A stretch of DNA of 64,000 nt from Paracyclopina nana. Lineage: Eukaryota; Arthropoda; Copepoda; Cyclopoida; Cyclopettidae. The first letter of the stretch is position 1. Each line of letters begins with the position of its first letter. The DNA lies in contig JAGUCH010000002.1 in the NCBI GenBank assembly GCA_019096065.1, positions 15,326,501 through 15,390,500 of the forward strand, read 5' to 3'. The notes beneath the pieces are model-generated. The model was not told the origin of the DNA. It made no database searches and saw only the letters and a list, made by a program, of their open reading frames with translations. This document shows, one piece after another, positions 1 to 64,000 of the stretch. Made by a program: the position numbers and the translations under genes.

Positions 1-647
1 GATTTAAGTTCATTGCTGCTTTATGGTTAGCCTATTACTAAAAGTAGACATATGTTGCAAAAAATAGTGCATTACAGGGTAGGCAGGGAAATTTGACCCC
101 TACAGAAACATAAAATATTTTTATAAGATTTACGATTTTTCAACAATTTTTTAAAAGAGGCCATGTGAAAGTGCCTGCCTTGGTATTCACATCATTAAAT
201 GAGTATTGTCTTTTTCTTACTAAGGTTGCAGGTTGAAGTACCCTTATAAAAATAGATATTTTCAATTCAGCCATCCTCTAGTTAGGTTCTACTATGAAGG
301 TTTGGTTACCAGTGAAGAAAAGGGTGATCAGGTTAAGGTGAAAAATAACCACAACTTCATAAATCAAATTTGCTTGCCCTCCCTGTGAGTCAATACTATA
401 CATAATCCATGGGTACTCTGATTTTGCTGATAATAAATTGTTTTAATATTAAAGAAGATTTATGTTTTGATAAGCCTACATCATGGTTGAGAGGAAAGCT
501 TTCAATTACTTAGGCCTGGAAAATAATTAAACTAAATTTGCATGTTATTATAAAAATGTGCTAGTGACTTTAGGGTATTATTGATTTTTTTATCGAAGGT
601 TTTTTGTGCAATCTTCATAGCAGTCTTGTTATGAGCTGCTATTGAAA
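1..647. other. 5' flank, no gene recognised
   Basis: AT-rich sequence upstream of the first gene of the membrane-protein cluster. I see no convincing exon, RNA gene or core promoter motif on either strand. Confidence 0.4.
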
Positions 648-3600
648 ATGGTTAGTAATATAAAAAAGCAACAAAAGCAGAGGCAATGGATTTTATATTG
701 TTGGGATTGGAAAATTGCTTCTGGATTCTTGATTTTTTGTATTTTCCTCAGCATTGGAGGACTTTTAATTATCAATGGTTCAGATTGGTTTTCATCACTA
801 GGTAAGAGTACTTGTATTTGTTGGATATTTTTCTGATGAGATCTCACACCAATCCAAAAATGGTGCAAAATGGTTAAAAATGATGCATTCACCCTCATCC
901 CCTCATCCATTAAAAGACATAAAATTGACTAACAAAACCAAACAAAAGATTTGGCAGCCTGAAAATAGGCAAAAATTGCCCAAAAAAGGCTTAATTCAAG
1001 ACACATTATAGCCCATTCAAATCAGCATAGTCATGTCACAGCTTGCTTGCTAAATCTGACTTAATTGATTTTTTCTTTACTATACTATGCTGATTCTTGT
1101 TGAAACCCAGCTATAATTTGGGCCTCATAACCCAGAACTCTATAAATCACTCAACCTTTCTACAAATCTTTTGACTTTAACTCACAAGATCCAAAAACCA
1201 GCAAATTTTAAATCCCATAGTTAATTGTGCACCAATTTTTTTCAGCTTGTCGAATCTGTCAAGATTTTGTTTGCTTAAATATTGAAATCTCCTTAATTCA
1301 TTAAATAGATCCCTACTTAAGTCATCTGAGTGCAAGACTACATGCATTCTCTTGGTTAAACAGAATTCCCTTCTTCAGGTCTGCAAGAGGTTTCAAGCTG
1401 GACTGAATGGACCAGTTGCTCCTCTGTTGGATTTAATCGAACTAGAAAGATCAACAATTGTAAAAGCTGCCAAGAAGCTGTAGAATCCTGCAAACCTCAA
1501 GGTTAGGATGTAGAAAGAAATCATAGAATCTAGACCATGATTATCTTACTATTATTATTTTTAGGTTGGAATGAGTGGTCAAGGTGCTCCATTGAATGCT
1601 CACAAAAAGATAATAGAATTGGTCATAGGCTTAGAGAATGGAAATGCAATGATGACTCAAATCATTGTAATGAAACACATGTCTATGAAAATGAGACCTG
1701 CACTAGTAACAATCTTTGTAATCTTGGTAACTCAGCTGAGCATTTACTCACAATATATGCTTACTTAGTAAAATTATAAGATTGCAGTTCTTCATTTGTG
1801 GGTGATGGGTTCTGTGACGATATCTACAATTTCGAAACATGTAATTTTGACCAAGGAGATTGTTGCCTAGCAACAGTAAAGAGCAAGCATTTTTGCTCAG
1901 AATGTGTGTGTTATGCAGAGCCTGAATTGATGGAAAATTGCCTGCATAAAAGATCAGTAGGTAATGGCATCTGTGATGATTTTACCAATACAATTGACTG
2001 TGGCTATGATGGAGGTAAAACCCATAAACTGAAATCTAGCAGCATTAAGTTAAAGGATAATTTTAGGTGATTGCTGTGGGCCAAACAATTATTCCTTTTG
2101 TTCCATATGTGACTGTAAGATTAATCCATATGAGCTTTTATCAAGCCACCATATTCCATTAATTTCTGACTGCACAATTTGGCATCAGCATTTGGTGGGT
2201 GACATGTTCTGTCAACATGAAACTAACACTGAAAAATGCAATTATGATGGAGGAGATTGTTGCCTGCCCATAGTGCTTATAAATGATTGCAGCAATTGCT
2301 CATGCCATAAACAATCAGTTAATTCCACAAAAGTGAAGGCTGTTTGTCCATCTCACTTGATTCCTATGATTTTGAATGACCATTGTAATGATGAGGTACT
2401 GAATGTTGCCATAATTGTCCAAGAATTAATGACATTTTGACTTCTTTCAGTCAAATGTAGCGGAATGTGATTATGATGGTGGGAAATGTTGTGGTGACTC
2501 AAAATTTCTTTATTGTAAAGAGTGCTTGTGTCTAGACCCAAAACATCTATCAATGCCAAGAGGTGTTAACAAGTCTTCTAATTATCACATAACCTAATTA
2601 CAAAGCTTTTTTTGTAAGAAATTGGAAAAACCTGCAGATATTGGCATTTGAGTGGGAATGGATTTTGTGATGATGTTACTAACAATGAGGATTGCAATTG
2701 GGATGGGGGAGATTGTTGTAAAAGTTCAGCTATCCGTGGAAGCTGCATAGAATGCAATTGTATTCAGGGTATATGTTCATAATCTATGCATTATAAATAC
2801 TACCAGGCTATAATAGTGCAAGGTGTTGAATGAACACATGCCTGCTCCTATCATCATAGAAAGTAGAATCTTTTAGAGGGCATGTAATATGTCAGCTGGA
2901 TACTTCAGATAATAATTAAAATGAGCTGAATGGTTTTTTTTTCTTGAACATGCCCTCAAAAATGGCTCTATTTTCATATTTACTTCTTTCTCCTTAAATT
3001 GTTCCGCCAACTTTGATTTTCTTTCCATTATAAAGGCTTTTTATGGCAGAAAACTTATTTAAAGTGCTCTAGACAAGAACCCTTGCATCTATGAGCATGA
3101 AATCATTTTTTAGAGCAAAGAAGTGCATTTTTATCATGGGGGCATTTAAATGGTATCTTAGCTCTGTCAGTACCACTTCCAGTATGACTTGATCCAGTTA
3201 CTATAGTTTCTAGAGACATGCACTAGCCTGGGCATAATTTCAAAGTTTAAAGTTCTTCTGAGCTCTCATTTTTCATTCATGATCTATGTAGTCAGCTGAA
3301 GCATAAGAAATTTTTTGAATATTCTCTAGATTTATTGGAGTCAAATGCATGCATAGAGGAGTCATTTTATGATGGCTTGTGCATGATGCAAAACAAAAAT
3401 ATTGATTGTCTGTATGATGGCTTGGATTGTATTATAGATGATGCTCTTAATGCAAACTGTAATGTTATGCTACTTGACAATGATGAATGTAATTTTGAGA
3501 ACAACAGACCTGAGTGTTACAATGATTTTGGGCTATGCTCTAATGCAACTATCAAAAGTGAGTTTCCTTTTACCTTTCAGCAACTCATAATAAAAGAGCT

Positions 3601-6600
3601 CTTATGACCAATTTCAAGAAAATTCTTGCTTGCCTGAACTGAAGGCTGATTTTACATGTGACCTAATTAACAACAATACTGAGTGTATTCATGATGGTGG
3701 TGATTGCTTAGAATCCAACAATCAGGGTAAAATTGTCCAATAGGTTTTTGCAATTCAAAATCTCTTACTTGTGTCCATTTCTTTCAGAGGCTGTTGTGAT
3801 TGGGTTGGGCTCTGGTAATATCATATTATCAGATTTCATTACTTATTTAGCAAATGGTAAGCCAGAAACTTTATGTAGTACTTGCTGCCTAATGTTTAAA
3901 GAATAACGTATGGATTGCTTGATCTAACAAAAACCAATTTTGAAAATAATACGGAAGAAAGCTCCTCAATGTTGGAGAAATAGGCAAAAGACACATCATG
4001 AGTGATTGCTATGAACTATATCCAGTGGCCCAAAATTGATTCTTGCTAGATCCTTGCTTTTTTATAATCATATGAAATCTTGATTGATATGTTTACTCAA
4101 CCTTATCAGCAATGTGTCACCAATTGTATTAAAATTACAATTTTAGGCAAAGCAGTGAATTGGATCCCTAGATTTCCTTATCCACTTGAGAATGGGGCTC
4201 TTTTTAAGTCATCATCATCTAGCATTTTCATTTGTGGTGGACAAGACAACAATGATGTGTATCAGACTAATTGTTTTATGTATTCTTATAACAATGTCTC
4301 ATATGCTCTTTGGAAGCTTGTCAAAACCATTAATGTATTTCCTCTGTCATTTGGGCATACACTTTTAAGAAAGAAATCATTAGGTGAATAGTTAGAGGAA
4401 GTTTGCTTACTTTTTCATTTGAATATTCATTAAAGGTGGAATATGGCAAGAGTTTATGTGGTTTACAGGGGGCCAAGTTGGTAGTGGATTTGTTCTTGCC
4501 AACTCTTTTCAGCTTCTTGTGAGTGAAAATGAAACTGTAAAAATTGGAGATGAATGGCTAAGTGGTGATGACCTGCCAATCCCATTGGCTGCCCATTGTG
4601 TAGCAGAACTTGCTATTGGAAGTGATTCATACATTGTTGCTGGTGGTTACACCTTTGATGGCTCATTGACGGCAAGAACTTTTCTGTACAACACTTCCAA
4701 ACATAAACCAGAGTCTTCATGGAGTGATGCTGGAAATATGAGGATTCCAAGAAAAGATGTAACATGCTTGCCTTATCACATTAATGACTTAGATGTTGTT
4801 ATTGCAGTTGGTGGTACATCCTTGAATAATGAAGCTCTTGCTTCCTCTGAGGTGTATTACATCAAGAGTAATAAATGGGCTTTGATAAGGCACAATTTGC
4901 CATGGCCATTAACTTCTGGCTTTGCTCTGAACGTCAGAAGTAGGTTGCTGTATGTGGGAGGGCAAAAGAGTGGCAATTTACAAAGATATATTTGGGCCTA
5001 TCACCCTTCAGTTGGATGGAAAAGATCAAGCATCATTCTTAAGGAGGCACTAAAAAACCATATCAGCTTGACTATCAATTCAACAGACATCAAGCATAAA
5101 AGTACTCAAAGTTTATTTTAACTTTTCTAAGGAAATTTTTCCATTGAATTTCTCTAGAACATCCAAATATACTAATTTTTGGTGGTGAGCTAATGAATGG
5201 TGATCCAGCTCCAACTGAAGCTATATGCTTGGGAAGAGATGTTGAAAGTATCCTTAACCCTTACTGCGACAGTGCTGTTTCCATAGTTCAAGATTCAAGT
5301 GAGCAAATCTTTTCCTAATTTTCTATGAGGAAACTTAGAAATTTGGCTTCTGTAGAGGAATTTAAATTTGGAAGCACCATTCAAGCGCCCTATTTGAATC
5401 CAGTGATAATTGAATCAACTTCATCATATATGGCATGTGGAGGAGTGTTTGGTGATACATCTCAGGATCCAATTGATCAAATACCCAATCCTCTTTGCAT
5501 TGAATTTGATGAAGAACAGCTCAAGTGGAAAGTAAAGATGGAAAATTTAACAATACTTCAATGGCTGAGAAACCAGTCATCGCATGCTCACTCTTCAAGA
5601 AATGAAGCATGGATAACTGGTGGCTTGGTTTATTCCATCAAAAATAATTATTCTAGCCCAACAAGTTACAGATTCACCCTAAACAAAACTGAGACTGTCT
5701 CATCAAAGGGATCTACTCCAGGACCCGATTTACCATTTCCTCTTGCTGGACATTGCATGGTGTATCTTGGGAATTACACATATTTTCTCGCTGGCGGTTT
5801 TACTGGACGCTACTTCTCTCCTACAAGAACTGCTTTTTTGCAGGCAAGGCACTTATAGGCTCCTTAATCATTTAAGGCATTAAAAGAAATAGATCTATCA
5901 AATCAAAAAGCAGGTGACACAAATCTGTAAATGGAAAAACTGCTAAACTTTATTCTGCCCGCTAAAGCCATCTAACAGTTCCATTTGCCTTAAACTTTTG
6001 ACTCATCATGTAATAATATGCAAGTTCCTACTTGTGCATCTAAAAACTTTTAGGACTGCCACAAATCCCTACATTTCTATAGACATATTTTGGCACTTTC
6101 TGAAACTCTCAGCCACATTTCCATGCACTATATTGGCACAGTCATCTATGAAATCTGTGACATGTTTACTTCTCTGAACAATTGGCACTGACCTAAAATC
6201 CCACATAGGCACTTTTACAACTTTTCTAGACATTCACAGACTTTGCAGACTAATACATTCATTCTTTCAAGCATACAGGGTGCAGTTCCCAAGTTGCAAC
6301 TGCCACACAGCTGATTCAACCCATATTTTCTTCTTCAGAGCAGCCCACTACTTGCAGTTTTGTAGCGTGGAGTTTTGGTCAACTGAAATAGATTTTAGTT
6401 AAAGTTGATTCAAGTTATTATTACAAAATTATGTTTTCATTATCAGAAATTGTTAATTTTTTTACCACCAATTGTTAATTTATGCTAAGCTTTATTTTAT
6501 TAGGCATTATGTAAATTAAACAAAAATTAATAAACACTTCAAATTTTTGTTAAGAGTAATGTCATAGTTTGATTTCTACCTTTGCTATTTTTCTCCATAA

Positions 6601-9279
6601 AAAGATCAAGTGTTGCTGAGGATACTTTTATCAAAATTTTCTGCTACTATTTTAGCTAATTTTAGCTCGTGAACCACCTTATATACTATATTCTTATGTG
6701 GATACTTGATCATAACTAATCTACTTTCAGTGAGTGATGGCACCAAATATTGCTTACTGTGAGACTAAAAAGTAATTGATTAATCCAATTTTGAAGTTTG
6801 CTTATGGGCATGCAGATGGTTTAATGTAAAAGTACTAACAGAAACAATCTTTTTTATCTGTGGAAAATACAAGATGCAGCTTTGAAAATGCAAGCAACAG
6901 GCTGCTCTGAAGAATTAAATAAATGGGTCAAATTAGCTGTAGTGTTAATGCAATTTCAGAGCTGCACCTTGTAGATACATATATGTAGAGGAGTGTAATT
7001 TTAAGTGCAGATTGGACCAGAAATATAGGATGGCTATGACCTATTTAGCCAATTTATCTACAATTGTATTGCAGCATGCCTTCTTCAATTTTCATGGTCC
7101 TTGCTGGATCTGTCTAGTGTTTACAATCTTCATAAATACCATTTAAGTGACTAGAGGCATGTGAAAGTATTTGTTCCTAATTTTCAGATTGAGCCAAAAG
7201 TGATTAGGAATGTTTGCTTTCTTAAGATTAATGCTCTGTTCATCGACAAACTCAATAAGGAATGGGAAAGCAAAATTCCTTTGCGCAAGGGAGTTCTCAG
7301 AACATAAACTAGCTGCGTAGAGTTGTCATTCTGCATAGTTTTGTCATTATGCATTCCTTAAGGAACGTTAGATGAAGCTAGTAAAAAAAGTGTTGATGTG
7401 GATTCTCAACTAACAACATTTTCACTTGTTTTGTTGGCATTAGTTGCCTAATGATTCATATAAGAAAAGTAGAAGACAGAGAGGGGATAATTAGCAGTTG
7501 CCTAATGATTCATATAAGAAAAGTAGAAGACAGAGAGGGGATAATTGCAATTTTATGGCACAAGAATAAACTGAATTAAGAAAAGTAGGAATTGTTGAGC
7601 AAATTATTCCAAAAGTGAAAAACCTATTAGATCATCTTAATGAAAAGTTTGTCTTTAGAACCAAAAATCTGGAAAATACAGAAGTGCAAATAAAATGATA
7701 CATGCTAGAACATCACATTCATGCATGGCTTTTGAACTACCTGCCCAAAAAGATTTTGTCATAGTTGTTGCTGGTGGAGGTATTTCAAAGATTGAAACAT
7801 ATTCCTTCAAAGATCATTCTTGGAATGTTACTGAGCAAGATTTTTGTGAAAAGAGTAGATGCAATATGCTTTTAGGAGCTGTGCCTGTCACAACACCTTT
7901 CATTACCTTACTTATTGGAGGAGTACAGGCTGACACTATGGAACCGTCAAATAGAATCTTTCAGCTCTTATGTCCAGCTGATAGAAACTCGTGTCGTAAG
8001 AAGTTGATATTCTTTTAGGAATATCTCAATAAATAATTTCTATTTTATATTTTTATTTCTAGACTTTCAACAATTAGATTATTATTTGACAGTTCCTCGG
8101 AAGCTGTTTACTGCATTTACTATGAACTTTGAAACTGCTGACTACTCACAATATTTTGAAGAAAATGCGCTACTGGATCTTTCTCTGGAGCAAAGCCAAA
8201 CATTAGTAAAAGGTAGCAATGAACTGTACTTGCTATAGCAAATTTCATAAGTATTTTGTGGATAGTTACAAGAGTTTTGACAGTTCATGGGAAAACAGCA
8301 GTTACAGTTCCAATTGGTGTTGAAACTTTGAATAACTCTGAAATCTATGAAACAAAATTATTTTATGATTTGAGCTTTGGATATGGCTACATTATGGATA
8401 ATCAGTACCTTATCATGATTGGAGGCAAAGATGGGACTAGTGTACATGCCCATTTTTTTTTGTCTGATAATCAAGACAAAAATGACTTAATCAAAATGGA
8501 AGCAATGCCTGAGTGGCATTATGATGGGGCTGGTATTCTAATGAATGACAAGGACTTTTGGATATTTGGTGGATTAAATTTGGAATTCCAGTATGTCTCC
8601 AATTGTCATTTCCTTTCCGAAGGGAAATGGGAACTTGGATTGAGAAGAATCAACAACAAAAATGAGCCAATAATGCTTCAGTTCAAATTAAGAAGCTTTT
8701 GTGGGGTAAACTATAAGCACAAGTATGCTATTTTGATTGGAGGTTTGCATGAATCGGGTAATATTAGAACATATTGGATGATGATGATGTGTACAGTTTA
8801 TACTTTTATACAAGTTAGGCAAAGTCTACAAGCATGTAATGGCTTACAACTTATATCCTGATGCAGATGACTGGATTTTTCAATACAAAATGGCCAACCT
8901 TTTATCACCGAGAATGAGCCATGCTTGCACTTCCTATTACAACAATCAGAATGAGTACATAATTCTAGTAGGTGGGGGTGTTTCTGCTGTCAATGAGATG
9001 ATGTTGAACTATGTAGAAAAATTTGAAAACAATCAATGGAATGTGATTCAAGAGATGTCTTTCCCAATTTTGACTAGATACGCTGCTCTTGTGGCTGGAA
9101 TTGAAGCCACAAACAAGATATTCCTTTTTGCTGGCCAAGGTGCAGACTACATGCCTGACAATGCAGTTTATGAATACAGAAATTGGACAAAAAATTGGTC
9201 TCGGATTGGTAATATGGGAAAGAAAGGTTATCCTTGGACTATTGCCATGCCATATGAAGAACTCTTCTTTAAAGACTGA
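648..9279 (+). CDS. Type II membrane protein with TSP1-like, LNR and kelch modules (18 exons, 1546 aa)
   Basis: I do not recognise a named orthologue. Exons: 648-801, 1379-1501, 1565-1726, 1781-2014, 2067-2395, 2451-2562, 2619-2768, 3330-3557, 3619-3726, 3788-3856, 4147-4383, 4436-5101, 5158-5298, 5356-5843, 7659-7995, 8063-8212, 8266-8757, 8819-9279. Exon 1 encodes a short Lys/Gln-rich tail and one hydrophobic segment (residues about 25-45), so a type II signal anchor. Exons 2-3 encode W-x-x-W-x-x-C modules like thrombospondin type 1. Exons 4-9 encode about eight LNR repeats (GNGxCDD...C-x-DGGDCC); the later ones lose cysteines. Exons 11-18 encode about 16 kelch-type beta strands with GG doublets, arranged as three successive arrays. 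Fifteen of 17 introns are phase 1; intron 14 uses a GC donor. The C-terminal kelch part should be extracellular. A role in adhesion or recognition is inference only. Confidence 0.72.
5844..7658 (+). other. GC-AG intron (1.8 kb) within the kelch region
   Basis: The coding frame at 5843 ends at CAG followed by GCAAGG and resumes after TTTAG at 7659 in the same phase (0). The joined protein keeps kelch spacing. No gene is recognised inside this intron; it holds a 54-bp-period tandem duplication near 7443. Confidence 0.5.
7443..7546. repeat. Tandem duplication, 54-bp period
   Basis: A 50-bp segment beginning GTTGCCTAATG is present at 7443 and again, identical, at 7497, separated by four bases. 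It is a recent, intronic duplication. Confidence 0.9.
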
Positions 9280-9281
9280 TC

Positions 9282-9287
9282 AATAAA
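9282..9287 (+). terminator. Polyadenylation signal AATAAA
   Basis: AATAAA lies 3 nt after the stop codon of the LNR-kelch gene, implying a very short 3' UTR. Confidence 0.5.
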
Positions 9288-9544
9288 ATGAAAACACCAT
9301 CAATGAAATACACAAGAACTCTCAGCTATCCTTTCACCAATTAAATTAGTGCTCATGAAAAAGCTATTTCATTTTATGAACAGATTGAAATGAGTTAGTG
9401 TGATTGATTAAATAGTTGGTAAGGGCTGTAATGCATTTTATTATTATCATGGGTTAATCAGGTAATCAATAGAACTTTGCATTTATATGAATATGATACT
9501 AATGTTTGGTAGCAGAAACTGTTCATTAAGTGATAAATAGCACA

Positions 9545-12122
9545 ATGAATATTCTTTATAAGTTGGGCTTATTCCTGTCCAATTTGCCATTCATAGCTGT
9601 GAATGCGTCATGTGATTGTGCAAGTGGCATTGTTGAAAATGACTTCTGCATTGAGGAGCACACCCAGTTCTATGGTGTAGAAACTCAAGTTGTTTATTCA
9701 TCTGGATCTGTTCAAAATTGCTCAAGTACCTGCAGAAAAAGCAATAATTGCAGCTTTTTTTCATACCTTAAAATTGAAAAAGCATGCATTTTGTTGAGTG
9801 ACTTTAAAGCTTCATTGAATGATGGAAACTACATGACAGTGTCAGGCTATGACATCACTAACTCTGAGCTGTGTAGTAAGTAATTCAAAATTACTCTTTT
9901 GCAAAATTTATTGTTGATATGGCGCTCAACTGACTTGTAAATTATTTCAAAATAATTTTAGATTTAATCAACATGAGAAATGACTACTACTGCTGGAGAG
10001 AGTTTGATTTATTGAAATGTGCTGGCACCAAAAAACTAATTGGTACCACAAACTGCTTTATCAAAGATCCTGAGACTCCAGAGGAGCAAGATATTTGCAT
10101 GTGCAAAAGACCTGGATACATTATGGAGTGAGATAAATTAATTAACTATCCTTTTAACTAAATAGTGAACTTTATTAGAATATTCTCATTATACCAGAGT
10201 TATAAAGCTAGTATCACAAGCAAGGACACATAACAATTCGTTAATGAGAATAAATAGGAGAAAAATAATTCTTTTTCCAGCCCAGAAGCTGATTTTTGCT
10301 GGACAATGTTGTATGGTTATGTCAATACTGGCCTAGGTTAGCACATGTAAATGATATTATTCCCATTTAAGTTAAACCCAAATTTGGTGACAATCACCTG
10401 TTATTAAATATTGATAGCCCTATTTGCAAGCATAATGACAAATAGTAAATGTTAAACAAATGAAATTAAAACTACACCAGTTCAAATATCATTTACAAAT
10501 ATTCTTTCTAAGAGCTAAAAAGAGAGCAAATATATGATCAGTATAAATGGCCATGTAAAATGGAAACAGTCTGCAATATCACAAAACACTTTCAAGAAAA
10601 TTGCAACATCAATGGAAATTATGTTATGCAAGTCTTTGGAAATTATTTGTGGAATTTTTTGACCTGTTCATTTCATGCAAATCATACTCTGGGTTTGGCC
10701 CAGTTTGAGGCTAGGTATGCTGGAAAAGGAGTTGGCAGGTAAAATTACCAATTCACAGTGGACAAAAAAGCCGTTTTCGCACTCACTAGAAATTCTGTCA
10801 AATCGCCAAATCCTAATTTCAAGACCAATTTTCAGCTTCTTATTTGAATAATTTCTAGACTATCAAAAGTGTCAAAATTAGTAGATATTGACAATTTAAG
10901 ATGAAAGTTTGCCATAAAAATCAATTTTTCTAGGATAAAGTCAATTTTTGGAAAAACAATAGAAGAGCCATTTTTGGCTATTTTCAAGCAGCTATAACTT
11001 TTGTTTGGAATCAAATGTAATCAAGATACTGTGACAAAAAATATAGCCAAGACACCATTTTAGGATAATCAATTAAAATTGAGCGTAGAAATTCGCGGAA
11101 TGAGGAGCTATGATAGCCTGTTTTTAGCTTACAGCTATAAGAAAAGGATGCTACGTCAATTTCGCGACTTATTCGGGATGAGCGTGAAAGCGGCATTTTT
11201 AACCACTGTGCAATTTAAAAATGTTTGTTTAGACATTTGATAGTTATTTAAACTAAAGCAATTTGAAAAAAGCTCTGTACTGCTTAAAAATCTTACAGTA
11301 CTGTGAAGTATGGAAAGTATGATGAGTCTGGCATGTATCCACTCTATGTTTTGCATTGCAATTGCATGGTTCTTCCTATTGTTCATAATCAAGGTGATTC
11401 ATTTTTAGTAAAATCAACTGTCCATGTATCTGTCAATTCAAGACCATGTTATGCCATTTTTGTAGTTTTTCATTCTCATTCTCCTATTCTTTTTTATAGA
11501 AAAATCTTGTGGGGCAAACTACCAGTTAAGTGGGATACTGTTTCCTAAAGTACCAAAGCCTATTTCCAATGTTCATTCATTTTTACATTGCCAAGAAATT
11601 TGTAAACTTTTTCAATCCTGTTATTATTTGACATATGACCCAAAGTTTGGACTTTGTTGGATGTTTGAGGAAGTGAATATGGTGATGCCAAATAACCAAC
11701 TGCTATCAGGACCCCATAAATGCTCACATTCTGATGACAGATTTTTTTCAAATGAAGACCTTTCCTCTTTTTTGACAGCTTCAAACGACTCTATTAGCCT
11801 TCTGAAATCAAAATTTAGTCAATGGGATGATCAATTTTTGGGCCTCAAATGCAACATTCCTATTCCAAACTGGTGTTTAATTATGGGAGGATTTGACTTC
11901 AGTGCCAAGCCAATTTCATCAGGAAGTTGTTTTGCTAACACAGAAGATGGTATTTTCAAAGATGACCTGGTCCCTTTAAATTACTCACAGCTTTGTGGTC
12001 AATGTCATGTTAGAGACAGTTTGGGCTCTGTGCATGGGTTGGCATCGCCAATGCCATCTAATTGTAGAATGGTTCAAAAAACTACAATTTTTTTGGAAGA
12101 AAAGGTCTCATGTGAATGTTAG
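9545..12122 (+). CDS. Secreted PAN/apple-like Cys-rich protein (6 exons, 486 aa)
   Basis: Exons: 9545-9875, 9962-10127, 10281-10336, 10525-10714, 11299-11393, 11500-12122. The protein starts with a likely signal peptide (hydrophobic residues about 5-20, then NASCDC). It holds two PAN/apple-like segments: residues about 55-85 (NCSSTC...CSFFSY...ACILL) and in the last exon (HCQEIC...CYYLTY...LCWMF). No transmembrane helix or GPI-type tail is evident, so it is probably secreted. PAN modules bind proteins or sugars in other families; the ligand here is unknown. The gene lies 266 bp after the LNR-kelch gene on the same strand and resembles the PAN part of the gene at 16.6 kb. The 584-nt intron 4 contains an inverted-repeat transposon. 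Exon joins agree in phase but exons 3-5 are short and less certain. Confidence 0.6.
10754..11210 (+). mobile_element. Non-autonomous DNA transposon, CACAGTGG termini, 5-bp TSD (Transib-like)
   Basis: The element is 457 bp. Both ends read inward CACAGTGG followed by A/T-rich sequence and GCCG(T/C)TTTC. Flanks are CAATT at 10749-10753 and CAATT at 11211-11215, a perfect 5-bp target duplication. It has no long ORF. A related full copy is at 60387-60806 (opposite orientation), a truncated one at 59331, and a diverged one at 52133-52998. A CAC-(A/G)-(A/G)-TG terminus with a 5-bp duplication is the known signature of the Transib/RAG superfamily; the assignment is inference because no transposase is present. 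Confidence 0.7.
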
Positions 12123-12156
12123 CAAATACTATCAACAATAATTAATGTGGCTGTTA

Positions 12157-12162
12157 AATAAA
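12157..12162 (+). terminator. Polyadenylation signal AATAAA
   Basis: AATAAA 35 nt after the stop codon of the PAN-like secreted gene, between two convergent genes (the - strand kelch gene stops at 12299). Confidence 0.55.
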
Positions 12163-12298
12163 GATAGCTAATATCTTTTTGAAAACTACAGCTAAATACC
12201 ATGTAGCCTTGCAGCTAGTCATACAAAAAAATTCTGTCTACAGTAATTTAGGAAGTAAAAAATGATAAAGCAGAAAAATGCAATATTACATTTCTGGT

Positions 12299-15200
12299 TT
12301 AATTAGTGTTTACATATGCTTCAACTCGATCTTCATAATTTAGTGGTGCCAAAAACTGAGTCAAACTTGTTTTTGGAATCCTATAAAAATATTCCAATTC
12401 AGGGTTTAGAACCCAATCATTTATAATGCCAAAACTGTGAATGAGCTCATAAACTTCTTGAGCAGATTGTAGCACATCTTCCCTTATTTGATTGAACTTT
12501 TCAATGTCTCCTTGGCTGAAGTATTGAGCAAGTCTGTATCGCTTTTGGCTGGCCATAAATCCAAATGCATTTTTGTATGAATCATATGCGACCTTCCACA
12601 TTTCACTGTCATCCACTTTTTTGCATTTATCTGTTTCAACTAAGTCTTGGCTAATTGGTAGCACAATTGGGGAGGCCTGGATGATTGAGGGCTTCATGAG
12701 AGGTTTGACATGCTCCCAAGTGCTTTCACCAAGTTTCAGCCAATATAGAGCACCAGCTGATCCAAGTCCTCCTAGAGTAGAAGTTGTTTTCAACAATAAA
12801 TTATTTTTTTATCATAATGTAAACATGATACATACCAATCATCACAAATCCTCTCAAATCTTTAAGGACAATCAAAGAAAAATCCTGGCTTGCTCTAGGC
12901 AATGTTGGACCAGGAGTAAATTTGCTTTGGCCGGACCTTAAAATTTCAGTTGTTTTTAGCTTCTTATTTGATACAAATCCACCTAATAAGAGAGTAAAAA
13001 AACTTGCTTGGTTTGATTGTGAACAAAGAGCAGCAGTTAATGAACCTGCAACAATAATAGCTGAGACACCTTTATCATCCATAAAAGTTGAGCAGGCATG
13101 ATTGCTCCTTGGCTGTAAAATATTAGGACCAATCTTCAAGGTTTTGGTGTCAATGTCATAAATAAGAAATATGCCTAGGTACCCTTGGTCATTCACACCA
13201 CCAATAATCCCAATTTGAGATTGATTTAAGTTTATCAAACATGAATGGGAAAATTTTATTGGGAGGGCAATTTCAATATGGAATGAAGAGTTTGAGTACA
13301 ATGCAAGCAAAAGTGCTCTGTTTTGTATGAATAGCACATTATTTATTGTAATGCCTCTGTGAGTTTGAAGAGGGTTATTTAGATCAGCAAATACATTCCA
13401 TGTGTGGTTTGAATATTGAAAACACTTCGATATAGGCTTATTTGTTCTTGTTAAGCCCCCACATAATATTGGATGTGTATTTAAGACTCCACCTATTGTT
13501 TGCTTCAAAGGAAAACTAGAAGAATCACCAACTTAATTTTCATAACTGTTCTAAGATTAAGAACTATATTTGTACAGATAGCTTGATCGTTTAATCCTGG
13601 TAAAAAAATTCATTTTCAAGTTTCATTTTCAAAGAATCCCTAGAGTATTATTCTAGAGTACATTTTCGAATAGCATCACTTTTAAAGATGTTTTCTATTA
13701 ATTAAGTTGGTGAGTATTACCTGAAATTATCAGCCCAGAGACATGTCTCAATTGCTGACATATCTTGAAAGCTATAAACTGCAAATTGTCTTGAAACATA
13801 CTCTAACATATCATCATTTTCTGGTTTAAATGGATCAAATTTTTTCTCCGCTCTTATTGGTTTTGGAATCCTAAACATTTAAGATAATTTTGATTTTTGA
13901 TTTCTTAATCCACTTGCCAATTGTTGTTACCTTCTTTTCAAGTTGCTAGCCATAAAGGGAAATCTGTCAATTCCTGTACCCACCAGATAGTAAGTATTGT
14001 TGCTTTCTGGGACATCTGATGGAAAACAGAAAATTAATCGAGTCTTGATTTTTATCAAAATTTCTAAATTATTTCTTCCATGCTTTATCATCAGCTTGCA
14101 GATCTTTCAGGGCATCCTTCAGCAATTAATATTAGCAATTTAATGCTCTGCAGCCAATAATTGTAAAAAAATACTTTTGGGACCATTTTTTATTTGTTTT
14201 ATGCTGCAATTCATGAGCATGATAAGAGAGAAATCATGCTTGGGACCTAGCACTACCAGCAAAAATGCACTACCCAGAGCCACAATATAAATAGCAAAAA
14301 ATAATGACATTATTATCAAAGTGTAAGTCTAGTCCCATTCTTTGAGGTCAACATAATCTAGAATGTAATGTGGCTGAACTAACCTATAGCAAGCAAGACA
14401 AATGTAGTTCGGTAAAATGACACGAGAGCTTTTTGGCGTCGCTAGTGGTCAGGGGGGCTTATTTGGCTCAAGATTAAAAAATATGCTCTTTAAAAGTAAT
14501 TTATTTTCATGGCCTAGTTCAGATATTCTTATCCATACACTGATTTTGAAGGCGAAAAATGAAGTTTTTTCTTCAATATTCACCGAATACCACCCTGAAC
14601 AAAAGTTTGCATACACCTCAGCAAGTAATCTGCCCCCCTAAAATACCGTGTCGCCACCTAGCGGAATTTTGAGTCCCTGATAAAACTCATTTGTCTTGCT
14701 TGCTATACACGGGGTCTAATTATGCCATGGAAGGGCTTCTGACAAAATAAATAGAAAAATGTGGATATAAACCGGTCAGAGCTACTCTTTCAAATGAGAA
14801 AAAGTCTGTCGCTTACAGAAAGAGTCTAATGAGGGCTAAATTTGACAGAGAAAGCTTATCGTTTGTAATCAAAATAGTAGGTGAAAATCTTGCCATTGAG
14901 GGATCGAGATACTGCTACTTTTTTATTTTTCCTTAAAAAAGGTACATCACCTTTATTCAATTTTCGCCTAAGTTACAATCCGAATTTTTCCGCTAGGCGT
15001 CGCTCAAATGTTTTGAATGAGGAGTCAATGGTAGCTCATAGGGGTAACTCACATCATACGCCATAGTGCAATCAACTTCTCTCGAGTCAATGGGGTAGCA
15101 AAATCTAATGTTGTATTTAGCCCTTTTTATGTATTTGATGACTGCAGAGCCTCCAACAAATGACAAAATCTTGGTTGCTTTAGGGTTAAAAAAGTTGTTT

Positions 15201-16394
15201 TGCTCACACAAAAAGAGCTATATGTAATAAAGTCAGTTTTGACTTGGACTTCATTTGAACATTTGAAGATTTTCAGTAAGCAGCAAAATTCAACTTAAAT
15301 CAATTGTTGTTGTGCCAATAAGTGGTCAGCTAGGTTGTGACTCAGGTAAAAGTTTAGGGCAAGACTGTCCAGTATGTCAGTTCTAGAGGGAAATTTTGAA
15401 ATTTTATCTCTCACCCTATCATTAGTTCCTTGGTCATTAGTTGCTAGGGCGCTAATGCAGCCCTATCATAAGAAAAGTGGGAAATTCAAATTCAAATTAT
15501 TACACCATTTTTTTAGTGCACACATGGGCAGAGCTTGCTAACCAGCTCTCCCAGACTGAGACGTTACATTAGAATTATTGGCTAAGTTAGGCTTTTTTTA
15601 TCAAACAGTTGCTATTTTATAAAACTAAATAAATTATTATAAACACAGCTCTCTAATTTTTTTCCTCAGAAGCCCCTCCATAGCATAGTCAGCCTATGAG
15701 CAGAAGTGCAGCTGTAATAGTGGGTCACCTTATATTCTAGATCGTCTTGGTTTGGGGTAGACATAATTTTGAACTCACTCTTAAGATTATATAGGGTACT
15801 TCTTCGTTTTGAGTGTACAAAGTGCTGAATTTAGTAGCACTTGTTACTTTGGGTACTTGGGACTTTAAAAATGTCATTAGGTGTCAACAACTTATCCATG
15901 TAAAAATTACCATTGATAGTAAAGTAGAAGCCATTAAGTCCAGTTGTTGAGTCAGTGCTTTGAGTGGTTGAGTTTAAAGAAAAACTGTAAACATTTGTGC
16001 TAACACCAGCTGTCCTTTCACGGGTTAAACTTTCAATTGTTGTGTTTGGTGAGGTAGTATCTGGCAAGTGGGCTACAGAATCAATGCTCATAGCATCATA
16101 ACCGTTTTTCAATAACTTTTCAGAAGTTGGTTGAACTACAATAGTTTGTGTGGCAATAGAAGTGTGCCTTTTTTCTCCTATTAAAGGCCAATAAAATGTC
16201 ACAGCTGGCACTTTAGCAGTTTTTTCTTGGGCTAGGTCAAGTTCATCTGTAATCAGCTTTATCAAATAACTTAAATATCCCGCCAACCAGTTAAGCCTCA
16301 TACTTATTCCTATTGGCTTAGTAAAAGCAAAATAAGTAAGAATTCCTGCACCAATTAGATATAAAATCAAGGGAATGAGACAAACAGCCTTCAT
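12299..16394 (-). CDS. Membrane-anchored kelch protein (5 exons, 644 aa)
   Basis: Exons in order of transcription: 15848-16394, 13931-14015, 13721-13870, 12836-13515, 12299-12771. The N-terminus (MKAVCLIPLILYLIGAGILT) is a signal peptide or signal anchor, followed by a Ser/Thr-rich stretch (residues about 60-180). The later exons carry a kelch array with about six strands, including ILCGG, IGIIGG, IIVAG, LLLGG and VMIGG. The exon 4 start was set at 13515 because the pyrimidine tract and phase 2 agree there. No LNR or PAN modules are seen. The region resembles the kelch part of the gene at 648-9279 (for example FPxPL before the first GG strand). The 1.8-kb first intron holds a transposon. Exon 1 to exon 2 is the weakest join: the donor at AAA|GTAACA is plausible but not unique. 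Confidence 0.58.
14016..15847 (-). other. Repeat-bearing first intron of the - strand kelch gene
   Basis: No exon is convincing here. The intron holds the 323-bp inverted-repeat element at 14385-14707. Immediately after it, 14722-14752 is a fragment (ATGGAAGGGCTTCTGACA...) that recurs at 62032-62064 in the NALCN intron, so it belongs to an interspersed repeat. Confidence 0.45.
14385..14707. mobile_element. Short inverted-repeat element (323 bp, TATAGC termini)
   Basis: The 20-bp segment at 14385-14404 is the exact reverse complement of 14688-14707 (TATAGCAAGCAAGAC...). Similarity continues inward with GCGTCGCTAG and GGGGGGC blocks. The ends are compatible with a TA target duplication as in Tc1/mariner-type MITEs. 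There is no coding capacity. Confidence 0.7.
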
Positions 16395-16607
16395 TATAGT
16401 TGAAAATTAACTAGATTGTGATAGCAATCTTGAAAATGGCCTTGTTTTTTATCAGCCAATCTAACTGCAGCAATGTTGACTTTTTAGAGCTTTACCATGA
16501 GCAGCAACTAAGGAGAAAGCAATTTCAACAATTTTAGTACATTTTTAGATTGATTTTTTAAGTTATCAGATATGCAAGCTTGACTGCAATCAGCAGTGGC
16601 TGACAAT
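16395..16607. promoter_or_regulatory. Short divergent intergenic region
   Basis: Only 213 bp separate the start codons of the - strand kelch gene (16394) and the + strand PAN-LNR gene (16608). Both transcripts must start within or near this interval, so a shared promoter is likely. No TATA box stands out. Confidence 0.4.
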
Positions 16608-19489
16608 ATGGCTGTTGCTCAACAGGGTGCAATTAACAAAAAGCTAGTGAATGCTGTTGTTACTGTTATTATTTTATGTGGAATATTTGCCATTCTTTGG
16701 ATGACCTCAAAAAGCATTGAGATTAAAAGTTATTTGCTCATTATCTGTGCGAGAGTGTATTGACTAAAGTAATCTTTAACTCCTAGCCACATCACAATTA
16801 CCAGACATCTTACTTCCAACATTAAGTACTGATCAAACTATGATTCCAACCATATTATTTCAATCAGAATTATCTTCATTGGATACAACTCTGAAGACCA
16901 CCACAGCCCAAACGACCACAGCAGCAAATGTGGTAATACTTTTTTAGTTTCTTATTATGTTACATGAGTTTTCAAAATAAAATGTTACAATTTGAGTAGG
17001 AATCATCAACTACTTCTCAAACATCAATGCTCCCTAGTAAACAGGTCTAATTCAGTATTATAGATCATTAAAAACTTATTTTCCAGAAACAACATTGCCT
17101 CTTGAACATACTCAGTTTGAAAAAATTATTTTAAGTGACTTGAAGTCAGAGGAAATGTCCTTCCAACTAAAAAACAACGCTAGTGATGAATGCTTCAATT
17201 TTTGTGGAAAAGATTGCTTGCTTGTAACCTTCATAAATGGCTCATGTTACATCAAAACGGAGAATGGAAGCCCAATTTTTAATTTGTCAATCAATGGAGA
17301 AAATTTGCACTTAAATAAGGGTATATATAGGTACTACTCACCTTTCATTTCCTTTTAATTTGGTGACCTTTTTTAGAATATGACTACTCCCACAATATGG
17401 TTACTTTGATAGCTCCATCTTACAAGATTCCCCACAACACCTTAACTATTAAAAAAGATATAAGTGAATTTGAATGCAGAGCAGCCTGCGTTTTATGGAA
17501 TTATCATTTTTCAATATTTGATGCTGAGCAAGGAAAATGTCTGCTTGGGCATTTTGATGTTTACACTAAACAAGCCGAAGCACCAATTAATTCACCCCTC
17601 TATGATATAACACTCAACTTAGGTAAAATACTTTGTTATTACCATGGTTAATGCTTGTATCAACTTTGGGCTCTTAAACTTGCTTTTGCTAGGCGCAGAT
17701 TTTACAAAGCTTTATTTTGGTTATTCAAAGCTTGTCATAAATGATACTGTATTTTTATCAGACAGTTTTTTTGCTGCTAAAGCCACCCATTCCTCAGTGA
17801 ACTCTTTGAACATCTGCCTTGCTTGGTCTTTCTTACAGTCAAGTGACTATGCATTTTACAATGAAACATCAAGGAAATGCAGCCAATCACTAAAATTAAG
17901 TGAAGCAAATATCCCTGTTGAAATGTATACTCAAACAGGGGCAACATTTAAGCATTTCCACCAGGGACCTGAATTGGTCCTTGGTAATGAAGCTCATCTT
18001 TGGGCTGATTTTGTGTTTGATGATATCACTATGCCTGATGAGTGTGCAATCAAATGCATGAGCTCAGATTTGTGCGCTTTCTTTGCATTTGTTGACTCAT
18101 TATGTTACCATGGATCATTCAGTAGTAGCCTACTGCAAATCACCATGAGCCCTGTGATTATGCACTTCAAGATGAGCCATTTGACTCCCCATTTTATTCC
18201 TGGCTCTGAAGGCATTAAGTTGAATCAAAATTGCATTGTACACTCTAGTTTATTTAAAAAATGCCCTAATATTTATGATGATCAACTTGGCAATGGACTT
18301 TGCGATGATTCATCAAATACCTTTGGTTGCAATTGGGACTATAATGATTGCTGCAAGCCTACTATTACCAAGGGTGATTGCAATGAATGCAAATGCAAGA
18401 AAACAAGCCTCTCAGACTGTCAACTATTTTGCTTACTTCATTCATCTAGTCTATGTCAAGGAATTCTTTATGAGAATGACACTTGCTTTTTTCTTCAAAA
18501 TCTTCCTTTTACATTGATGAGCAAGCCACCAAATCCTGGTCCTAAATTGAGTTCCAGCCTCTTTTATCGCTGTGACAGTCCATCAAATGCTATCAATCAT
18601 CACATAGATCCAATTCTAACTCACAAGAAGTGTCCCTACAGATTCTTAGGTTTGCTTGGAAATGGGGTTTGTGATGACTTATCTAACACTTTTGAATGCA
18701 ATTGGGACAATGATGAATGCTGCACTTCTATAATTCAAAAAGGAGAGTGTGAAGAGTGCAAGTGCAAAAGCTCTAATAGAAAACTTTTGGACATTGAAAA
18801 TGGTGAGTATTTTAGTCAACCCACTTTTAGAAGGATGTTTTGCAGATATAAGAAGACTCATGCCCCAGATTTCATAAGCTTTAATACAATAGGCAAACAA
18901 TTGTTAGCTTTTGAAAATTCAACTCATTTTGCCTGAACTTTAGTGAGCTGTCTATGTCAAACCAAAACTTGAAAAGTGCAATCAATACATTCTAGATCTG
19001 AAATGTCCTCTGAATAAGAGAGCCATAAGCCTTATCAACAACAATGTATGCAATGAAATGTTGAACTTTGATGAATGTGGATTATTTGATGGGGGTGATT
19101 GTTGCAAGCCGAACAGTCCATCAGATACTGAGGAAACTATGTTGATATCCACAAACTATCAATGCCACCTTGTAGAAGGGTTGCACTTGCCCAAAAATCC
19201 CTCAATTTTGGTGAATAAGTTTTACAATGGCACACATCAAGGCAATCCCAATTTTCAAGGCATTTCTGGCACAGCTGGAACAAGGCTTCATTTGTATGAT
19301 GCAAGAAAATCATCTGGTTTCAGTTTCTTTATGTACAATCTATATAAAATGGATAGTTTTATGAGGTCAAGAACTGGAGCACAAACTCTTCAAAAAGATG
19401 GTGTTGAGAGGTCGCCATTCTACAGTTTGGTTCCTCTTGAAAAGCATCTAAAAGAATTTGAAAATGAGTTGGGAGAGCGCCTCACATAG
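16608..19489 (+). CDS. Type II membrane protein with Thr-rich stalk, PAN-like and LNR modules (7 exons, 811 aa)
   Basis: Exons: 16608-16728, 16787-16932, 17000-17036, 17087-17320, 17377-17622, 17693-18802, 18948-19489. Exon 1 gives a short cytoplasmic tail and a hydrophobic segment (residues about 15-35), so a signal anchor. Exons 2-3 encode a Ser/Thr-rich stalk. Exons 4-6 encode repeated PAN/apple-like segments (CFNFCGKDC, CRAACVLW, CAIKCMSSDLC). Exons 6-7 contain three LNR modules: two very similar ones (GNGLCDDSSNTFGCNWDYNDCC and a GNGVCDD copy) and a diverged third (NNNVCNEM...DGGDCC). The C-terminal 90 residues have no recognised domain. Two alternative donors exist for exon 3; 17036 keeps the frame. 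It shares LNRs with the 648-9279 gene and PAN modules with the 9545-12122 gene. Function unknown. Confidence 0.65.
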
Positions 19490-21644
19490 GCCAGTACATG
19501 TTGAAAGGCACCTCATCAATCTATTGTTTCAAGAAAAAGTTCAAAGCTCAATTATTATGAAGAAAAACCAGTTGAAAAATCCTTGTCATGGGTAGTCTTT
19601 TTTTTAGCAGAGTGGAGCGAAGCAATTTGGTATAATCTATCTATTGTTTTTTCTTAGTGAATTGGGCTTTGCTTACAGAGGCTCTGGTAGTAATGATTTT
19701 TGCCGCTAGGAGGAGCTAATGATAGCCCAGCTAATAGCAGCGTAGGCTAAGCGGGCTGAAAATTGAATTTCGATCTGTTTCTGTTACCACCTGCCCCACT
19801 ACTAGCCCCGATCTAAAAATATTGAACCTCCAATCAATTTTTAAAGCAACCAGATTTGATATATTTCAACTACTTCACTAATATTTTAGTCTTGTAATTT
19901 TTAAAAAGCAAGTTTAAATCTAGTTTTGTAGTCATTTTATGGGCAAATTGAGTAATAATTGTATGCTTTGTAGGACAATTTGCACAAGAAAATCAAGCTT
20001 GATACCCGGTGGAGCTTTCTGGAAAAGGCAGAAAATCTCTCGTTTCTTGATAAGAACGCCAAATAATGAGTTTTTAAAAGTCAAAAAGCCAAATGATAAC
20101 GATTATGTGATAAACTAGTTGAAGCTACTTAGAAAAATAATTGGAGGTTACTCCTAATGCCATCTTTTTTACCATATTCGGAAAAATGTAACTACACCGT
20201 GAGCAAAGCCCAATTGAGCAGAAATTGACTTAACATTACTTACATAAAGAATGACCAAAATGTCATATGGGCTGAGGTAACTCTCTAAAAAAGTACTTTG
20301 AGCACTATACTACAACTACAAAGAGCTACCCTAACATTTTTTCATAGCAAATTGAAGATTTCTGCGGGCCCCACTCCTGATGTATAGCCCAAAACTTAGC
20401 TACTGAGCACATTTCTAACCCAATTTTACCAAAGATGGAGCCTACTCAGCACATTCAGCTGATTACAAAACTACTGAGTCTGTGAGTCACTTTCTCAGTG
20501 CTTTGTATCTCGGAATCTATCAAACTTTGACCCACAAAATATCAGCAACTGAGTGTCTCAGCACATAGCTATTTCCTTATATGATGTCACATTGAGCTAC
20601 TCAACCACTTTGTAAATCATATTCAAGTCGATAAAATGACTTGGTTTAAAAGGGTTCTAATTTCATTTTTCTATATTGTCAAATGTCAATTCTGCTCAAA
20701 AGCCAACCAAGACAAGCAGCTCTTCTCCTGTATTGGATAAGCTGCAATTTTTTTATGAATTGAATGAGGTTTTGACAAAATTTTAATTAATTAAACTCTG
20801 TATCAGCCCTGCTAAGGAAGAACTCGCTTTGGGTTTGAACAATGCTTTGCTCCTATAGTCCAAGGCGGCGGAAACACTGCTCCACCACCTTGGACACCGA
20901 GCCATTTTAAATAATTATGGTTTACGCAATGAAAGTAGCAATAATAGGGTTTTCCAGACAGCCCAAATCTTTAGTTGCAGATCTTTTGAACAATTTATAC
21001 ACTAAAATGTAGAAATCTCAGGATTTGCTATTCGCTAATTATTCTAGGGTCTACTAAACAGTTGTAACAGCGATGAATGAATGTGTTCATTTTGCATTTT
21101 CATCGCAAATTTCCCGCTAAAATAGTTACTGAGCTGGTTAAGGATGTGAGAAGATCACCCATTCTAATACTTCCTCCGAGTTTTCGCTAATTTGTTCGTT
21201 TAAAATTCAGTTGGTCCCAAATGTGGTCTGCTACAGAGAAAGGCTGAATGTGAGGTTGAGCATCAGCTGATGCAATTGTTGCGATCGCTTGGCCCAAGCT
21301 TTTATTGGAGCTGTACTATTCTTTTTGAGGCGCATTTTCCTATTGCCTCGCAGGCTTGTCTTTGATATGTCATTAGAATTGAGACAACATTTCTTATTTT
21401 GCTCAACTTTATCTGCAGTATTTCACACTACAATAATATAATAATGAAAATTGAACCAGCACTTTCGGGTAACTCTCGCAAAAATTGAGTGCTCGAGATA
21501 AAATCGATCCGCCAATTCAAGGTGAACTCAGTTCAGTTGACAAGAAAAAAAATTCACCTGAGAAGTAGTGGAATCATTTTGACGTCAATTTCGCAGCACA
21601 TAATGTAAACAATCCCGCAAAATAGCAATAGTCATTCTTTCATA
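19490..21644. other. Intergenic region before dishevelled
   Basis: No supported gene. It contains the inverted-repeat element at 19658-20217. The 3' part must contain the dishevelled promoter; I see no decisive core motif. Confidence 0.4.
19658..20217. mobile_element. Inverted-repeat element (about 560 bp)
   Basis: The left end TGAATTGGGCTTTGCTTAC (19658-19676) is matched in reverse complement by 20199-20217 with two differences. The interior has no long ORF. It is probably a non-autonomous DNA transposon; the target duplication is unclear. Confidence 0.45.
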
Positions 21645-24299
21645 ATGGAGGCCAACGGTGAAGACGGAGGCAAATCTGCCACCGACACCGAAGTCATTTA
21701 CTACATAGACGAGGAGGATGCTCCTTATGGAACAAAGATCCCAAAGGCAGCAGACTTTGTGACACTCGCCGATTTTAAGGCGATTCTTCCCGCAAGGCTT
21801 CATCGTTACAAGTACTTTTTCAAGAACAAAGATGCCGAATTCGGGATTGTGAAGCAAGAAATCGTGGACGATAATTCTAAGCTGCCGCTGTTCAACGGTA
21901 AAGTCGTTTCATGGCTTGTCGCTTCGGAGGGCTCCATGGTGTCAGAGGCCGTGAGCGGCCTCGAACGCGGCCCTGGAGTTGGCCAGACACGGCCTCCATC
22001 CTTCCACGGTCATTTAATGCTGGATGATGACGATGACACCGAATCGGCCATCACATCAGTGAGTCAGCAAGCTGCGAATGTGAGGTCAAGAAGGATGCCT
22101 CGGCCTTCAAACCAAGCTCGGCATCACGGTCACATGCCCCCGCCCTTGCCTGGACCCGGCATTCCAGCTCCGGGATCGAGGGTTCCGACTGAAACGACTG
22201 AAACATCGTCGTCAATGATGTCCTCAGAAATTGAGTCATCTATCTACGAATCAGAGGACGTTCAGTCGCAAGCCTCGTCTAGGTTCACGACCTCCACTGA
22301 CCACACATCCGTGTCGAGGCAGCTGATGATGCGTCACAGGCAGAAAAAGAGGTCGCGGCGGAAAGTTCCGGCTCATTTAGCCCGCGCAGGGTCCATGTCG
22401 TCAGTGACCGACTCAACCATGTCTTTGAATATAATCACTGTCAATTTGAACATGGACACCGTCAACTTTTTGGGGATTTCAATCGTTGGCCAGAGCAACA
22501 GAGACGGAAAAGGCGATTGTGGCATTTATGTTGGCTCGATCATGAAAGGTGGCGCAGTCGCTCTCGATGGCCGAATCGATCCTGGAGATATGATTCTGCA
22601 AGTGAATGAGATTAATTTCGAGGACATGACCAATGATGAGGCTGTTCAAATACTGAAGGAGGTTGTGCAGAAACCTGGCCCAATCAAGTTGGTAGTTGCC
22701 AAATGCTGGGATCCCAATCCTGGATCCTCTGCCAAAGGTGGTTTCTTGACCTTGCCTAGGTCTGAGCCTGTTCGTCCCATTGATCCCGGAGCTTGGGTTG
22801 CGCATACCGCAGCCGTCAGAGGTATTATCAGGATCATAATTAGGTTTTCGTGTTTTGTGTGTTGGTTTTTTTTTTGTTGCATGTTTTTTGTTCTCGTCTA
22901 ATTTAGGTGATGATTTCGGGTCGGTTTTTGGAGATCCAGTTATGATCATGGGCGGATCAAGTCGTGATCCACTCTTGGGTGTGTCTCTTTATTTTAATCT
23001 TCCTACGTTCTGTACACCTTACCGCATGTCTTTTTCTGAAACCCTTAACCGCTATGCTAATTGCTAAATTACGTTATAGGGGACTTCATGGGTCGTGCGC
23101 CGTCAGTGACGACACTGTCAAATTCCTCCATCGTTTCTAGCCAGGCGGAAACCGAAAGTATGATGATGTCATTACTGCTTGTCGCCTATTTGCAATGTCG
23201 ATTTTTATTTTCAGAATATTTGGGTATGCGGCAACGACCAACTACCGTTGATGGTCGCAACAACTCTGGACTAGATCTGCAGCAGCAGCAACAACAACTT
23301 CCGCTCACCATCAATTCGGGCATGCATGCCATTCTGAGAAAAATGAGAGCCCCCAACTCGGGCTTGGAGGTGAAAGACCGAACCTGGTTAAAGCTCAAGA
23401 TTCCCAATGCTTTTCTTGGTGCTGACTTGGTCCATTGGCTGCTATCCAATGTCGAAAGCTTTCAAGTATAAAAAGAAATTAATTTCTTTTCCACTCAATT
23501 TGCTGTAGCAGCATGAATTAATTTTTTAGGACCGACGAGAGGCCAGAAAATTCGCTGTTCACATGCTGAAAGGTGGATTTATCAAGGATACAGTCAACAA
23601 GTCCACTTTCAGCGAACAGTGCTACTACACCTTTGGTAATGAAGCCAACATAAGTGATTGTAAGTCAACCATCAATTGTTGGAGCCAACTCATTTCCTGA
23701 TGCTTTCACCTTTTAGCGTTAGGTCAAATTAACCTGAATGACAGCGGCCTATCTAGGGAAACTGTTGAGCCTCAGCTGACCACATTGCCAATGGGGTCTG
23801 GAGGCTCCGGAGGCTCCGGTGGTGGCATTTGGGGCGTGGGAATGACCTCACAGCCTCCAGCTGGACCTCCCATGTGGACTGACATGCCTTGGACCGGTCC
23901 TCCTTCGACAGGTTCGACAACCACTTATGGGCCCATTTACAACCCCTCTGCTCCCCCACCTTCTGCCAATTACGGAACGTACCACGGACTGGCTGGTGGT
24001 CACCATCCCAACCTCTACGGCGGCCAACAGCCTCTTTCAGTTAGTTCTGGCTCTGGTTCGCATCGCAGCAACAATCGACTGATGTTGGCTGGGAGCGGAT
24101 CTGGAAGCGAATCAGCTTCGGATGGTCGAGCTTCGAGTGTTTTGAGCACCGAAAAGAGCAGCCTCCTTCGGAACCAGGGTTTAATAAGATCAGGTAATGA
24201 TGAACTGCTTTAGCCCTCCGTTTCGCAGCTTTTGACATTTTATCTTTAGGTCCAGAAGGAAATCCGTTCAGGCCACAAGCAGTCTTCCAGGGACAATAA
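21645..24299 (+). CDS. dsh: Segment polarity protein dishevelled (7 exons, 744 aa)
   Basis: Cytoplasmic hub of canonical Wnt and planar cell polarity signalling, downstream of Frizzled. Exons: 21645-22821, 22907-22978, 23080-23157, 23215-23465, 23530-23659, 23717-24193, 24250-24299. Domains: DIX at residues about 14-96 ([17 protein letters not shown]), PDZ at about 261-350 ([11 protein letters not shown]...[20 protein letters not shown]), DEP at about 488-563 ([21 protein letters not shown]...FSEQCYY). A basic Ser-rich region precedes the PDZ and a Gly/Ser/Pro-rich tail follows the DEP. Exons 2 and 3 (72 and 78 nt, both phase 1-1) lengthen the PDZ-DEP linker and could be skipped without a frameshift; a glutamine run lies in exon 4. 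The last exon ends in VFQGQ, unlike the vertebrate DVL C-terminus. Family assignment is firm. Confidence 0.95.
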
Positions 24300-24498
24300 T
24301 TTTTACACTCTTACTAGCTATCATTGTTTCCATTTGCTACTGAATCTCTTTTTGTGCATTGAGCATAAATTGATGCCCACTTTCAATGGTGTCTTTTTTT
24401 TCAAAGTGGGCTTACATCGATAGGTAGATTTATGGTGCTTTAAACTCTGTTTGGTTATTCAGTACAGCGCAAATTAAAAGTTCACAAGATTGGAACTC

Positions 24499-24924
24499 CT
24501 AGAGGACAGTTTTGGCTTTCAAGTCTGGCATAACTATTCTGGATTCTCTGTCCTTGTTTTTGGTGTGCTCCTTCAGCAGACTCATAACTTCATTGTCAAA
24601 TTCCTCGGGAGTCTCCTTGTTGCCAGTAGCCCAGTAATAAATCTCCCAATCGTTGGATGGCAAGTTGATGAGCCTGTCATACAGAGCAAGCTGCTCATCA
24701 TTGAAGGTTGCCAGATATTTGCTTGCAAAAGATCCAAGCAGCAAGCCATTTTCAAGCATTCCTCTCTTGCGAGACTGATACATCAACCTTGATCTTTTCT
24801 CCTCCACTGGCTCATTGAACTTTTCTAGAAATGGTGGAATTGTCGGTTCCGAGGAAAGGTATCTGGCTGGCTTGAGAATTCTGACAGTAGCCCTTGTGCT
24901 AGCAAAAAGTGGCCGCAGAAACAT
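24499..24924 (-). CDS. SDHAF2: Succinate dehydrogenase assembly factor 2, mitochondrial
   Basis: SDHAF2/Sdh5 promotes covalent attachment of FAD to the flavoprotein subunit of complex II in the mitochondrial matrix. The 141-residue single-exon ORF starts with an Arg-rich, acid-poor presequence ([20 protein letters not shown]), typical of matrix targeting. The family core follows at residues about 45-125: [20 protein letters not shown], then [13 protein letters not shown] and WEIYYW. The gene sits 55 nt downstream of the RNF185 stop codon on the same strand, with a splice-acceptor-like TCTCTTTCTCATTCCAG ending 5 nt before the ATG. It is convergent with dishevelled (200 bp between stops). Confidence 0.93.
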
Positions 24925-24979
24925 CTTTGCTGGAATGAGAAAGAGACATTGTAGTAAGCTCCATCATGTGGTTTTTTTC
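24925..24979 (-). promoter_or_regulatory. 55-nt RNF185-SDHAF2 spacer with 3' splice-site sequence
   Basis: Read on the - strand, the spacer ends in a pyrimidine tract and CAG, then CAAAG and the SDHAF2 ATG. The spacing is too short for a usual terminator plus promoter. It may be a trans-splice acceptor of an operon-like transcript or the acceptor of a 5' UTR intron. Confidence 0.45.
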
Positions 24980-25567
24980 TCAATATAACATGAGCCATAA
25001 TATGAAGGCAAATGCCACCCAAAGGAAAACTCTGCTAAATGTCTGCTCCTCAAAAAAATGAGAAGATCCTCGAGTTGTCATGCCTTGATCACCAAGGCTC
25101 AAATTGGTTGCGAAAAACCCGAATGGGAATGCTCCAATTCCATAGGACATTTGAAAGCCGCCTGAACTGAAGGCGTTGCTGAACTGTCCGCTATCAAATA
25201 TCCCTCCAGAGCTTTCAGGCTCGGGACGCTGGCCTTGGGGCCTTGGTGGGATCGGTTTCTCCCTCAGATCTTTTTGTTCCCCGTCGCGCCCATAAAGGGG
25301 AATCACTTTGTCTCTGCTGATGCCAGCTTTGCACACTGGGCAAATTTGTTGCTCTGGCCTCGTTTCCAGCCACTGATGTATGCAAGGCCAACAAAAAAGA
25401 TGGCCACACAACGAAATGACAGGATCCGAAGCCGCGTCAAGGCATATATTGCACTCAAAGGATCTTGCACCAGGATCATCCTCTTTCTCTGATCCTTTCT
25501 TGGTTGACTCTCTTTTCTCGTGGCTTTCACTGCGCTCAGAAGAATCACAAGTTTTCTTGGAAGCCAT
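24980..25567 (-). CDS. RNF185: E3 ubiquitin ligase RNF185 (RNF5/RNF185 family)
   Basis: Tail-anchored RING E3 ligase of the endoplasmic reticulum, acting in ER-associated degradation and mitophagy in vertebrates. Length 195 aa from the chosen start (human about 192). The RING is C3HC4: [20 protein letters not shown], then CxxC and CPVC about 40 residues on. It is followed by the diagnostic [12 protein letters not shown] and [12 protein letters not shown], then [21 protein letters not shown]-terminal hydrophobic helix ([16 protein letters not shown]) anchors it. An upstream in-frame ATG at 25597 would add ten residues; I chose the second Met because MASK is how family members begin. Confidence 0.95.
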
Positions 25568-25973
25568 TTTAGAAGTGATGCGAGTTGTTAATGACATTCA
25601 GCCGCGTTTTATTTTCAAAGATATTTTTGCCTAATGCACTTTGGCGGAATATTTATCGACGATGTCATACTTTAAAACATTTTATCTCAACTCACTGATT
25701 TATTGTTGGCTTCTTCCAAAGTGCAATTTCATAACATAAGAGTTACAAAATTTCGAGTAGGCAACGTTCATTACGTAGGAGAGCGCAAAAAAGCCAGAAA
25801 GCCCTAATAAAAGCCCAAACCTCAAGATAAGAATAATGACAGTTTTCCGCGAAATTATATGGCAACACTGCGCATGTTTACTCAGCTAGCTGTCAGCTGA
25901 CACTTCAGTCTTCAGTCTTCACTCTTCTTTTGAAGTCAGAAAACAGAAGAGATAAGTCGAATTCTTAGTCACA
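25568..25973. promoter_or_regulatory. Divergent promoter region RNF185 / zinc-finger gene
   Basis: 406 bp between opposite-facing start codons. It contains AGCTGTCAGCTGACA near 25890 (E-box CAGCTG) and short CTTCAGT direct repeats near 25905-25920. No TATA box is obvious. Both genes are expected to be broadly expressed. Confidence 0.4.
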
Positions 25974-28697
25974 ATGAATTGCGACGAGTCAAATCCTTTT
26001 CCTTCACTCAGACATTTCGGTGCTGAAAGAGAGCTGATGAATGCCAACGTTCAAAAAGCATCTTTTTTGGATACTGCCATGGAAAAGAGACCTTTGGCTC
26101 AGAACACTTGCCCGTTTTGCTCTCAGTCTTTCAAAAGGATCGAATCCATCATTGGTCACATCAACGCTGAGCATTACACTCTTCTGGATGATGCCCAACT
26201 TCGCTGTCCCTGTGGCCTGCGATTCCTGAACAAGTACATGCTGAAAAAACATGACACGAGATGCAAGAAGAACAACTACAAATCTAGCCCCAAGTGCGAG
26301 CTTTGCTCAGCTGTCCTGGTGACAGATGTGAAATTACGCGAGCATCTTAAACTGCACCGTTCTTCGCCTGAATTGCCGCCTAAGAGGAGTGCGAAAAAGA
26401 AACCCTCGATGCTGTCATGTCCCACTTGCACCAATCATTTCGAGGACGAAAACACCCTGAAAACCCACTTTGACAACTATTGCAGCCTCTCCACTTTAGT
26501 GTGCAATTTTTGCCACTGCGTGCATGCTAGCATTGGAGAGTATCTTGACCATGCGCGGCAAGCACATTACGGAAATATTGGTGTCATTCAGATGTCCTGT
26601 GATCAATGTGATATTCAAGAGTACGAACGTGACTTCTTCCTCAAGCATGACGCCAAGTGTCAGGGCCACACCAAGTTCAAATGTGACTTTTGCGCAATGG
26701 TCTTTGCCAGTGTTGAGGGCAAGTCAGTGCACCTCAAAGCCAATCATTCAGAGCTAGCAACCAGGCTTTGGGTCAGTTGTCCCACCTGCGGGGAAATGTT
26801 CCCTAGCCAGGATTTGCTGCAGAACCACATTCAAAGTGATCCGTGCTGTCTGCGATGTGAATTCTGCCCTATGGGCTTTGAATTCCCCAAGGATTACCTG
26901 CAACATGGCCGTGAGGCGCACGAGGCTGAAACTGACTTTGCCTGGATCCAATGCTGCCATGGCTGTGGCCAGTGCCTGCCCAAGAACTTCATCTACAACG
27001 AGCACGTGGGCACTTGCACCAGCAAGTTCAAAAAGACGGCTGACAGCAAAAAGCCAAAGATCACTTACACCTGCAATTACTGCTCGGAGCAGTTCCAGTA
27101 TCACGGCCGCTACTACACTCATTGTCGGTCTTTGCATCGCAAAAAGGTGTTCGAGGATTGGGAGGCTTGTGGCAGTTGCAAGCTCCATTTCCCCGGTGAT
27201 ATCAGCAAGCATACGCGGTTCTGCAGGGACTTCAAGTGCTACTTTTGCTCGAAGGTGTGCTACAAGTTGGTCGACTTTTTGGCCCACTCCTTCCAAGACC
27301 ACCGAAAGGAAGTGATGCGAACGTGGGGCAAATGCTCGGGCTGCTCAAACTACTTTCCAAACGACCACATTTTGCGCAAGCACCTGGAGGAGTGTGCTCC
27401 CACGAAGGTCGCCACGGAGGAGGAGGAGCTGTACAAGTGCCCCTTTTGCACCTACTCGTCAAAGTGGTGCAAAACGCTGACCACTCACTTGAACAAGGAG
27501 CATTTGGACCAGGTGAAAGAGCTCAACTTTTGCTGTCCGAGATGCGGCCAATACTTCTCTGATGGAGTTGTGCTCCACAAGCATTCCCGCCGGTGCAAGA
27601 AGAGCCCTGGCAACTTGAGGAAGTCGTATCACTGCGAATACTGTGGCGCTTACTCGGTCGTGTCTTCGCACGCTTTTTTCAGACACTTGAACGTTGAACA
27701 TCTGGAGAAGATTATCCATTTGGACATCTCGTGCAAGTGTGGCCTTTACTTCCCCGATGAATCGGTTCTCGAGAATCACCTAGGCAAATGCAAGCAGGCA
27801 AGGCCAGAAGCCTACAGCTGCAGCCACTGCCCATTCACTGATAAGCTGCGTGCCAACCTAATATCCCATTTGAACGCGGAACATTTGTCCGAAATGAAAG
27901 AGCTCAACCTGCTCAGCCATTGTGGCAAGTACTTCCCTGACCCTGCTTACTTGGAGAAGCATCACAAATACTGTGCCACGTGCAGGCAGAAACGGCTCGC
28001 CTGCGATTTTTGCCCCTATGCAACCGCTAGTCCTACCCTCATTGTCACCCATATCAATGCGGAGCATTTGGAGGAGGCAAGTGGCAAGCTTGAGCGATGC
28101 AGCAATTTTGGGTGTGAATACCTTGTCCCTGATGGGGCCCAGTACAAGGGGCATAGGTGCAAGTTCACCATGCCTGAGTTGAAGATCAAATTGGAGTTTG
28201 ATGAAGACTGTGAAGAGGCTGACAATTTGGGCCTGTTCACGTGTTCCCGGTGTGACTTTCAGTTCACCTCGAGCATGGCGCTAGCTACCCATACCACTCA
28301 GCTATGCAGCGCGGATTTTAAATGCGGGTTTTGCTCCGAGGGCTTTTTCTCCACTCTGAATGAGTACGTCAAGCACGCCACCATTGAGCATATGGAGAAA
28401 GTGGTGCAGTTGTGGAAGGGGTGCAAAGTTTGCCACGCGGTATATCCCATAAGCCAGTATCTGGAATTGCACTCACAACAGTGCTCCCTTATTAAGGGCA
28501 TGTGCCAATATTGCCCGGCCTTGCTACGTAACCACGAAACGTTGTCACATGCTCACAAGAAACACGTGAGAGAAATCATGCGGGACTGGCTGCCATGTCC
28601 CAATTGTGGTGTCGTCTTTCCAATCCTTCAAACGTTGAAAAATCACTATTTGAAGCAGTGCTTTAATCATGCCACAGCAGAACAAGAAAAGCTTTAA
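25974..28697 (+). CDS. Intronless protein with 27 alternating C2H2/C2HC zinc fingers (907 aa)
   Basis: Single-exon ORF made almost wholly of zinc fingers; no SET, KRAB, ZAD or BTB domain is seen. I count 27 finger-like units. Odd units 1-21 end in His (C-x2-C...H-x3-4-H), even units 2-22 end in Cys (C-x1-2-C...H-x3-C). Unit 23 is also Cys-type, so alternation slips by one, then resumes to unit 27. Unit 20 has lost its first Cys (LLSHCGKYFPD). C2H2 units often end AEH or REAH, and linkers to the following C2HC unit are about ten residues, often with a Trp (RLWVSCP, DFAWIQC, RTWGKCS). A nucleic-acid-binding role is likely by family, not shown. No TGEKP linkers are present. The stop overlaps the gamma-COP stop on the other strand. 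Confidence 0.9.
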   Translation: MNCDESNPFPSLRHFGAERELMNANVQKASFLDTAMEKRPLAQNTCPFCSQSFKRIESIIGHINAEHYTLLDDAQLRCPCGLRFLNKYMLKKHDTRCKKNNYKSSPKCELCSAVLVTDVKLREHLKLHRSSPELPPKRSAKKKPSMLSCPTCTNHFEDENTLKTHFDNYCSLSTLVCNFCHCVHASIGEYLDHARQAHYGNIGVIQMSCDQCDIQEYERDFFLKHDAKCQGHTKFKCDFCAMVFASVEGKSVHLKANHSELATRLWVSCPTCGEMFPSQDLLQNHIQSDPCCLRCEFCPMGFEFPKDYLQHGREAHEAETDFAWIQCCHGCGQCLPKNFIYNEHVGTCTSKFKKTADSKKPKITYTCNYCSEQFQYHGRYYTHCRSLHRKKVFEDWEACGSCKLHFPGDISKHTRFCRDFKCYFCSKVCYKLVDFLAHSFQDHRKEVMRTWGKCSGCSNYFPNDHILRKHLEECAPTKVATEEEELYKCPFCTYSSKWCKTLTTHLNKEHLDQVKELNFCCPRCGQYFSDGVVLHKHSRRCKKSPGNLRKSYHCEYCGAYSVVSSHAFFRHLNVEHLEKIIHLDISCKCGLYFPDESVLENHLGKCKQARPEAYSCSHCPFTDKLRANLISHLNAEHLSEMKELNLLSHCGKYFPDPAYLEKHHKYCATCRQKRLACDFCPYATASPTLIVTHINAEHLEEASGKLERCSNFGCEYLVPDGAQYKGHRCKFTMPELKIKLEFDEDCEEADNLGLFTCSRCDFQFTSSMALATHTTQLCSADFKCGFCSEGFFSTLNEYVKHATIEHMEKVVQLWKGCKVCHAVYPISQYLELHSQQCSLIKGMCQYCPALLRNHETLSHAHKKHVREIMRDWLPCPNCGVVFPILQTLKNHYLKQCFNHATAEQEKL
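28694..28697. other. Interlocking stop codons of two convergent genes
   Basis: The palindrome TTAA holds the zinc-finger stop TAA (28695-28697, +) and the gamma-COP stop TAA (28694-28696, -). Coding ends overlap by 2 bp, so each 3' UTR must be antisense to the other gene's coding sequence. Confidence 0.9.
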
Positions 28698-31600
28698 CCA
28701 ATTGTGCTCGTGATGAGCTCGGAAACTTCCTTGTCCATGGACCTGACTGCGATTTGCATTGTCACGCCGTCAGAGGACAAGGCCAGCTTGGCTCTGACCA
28801 AGACTTCAACCCCACCCCTGAATATGCCTAGATAAGAGAAAGAAAACATTACAACACTTTATAAGTTACTGTAATTACGCTTGTACCAGAAAGCAAAAGA
28901 GTGTGCGAGCTCTTTCCCTCTGGAGCCCTGTCAGTCCTTTCGCAAGCTTGAAGCCCCAAGTGAGCCAATATGGTTTTGATGGCCTCATCAAGGCTCTTCG
29001 TGTCATCCAATGAGAAAGTGTCTTCCAGCTCATTTTCAGGACCGAGCTCCTCCCAAGCTGCGGGGAAGTTGGCTTTCATGGACTTTTGCATGAAATCAGC
29101 CACAGTAATGTTCATGTCCTCCAAGGCGTACTCATCGCTGTAACCTTCTTCTGCATCGGGCTCGCCTAAGAAACATTGAGAAACATTAGTCATTGCTATT
29201 ATAGTTAGTTAAAAACTAGACTACAATTGTGATGTTGCTGTATGAAATATATCACTCTACGAAAAAATTAGCATGACACAATCTAATTATAGTTTGTCTT
29301 AAAGCTGATAATTTGAGCTAGCTTCATAATAGTTTTTCATATTCTTATAATGGAAAAAAGGCAAAAATTTGTCCATTGGGACATAATTTTTAAAATATCA
29401 TTGATTAACGGATGTGAAAATTGGATTAAAAAATTTTTTTGTCAGATTTTAGAACATTTGAATTTCCGCGCCTTTTCCGAAGTACCATGACTGCCTCAGT
29501 GGAAAGTGGGTGTGAGTAAGAAAACGAGCCGAAAATATTGGGGAAAAAATATTTACAGCCGGTGAAAAAAATCCGCTAAATCACTTTTTAGCTGATGCAG
29601 TATTAACAAAGGAGCCATAGCTTAGAAATAAAAAGTCGTCAAAATGTTGTATGTAAAAACGGAGCAGGCTCCAAAACACTTCAAAACGTATTGTTTTGCG
29701 CAATGGCTCGCTCGTTCTTGATTCGAATCTCGCTCGAGCAGCTCTTGCTGTCACTTTTTGCATTTTTCACTCCAGGAAAGTAAAGATTGTGGACGATGGA
29801 GTTGAACTGGAGTACCAATCAGCTTGACATCAAGACCAAGAGTGTTGAGCAGACTTTGGAGCCACTGGTGATGCAAGTAAGTCGCTACTCAACCGTAACT
29901 CTTAAAAGAGCATCTTATCAGATTTGAGATGTAGGTCACCACTCTGGTGTCTTCCAAGTCTCCGCAAAAAAGCAAGGGCAAGTCAAAAAGAGCTCATGTT
30001 CTGGTGGCAGCAGTGGAGAGGGCGACTGCAAACTTTGTTGAACGTGGCCAGCAAATCGCCGCCGAAAATCCTGCCATCGAAGCAGACATGATGGTAGCTG
30101 TGCATGAAGTGGGTCAAAGTGGAGAAGCTATGTCAAGCACCGCAAGAGAGTTTGCTTCAGATCCTTGCTCATCAGTGAGAAGAGGAAATATGGTAAGTTA
30201 TAGTGGCTTCAAAAATTGAAATTACTCCTATACCATGATTCTCACTATATAGGTTCGTGCCGCGAGAAGCCTGCTCTCTGCTGTAGCAAGGCTGCTTATT
30301 CTAGCAGACATGATCGACGTGGATGTGCTCCTCACTAAACTCCGTCGTGTCGAGGATGACATTGAGCACCTCAAGACAGTCAGCTCTCAAGCTGAACTGG
30401 TTGAGTCTATGCAGAACTTTGGACACTCCACGCATGAGCTGATGGCTCAGGCTGCCAAAAGGCAGCACGAGTTGAAGGATCCTGCCATGAGAGATGATTT
30501 GGCAGCCGCGAGGGCTGTGCTCAAAAAGCATTCAATGATGCTGCTCACAGCATCAAAGGCTTACGTCCGACACCCTGAACTAGCAGCCGCCAAAGCCAAC
30601 AGAGACTTTGTGCTGGCTCAAGTAAGTTTCCGCTTTTGTGAATACCTAAACAGGCACACACACATCAACTTTGCACCAGGTATGCGAGGCAGTCCACACA
30701 ATTTCCGAGGTGGCCAAAGGACAAACTCCTGCTGGTGGCCAGTCTAGCTATGAGGGTCCTGGTGAACTGGCCGCTGCCATGGATGATTTTGATGCTTCCC
30801 TCATCATCAACCCTCTTACATATGACGAAAACCGGAATAGGCAGCTTCTAGAGGAAAGCCTTGAATCCATAATTTCCGGAGCGGCCTTACTGGCAGACTC
30901 AAGGTAATGAAAGCCACGTGAAACGACATCTTTTTATGAGCGGCAACAAAATGGGTCCATTAAAACCCACTCAGGATGATTGCACATTTGCCACATCATG
31001 CACAATATGTAAAAGGCTAACTTGCTTATTTTTGCCTTAATATGCTTTCAGTTGCACAAGAGATGACAGAAGAGAAAAAATTGTGGCTGCAGGCAACAGC
31101 GTGAGGCAAGCACTTCAAGATTTGCTTAGCGAGTACTTGGCCAATGCTGGAAAAGTTCCTTCCGATCAACTTGACCTAGCTATAGACAATATGTGCAGGC
31201 GAACTCAAGATCTACGGTAAGAAAAGAGACTTTAGAATTCCTTGGGGTCTGAGAATTACATTTTTCCTTTTAGCCGACAGTTGCGCAAGGCAGTTGTGGA
31301 TCACGTTTCAGACGGTTTCTTGGAACCGGACACCCCCCTGTTGATGTTGCTAGCTGCAGCCAGGGAGGGTCATGAAAAGGAGGTGGAGGAGTTTGGTGAC
31401 ATGTTCACTGAGCATGCTAGCAAATTGGTGGAAGTAGCCAATTTGGCCTGTTCAATGTCAAACAATGAAGATGGCGTTAAAATGGTTAGGTACGCTGCTG
31501 CCCAAATTGAGACCCTATGCCCACAGGTGACAATTATTTTTTGGCCGACGAAATTGAAGAGTTTTAAAAATGAGGCATGGCTTTTCAGGTGATCAATGCT

Positions 31601-34600
31601 GCCAGGATTTTAGCTGCTAGGCCCAAAAGTAAGGTTGCCCAGGAAAACATGGAAGTGTTCAGGGATGCATGGATGAACCAAGTTCGAATTTTAACTGATG
31701 CTGTCGATGACATTACCACTATCGACGACTTCTTGGCTGTCAGCGAAAACCATATACTGGAGGATGTGAATAATTGCGTTGCAGCGCTTCAAGTACGACA
31801 ACAAAAATTTTAGTAATACCTGAATAGTGCTATAATTGACATCTTCTATCTGTAAAGGCTGGTGATATTGATGCGCTTGATCGAACAGCTGGGGCCATAA
31901 GAGGAAGAAGCTCGAGAATATGTGGAGTCGTTGCAGCAGAAATGGACAATTACGAGCCTGGCTATTATACTGGAAGGGTGATGGAAGCAGTCCAATTGCT
32001 AGCTGAACGAGTCATGCCAAATTTTGCTGACAAGGTTGAGGCCAATGTTCATGGACATGCTACCCCGATGAACGAATTTGTCGATGCTGCGAGACTGGTA
32101 TATGAAGGTGTACGTGAGATTCGAAGAGCTGTGCTGCTCAACAGAGGTGCCTACGATTCTGATGCCGAATGGGAAAATGAGAATGAACCTGACCCTGGTT
32201 TGCCCTCTGTTGGAGACATGGTTGACGAGTACCCGGAAATCTCCGGTGTAACCACCGCACGCGAGGCCATGAAAAAAATGCCTGAACAGGACAGGGCCAA
32301 GATCGCTGAACAGGTTGAGGTGTTTCGCGTGGAGAAGCGAAAGTTTGATATGGAAGTGTCCAAATGGGATGACAATGGCAACGACATCATTGTTTTGGCC
32401 AAGCACATGTGTATGATCATGATGGAAATGACTGATTTCACTAGAGGCAGAGGTCCTCTACAGACTACATTGGCAGTCATTGAGGCAGCCCGCAAGATTT
32501 CAGAAGCTGGCACCAAATTGGACAAATTGGCCAGGCAAATTGCTGACCAGTGCCCAGAGTCTTCCACCAAAAAAGATCTCCTTGCTTACCTCCAAAGAAT
32601 TGCTCTGTATTGTCACCAGTTGAACATCACTTCAAAGGTATGTACATTCATGTGAAATCCCTCGTAAAATCCTAAAACATGTTTTCCCACCCCTAGGTCA
32701 AGGCTGATGTTCAAAATGTATCAGGAGAGTTGATTGTATCTGGTCTTGACTCCGCCACCTCTCTCATTCAGGCAGCCAAGAACTTGATGAATGCTGTTGT
32801 GTTGACTGTCAAAGCTTCTTACGTAGCGAGCACAAAATACCCTAGACAAGCAGCTCTGACCGAGGGAATTAATTCCAAGCCTATCGTTGTGTGGAAGATG
32901 AAGGTACAGATTCCACTTTTCATTTATCTTACTACTTATACTATTATACTTTTGCGCATAGGCGCCTGAAAAGAAGCCACTGATTCGAAGGGACCAAGAC
33001 GTTCAAGCCAAAGTGAGAAAAGGGACGCAATCTGAGCAAAACCACCCAGCCGCAGATCTAAGTGAATTTCTTAACTAGAATTCTCTTAAAGTAACATGAT
33101 CAGCTAAGTTTTGTATTTTTGCTATGAAATCTTAAGGTCTGACGCATTTTTAACGTATGAAACCATTCCAAAGCCCAGTTACTACAACTTTCCTTTTAAA
33201 AATCCTATGGTTGATTTTTTGAACGCAATCTCTTACTTTAGCCATTTTGTTTTCTTTGCCTAATCTTTTTACTACTATATATAATAATAAGCTTTTGTGA
33301 GCATAAACGCACTCCAAGCAGACTAAAATCGGCTCTGAAAATGAATTGCTTACCTGTGATGGGATCACAATCCTTGACCGTAAACCTCATTGTCGGTGAT
33401 ATGGAGCCGATCCAATTCGAGAGGTCCATTGGCGTAGCCAAGATGACGAACATGGATCCACTCAGGTTGAAATTCAACCTCGGGCAAGGAATGACTTTGA
33501 CCAGCTCATAGTGCTCGGGGATCTCCACAGTGACATTGACAGTTTCCAACAATTGGTCACTGAGAGTGTTGGTGCACTCAAACTGCAACACGAGGTGCTC
33601 AGGAAACACGTGCTTGATGCACTGAACAAAGTATTCAGTTTCGGTTTCGGTCAGCTCCACAGGGGAGCTGGATTTGAAGAGAGGCCCCAGTTTCGCGGTG
33701 TCCGGCATGGCTGCAAACTTTTGCGCAAACATGTCATGCCTGGTTGAAGAAGTATTGACCTTTTCTGATCCCTTGGGCCCTGAAGGAGTCTGACTGGCAT
33801 GCTTATTGCTGTTGTCACTAGGCACAGCCTGGATGTCAAACGGGACGTTGCAAGCAGATAAGGAGTAGCTATGCAGGGCTTTCTCCAGATTGGGCAAGGA
33901 CAGGTCCAAGCCACTGAGAATGTACATGGAATTGGTCGCAATTTGCTGCTGCTCCAGGATGGCTTTGAAGTAGGTGGCTCTATCACGTACCTCGTCATCT
34001 ACGTCCAATTGGCACCTGGTCAGCAGGACCAGGATGTTGTTCAAGAGGTCGTCGCAGAGGGCTCCAAACCTCGCCAAGGCTGACACCGCAGCTGCTCTCA
34101 CTTCCGCAATTTCAAGGATGACTCGGTTGTAGATGTATCGGATGTATCTTGCAGGATTGGCCGTTCTCGGCCCCTCGATGCCAATGAAGTGCAGGACTCG
34201 CACTGCCAAGCAGGTGTGCTCGCAGTCCTCAATGAATTCGCACAGGTGAGCGAGGCCGCTCTCCTTGGCCTCCGGATACTCCTGGATGAGCGCTATAAAC
34301 GTATCCGTGATGCAGGTCTTGAACACCAGTCCACCCTCATCCCTGAGCATGTTGGACAGGAAGTTCATGAGGAGCGCATACTTCTTGGGGAACTTCATGC
34401 ACAGCGACTTGATCGCGTGCACCACCACGACCTTGAACTCATCCGAGATCTCGCTGACAAAGGTCGCAATTTGCTTCATCAACCTGTCCACCGAGGACTC
34501 GGCTCCGGTTTTGAGCAGGGTCGTGATGGCCAAGGTGGCAATGGAACGATTGCTATCACTGATCAAGGTTTCCAGGTCGAGGTTGCAGGTTGTCACCGCG

Positions 34601-35621
34601 GCAGGGTGGTTAATCGAGACCTGGTTCAAGGTGCGAACCGCGGCAAAACGGAGGGTCGTTTTCTGGTCAGCACAAAACATTTGGAGCACAGAGATGGCTT
34701 GGCTCAAATCCCTGGTGGACTTCTTGCTCAGGTTCACGATGGCATTGGCAGCCTCGTACACCACCATGGACGACTTGTGCCTGAGACAAGTCTCGAGGAA
34801 GTCCAGGTGCTTCTCAGCATTCTCCTCCTCGATCATTTTCGCCACCATCCGGACGAGCAGACAGGTAGCATAGGGACTCTTGAGTTGCGTCTTGACCAAC
34901 TTCGATACCATCTTGGAGACTGCAAGCCGGTCGGTTTTCCGGACGTAGTACAAGAATCCCAAGGCATGATATTGCACCATGTCATCCTCGGAGGCTGACA
35001 GCGTCTCAGTGGCTTCATTCACCCACCGCTTGACCACTTCAAAGCTGCCTTGGCAATGCTCGGCCTGCTGCATGGATGACACGAGTCCAGCCGATGCAAT
35101 GGTGGCACTTTTGTCCACTATGGCTTGCTTCATGTACCTCTCAAGAGACTGGAGCATAAAAGGATCATTGGTGATGCAGCACAAAGCTCTGATCGCAGCA
35201 GCCCTAAAACTGAAAAAAACCACCATTATAATTATGTCATTAGAAGCATTTAAAAATTAAATTACTTGTCCTCCTTGCCAGTCATGTCTTTGGTCAGGCT
35301 GGAGGTCACGATGATCACATCTTCGGACATTTTCGCCAACGATTTGATGCCAAGGTAGACCAACCTGCGCAAGACTGGATCCTTGCACTGGAAGAGCTTG
35401 GTGATGGCGAAGAAGCACTCGGTGGCTTCCCTGGTGGCCAGAATTTCCCCACTGTGGATCATGTAGAGCACCTTGGCCAATATTGCCCCACATTTCTTGG
35501 CGTTCACCGGGGACTCGTTGAAGACTCGGGCTTCTTGCAGAACAGTGGTTTTCTCCAGAATTGAGAATGGATGCGAGTCCATGATGGCAATTTCCTCTTC
35601 TCTTTTACTCCCGAAACTCAT
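28694..35621 (-). CDS. COPG1: Coatomer subunit gamma (4 exons, 874 aa)
   Basis: Large subunit of the COPI coat F-subcomplex, needed for Golgi-ER retrograde and intra-Golgi traffic. Exons in order of transcription: 35266-35621, 33354-35209, 28887-29165, 28694-28827. N-terminal adaptin-type HEAT solenoid (residues about 20-550: NPF-like start, [48 protein letters not shown]), then the appendage with the platform end ([39 protein letters not shown]). The length equals human COPG1. A 4188-bp intron (29166-33353) contains the whole alpha-catenin gene on the other strand. An acceptor-like TTTTTCAG ends 16 nt before the ATG, suggesting a 5' UTR intron or trans-splice site. Confidence 0.96.
29166..29795. 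promoter_or_regulatory. Gamma-COP intron sequence upstream of alpha-catenin
   Basis: About 630 bp that must contain alpha-catenin's promoter and 5' UTR, since the gene is nested. A strong 3' splice site (CTCCAG) occurs at about 29775. No TATA element is decisive. Confidence 0.4.
29796..33078 (+). CDS. CTNNA (alpha-Cat): Alpha-catenin, nested in a gamma-COP intron (10 exons, 885 aa)
   Basis: Links the cadherin-beta-catenin complex to actin at adherens junctions. Exons: 29796-29876, 29935-30192, 30253-30621, 30680-30903, 31052-31216, 31274-31526, 31589-31792, 31858-32637, 32697-32903, 32962-33078. Vinculin-family fold: N-terminal beta-catenin binding and dimerisation region ([38 protein letters not shown]), middle MI/MII/MIII bundles, and C-terminal actin-binding domain ([31 protein letters not shown]). 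Length is normal for the family. All introns are short. TTTTTCACTCCAG just upstream of the ATG suggests a 5' UTR intron whose first exon would lie at 29166-29760. The entire gene is on the strand opposite to gamma-COP, inside its intron. Confidence 0.95.
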
Positions 35622-35751
35622 ATCAATAAATAGAAATCTGAAAAACGTATGTGTGGAAAAACAGCCACGCTGGCTTCAACACAAGCTCCATATGTGCGCT
35701 CTACTTCAGTGTATATACGTTGCTAGGTATATATTTATTCAAAATGCAAAA

Positions 35752-35915
35752 TTACAGCTTCCATGATCGTTTTCGGGAATAGGCAGAAATCATACTGTTT
35801 TGGTAGTCTGTCATCATTTCTTGAGAATCGGAAGACGAAATCAGGCTTGGAATTATCACTGTGGCTGACACTTGACTAGTTGATGAAGGCTTGGGCAGCC
35901 TAACTGTGAAAGCGT
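35752..35915 (-). CDS. Putative terminal exon, alternative importin-beta C-terminal tail
   Basis: Preceded on the - strand by TTCGCTTTCCAG. Read in phase 1 it is open for 54 residues (starting AFTVRLPKPSSTSQVSATVI, Ser-rich, ending RKRSWKL) and stops at 35754. It matches the phase of the exon at 38361-38458. I recognise no domain. It could instead be the 3' exon of an unknown separate gene. Confidence 0.4.
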
Positions 35916-36892
35916 CTGGAAAGCGAACAAGGCATATTGAATGCTTCGATAATTAAATGCGAGTGCTCTAAGCATGTTCGTCGTAATTGTCTTGTCCTAT
36001 TTATCTATGCAAAAGGGTATGTACTGTGCATTGGCTTTTTTCTAGCGCGACTCTTTTTGTACAAATATATAATGACAGTTCTTCAAAATTCCTACTTATT
36101 GACAATTTTAGTTGCCAACCAATCTTGAAGAGGATAACCAGTCAGTAAATTATCGTATATTGTGAAGATACCAATCAATAAATGTAAAGAAACATATTTT
36201 TTCAAATAATTTATCCTAAGTATGCAGCTTTCAATCGATGCCATTGGATGCTCAAATCTCGAATCACATATTATTTGCCAGCTTTTAATTTCTAATTCTT
36301 TATGGCAACTGAGTCAATAGCTTCCTCTAAGGAAGAGAGATTTTTTGAAGCTCTTTGCACTTTATTTTTTAAAAAAAGAAGAGACTACTTTTGCCTTTAG
36401 CAAACTCTTACTCAGTTGATTTAATTTATATTTATTGTATATTTACTATCTTTAAGTATCTTCGCTATGCATAGCTATACAGAGCATAGCATACTATGCA
36501 GAGCGCTCTACAGAGCCAGATCGGAATGTTGCAAAAACATGTTAAAAAAACACGTAAAGCATATTTTTTAGTCCAGCTGGTAAGCACGAAATTTTTGGCT
36601 AACTGCAATTTAGCACTTTTTTTGCTTTTCGACCAAATAAAAAAATGGTCCATTTTTTGAAGCCAGATACTGCCCAACAAAGTTTGCTAATTTCTGCATG
36701 TATATCTTTGTTAAGCAGACTTGAGATCATGGTCATTTTGAGTTTGGGCAGCGTCTGGGGGGACTTCTTTAATGAACATTTTAAGATTTATGGAAAAAGA
36801 TTGTTTAATTATAAAACCTTCGTTTATTAGTGATGAACTGTACATGCATGAACTGAAAATGAAATTTCAATATGAATATGGGGCATGAGGAG

Positions 36893-37020
36893 CAACTTTT
36901 GTTTTTGTCATACTTAGGTAATATCAATTTTAGGGGTAGTTATTTGACAAAAACTAATTCACTTACTTTAGAAGTACCCCCTAAAATGATCCAAGACTAA
37001 CATGACAAAAATAAAAGTTG
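36893..37020. repeat. Hairpin-like inverted repeat, 46-bp arms
   Basis: 36893-36938 (CAACTTTTGTTTTTGTCAT...) is matched in reverse complement by 36975-37020, imperfectly but over its whole length, with a 36-bp spacer. It is probably a tiny MITE. Confidence 0.6.
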
Positions 37021-37713
37021 TTTAATATCCCACACATTTATAATAAATTTTCAGCTCATTATCTTCAGGTTCATTCAACAAATCTATAAGTTTAAACATC
37101 ACTAGTGTATGTTTATTATGAAAGTATTCTAGAAAGCAATCAAACCTCATTCAAGTAAAAATAAAAGTTGCTTGCCACAGCCAATAATTAAAATAATTTT
37201 CAGAGGCGAAAAATGAATCTTTTAACATACAAACTTAATTCTTGCAACTAACACCATTCTTTTCCAAAACTCCTAAAATGTCCAGATGCTGCCAAAACAA
37301 AAAGTGACCATAACAAAAATTGTTCACAATGTATCATTACTATAATAAAATTTCTTTATTAGGCCATAAATCTGAAGTCTGTGAAACATAGTTATGTGGC
37401 TAAAATTAGCGAAACTTTGATGGACAATATATGGCTCCGAACAAAAAAGGGTCATTTTTTATTCTTTTATTTGAAAGTACTAACCTTTGGCTGACTCTGT
37501 GCAAAAAATGAAAAAAATTCATCCGCGGGAAGGTTCCTCAATTTTGCACCAAAGTTAACCCCTAAAATTCACATTTAGCCCCTTGGAGCACAGTGGGCAT
37601 GCATGACGACAACTTTTATCCCATTTCCAAAGACACCCTGAGAGGGTCTAACAATGGCCTAAAAATGGGTTGGTAAAAGTTGCTTCATATGGCTTTGAGA
37701 GGGGTCCAAAGTT

Positions 37714-37868
37714 TTACTTCATAAGAATTTCGCAAAACTATTTGGAGGGCCAATATCTCCCCTCCCAGGGGCCCAAGGGCAAAATCCTTTGGCATGGCGA
37801 CTATCTAGGGGTAGCCCTTCAAGATGGTCCATAAGATTTTTCAGTAAGCTCTAGGTGCCACAAGAGTG
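37714..37868 (+). repeat. Interspersed repeat, second copy at 63846-63995 (inverted)
   Basis: Contains CATAAGAATTTC, CCAAGGGCAAAA and CTTTGGCA blocks in the same order as the reverse complement of 63846-63995. Unclassified. Confidence 0.6.
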
Positions 37869-38360
37869 ATGATTGAAAATTCTGTGAATGCTTTCCTTAG
37901 TAGCGCAATAAGCAAAACATAATTAAGAGAATAAAAAGCTAAATTCGTACATTCAAATAAAAATTGGCGAACCACGCGAATTTTGCTACACGTTATGAGG
38001 AAACCCCCCAAAAATAATAAGAGGATTCTTGGTCAAGTGGATCATAGTGGATTCTTTCAATTAGCAAAATCCAAAATTATTACGATACATTCACAGGCAT
38101 GGGTACACCCATAAAAAATGGAGAAAACATTTTTCATTTCCTTTTTAAATGTTTGCAAGCTAATTTTAGCCAATTTTGATTTCTACCATCATGCACGGCA
38201 TGAAAAATAAGCTATTCAAAATCCGAGGCTGCAACCTTTACTAAAGTAAACTTTTCATGCTTTTTTGTCACAAGAATCGCAAAAATTAAGAGAAAAAGCG
38301 CTAGAAATGCATTTGAGCTTGACAGCAGAAAAAAATTGTGAAATTAAGAACTTGGTTTAC

Positions 38361-38458
38361 CTTCTATGATTTCTTCTTGGATGTAGGAGTGCGAAGATAC
38401 GAATACTCGAGAGGTGAAGAAAAAGTCCTGCTTGGCCTTCTTGACCACGACGACGGAG
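38361..38458 (-). CDS. Putative internal exon, alternative importin-beta C-terminal tail
   Basis: A 98-nt segment flanked on the - strand by AATCTTGCAG and by GAAG|GTAAAC. In phase 2-in, phase 1-out it is open (begins SVVVVKKAKQDFFFTSRVF, ends EEIIE). These phases fit both the importin-beta exon ending at 39261 via its GTGAGT donor and the exon at 35752-35915. The translation looks protein-like but I recognise no family. Confidence 0.42.
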
Positions 38459-39256
38459 CTGCAAGATTGAATTCAAAGGTGGATGTTTTTATTGAAGTCC
38501 ATGAATAGAACGCTCGCTCCAAGTCAGTTCATACAAATCGGCATCATCATTTCGCCAACAGCGCGTGGCTTAAACATACAGGTTTTTGGCATACGAGTGG
38601 TTTCGCAGTCGTCAGTGTTGACATGCTCATAAAATTTCGCACACTAAGCATACTTTGAGAGGCATCACAGCATAATACTTCTTTTTCATCAACAGCATGA
38701 ATCATATGGGTTCTCAGTTCTGGGTGGGTGCATGGGAGTAACGTTCCATTTTCGGAAGAACGGAGACAAGATTATTATTATTCTAAAATTATTGCTCTGA
38801 AATATTCAGAAAAAAGCGCCTGCGCGCCTGTCTCACGTCATGGTGAAAAAAAGGGGAAAAGGGGGGCTTTCTTAGCTAAGGGGAGGGCGAAGTCTCACAG
38901 CTTAGTAAAAACGGAATGGAGATCACAGCACAAGAATCGATTCTGAGTAGAATAGTAGCACAATTTCAACGTCCACAAATATCAATCATCAGTAACAGCA
39001 GAGTTTCACAAAACTTTTCTTTTTGTCTCTTCTTCTTCTTCTTTAACTTGAGGCCGGAGCGTTTTTCTCAATTTTCTCGAATAATGCGTGTCAGTTAGCA
39101 TATATAGTATATCTCATCTCATAAAAACACGAGATTCTCGCATCAGCAAACAGACGGGCTTTGTGTTCACACTTTGGGTTATAGCAATCTGCAAGGACAG
39201 AAAAAAATAGGGCACAATAAAACGTTAGTGCAAAAAAGAAGAAGCACAATATTCAC
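38459..39256. other. Downstream of importin-beta, no gene recognised
   Basis: Contains a short CpG-bearing stretch (near 38815-38830) in AT-rich DNA. It may be importin-beta 3' UTR, an intron, or a promoter; the sequence does not decide. Confidence 0.35.
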
Positions 39257-42200
39257 TCACCAAGAGTTGTTGGCGTTCTTCAGCTTTCTGATTTCTTTGG
39301 TGGCCCACTGGCTCAAGGTTTTCGTCTTGCTGGTCTTGGACCTTCGGCCTTGGGTCAAGAGGTCGGAAATGGGCTCAACATCAAGCAGCCCCACCATATT
39401 TGCACCGAAAGCTGCGCAAAGGTCCCTGCAAGATCATAAAAGCATGGTTGTAACTCGGAGTTATCAAACGAGGCATATCATGATGCCACACTTGCGAATT
39501 CCAAGCTGAATCATTACTGTAGCAAGCCGTAAGGAACATGTCAGTCTATGTCAAAAATTGCACGTAACGAGGGCTTGCAAATGTAATTTTGAAGCAAGAA
39601 AAGCAACTCACCCTATGAGACCTGCGCAAGCGGCCACGGTTCCATCGGAGTGTTCGGAGTCTTGTGCCACGACAGTTATGAACTGAACGATGTAGGCGAC
39701 GTGCGGCTGGACCAAGGCGAGCTCGGGGGCCGGGTTGTTGGCGTTGCCATCGCCCTTCAGCCCCTGAATGATGCCCGCATAGGCTTCCAGGCAGCCCTCC
39801 CGCAGCTCGTTCAAGTAGTCGATCATGTCATAGTCGCTCTGTAACAAAAAGAAATCGAATCAAGCCTCAAATTTAAGAAAATTAAGGCATTCCCAATTAC
39901 CCTGTCAACCTGAGCCTGCGACGCCTGCATGAGAGTCTGCAGCACGAATTCGAGGTATTTCTTGAAATTGCCGCCCACGGCGAGGGCAATGTCTCCAAAG
40001 ACCGAGAGGATCTGCGGCTTGACCAGCCTGTGGACATCGTTGTTGCTCAGGTTCTCCAGGAGGATGGTCATGATCTCGTCGCAGAATGGCACGATCGCGG
40101 AGGAGAGCGCGCGGCAAATGTCTCCGACCAGTCCCACGGCCGCGTGGCACACCTGGTACTCGGCGGTGTTTTTCAGCCCGATCAGCAGGAAGGGCTTGAA
40201 GGCCTCCATGTACTTGTTGAAGGCTTCCCCGAGGACCTCGACCAAGGTGCTGACAGCCATGAGCGCGTCCTCTTGCACGCCGCCAGTCTTGTTGTTCACC
40301 GAGGACTGGAACATTTGCAGCAGGGCCCGCATGATCGAGTCGGAGATGAGGGGCGCGTGCTCGGGCTCCACCTTGCGCAGGACGCTCTGGAGCGTGGCGC
40401 ACAGCAGGGACTGGAGGTCGTTGTACTGAGCCCGCTCCGTCTGGGACTGGATGCGCGACTCCATCTGCAGCACCTGCTGGAGCCGGTCAAGAACCACCAT
40501 GATGGTGCGCTGGACAGTCACGTAGCAGTCCTTGGGCGAGTTCTTGATCATCTCCATCAGGGCTTCGTAGGCTGCGGACCTCAGGTTGGCCGAGGCGGCG
40601 TCCGAGCGGTCCGTGGTCTCCAGCAGCTTCTGCACGATGGGCTCGAAGTAGGCGGACAACACGTAGGTCTGAGGGGTGTCCTCAGAAGTCTCCTCGGCGG
40701 CCTCGTAGGCGGCCTCCGCGAGGGAGGTGAACGCCCAGCAGACATTGGCGGCCACCCTCGGCTCGGCAGAGAGGCCGGTCACCAGGGCCTCCAGCAGAGG
40801 CTGGAGGTAGTTCTCGTTGATGGCAGCCTCGCTGTTCAGCTCGCAGACGCGGCCTATGGTCCAAGCTGCGGTGTCCTTGACGGCCACGCTCTCATCCTTC
40901 ATCAACATGATGAACATGGGCATCGCGTCCTTGACGATCGGCTTCAGCTGGTTGGCATCAGGGCCCTCCAGGATGGCGCCGAAGGACATGAGGGCCGCAT
41001 CCCTGTAGCGCCAGTCCGCGTGCTTGATGTTCTCCTTCACGAAGGGAAGCACGTGGGGAACAATGTCATCCTCGCAACACGTGGCCAGCAGCATGAGACA
41101 CACGCCGGCGGCCTTGCACGGATTCCAGTCGTCCTCGTCGTCAAACTCCTCCTGCTTCGTCAGCGTTTGCATCAGAATGGGCACGATGAATTGGAGCGCG
41201 CCCTTGGCGTAGAACCTGGACACGTGCTCTGGAGGACGGCCCATTTCCGCCGCCTCGCTGGCCTCGATCTGAAGGTCCACTTCCTCGTCGCACACATTGG
41301 ACCAGAATTCGATGCCTTGCAGAGCCACCTCGTCGATGTCGGACTTCATGGCCTCCAAAGTGATGGCGAACAGAGCGGGGCCCATGTAGGTCTCCATGTA
41401 CTGATAGTAGAGGGACATGATTCTCACCAAGCATTGGAGGGCCGCCACCTTGACCTTGACATCGGGGGACTGAGTGGCCTCGCAGACCACTTGCATTATA
41501 AAGTGTCGCTCCGTCTAAAAAATATTCAGAACAATTTAGATATATGTTTTGTGATGCTATTTTTTCAAATGTGAATTGTGACGCATTGCTTTTAGCAAGA
41601 AAAAAGGTTATTAGCAAAAACTTTTGTGTAAGTAATCGCAGAAAATTTATTACACTCTATTTCCGACCATGGCAATAGAAAGAAGTCTGCACTTTGATGA
41701 AGTTACCGTAACAAACTAATAAAAAAAAGTAAAAAATAAACTAAAAGAGTAGACAAAGTTGTCTGAAAAAAGATAACACCGAGCGTTATTTTTTGCAAAA
41801 AAATGAGCCCTAAAACAAATTTTTCTGGTGACCTTGGTACATGGAAAGGACCTAAGACCTAAGGACCCGTTGCATTGGCTAAAAAGCAATAGCTGTTATG
41901 TTCTGCGCTATTCTGCTATGCTCTCTGCTGTAGTGAAACTACTAAAAATGTGTCACTTTGTAGTAGCGACAAAAATCGCAAGCTTACATCTTTCTCAAAG
42001 TTGGCTCTGGTGAACTCGAGCGAGTTAAGCAAAGCATTCGTGGCAGCAAGCCTGACATGACTGCTAGGCTCGTCGCTCTTCATGCCATGCACGATCGCAG
42101 TCAAAATTTCATTTGACTTGGCCTCCAAGCATCTGTGATCCTGGATGTCCTGGCAGATGTAGCCAATGGCCTCCAGAGTGGCCTCTTTGACCATCTCCGT

Positions 42201-42787
42201 ACTGTTTGGACTAGTGACATTGGCCACGAGGACTTGCAGCAGGCTCGGCCACAGGTTGCGCGGCAGCTCCACAACGGCCACGCACTGGACGCATTGAGCA
42301 GCGGCAGAGGGGCGGTAGCCCTCCGTACCAAGAGCGCTGAGGATGTTGTTTTTGATGTAGTTCCGCATGTCATCTGGGATGGCCAGCCACCGCTCCTGGA
42401 AGTTGAGTTTGACTCCGTCATCGTTGGAGGTGAGGCGATTTTTAAGCTGAAGCCCAGCTTGACGTCGTGCAACTGCGGAATGGCCCACGTGTGCCAAGAT
42501 GTCAGAGAGTGTCTTGAGGAGCTCGGGCTGAAAATTGAACGAAATGACTCAAATGTCGAGGTACTTGAGCCGTGGCTCTGAAATATTTACCAAATTGGTG
42601 AGAGCTGCCCGCTCAAGGAAGTCCTGTGCGGCCGTCAACTCATTTTGATCTGGAAAAATATGTCAGTTAAGCAACTAGCAAACATGGCGCCATGTGGCCA
42701 AAGTCGGCCTTTTTCGCATCTCAACTTACCAGCCGATATCGTCTTCTCTAAGACGGCCAATAGCTGGGCGGCCGCATCGTGGTTCAT
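39257..42787 (-). CDS. KPNB1: Importin subunit beta-1 (6 exons, 888 aa)
   Basis: Nuclear import receptor that binds RanGTP, importin-alpha and FG-nucleoporins. Exons in order of transcription: 42730-42787, 42591-42649, 41988-42527, 39901-41514, 39612-39838, 39257-39425. The protein is a HEAT-repeat superhelix throughout (LEKTISA start; [84 protein letters not shown] near the end). Length is normal (about 876-884 in animals). The stop TGA used here coincides with a strong GTGAGT donor, so splicing there would replace the last residue by an 86-residue tail. The 473-nt intron 41515-41987 shows nothing notable. The start is shared with a divergent promoter region towards AARS. Confidence 0.95.
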
Positions 42788-43662
42788 TTTGTCGCTTAGA
42801 ATTTGTCGGTTGGAGGAAGGACTCCACGAAAAAAAGGTGCTAATGCTCCGGCGAGAATTTGAATCACGCTCCAAATCGGTCGTCGTTGCTTTTTCCGTGT
42901 CAGTCTCAATTATAACGCGCGGTCACAATAAAGTAAACAAATACCAAGTCCCATTGTACTTTTGTTGCCAAATATTTGCAAAAAGTGCCACAACTGGTCA
43001 TTGTCTCAAAGGTAAAAGTACTGAAAGATAACGCTGTTCTTCTTTGTTCTGCTTTTGGCGGATTCTCGCAAAATTTGACTACATTTGTGAATGACCAAAA
43101 CAGAAGTGCTGAAGTTTGAAAGTTCTGTGCTCGGAAACAACGTGGACTTCATAAAGCGGTAGGGTGAATGATGAAATATTTCACTAACGTCATATCATTT
43201 AAATTTATTCACATAAGTATCATAACAATAACATTGATGTAGGGCGATCCCAGCGGCCTTTATGGGCAACATTTGTGATTTTCAGCTGACACTGCTCGAG
43301 CAAAAAAACTGAGTTGGCGCGTTTTTGCGACTCCTAAAGTAGTTCGAAATAAAGACCCAAGCACATAAGAGTTATCAATTTTGGTAAAGGATTACTTTAT
43401 GACGGTAAAATAAAATGATTTTAAATCTATTATACCCAAAAAAACATAGAACATCAAGACGTTAAAGTCCTGAAGCTATGCATTAGTAAAAACAAAGTAA
43501 CCATTTACAATAACTATTTGCCCTAAATAAAGTGGCTCAACTCATCAATACAAAATGTGATTTTGAACTCGGCTCACAAGTGTTTCTTCAAAAAACTCGG
43601 TAGATGGAGTGTCTTTGTTATGATACTGCTATCTATTGTTCGCCAAATCATAGCTCGTCAAA
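42788..43662. promoter_or_regulatory. Divergent region importin-beta / AlaRS
   Basis: 875 bp between opposite start codons of two housekeeping genes. Contains AACGCGCGGT near 42917 and GTTGGCGCG near 43313. No RNA gene or exon is seen. Confidence 0.4.
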
Positions 43663-46600
43663 ATGGATTCCAAAATGACGGCCAAGCAAATCCGGCAAAA
43701 GTTCATCGACTTTTTTGCCGAAAAACACGAGCATGTCTATGTTCACTCTTCCTCGACCATTCCCCTCGATGATCCTACCTTGCTCTTTGCCAATGCTGGC
43801 ATGAATCAGTTCAAACCGGTGTTTGTTGGCACAGTGGATCCCAACAGTGACATGGCCAAGTGGAAAAGAACTGTCAACTCGCAAAAGTGCATTCGCGCCG
43901 GTGGAAAGCACAATGACTTGGACGATGTGGGTAAGGACGTGTACCACCACACCTTCTTCGAAATGTTGGGTAACTGGTCCTTTGGCGACTACTTCAAAAA
44001 AGAGGTGTGTGAGTGGGCTTGGGATCTTTTGGTGAACGAGCTCAAGATTCCCCACGAGAGGTTGTATGTCACCTACTTTGGCGGGGAGCCTTCTGCTGGC
44101 CTTGAGCCCGACTTGGAATGTAAACAAATCTGGATGAAGCTCGGCGTTCCCGAGGAGAGAATCCTGCCTGGAAACATGAAGGACAACTTTTGGGAGATGG
44201 GTGACACCGGCCCTTGCGGACCGTGCTCAGAAATTCACTATGATCGAATTGGCAACCGCAATGCTGCCCATTTGGTGAACATGGATGATCCGGATGTCCT
44301 CGAGATATGGAACTTGGTGTTCATGCAATTCAACAGAGAGAGCGACCGATCCTTGAAGTCTCTGCCCAACAAGCATATTGATTGTGGCATGGGGTTGGAA
44401 AGACTTGTCTCTGTCATCCAAGGCAAACGATCCAACTACGACACTGACCTCTTCCTTCCTCTGTTCAAAGCTATCGAAAGAGATTCGGGAGTTGGCAGAC
44501 CCTACAAAGGCCTTCTTGGTGATGAAGATGTTGGCAAAGTTGACATGGCTTACAGGGTTATTGCAGATCACATTCGCACCCTCACTGTTGCCTTGTCCGA
44601 CGGTGGGAGGCCTGATAATGTGGGTAGAGGATACGTGCTTCGAAGAATTCTGCGCAGAGGAATTCGATTTGCATCTGAAAATCTGAACGCAAAGCCAGGT
44701 TTCTTCTCTGGCCTCGTTGATACAGTCTGTGAAATTTTAGGCGACTTTTTCCCAGAGCTCAACAAAGATCCTCAGGCTGTCAAGGATGTGATTGATGAAG
44801 AGGAAACCCAGTTCCTCAAAACTCTCAGCAGAGGCAGAAGGCTGTTGGACCGCACCATTGCCAAGATGTCTGCCGGCACCAAAGTTCTGCCCGGAGACAT
44901 CGCCTGGAGGCTCTATGACACCTATGGCTTCCCAGTCGACCTCACCCAACTCATGGCGGAAGAGAGAGGCATGTCGGTGGACGTTGAAGGCTATGAAAAG
45001 GCCAAGGCTGAGGCAGTTCTGGCAAGTCAGGGAAAAACTGCTGGTGCAGAAGACAAGATTGCTCTAGATGTGCACGCCATCAATGAGCTCAAACAAAAGG
45101 GAGTTAAGCCCACAGATGACTTGTTGAAGTACCACTATTCACCTGAGAGTGCTGATCCCAATGCGCCTTACAAGTTTGAGAGCTGCCAGAGCAAAGTGAT
45201 CGGCTTGAGGCGAGACAAGAAATTTGTGGAGGAAGTTAAAAGTGGCGAGGAATGCGGAGTCCTGCTTGAGAAAACATGCTTCTATGCTGAGCAAGGAGGG
45301 CAGACCTTTGACGAGGGCTTCCTGGTCAAGTCTGACGATGACTCGGTTGAGGTTAAAGTTACCAACGTGCAGGTTCGAGGTGGCTACATTCTACACATGG
45401 GTAGGGTTGAGGGTGACTTGAAGGTTGGTGATGTTGTCACCCTGCAAATTGACGAGAAGAGGCGGAAAAACGTCATGAACAATCACACTGGAACGCATAT
45501 TCTCAACTATGCTCTGAGGCAAAGTTTGGGAGCGGAAGCTGATCAGCGGGGATCGTTGGTGGCTCCAGACCGGCTCAGGTTTGACTTTACTGCTGCCAAG
45601 GCAATGACCGTAGCTCAAGTAAAAAAGGCCGAAGATGTGGCCAACGAAATGGTGCAGAAAAACGAGGAGGTTTTCGCCAAAGAAACTCCACTCGCTCTCG
45701 CCAAAGCAATCCAAGGCCTCAGAGCAGTGTTTGATGAAACCTATCCCGATCCTGTGCGAGTGGTGAGCATTGGTGTCCCCGTTGACACTCTTACTGCCGA
45801 TCCCACAGGTCCAGCTGGAGCGAGAACCTCAGTTGAGTTTTGCGGTGGAACTCATCTCAGGAGAGCAGGGCACGTCGGCCCCTTTATCATTGCCTCTGAG
45901 GAAGCCATTGCCAAAGGCATTCGCAGAGTTGTTGCCCTCACTGGTCCTGAGGCAACAAAGGCCATCAACAAGCAAAAGCTTCTGGAGAACGAGCTGTCAA
46001 AGGTGAAAGACAAAATCAACAGTGAAGGCCTTGCGAGGAAAGTGATGGTCAAGCTCATCACAGACTTGGATGAGGACATTTCCGCTGCGCAAATCTCTTA
46101 CTGGAAAAAGGATGAAATGCGAAACGAGTTGAAAGCCCTCAAAAAAGCCATTGACGACAAGGATAAGGAGCGTAAAGCTGCTGTCATGACTGAAGTGGTG
46201 GAGCTCACCAAGTCTATTCTCGTCTCTCATCCAGGCATGCCATTTTTTGTGTACGAATTCAATGCATTTGCGCAAAACAAGGTCTTGGATGGAGCGTTGA
46301 AGCAGGTCAAGGCTCTCAGTCCTTCGACTGCAGCCATGTTCTTCTCGAGTGATGAGGACACGGGCAAAATCCTTTGCTTGGCTCAGGTGCCAAAAGAGCT
46401 GATTTCGGGCAAAGGTCTCAAGGCCAATGAGTGGTGTCAAAGTGTACAAGGCATCATTGGAGGCAAAGGCGGTGGAAAACCAGAGAGTGCTCAAGCGAGT
46501 GGTAGCAAGATTGAAGCCACAAAGGAGGCAATGAAAGCTGCCATCTCTTATGCAGAGGCCAAATTGGGAGTTGTCATGCCAAGCCTTCAAGGTGATGCCA

Positions 46601-47238
46601 ATGCTGCTTCCAACGACGATGCACCAAGTGATTATGTAGTTGTGGAGAAGCCCAAGGCTGATCTCTCAGCTGGTCCCATTCTCAAGTGTAGGCTTGGAAC
46701 TCCTGCTGCTAACATGGTTGCCATTGCTGCTTCCTACGCTGGAATGAGTTTGCAGCTGGAGGAAAGCAGTGGTGACGCTATTCTTGTCTTGGATAGCCAA
46801 ACGAGCATCAAATCTTCATTAGCGATTGCCATGTATATTTGTTCCAAAAAGCAGCCATCGTCGTCGTTGTTGGGCAAGGAGCCCACACAAGTGCTCCAGT
46901 GGGTGTTCTATGCTTTGGGAGATGTGAGTGCTGCTAGCTTGGATTGGGCTCTCAAGGGCCAAGACAAGGCTTGCAAGGAAATTCTTAAGAAGCAAGAGCA
47001 GTATTTGCTGACGAGAACCTTTTTGGCTGGAGAGAGACTTACCCTGGCTGACATTGCCATGGCAGCTTCTCTGCTGCCTGCTTACCAGCACGCCATGGAT
47101 GAAAAGACCAGAAAGTCCTTCCCCAACAGCTTGAGGTGGTTCAACACATGCATCCACCAGTCCAAGTTTCTTACTGTCTTGGGTAATGTCAAGTTGTGCG
47201 ATAAACCCAATGTCGACAAAAAGAAGAGCAAGAATTGA
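43663..47238 (+). CDS. AARS1: Cytosolic alanyl-tRNA synthetase with an added C-terminal GST-like domain (1191 aa, intronless)
   Basis: Charges tRNA-Ala; class II synthetase. Residues 1-about 955 follow the normal family order: catalytic domain ([52 protein letters not shown]), tRNA-recognition region ([20 protein letters not shown]), editing domain with metal ligands H608, H612 (HTGTH), C727 and H731 (CGGTH), and C-Ala domain ([14 protein letters not shown]). After a linker, residues about 1004-1181 form a GST-type domain absent from usual AlaRS (about 968 aa). Its C-half ([40 protein letters not shown]) is very close to eEF1B-gamma. A Lys-rich tail ends the protein. One open frame covers both parts. 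GST-like domains in other synthetases mediate multi-protein assembly; that role here is inference. Convergent with the SUN gene. Confidence 0.95.
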
Positions 47239-47393
47239 TTTTCTTATTTAATTAAGGCCTTTTTTGTACCATGTTTCGTTGTTCTGTAAGCATAATTTTT
47301 GCTCTTCTCTAGCCCAAATGAATAACGCCCAATGATAAAACTTCAGCTCTTTGTCCAAGTTTGGAGCTAATGATGACACAACCAATTCAGTCA

Positions 47394-47399
47394 AATAAA
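47394..47399 (+). terminator. Polyadenylation signal of AlaRS
   Basis: AATAAA 156 nt after the AlaRS stop codon. It is 8 bp from the opposite-strand signal of the SUN gene. Confidence 0.65.
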
Positions 47400-47407
47400 A
47401 TGGAGGT

Positions 47408-47413
47408 TTTATT
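47408..47413 (-). terminator. Polyadenylation signal of the SUN gene
   Basis: TTTATT on the + strand (AATAAA on the - strand), about 40 nt past the SUN stop codon. The two transcripts' 3' ends should overlap. Confidence 0.65.
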
Positions 47414-47452
47414 GTTTTTACATAAGGAGAAACTTAATAGAGTTAAAGCTTT

Positions 47453-50400
47453 CTACAGAGCACCATGGACCCTAAATCTATAAAGGCACGTATACTTGTC
47501 ATTGCCATGATTGTTCAATATGCGAAGTTCCACATACGCAAACGCATAATCTCGAGGATTGGCGACGTTAAAAAACTGCAGGGGCTCGCCCTGGTCGTCA
47601 TAGGAGAACCTGCCCAGGTCTTCTGGATACGGATCTTGTTCTTGGGTTAAGCCCATGACCATAAAGTCTTTGGGCGCAGAGTCGATTTTTCCCGTTGGCG
47701 ATAAGGATTTGGGGATGTGTTCAATGGAGAAACGAGTGGGCTTCATTGGCATTGCCAATTTGACAACCAGAAAACCTTCGTGACCTTTAAAGGCCCAACA
47801 CTCACCAGGCATGATTCCAGGTTGGATAGCTGTTCTAGGATTGGTAGCAGGCCCCCAAGCTGGCAGCGGCAACCACAATGGGACTCCCAGCCAAGTGAGG
47901 GTAGGGAGCTGTTCGGTGTACATTTGAGTGCATCTGGTGGAGACCACTGATCCACCCGCTGTTTCTAGGGCGAAGTCAAAAGCACCAGTTTTATCAGCCC
48001 CGTACACCAAAAGGGCTGACTTGACCATATCTTCAATGTCAATTCGAGAAATGTCATCTTTCTCCAGAACCTTCTGGTGAGTGGCATTTGCCAGGACAGT
48101 CGTCACTTTCGAGTCAATCATGGCAAACACTTCTTGCTTGGACTGCTCCAGTAATGTAAATTTAACGAAATTGATGATTTTGCTCAGTTCAACCTCAAAA
48201 TCCGCTTTGCTCATAAATTGGCTCTTTTGAGCGGCCAAAAATGTTTGAAGAAGTGCATTGGCATCAACACTATTCTCCTGGTTGGCTTTGCAGCAAGCTT
48301 TTACAAGCTCATCCAGATGAAGCACCTCATTCGTGATTTTGCTCAGCTTGTCCTGCAAAGCAACCACATCTTCTCTGCTGTCAAGAGTCTTGAGAGCCTT
48401 CAGGGAGCTGTCCACTTGCTGCATCAGCAAAATTTGCTCTTTATGCAGCAATTGCATACTTTTGGAGTGCCTTGACTCGACATCGTGAACAAAGTCCACC
48501 AGGTTTTGTGTTACGTCGTCACTCAAGTCCAACTTCTTTGACACTTCCTCGAGCCTTGATTCAAGCAGCTGGGTCAGTTGAGCTTTAATGTCATCAGCTT
48601 GACTGAACTTCAGACCGTTTATGTAATGAACAAACTTGGAATTGTCAAGGATTTGCTTGGCCAAATGGTCGTAGTCAATAGGGGGTAAAATCTCCTCTTT
48701 CAATGTAGTAGAGCCTTGCTTGATAGGAACGAGCATCCAACTGATGTATGAAAAAGCACCAAGAAATGCATTGAAAGAGTCCTTGCACATGTTGGTGAGG
48801 GAGAGAGCCAAAACCTCAGTCGTGGATTTAGAGTCGAAAATAATCAGACTTAGGAGCAGCAGTACGGGTATGGATAAAATAAGTATGATGCCAAGGCATG
48901 ACCCGTCTTTGGTCACGCTGATTTTGCCCTCAAATACAGCTTCAGTGGGCTCAAAGGTGAATGAGTTTTCAAAGAGCTCGTGCTGCTGCTGCAAATGTAC
49001 GAAAGACTCGGACGGTATTTCGACATAGCTGACATCTTCCCCTTCTTCCTCCTCCTCCTCAATCTCTTCTTCCTCGTGGATGTCTTCATACTGCAAGTAC
49101 CCAATTATGTGCAAGAGAGAATCAAGCCATCGTTGCATAAAATTGTCTTGCAAATCGGGCTCGTTGTACTCGAAAAAGACTTCATCGTCGTCGTGGTAGT
49201 TGCCAAAATAGCGGAGCAACTTGCTTGACTTTGCCCTTTTTCTCTTGCCCCAAGTTAGCCCCTCAAACTCTGGATCGAGGCCTTGGAGCCTAAGGCTTCT
49301 CCTTCGAATGATCTCCGCTTGATCAAAGTAGCCAAAGTAGGAGAAGATCCTTGACAAGATTGGCTCTCGTTCAGGCCTCAATAATTGCTCAATGGGTTTA
49401 GGCATTTCGTCGAATTCTGGCCTAGGTCTTCTGGCTTTTTTCGAGTCCATCAAGCCTTCGAATTCAGGTGCGAGGCCACGGAGCCTGAGACTTCGACGCA
49501 ATTCCATTTCTTCCTCCTTGAAGTAGCCCAACTTGTTAACGATAGTCGAGAGCGCCCTGGCAATGAGTCCAGGCTTGAAGGCTGCCACCTTGGTCTCAAA
49601 GTCGTCCATGATTTTGGCAATTCGAATCTCGACAGGTTCATCCGGGATGATGAGGGCCGGCTTAGCCGGAATTCTTCTCGTCCTTTTGGTCCTTGCGGGC
49701 AACTCACCAGTAAATTGGACGGGCATGTTTCTAATGCGTGCACTGAACCTTGTTGGAGGTCCACGTGATTTCCTCCAGCGCCTCACTCGCCTCCTTGACA
49801 CCTTTGGCAGTATACTCCACAAGTTTTTAGGGTTGAAAAAAAGCAAAACACTGAACACAAATCCAGCCACTATCTCGGCCACTGACTTGATAGCAGCTCT
49901 CACATCCGGGACATGATTGAGGCGCTTTTTGGCCCATATGTAAACCTCTTTGATGTTGTAAGTGATTCTGTGGACAAAGGTAACCTCATTGACGACCAAT
50001 GGAGGTCCTTTGTGGCTGAACGATGAGACACCGGGCACAGTCTCCGCTTCAGCCACCAAATTTGTGAGAATGGAGGGAATTAAGAGAAGCACTAGTGCCT
50101 TCGGAACGCTGATAGCAACCTTTGTCGACTTTGAGACAGCCCTCTTGACGATTGCTAGGGACCCAGAGATGACGGAAAATGCTTTCTTCATGCTGCCAAC
50201 GTAAAGATCCATGAGGACGGAAATGCTTTTGTCGGGTTTCACACTCCAATTGTAGATGTCATGGTAAAATCTGGTGACTCTTTTGATGTATGTCACTTCT
50301 TCCTCCGCTATTTCTTCCCCATCATTTTCCTTATTCGAATTGACTGGGAAATCATTCCCAGAGTTGGGCACTCGATAAGGAATCAAGTATGGAAGCGTCA

Positions 50401-51310
50401 TCTCAAAAGCCACTAGCAACAGTGATGACACTCGGATTGTTTGTCTTGTAGCAAGTCTAAAAAATGCTTCCAGTTTTCCATGCACATTAAATAGCCACGC
50501 TGCACTCTTCTTATACGACCCGATAAGAAGGATAGAGAGGAGTTGTGTAATGAAGGAAAACTGCCTGCTTGGAAACTTTGTCACTTGAACACTGTCTTCT
50601 TCTTCTTCATCAGATGAAAAGTCCAAGTTGAAGAGGGGAGGCGCAGAAAATGCTACCTCACCATCGTTGTACTCATCAAGTGGTCTTCTTGCCATGTGTG
50701 GCATAGGGATTTCTCTGTCAGGAGTCCATTGCTGGCGGTACGTGGGAGAATCCACATAGGTATATCCAGTTCTGGGAGATCTTTTCCATGCGTCTCCATC
50801 AAAAGCCTGTAGCCTGGGCGAGCCTCCAGTGACTGACCTATTCCAGGGCTCAATTTTGGTAGGGGTTTTGAGAACAATCCTGGACATGGTCACAGTAGTC
50901 TCTTCTGCAAAGCTTTTTGTAACAGTAGTTAGCTTAAGTGTGCCCCTTTGGCTCGTTTCCTCTCTCTTCAAATTAGCAACCCATCCACTTGTCCGTTCTT
51001 CCCTCGCCAATACGTCACTGAGATCTCTTCTTGCAGATGAACTAGGGACACTTCTGGGGGGAACCTCCTCAGGAGCATCCTCTGGGCTGCTGTCGAGCGA
51101 GGCTCGCCAACTTTTACGCCTTCTGCGCTTATGATACGATCTGGCAGGAGATGGACTGATCCTCGAGTGGAACTCAAGGCCGTGGCCTTCGTTGCAAGGC
51201 CCTTGGTGTCGACACACAGATCTTAGCAGGAAACTGGTGCCTCCCGAGGACTTTGAGGCAACAGAGCCGACTGTTGAATGGATATCTTCAAAGTCTGGAT
51301 CGTCGTCCAT
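47453..51310 (-). CDS. SUN (klaroid-like): SUN-domain nuclear envelope protein (1285 aa, intronless)
   Basis: SUN proteins sit in the inner nuclear membrane and bind KASH proteins across the perinuclear space (LINC complex). The SUN domain is at residues about 1112-1284: PGECWAFKGHEGFLVVKL, SIEHIPK, SAPKDFMVMGL, FSYDD, then KYTCLYRFRVHG at the C-terminus. The main transmembrane segment is at about 802-826 (GIILILSIPVLLLLSLIIFD), followed by a helical, coiled-coil-like luminal stretch (about 890-1090). The nucleoplasmic part is unusually long: Ser/Arg-rich start, several weaker hydrophobic stretches, a polyacidic run before the TM, and an internal repeat at about 595-625 and 660-690 (RRSLRLRGLAPEFEGL / RRSLRLQGLDPEFEGL). 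The ATG at 51310 is the first in frame. Upstream non-coding exons cannot be excluded. Confidence 0.92.
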   Translation of the reverse strand: MDDDPDFEDIHSTVGSVASKSSGGTSFLLRSVCRHQGPCNEGHGLEFHSRISPSPARSYHKRRRRKSWRASLDSSPEDAPEEVPPRSVPSSSARRDLSDVLAREERTSGWVANLKREETSQRGTLKLTTVTKSFAEETTVTMSRIVLKTPTKIEPWNRSVTGGSPRLQAFDGDAWKRSPRTGYTYVDSPTYRQQWTPDREIPMPHMARRPLDEYNDGEVAFSAPPLFNLDFSSDEEEEDSVQVTKFPSRQFSFITQLLSILLIGSYKKSAAWLFNVHGKLEAFFRLATRQTIRVSSLLLVAFEMTLPYLIPYRVPNSGNDFPVNSNKENDGEEIAEEEVTYIKRVTRFYHDIYNWSVKPDKSISVLMDLYVGSMKKAFSVISGSLAIVKRAVSKSTKVAISVPKALVLLLIPSILTNLVAEAETVPGVSSFSHKGPPLVVNEVTFVHRITYNIKEVYIWAKKRLNHVPDVRAAIKSVAEIVAGFVFSVLLFFNPKNLWSILPKVSRRRVRRWRKSRGPPTRFSARIRNMPVQFTGELPARTKRTRRIPAKPALIIPDEPVEIRIAKIMDDFETKVAAFKPGLIARALSTIVNKLGYFKEEEMELRRSLRLRGLAPEFEGLMDSKKARRPRPEFDEMPKPIEQLLRPEREPILSRIFSYFGYFDQAEIIRRRSLRLQGLDPEFEGLTWGKRKRAKSSKLLRYFGNYHDDDEVFFEYNEPDLQDNFMQRWLDSLLHIIGYLQYEDIHEEEEIEEEEEEGEDVSYVEIPSESFVHLQQQHELFENSFTFEPTEAVFEGKISVTKDGSCLGIILILSIPVLLLLSLIIFDSKSTTEVLALSLTNMCKDSFNAFLGAFSYISWMLVPIKQGSTTLKEEILPPIDYDHLAKQILDNSKFVHYINGLKFSQADDIKAQLTQLLESRLEEVSKKLDLSDDVTQNLVDFVHDVESRHSKSMQLLHKEQILLMQQVDSSLKALKTLDSREDVVALQDKLSKITNEVLHLDELVKACCKANQENSVDANALLQTFLAAQKSQFMSKADFEVELSKIINFVKFTLLEQSKQEVFAMIDSKVTTVLANATHQKVLEKDDISRIDIEDMVKSALLVYGADKTGAFDFALETAGGSVVSTRCTQMYTEQLPTLTWLGVPLWLPLPAWGPATNPRTAIQPGIMPGECWAFKGHEGFLVVKLAMPMKPTRFSIEHIPKSLSPTGKIDSAPKDFMVMGLTQEQDPYPEDLGRFSYDDQGEPLQFFNVANPRDYAFAYVELRILNNHGNDKYTCLYRFRVHGAL

Positions 51311-53305
51311 GATGACGCCGTTAACACCGTTTATCTGCAGAAACGATTAACGATCATGAGTCATGACAACGCAACTTTTTGAGGCTTTGTTTATCAACTG
51401 ACTTTTAAGAGCACTCTTAAGCTCCTAGCAGAGCTAGAAAACGTGGAAGCTGTGAGTTGTTTGATACAAACAGACGAGATTTTGGACAGGTGCCAAGCCG
51501 AAAACAACGTCAAAATTTGCATGAGTCAAACAAAGCAAAATGATTAACCCTCAAAAATCCTACCTCAAAATGATCCAGGCACTTGAAATCGCATAATGAG
51601 CAAAATTTTCAGTCATCTGATATCCAGGTGTGAGGGTGATATGACTGATATCTGCGCACCTGGAGGCTTCAAGCGGACTTGGGTGCGTCATTCATTCGCA
51701 CACACTCATGCATATTGTTGATGTCTTTGTAGCACCTTATCGAAAAAGGAAGCATTAAATTCACAACTGTTCCTTTTTTGTTAGCGCGCTATGTACACAC
51801 ATGCACCCCGCTGATTTGACGGACTTTTCAAAATCAAAAACTGAGAAGTGAGAAGTAAACAAAGAAGTTTTTAAAAACTTTAAAGAGGGAAGAGGTGTCA
51901 AACCTCAACATATCCTAAATGACCAAGTTGACGGAATGGTTAAGCGGATTGACACTCTTTGTTACAGCATGGCTTGCGATTCTCACGAGTGCTAAAGAGT
52001 TGAAAAGACAAGTGCGAGCAGCTGAAGAAGATCTTACAAGGACAGGAATGAAACTATGACGGTTTCTTTTAAAGCTAAGATGTTAACAAGGCTTGTGTCA
52101 ATACAGTACTACTGTAACCGAAAATACCTGGTCACGATGGTTTAAAAAGCAGTTTTCACGCACATGAGAAATTATCATTTTGCCCCCTATTTTCAGCTTC
52201 TTTTTTTGAGAATTTCTTAGCCATGAAAATAGCTCAAATTAGTGAGAATTGATGGAAAAAGGTTGAAATTCATATTTAAAATGAAAATTTGCCTGAAACA
52301 GTTTCCATGGGGGAAAACATAATAAGCACAGCCAATTTTGCCTACTTTCAGGACTGAGGATTCCATGACTTTTGTTTGACATCGAATGACATTTAGCTAT
52401 TATGGCTTTGATTGTAAGCAGGCCCCAATTAATTATTATTCATCAAAATTGGCTGCGGAAATGTGCAGAATTGGGAGCTCTGAAAGTCATTTTTTATTTT
52501 TAGCTTACAGCCCTATGCAATGTGACCATAAAATTAGAGCGGGTTGTAGCCAGATTTTTCCAAAAAAATAGCCTCGTTTGGCTGTTTCAGAAAAATGACT
52601 CAAAAAAATAGCCACAAATTGGCAAAAAATAGCCTCATTTTTTGGAATTTTCTAGATAATATGATCCATTTTCTGGCAATATTCTGGGTAAAACAATGAT
52701 TTTCATCTTATGTTGGTGGCAGAAGTTTCAAAAATTAAGTCAGCCATTTTTGCACACTTTTAATTTTCCCCCAGCTTTATTGAAGATTTTACTAAGTAAA
52801 AATATCAAATTTTCAGACTATTTAAAAATAGCCACAAATGGCTGTGGCTATTCGGCCTAAATTTCCGTAGCCACACTTGGGCAAAAAATAGCCACTTTGG
52901 CTATAAATAGCCACATCGGGTCACCCTTTGAGAATTTCTCCGACGATTTCGCGATTTTTTTCCCCGTTCGCATTTTGAATGGATTTTGAACCACTGTGCA
53001 AGTGAATTAGTTTCTCACGAAAAAGTAGTGCCATTTGATTTTTTCTAAGGACTTTTTTGCTTTATAAACGAATGGGGATTCGCCTAATTTCTTTTAGTCT
53101 TGAACAGCCTCAATTTGTAACAGACTGTCCCTGGTCCTACTGGCAAAATATTCAACTTGGTGTCTGAAAATCATCTGCAACTTATAATTAATTATTTTGA
53201 AAACTTTTCAATTATTGCAAATGAGGATAAGCGGATGAGAATGAGACATATAAATTATTGAACTTGGAGTTGCTTGCTGTGATCTACATAATTTAGATTA
53301 TATTT
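51311..53305. other. Intergenic, SUN / NALCN
   Basis: No gene supported. The SUN promoter should lie near 51311-51800. The 3' half is mostly the diverged transposon at 52133-52998, followed by the NALCN 3' flank. Confidence 0.4.
52133..52998 (+). mobile_element. Diverged, enlarged copy of the CACAGTGG element
   Basis: Starts CACGATGG at 52133 and ends CCACTGTG at 52998. Its first 300 bp align with 10754-11050 (CAGCTTCTT, GAAAATTTGCC, ACTTTTGTTTG blocks). The middle carries many AAAATAGCC-type short repeats absent from the 457-bp copy. Flanks CTGGT and CAAGT agree at three of five positions, as expected for an old insertion. Confidence 0.55.
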
Positions 53306-63478
<10,173 letters not shown>

Positions 63479-64000
63479 TTTGGGTTTGATTTCTACAGAG
63501 CCATGATTGACCTTGCTTTCTCAATAAAGGCTAGTGAGAGCTCACAGCCTCCAATATCATCTCTACAAGCTTTCTCAGCTCCTTGTCTACTCTAACAGAA
63601 CTGCCATCTGTTGGAAAGCACCAGCATAAATTGAGAAAATGGAGCTCACACTCCGAGCATTATTATTCAGGGTAATTTGACTCATAGGACTGAACTCTAA
63701 AATGAGTCTTAAGTGTAAGTATAGTAAAAAATACAAGTTATGTAAAACCAGGAGCAGTCTGATGTCATGTTGCTTCAATATTTATTTTGAAAATGTTCCA
63801 TTTATAATGCCAAGACTTAAGAGTTGGAATCCCACAAAAGGGAAGAGTGAGTCTAGTGTCACCAAAAACTTTCTGGAAATGTTATGGACAATTTGGAGAG
63901 TCTACCCTAGGGGGTTCTCTGTGCCAAAGGGTTTTGCCCTTGGACGCCTTGGAGTGGAGTTATGAGCCCCCAAAGTTTTGTGAAATTCTTATGTAGAAAA
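63479..64000. other. NALCN 5' flank
   Basis: Upstream of the NALCN start codon. No clear promoter element. The last 150 bp (63846-63995) are an inverted copy of the repeat at 37714-37868. Confidence 0.4.

Follow-up and report, generated by a model that had tools for sequence, protein, structure and literature searches.

In the copepod Paracyclopina nana, the cytosolic alanyl-tRNA synthetase (AlaRS) continues, within one open reading frame, into a C-terminal GST-like domain that almost certainly derives from eEF1Bγ, and the fusion is real and appears to be old and undescribed. The gene lies at 43663–47238 on the forward strand of the window, as we call the whole 64,000-nucleotide stretch of DNA that was analysed, and its single exon encodes 1191 residues and a stop codon. 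Table 2 of the AARS Online paper (2024) names CysRS, GluRS-E, MetRS and ValRS as carriers of a GST domain and does not name AlaRS (PMC11580382), surveys of malaria parasites, trypanosomatids and fungi place GSTs on other synthetases in the portions drawn on here (PMC2813244, PMC4828885, PMC6366043, PMC8319005, PMC4301749), and one account presents AlaRS, in the passage concerned, as a synthetase without any domain gain (PMC10036535). The remark in the original prediction that no well-described AlaRS bears such a domain is in keeping with this literature: the retrieved portions of open-licence full texts yielded no description of a GST or eEF1Bγ on AlaRS.

Translation bears out the predicted unbroken passage from AlaRS into the tail, as the frame is free of stops from 43663 to 47238, and the remaining five frames have 3 to 13 stops each across the tail. 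The Pfam domains of an AlaRS follow one another in the expected order: tRNA-synt_2c (PF01411; residues 9–600, 43687–45462; 743 bits), which comprises the aminoacylation and tRNA-recognition part, the tRNA_SAD editing domain (residues 698–756, 45754–45930) and DHHA1, or C-Ala (residues 861–964, 46243–46554). An HTGTH motif (residues 608–612, 45484–45498) and a CGGTH motif inside tRNA_SAD (residues 727–731) are what we take to be the editing motifs, and the catalytic, editing and C-Ala parts of the enzyme are, as judged from sequence, intact. An ordinary AlaRS ends at DHHA1, and in our alignment the tail-less proteins of a beetle (P0067), a centipede (P0108) and the salmon louse (P0049) terminate just past it. 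In the window protein there follow a linker (residues 966–1001, 46558–46665), predicted to be flexible and 8–58% identical to those of its relatives P0002–P0006; the eEF1Bγ-type GST-like domain (residues ~1002–1182, 46666–47208), with an N-subdomain that lacks helix α2 and an all-helical C-subdomain; and a short lysine-rich end (residues 1183–1191, 47209–47235), which aligns at the position of the lysine-rich linker that precedes the C-terminal domain in eEF1Bγ. Synthetase and GST-like domain are thereby covalently joined, and the EF1G C-terminal domain itself (PF00647) was not found by Pfam in the window gene, which does not contain a whole eEF1Bγ. The predicted length of about 180 extra residues was too short for the extra part as a whole, which comprises 226 residues (966–1191), and the folded GST within it spans ~1002–1182. 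A candidate polyadenylation signal, AATAAA, lies 156 bases past the stop codon (47394–47399, forward strand). Because the gene shows no intron, the tail should be obligatory in this animal's full-length AlaRS mRNAs. A convergent neighbour on the reverse strand (47453–51346), long and intronless, consists of one open frame of ~1290 residues with a Sad1/UNC domain at its end, and its stop codon lies ~215 bases from that of AlaRS. That the join is an artefact of assembly or gene modelling is scarcely conceivable: the genomic frame is continuous, the 92 Mb genome yielded neither a second copy nor another full-length match of this type, and the same join occurs in independent data sets, including two proteins whose names look like those of transcript assemblies (P0012 and P0020).

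The prediction that the tail is eEF1Bγ-like is well supported, and the motifs quoted for it are present. Pfam recognizes GST_C at residues 1100–1166 (38 bits, cut-off 20.7), human eEF1Bγ leads the sequence matches of the window protein in the PDB (E 4.9e-23), and the window protein obtains 96.6 bits with a profile that was built from 21 rows of standalone eEF1Bγ and contains no AlaRS. The same profile gave no score to any of four AlaRS proteins without a tail, and the other GST loci of this genome that were included, as open pieces of at least 40 residues, reached at most 19.5 bits, apart from a locus in which a GST is joined to an FSH1 domain (50.1 bits). When residues 1002–1191 were modelled alone with AlphaFold2, they gave a complete GST-like fold (pLDDT 92.2, pTM 0.89), in which the secondary-structure elements follow one another as in a GST, save that strand 2 leads into strand 3 with no helix, α2 being gone. 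Human eEF1Bγ ranks first for this model in both Foldseek and VIA-align, with the fungal enzyme PsoE close behind and, in VIA-align, tied within 1 Z unit; by sequence and profile clearly, and by Foldseek too, the tail is nearer to eEF1Bγ than to the other GSTs among the families listed. The full-length AlphaFold2 model (37 rows; mean pLDDT 75.4, pTM 0.44) is weak in its catalytic half, and we draw on it solely for what lies beyond DHHA1: a stretch with pLDDT values below 50 (residues 976–1002), in keeping with a flexible linker, and a folded GST. A search with residues 990–1191 alone returned 2111 candidates and none at E 1e-3, a null result that we put down to the word-sharing limit of the search, since the whole-protein search found tailed relatives at once.

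The two halves of the tail have fared differently. Identity to P0002–P0004 is 40–44% in the N half and 55–57% in the C half, and of 45 positions in each half that are conserved in standalone eEF1Bγ, the N half keeps 11 and the C half 26. The region of the 'GKVPAFE' stretch is deleted from the N half, and the tail lacks an intact thioredoxin-like N-subdomain with a glutathione site, so that, going by sequence and model, it probably does not function as a transferase. The same erosion bears on the idea that the tail homodimerises AlaRS through the canonical GST interface and so replaces the monomeric state of the eukaryotic enzyme. The N-subdomain of a GST takes part in that interface, and it is precisely the eroded half; dimerization would also leave unexplained the eEF1Bγ C-terminal domain that some groups carry (below). 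Classic homodimers are seen in crystals of the human eEF1Bγ GST (PMC10452860), and eukaryotic AlaRS is described as a monomer (PMC10036535), at least in the portions of these papers relied on here, but we consider homodimerization as the purpose of the tail distinctly unlikely.

The genome, a 92 Mb assembly of ten contigs with the window on contig C2, also contains the separate eEF1Bγ gene that the original prediction suggested looking for. The only EF1G domain found (C2:15721154) lies inside it, and the gene (approximately C2:15720112–15721639, four exons as read) is on the same strand as AlaRS and ~346 kb downstream. The AlaRS tail is therefore an additional copy, and the possibility that it is this animal's only eEF1Bγ can be set aside. 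The two genes share contig C2 here; in Periplaneta, the fused AlaRS and eEF1Bγ (P0027 and P0128) are listed with contigs of equal size, perhaps by chance, and in Anabrus and Schistocerca with contigs of unequal size. Two more distant AlaRS genes, L002 (C2 near 12745421) and L003 (C3 near 6704684), are 49% identical over residues 3–289, diverge similarly from the window gene and are probably of the mitochondrial type, for which one gene would be expected. Elsewhere on C2, near 16004479, a frame of 94 residues (L022:1453–1737, forward strand) matches Arc1p_N_like and is perhaps part of AIMP3/eEF1E1. As ValRS we took the sole locus above the valS cut-off (C4:4.996–4.999 Mb), the frame of which opens with a methionine and a lysine-rich stretch. 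A scan of the genome gave nine GST_C matches, none of them less than 1 Mb away from this locus, no GST turned up when a profile was run over the 5 kb that precede its start (the first such search having as its positive control a protein itself in the profile), and the standalone-only eEF1Bγ profile found nothing in the ValRS locus either. This fits the suggestion, made in part of a review, that the GST of ValRS could be restricted to deuterostomes (PMC4394549).

The original prediction spoke of a possible tether in the lineage of this animal, and in this it was too narrow. In a whole-protein search that scored 7997 proteins, GST_C (PF00043) was present in 76 of the best 120 AlaRS matches listed and absent from 44, although a species represented by a single entry may have further isoforms; a fusion private to this animal is thus rejected. 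Among the listed matches that bear GST_C are insects (two cockroaches, a cricket, a katydid, a locust, a stick insect, leafhoppers, thrips, a louse, sawflies, wasps, ants and bees) and crustaceans (shrimps, crayfish, lobster, porcelain crab, krill, mantis shrimp and barnacle), together with P0021, whose gene name begins with 'Tk' and which is presumably from the copepod Tigriopus. The EF1G C-terminal domain (PF00647) is present as well on 21 of these 76, so that some listed relatives carry a whole eEF1Bγ. Fused proteins are to be found in public databases, many of them labelled simply alanine-tRNA ligase. The named listed matches without GST_C are from beetles, a moth, a lacewing, a termite, thrips, a scorpion, a centipede and the salmon louse, and five listed entries without it are designated 'isoform X2' (P0022, P0024, P0033, P0053 and P0076). 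Since P0053 and P0076 terminate just past the AlaRS-GST join, their sequences suggest that the tail is optional where an intron sits at the join, and some species may make AlaRS with and without the tail by choice.

Such tail-less isoforms among the listed matches would suit the view that the tail is a tolerated, non-functional remnant of read-through into a duplicated eEF1Bγ gene, as would its faster evolution (29–57% identity to P0002–P0006, compared with 67–86% for the AlaRS body). Yet both the frame and the domain have persisted across copepods, decapods and insects, the C half of the window tail retains the eEF1Bγ-conserved positions counted above, and full-length mRNAs of the intronless gene should all include the tail; we therefore hold an inert tail to be very improbable.

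From the distribution we infer that the fusion goes back at least to the ancestor that copepods, malacostracans and insects share, and the pancrustacean common ancestor lived over 500 million years ago. How the fused proteins came by their parts is best approached through trees of the two eEF1Bγ domains. A first GST tree comprised 28 fused GSTs (that of the window and 27 of the 76), 20 of a further 120 listed matches, chosen so as to omit the pieces of fused proteins among them, and, from this animal, its separate eEF1Bγ and its GST-FSH1 protein. A branch with 100/100 support divides the standalone GSTs from all the fused ones, which have GST-FSH1 on their side; taken by themselves, the fused rows require two changes, and a single clade of them is not rejected (p-AU 0.32). 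The GST-FSH1 protein, an open frame of 435 residues on C5 near 3150494 (L011:787–2094, reverse strand) with an eEF1Bγ-like GST and an FSH1 serine hydrolase domain, sits on a long branch and may represent the same GST duplicate put to use a second time. GST and C-terminal trees were then paired for the same 36 proteins, 15 of the 21 fused ones with a C-terminal domain and the same 21 standalone ones as before. The GST tree again separates fused from standalone (100/100), with the lineage-wise alternative at a p-AU of 0.0524. The C-terminal tree has a 100/100 branch that groups copepod-type fused with copepod-type standalone domains, and insect-type fused with insect and Artemia standalone domains, unnamed rows having been called copepod or insect by their resemblance to named rows and by one accession prefix that we take to be that of Neocalanus; a single clade of fused C-terminal domains is rejected (p-AU 0.0006).

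Our reading of these trees is that the GSTs may stem from one old AlaRS-GST fusion, with the C-terminal domain captured later on at least two occasions, separately in the copepod group and the insect group. Because the lineage-wise grouping of the GSTs is borderline, we do not claim a single fusion as proven. Gene conversion with the standalone gene within lineages could have produced the same C-terminal tree, and separate whole-gene fusions with fast-evolving GSTs are an alternative reading of both trees. An ancestral fusion of whole eEF1Bγ with later loss of the C-terminal domain is unsupported by the C-terminal tree, unless gene conversion overwrote the record. We also considered whether one eEF1Bγ end is spliced onto both proteins as a shared exon, and reject this for Periplaneta and Anabrus, where fused and standalone C-terminal domains are only 73% and 69% identical and hence are separate copies.

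We favour seeing in the tail a non-catalytic protein dock, held on a flexible linker of ~36 residues, that would tether AlaRS to the eEF1B nucleotide-exchange complex, and we give this reading a probability of about 0.57. The tail might pair GST-to-GST with eEF1Bγ or, alternatively, bind the N-terminal regions of eEF1Bα and eEF1Bβ as eEF1Bγ's own GST does; structures of the N-terminal GST domain of eEF1Bγ with the N-terminal domains of eEF1Bα and of eEF1Bβ exist, according to the portions consulted of PMC7160314, PMC10452860 and PMC4394549. Ala-tRNA could then pass directly to eEF1A. The original prediction had also allowed for a tether to the multisynthetase complex, in which the tail would pair with the GSTs of MetRS, EPRS, AIMP2 or AIMP3 rather than with eEF1B subunits. 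AlaRS is a member of the trypanosome complex, as stated in part of PMC12021450, and the Arc1p_N_like piece near C2:16004479 may be a partner of this kind, but the tail is closest to eEF1Bγ by both sequence and fold, and the EF1G domain accompanies it on 21 of the 76 fused proteins among the matches listed. We rank eEF1B above the multisynthetase complex, which we think unlikely, because the tail is eEF1Bγ-derived, because two groups carry the C-terminal domain on it, and because no GST was found on this ValRS. That AlaRS in these groups also bears the remainder of eEF1Bγ points likewise to docking on eEF1B. In mammals, the GST of ValRS binds eEF1Bβ (PMC10452860, PMC4394549, in the parts drawn on), and with an eEF1Bγ-derived tail on AlaRS and no GST seen on the ValRS of this genome, the simplest arrangement would be for AlaRS to take the seat of ValRS in eEF1B, so that AlaRS-GST would be to pancrustaceans what the ValRS of the eEF1H complex is to vertebrates.

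More tentatively, and at somewhat short of even odds, we propose a pancrustacean synthetase-elongation factor complex in which AlaRS, and not ValRS, has been covalently joined to the eEF1Bγ machinery since the common ancestor, and in which the C-terminal domain was captured at least twice independently, rebuilding a whole eEF1Bγ; AlaRS would then belong to the eEF1B complex of arthropods as one of its structural subunits. If docking is true, AlaRS follows ValRS as a second synthetase linked to the elongation-factor exchange complex. Channelling of aminoacyl-tRNA would become open to testing in cockroaches, wasps and shrimp, and these animals would provide a natural experiment, with AlaRS perhaps in the role that ValRS plays in vertebrates. 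The fusion itself means that a large group of animals contradicts the view of AlaRS as never gaining a domain, as printed in the passage noted above (PMC10036535).

Of the closest known systems, vertebrate ValRS of eEF1H is also a synthetase to which a GST-like domain has been appended, one that is considered unlikely to have enzymatic activity in the relevant portions of PMC10452860 and PMC4394549. It differs in that the synthetase here is AlaRS, the GST is C-terminal rather than N-terminal and plainly eEF1Bγ-derived, and a GST was not found on this genome's own ValRS. MetRS and GluRS/EPRS, of multisynthetase complexes, and CysRS also have an appended GST-like domain; in contrast to these, AlaRS is not in the list of PMC11580382, as far as Table 2 goes, and the best match of its domain is eEF1Bγ. 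To eEF1Bγ (EF1G) the tail is related by its top sequence and fold matches and by the C-terminal domain on 21 of 76 listed fused relatives, but the window domain is joined to AlaRS, its N-subdomain is shortened by the loss of α2 and the C-terminal domain is missing. In residues 1–965 the protein resembles the prototype AlaRS, with its catalytic, tRNA-recognition, editing and C-Ala parts, and there has every Pfam domain of it.
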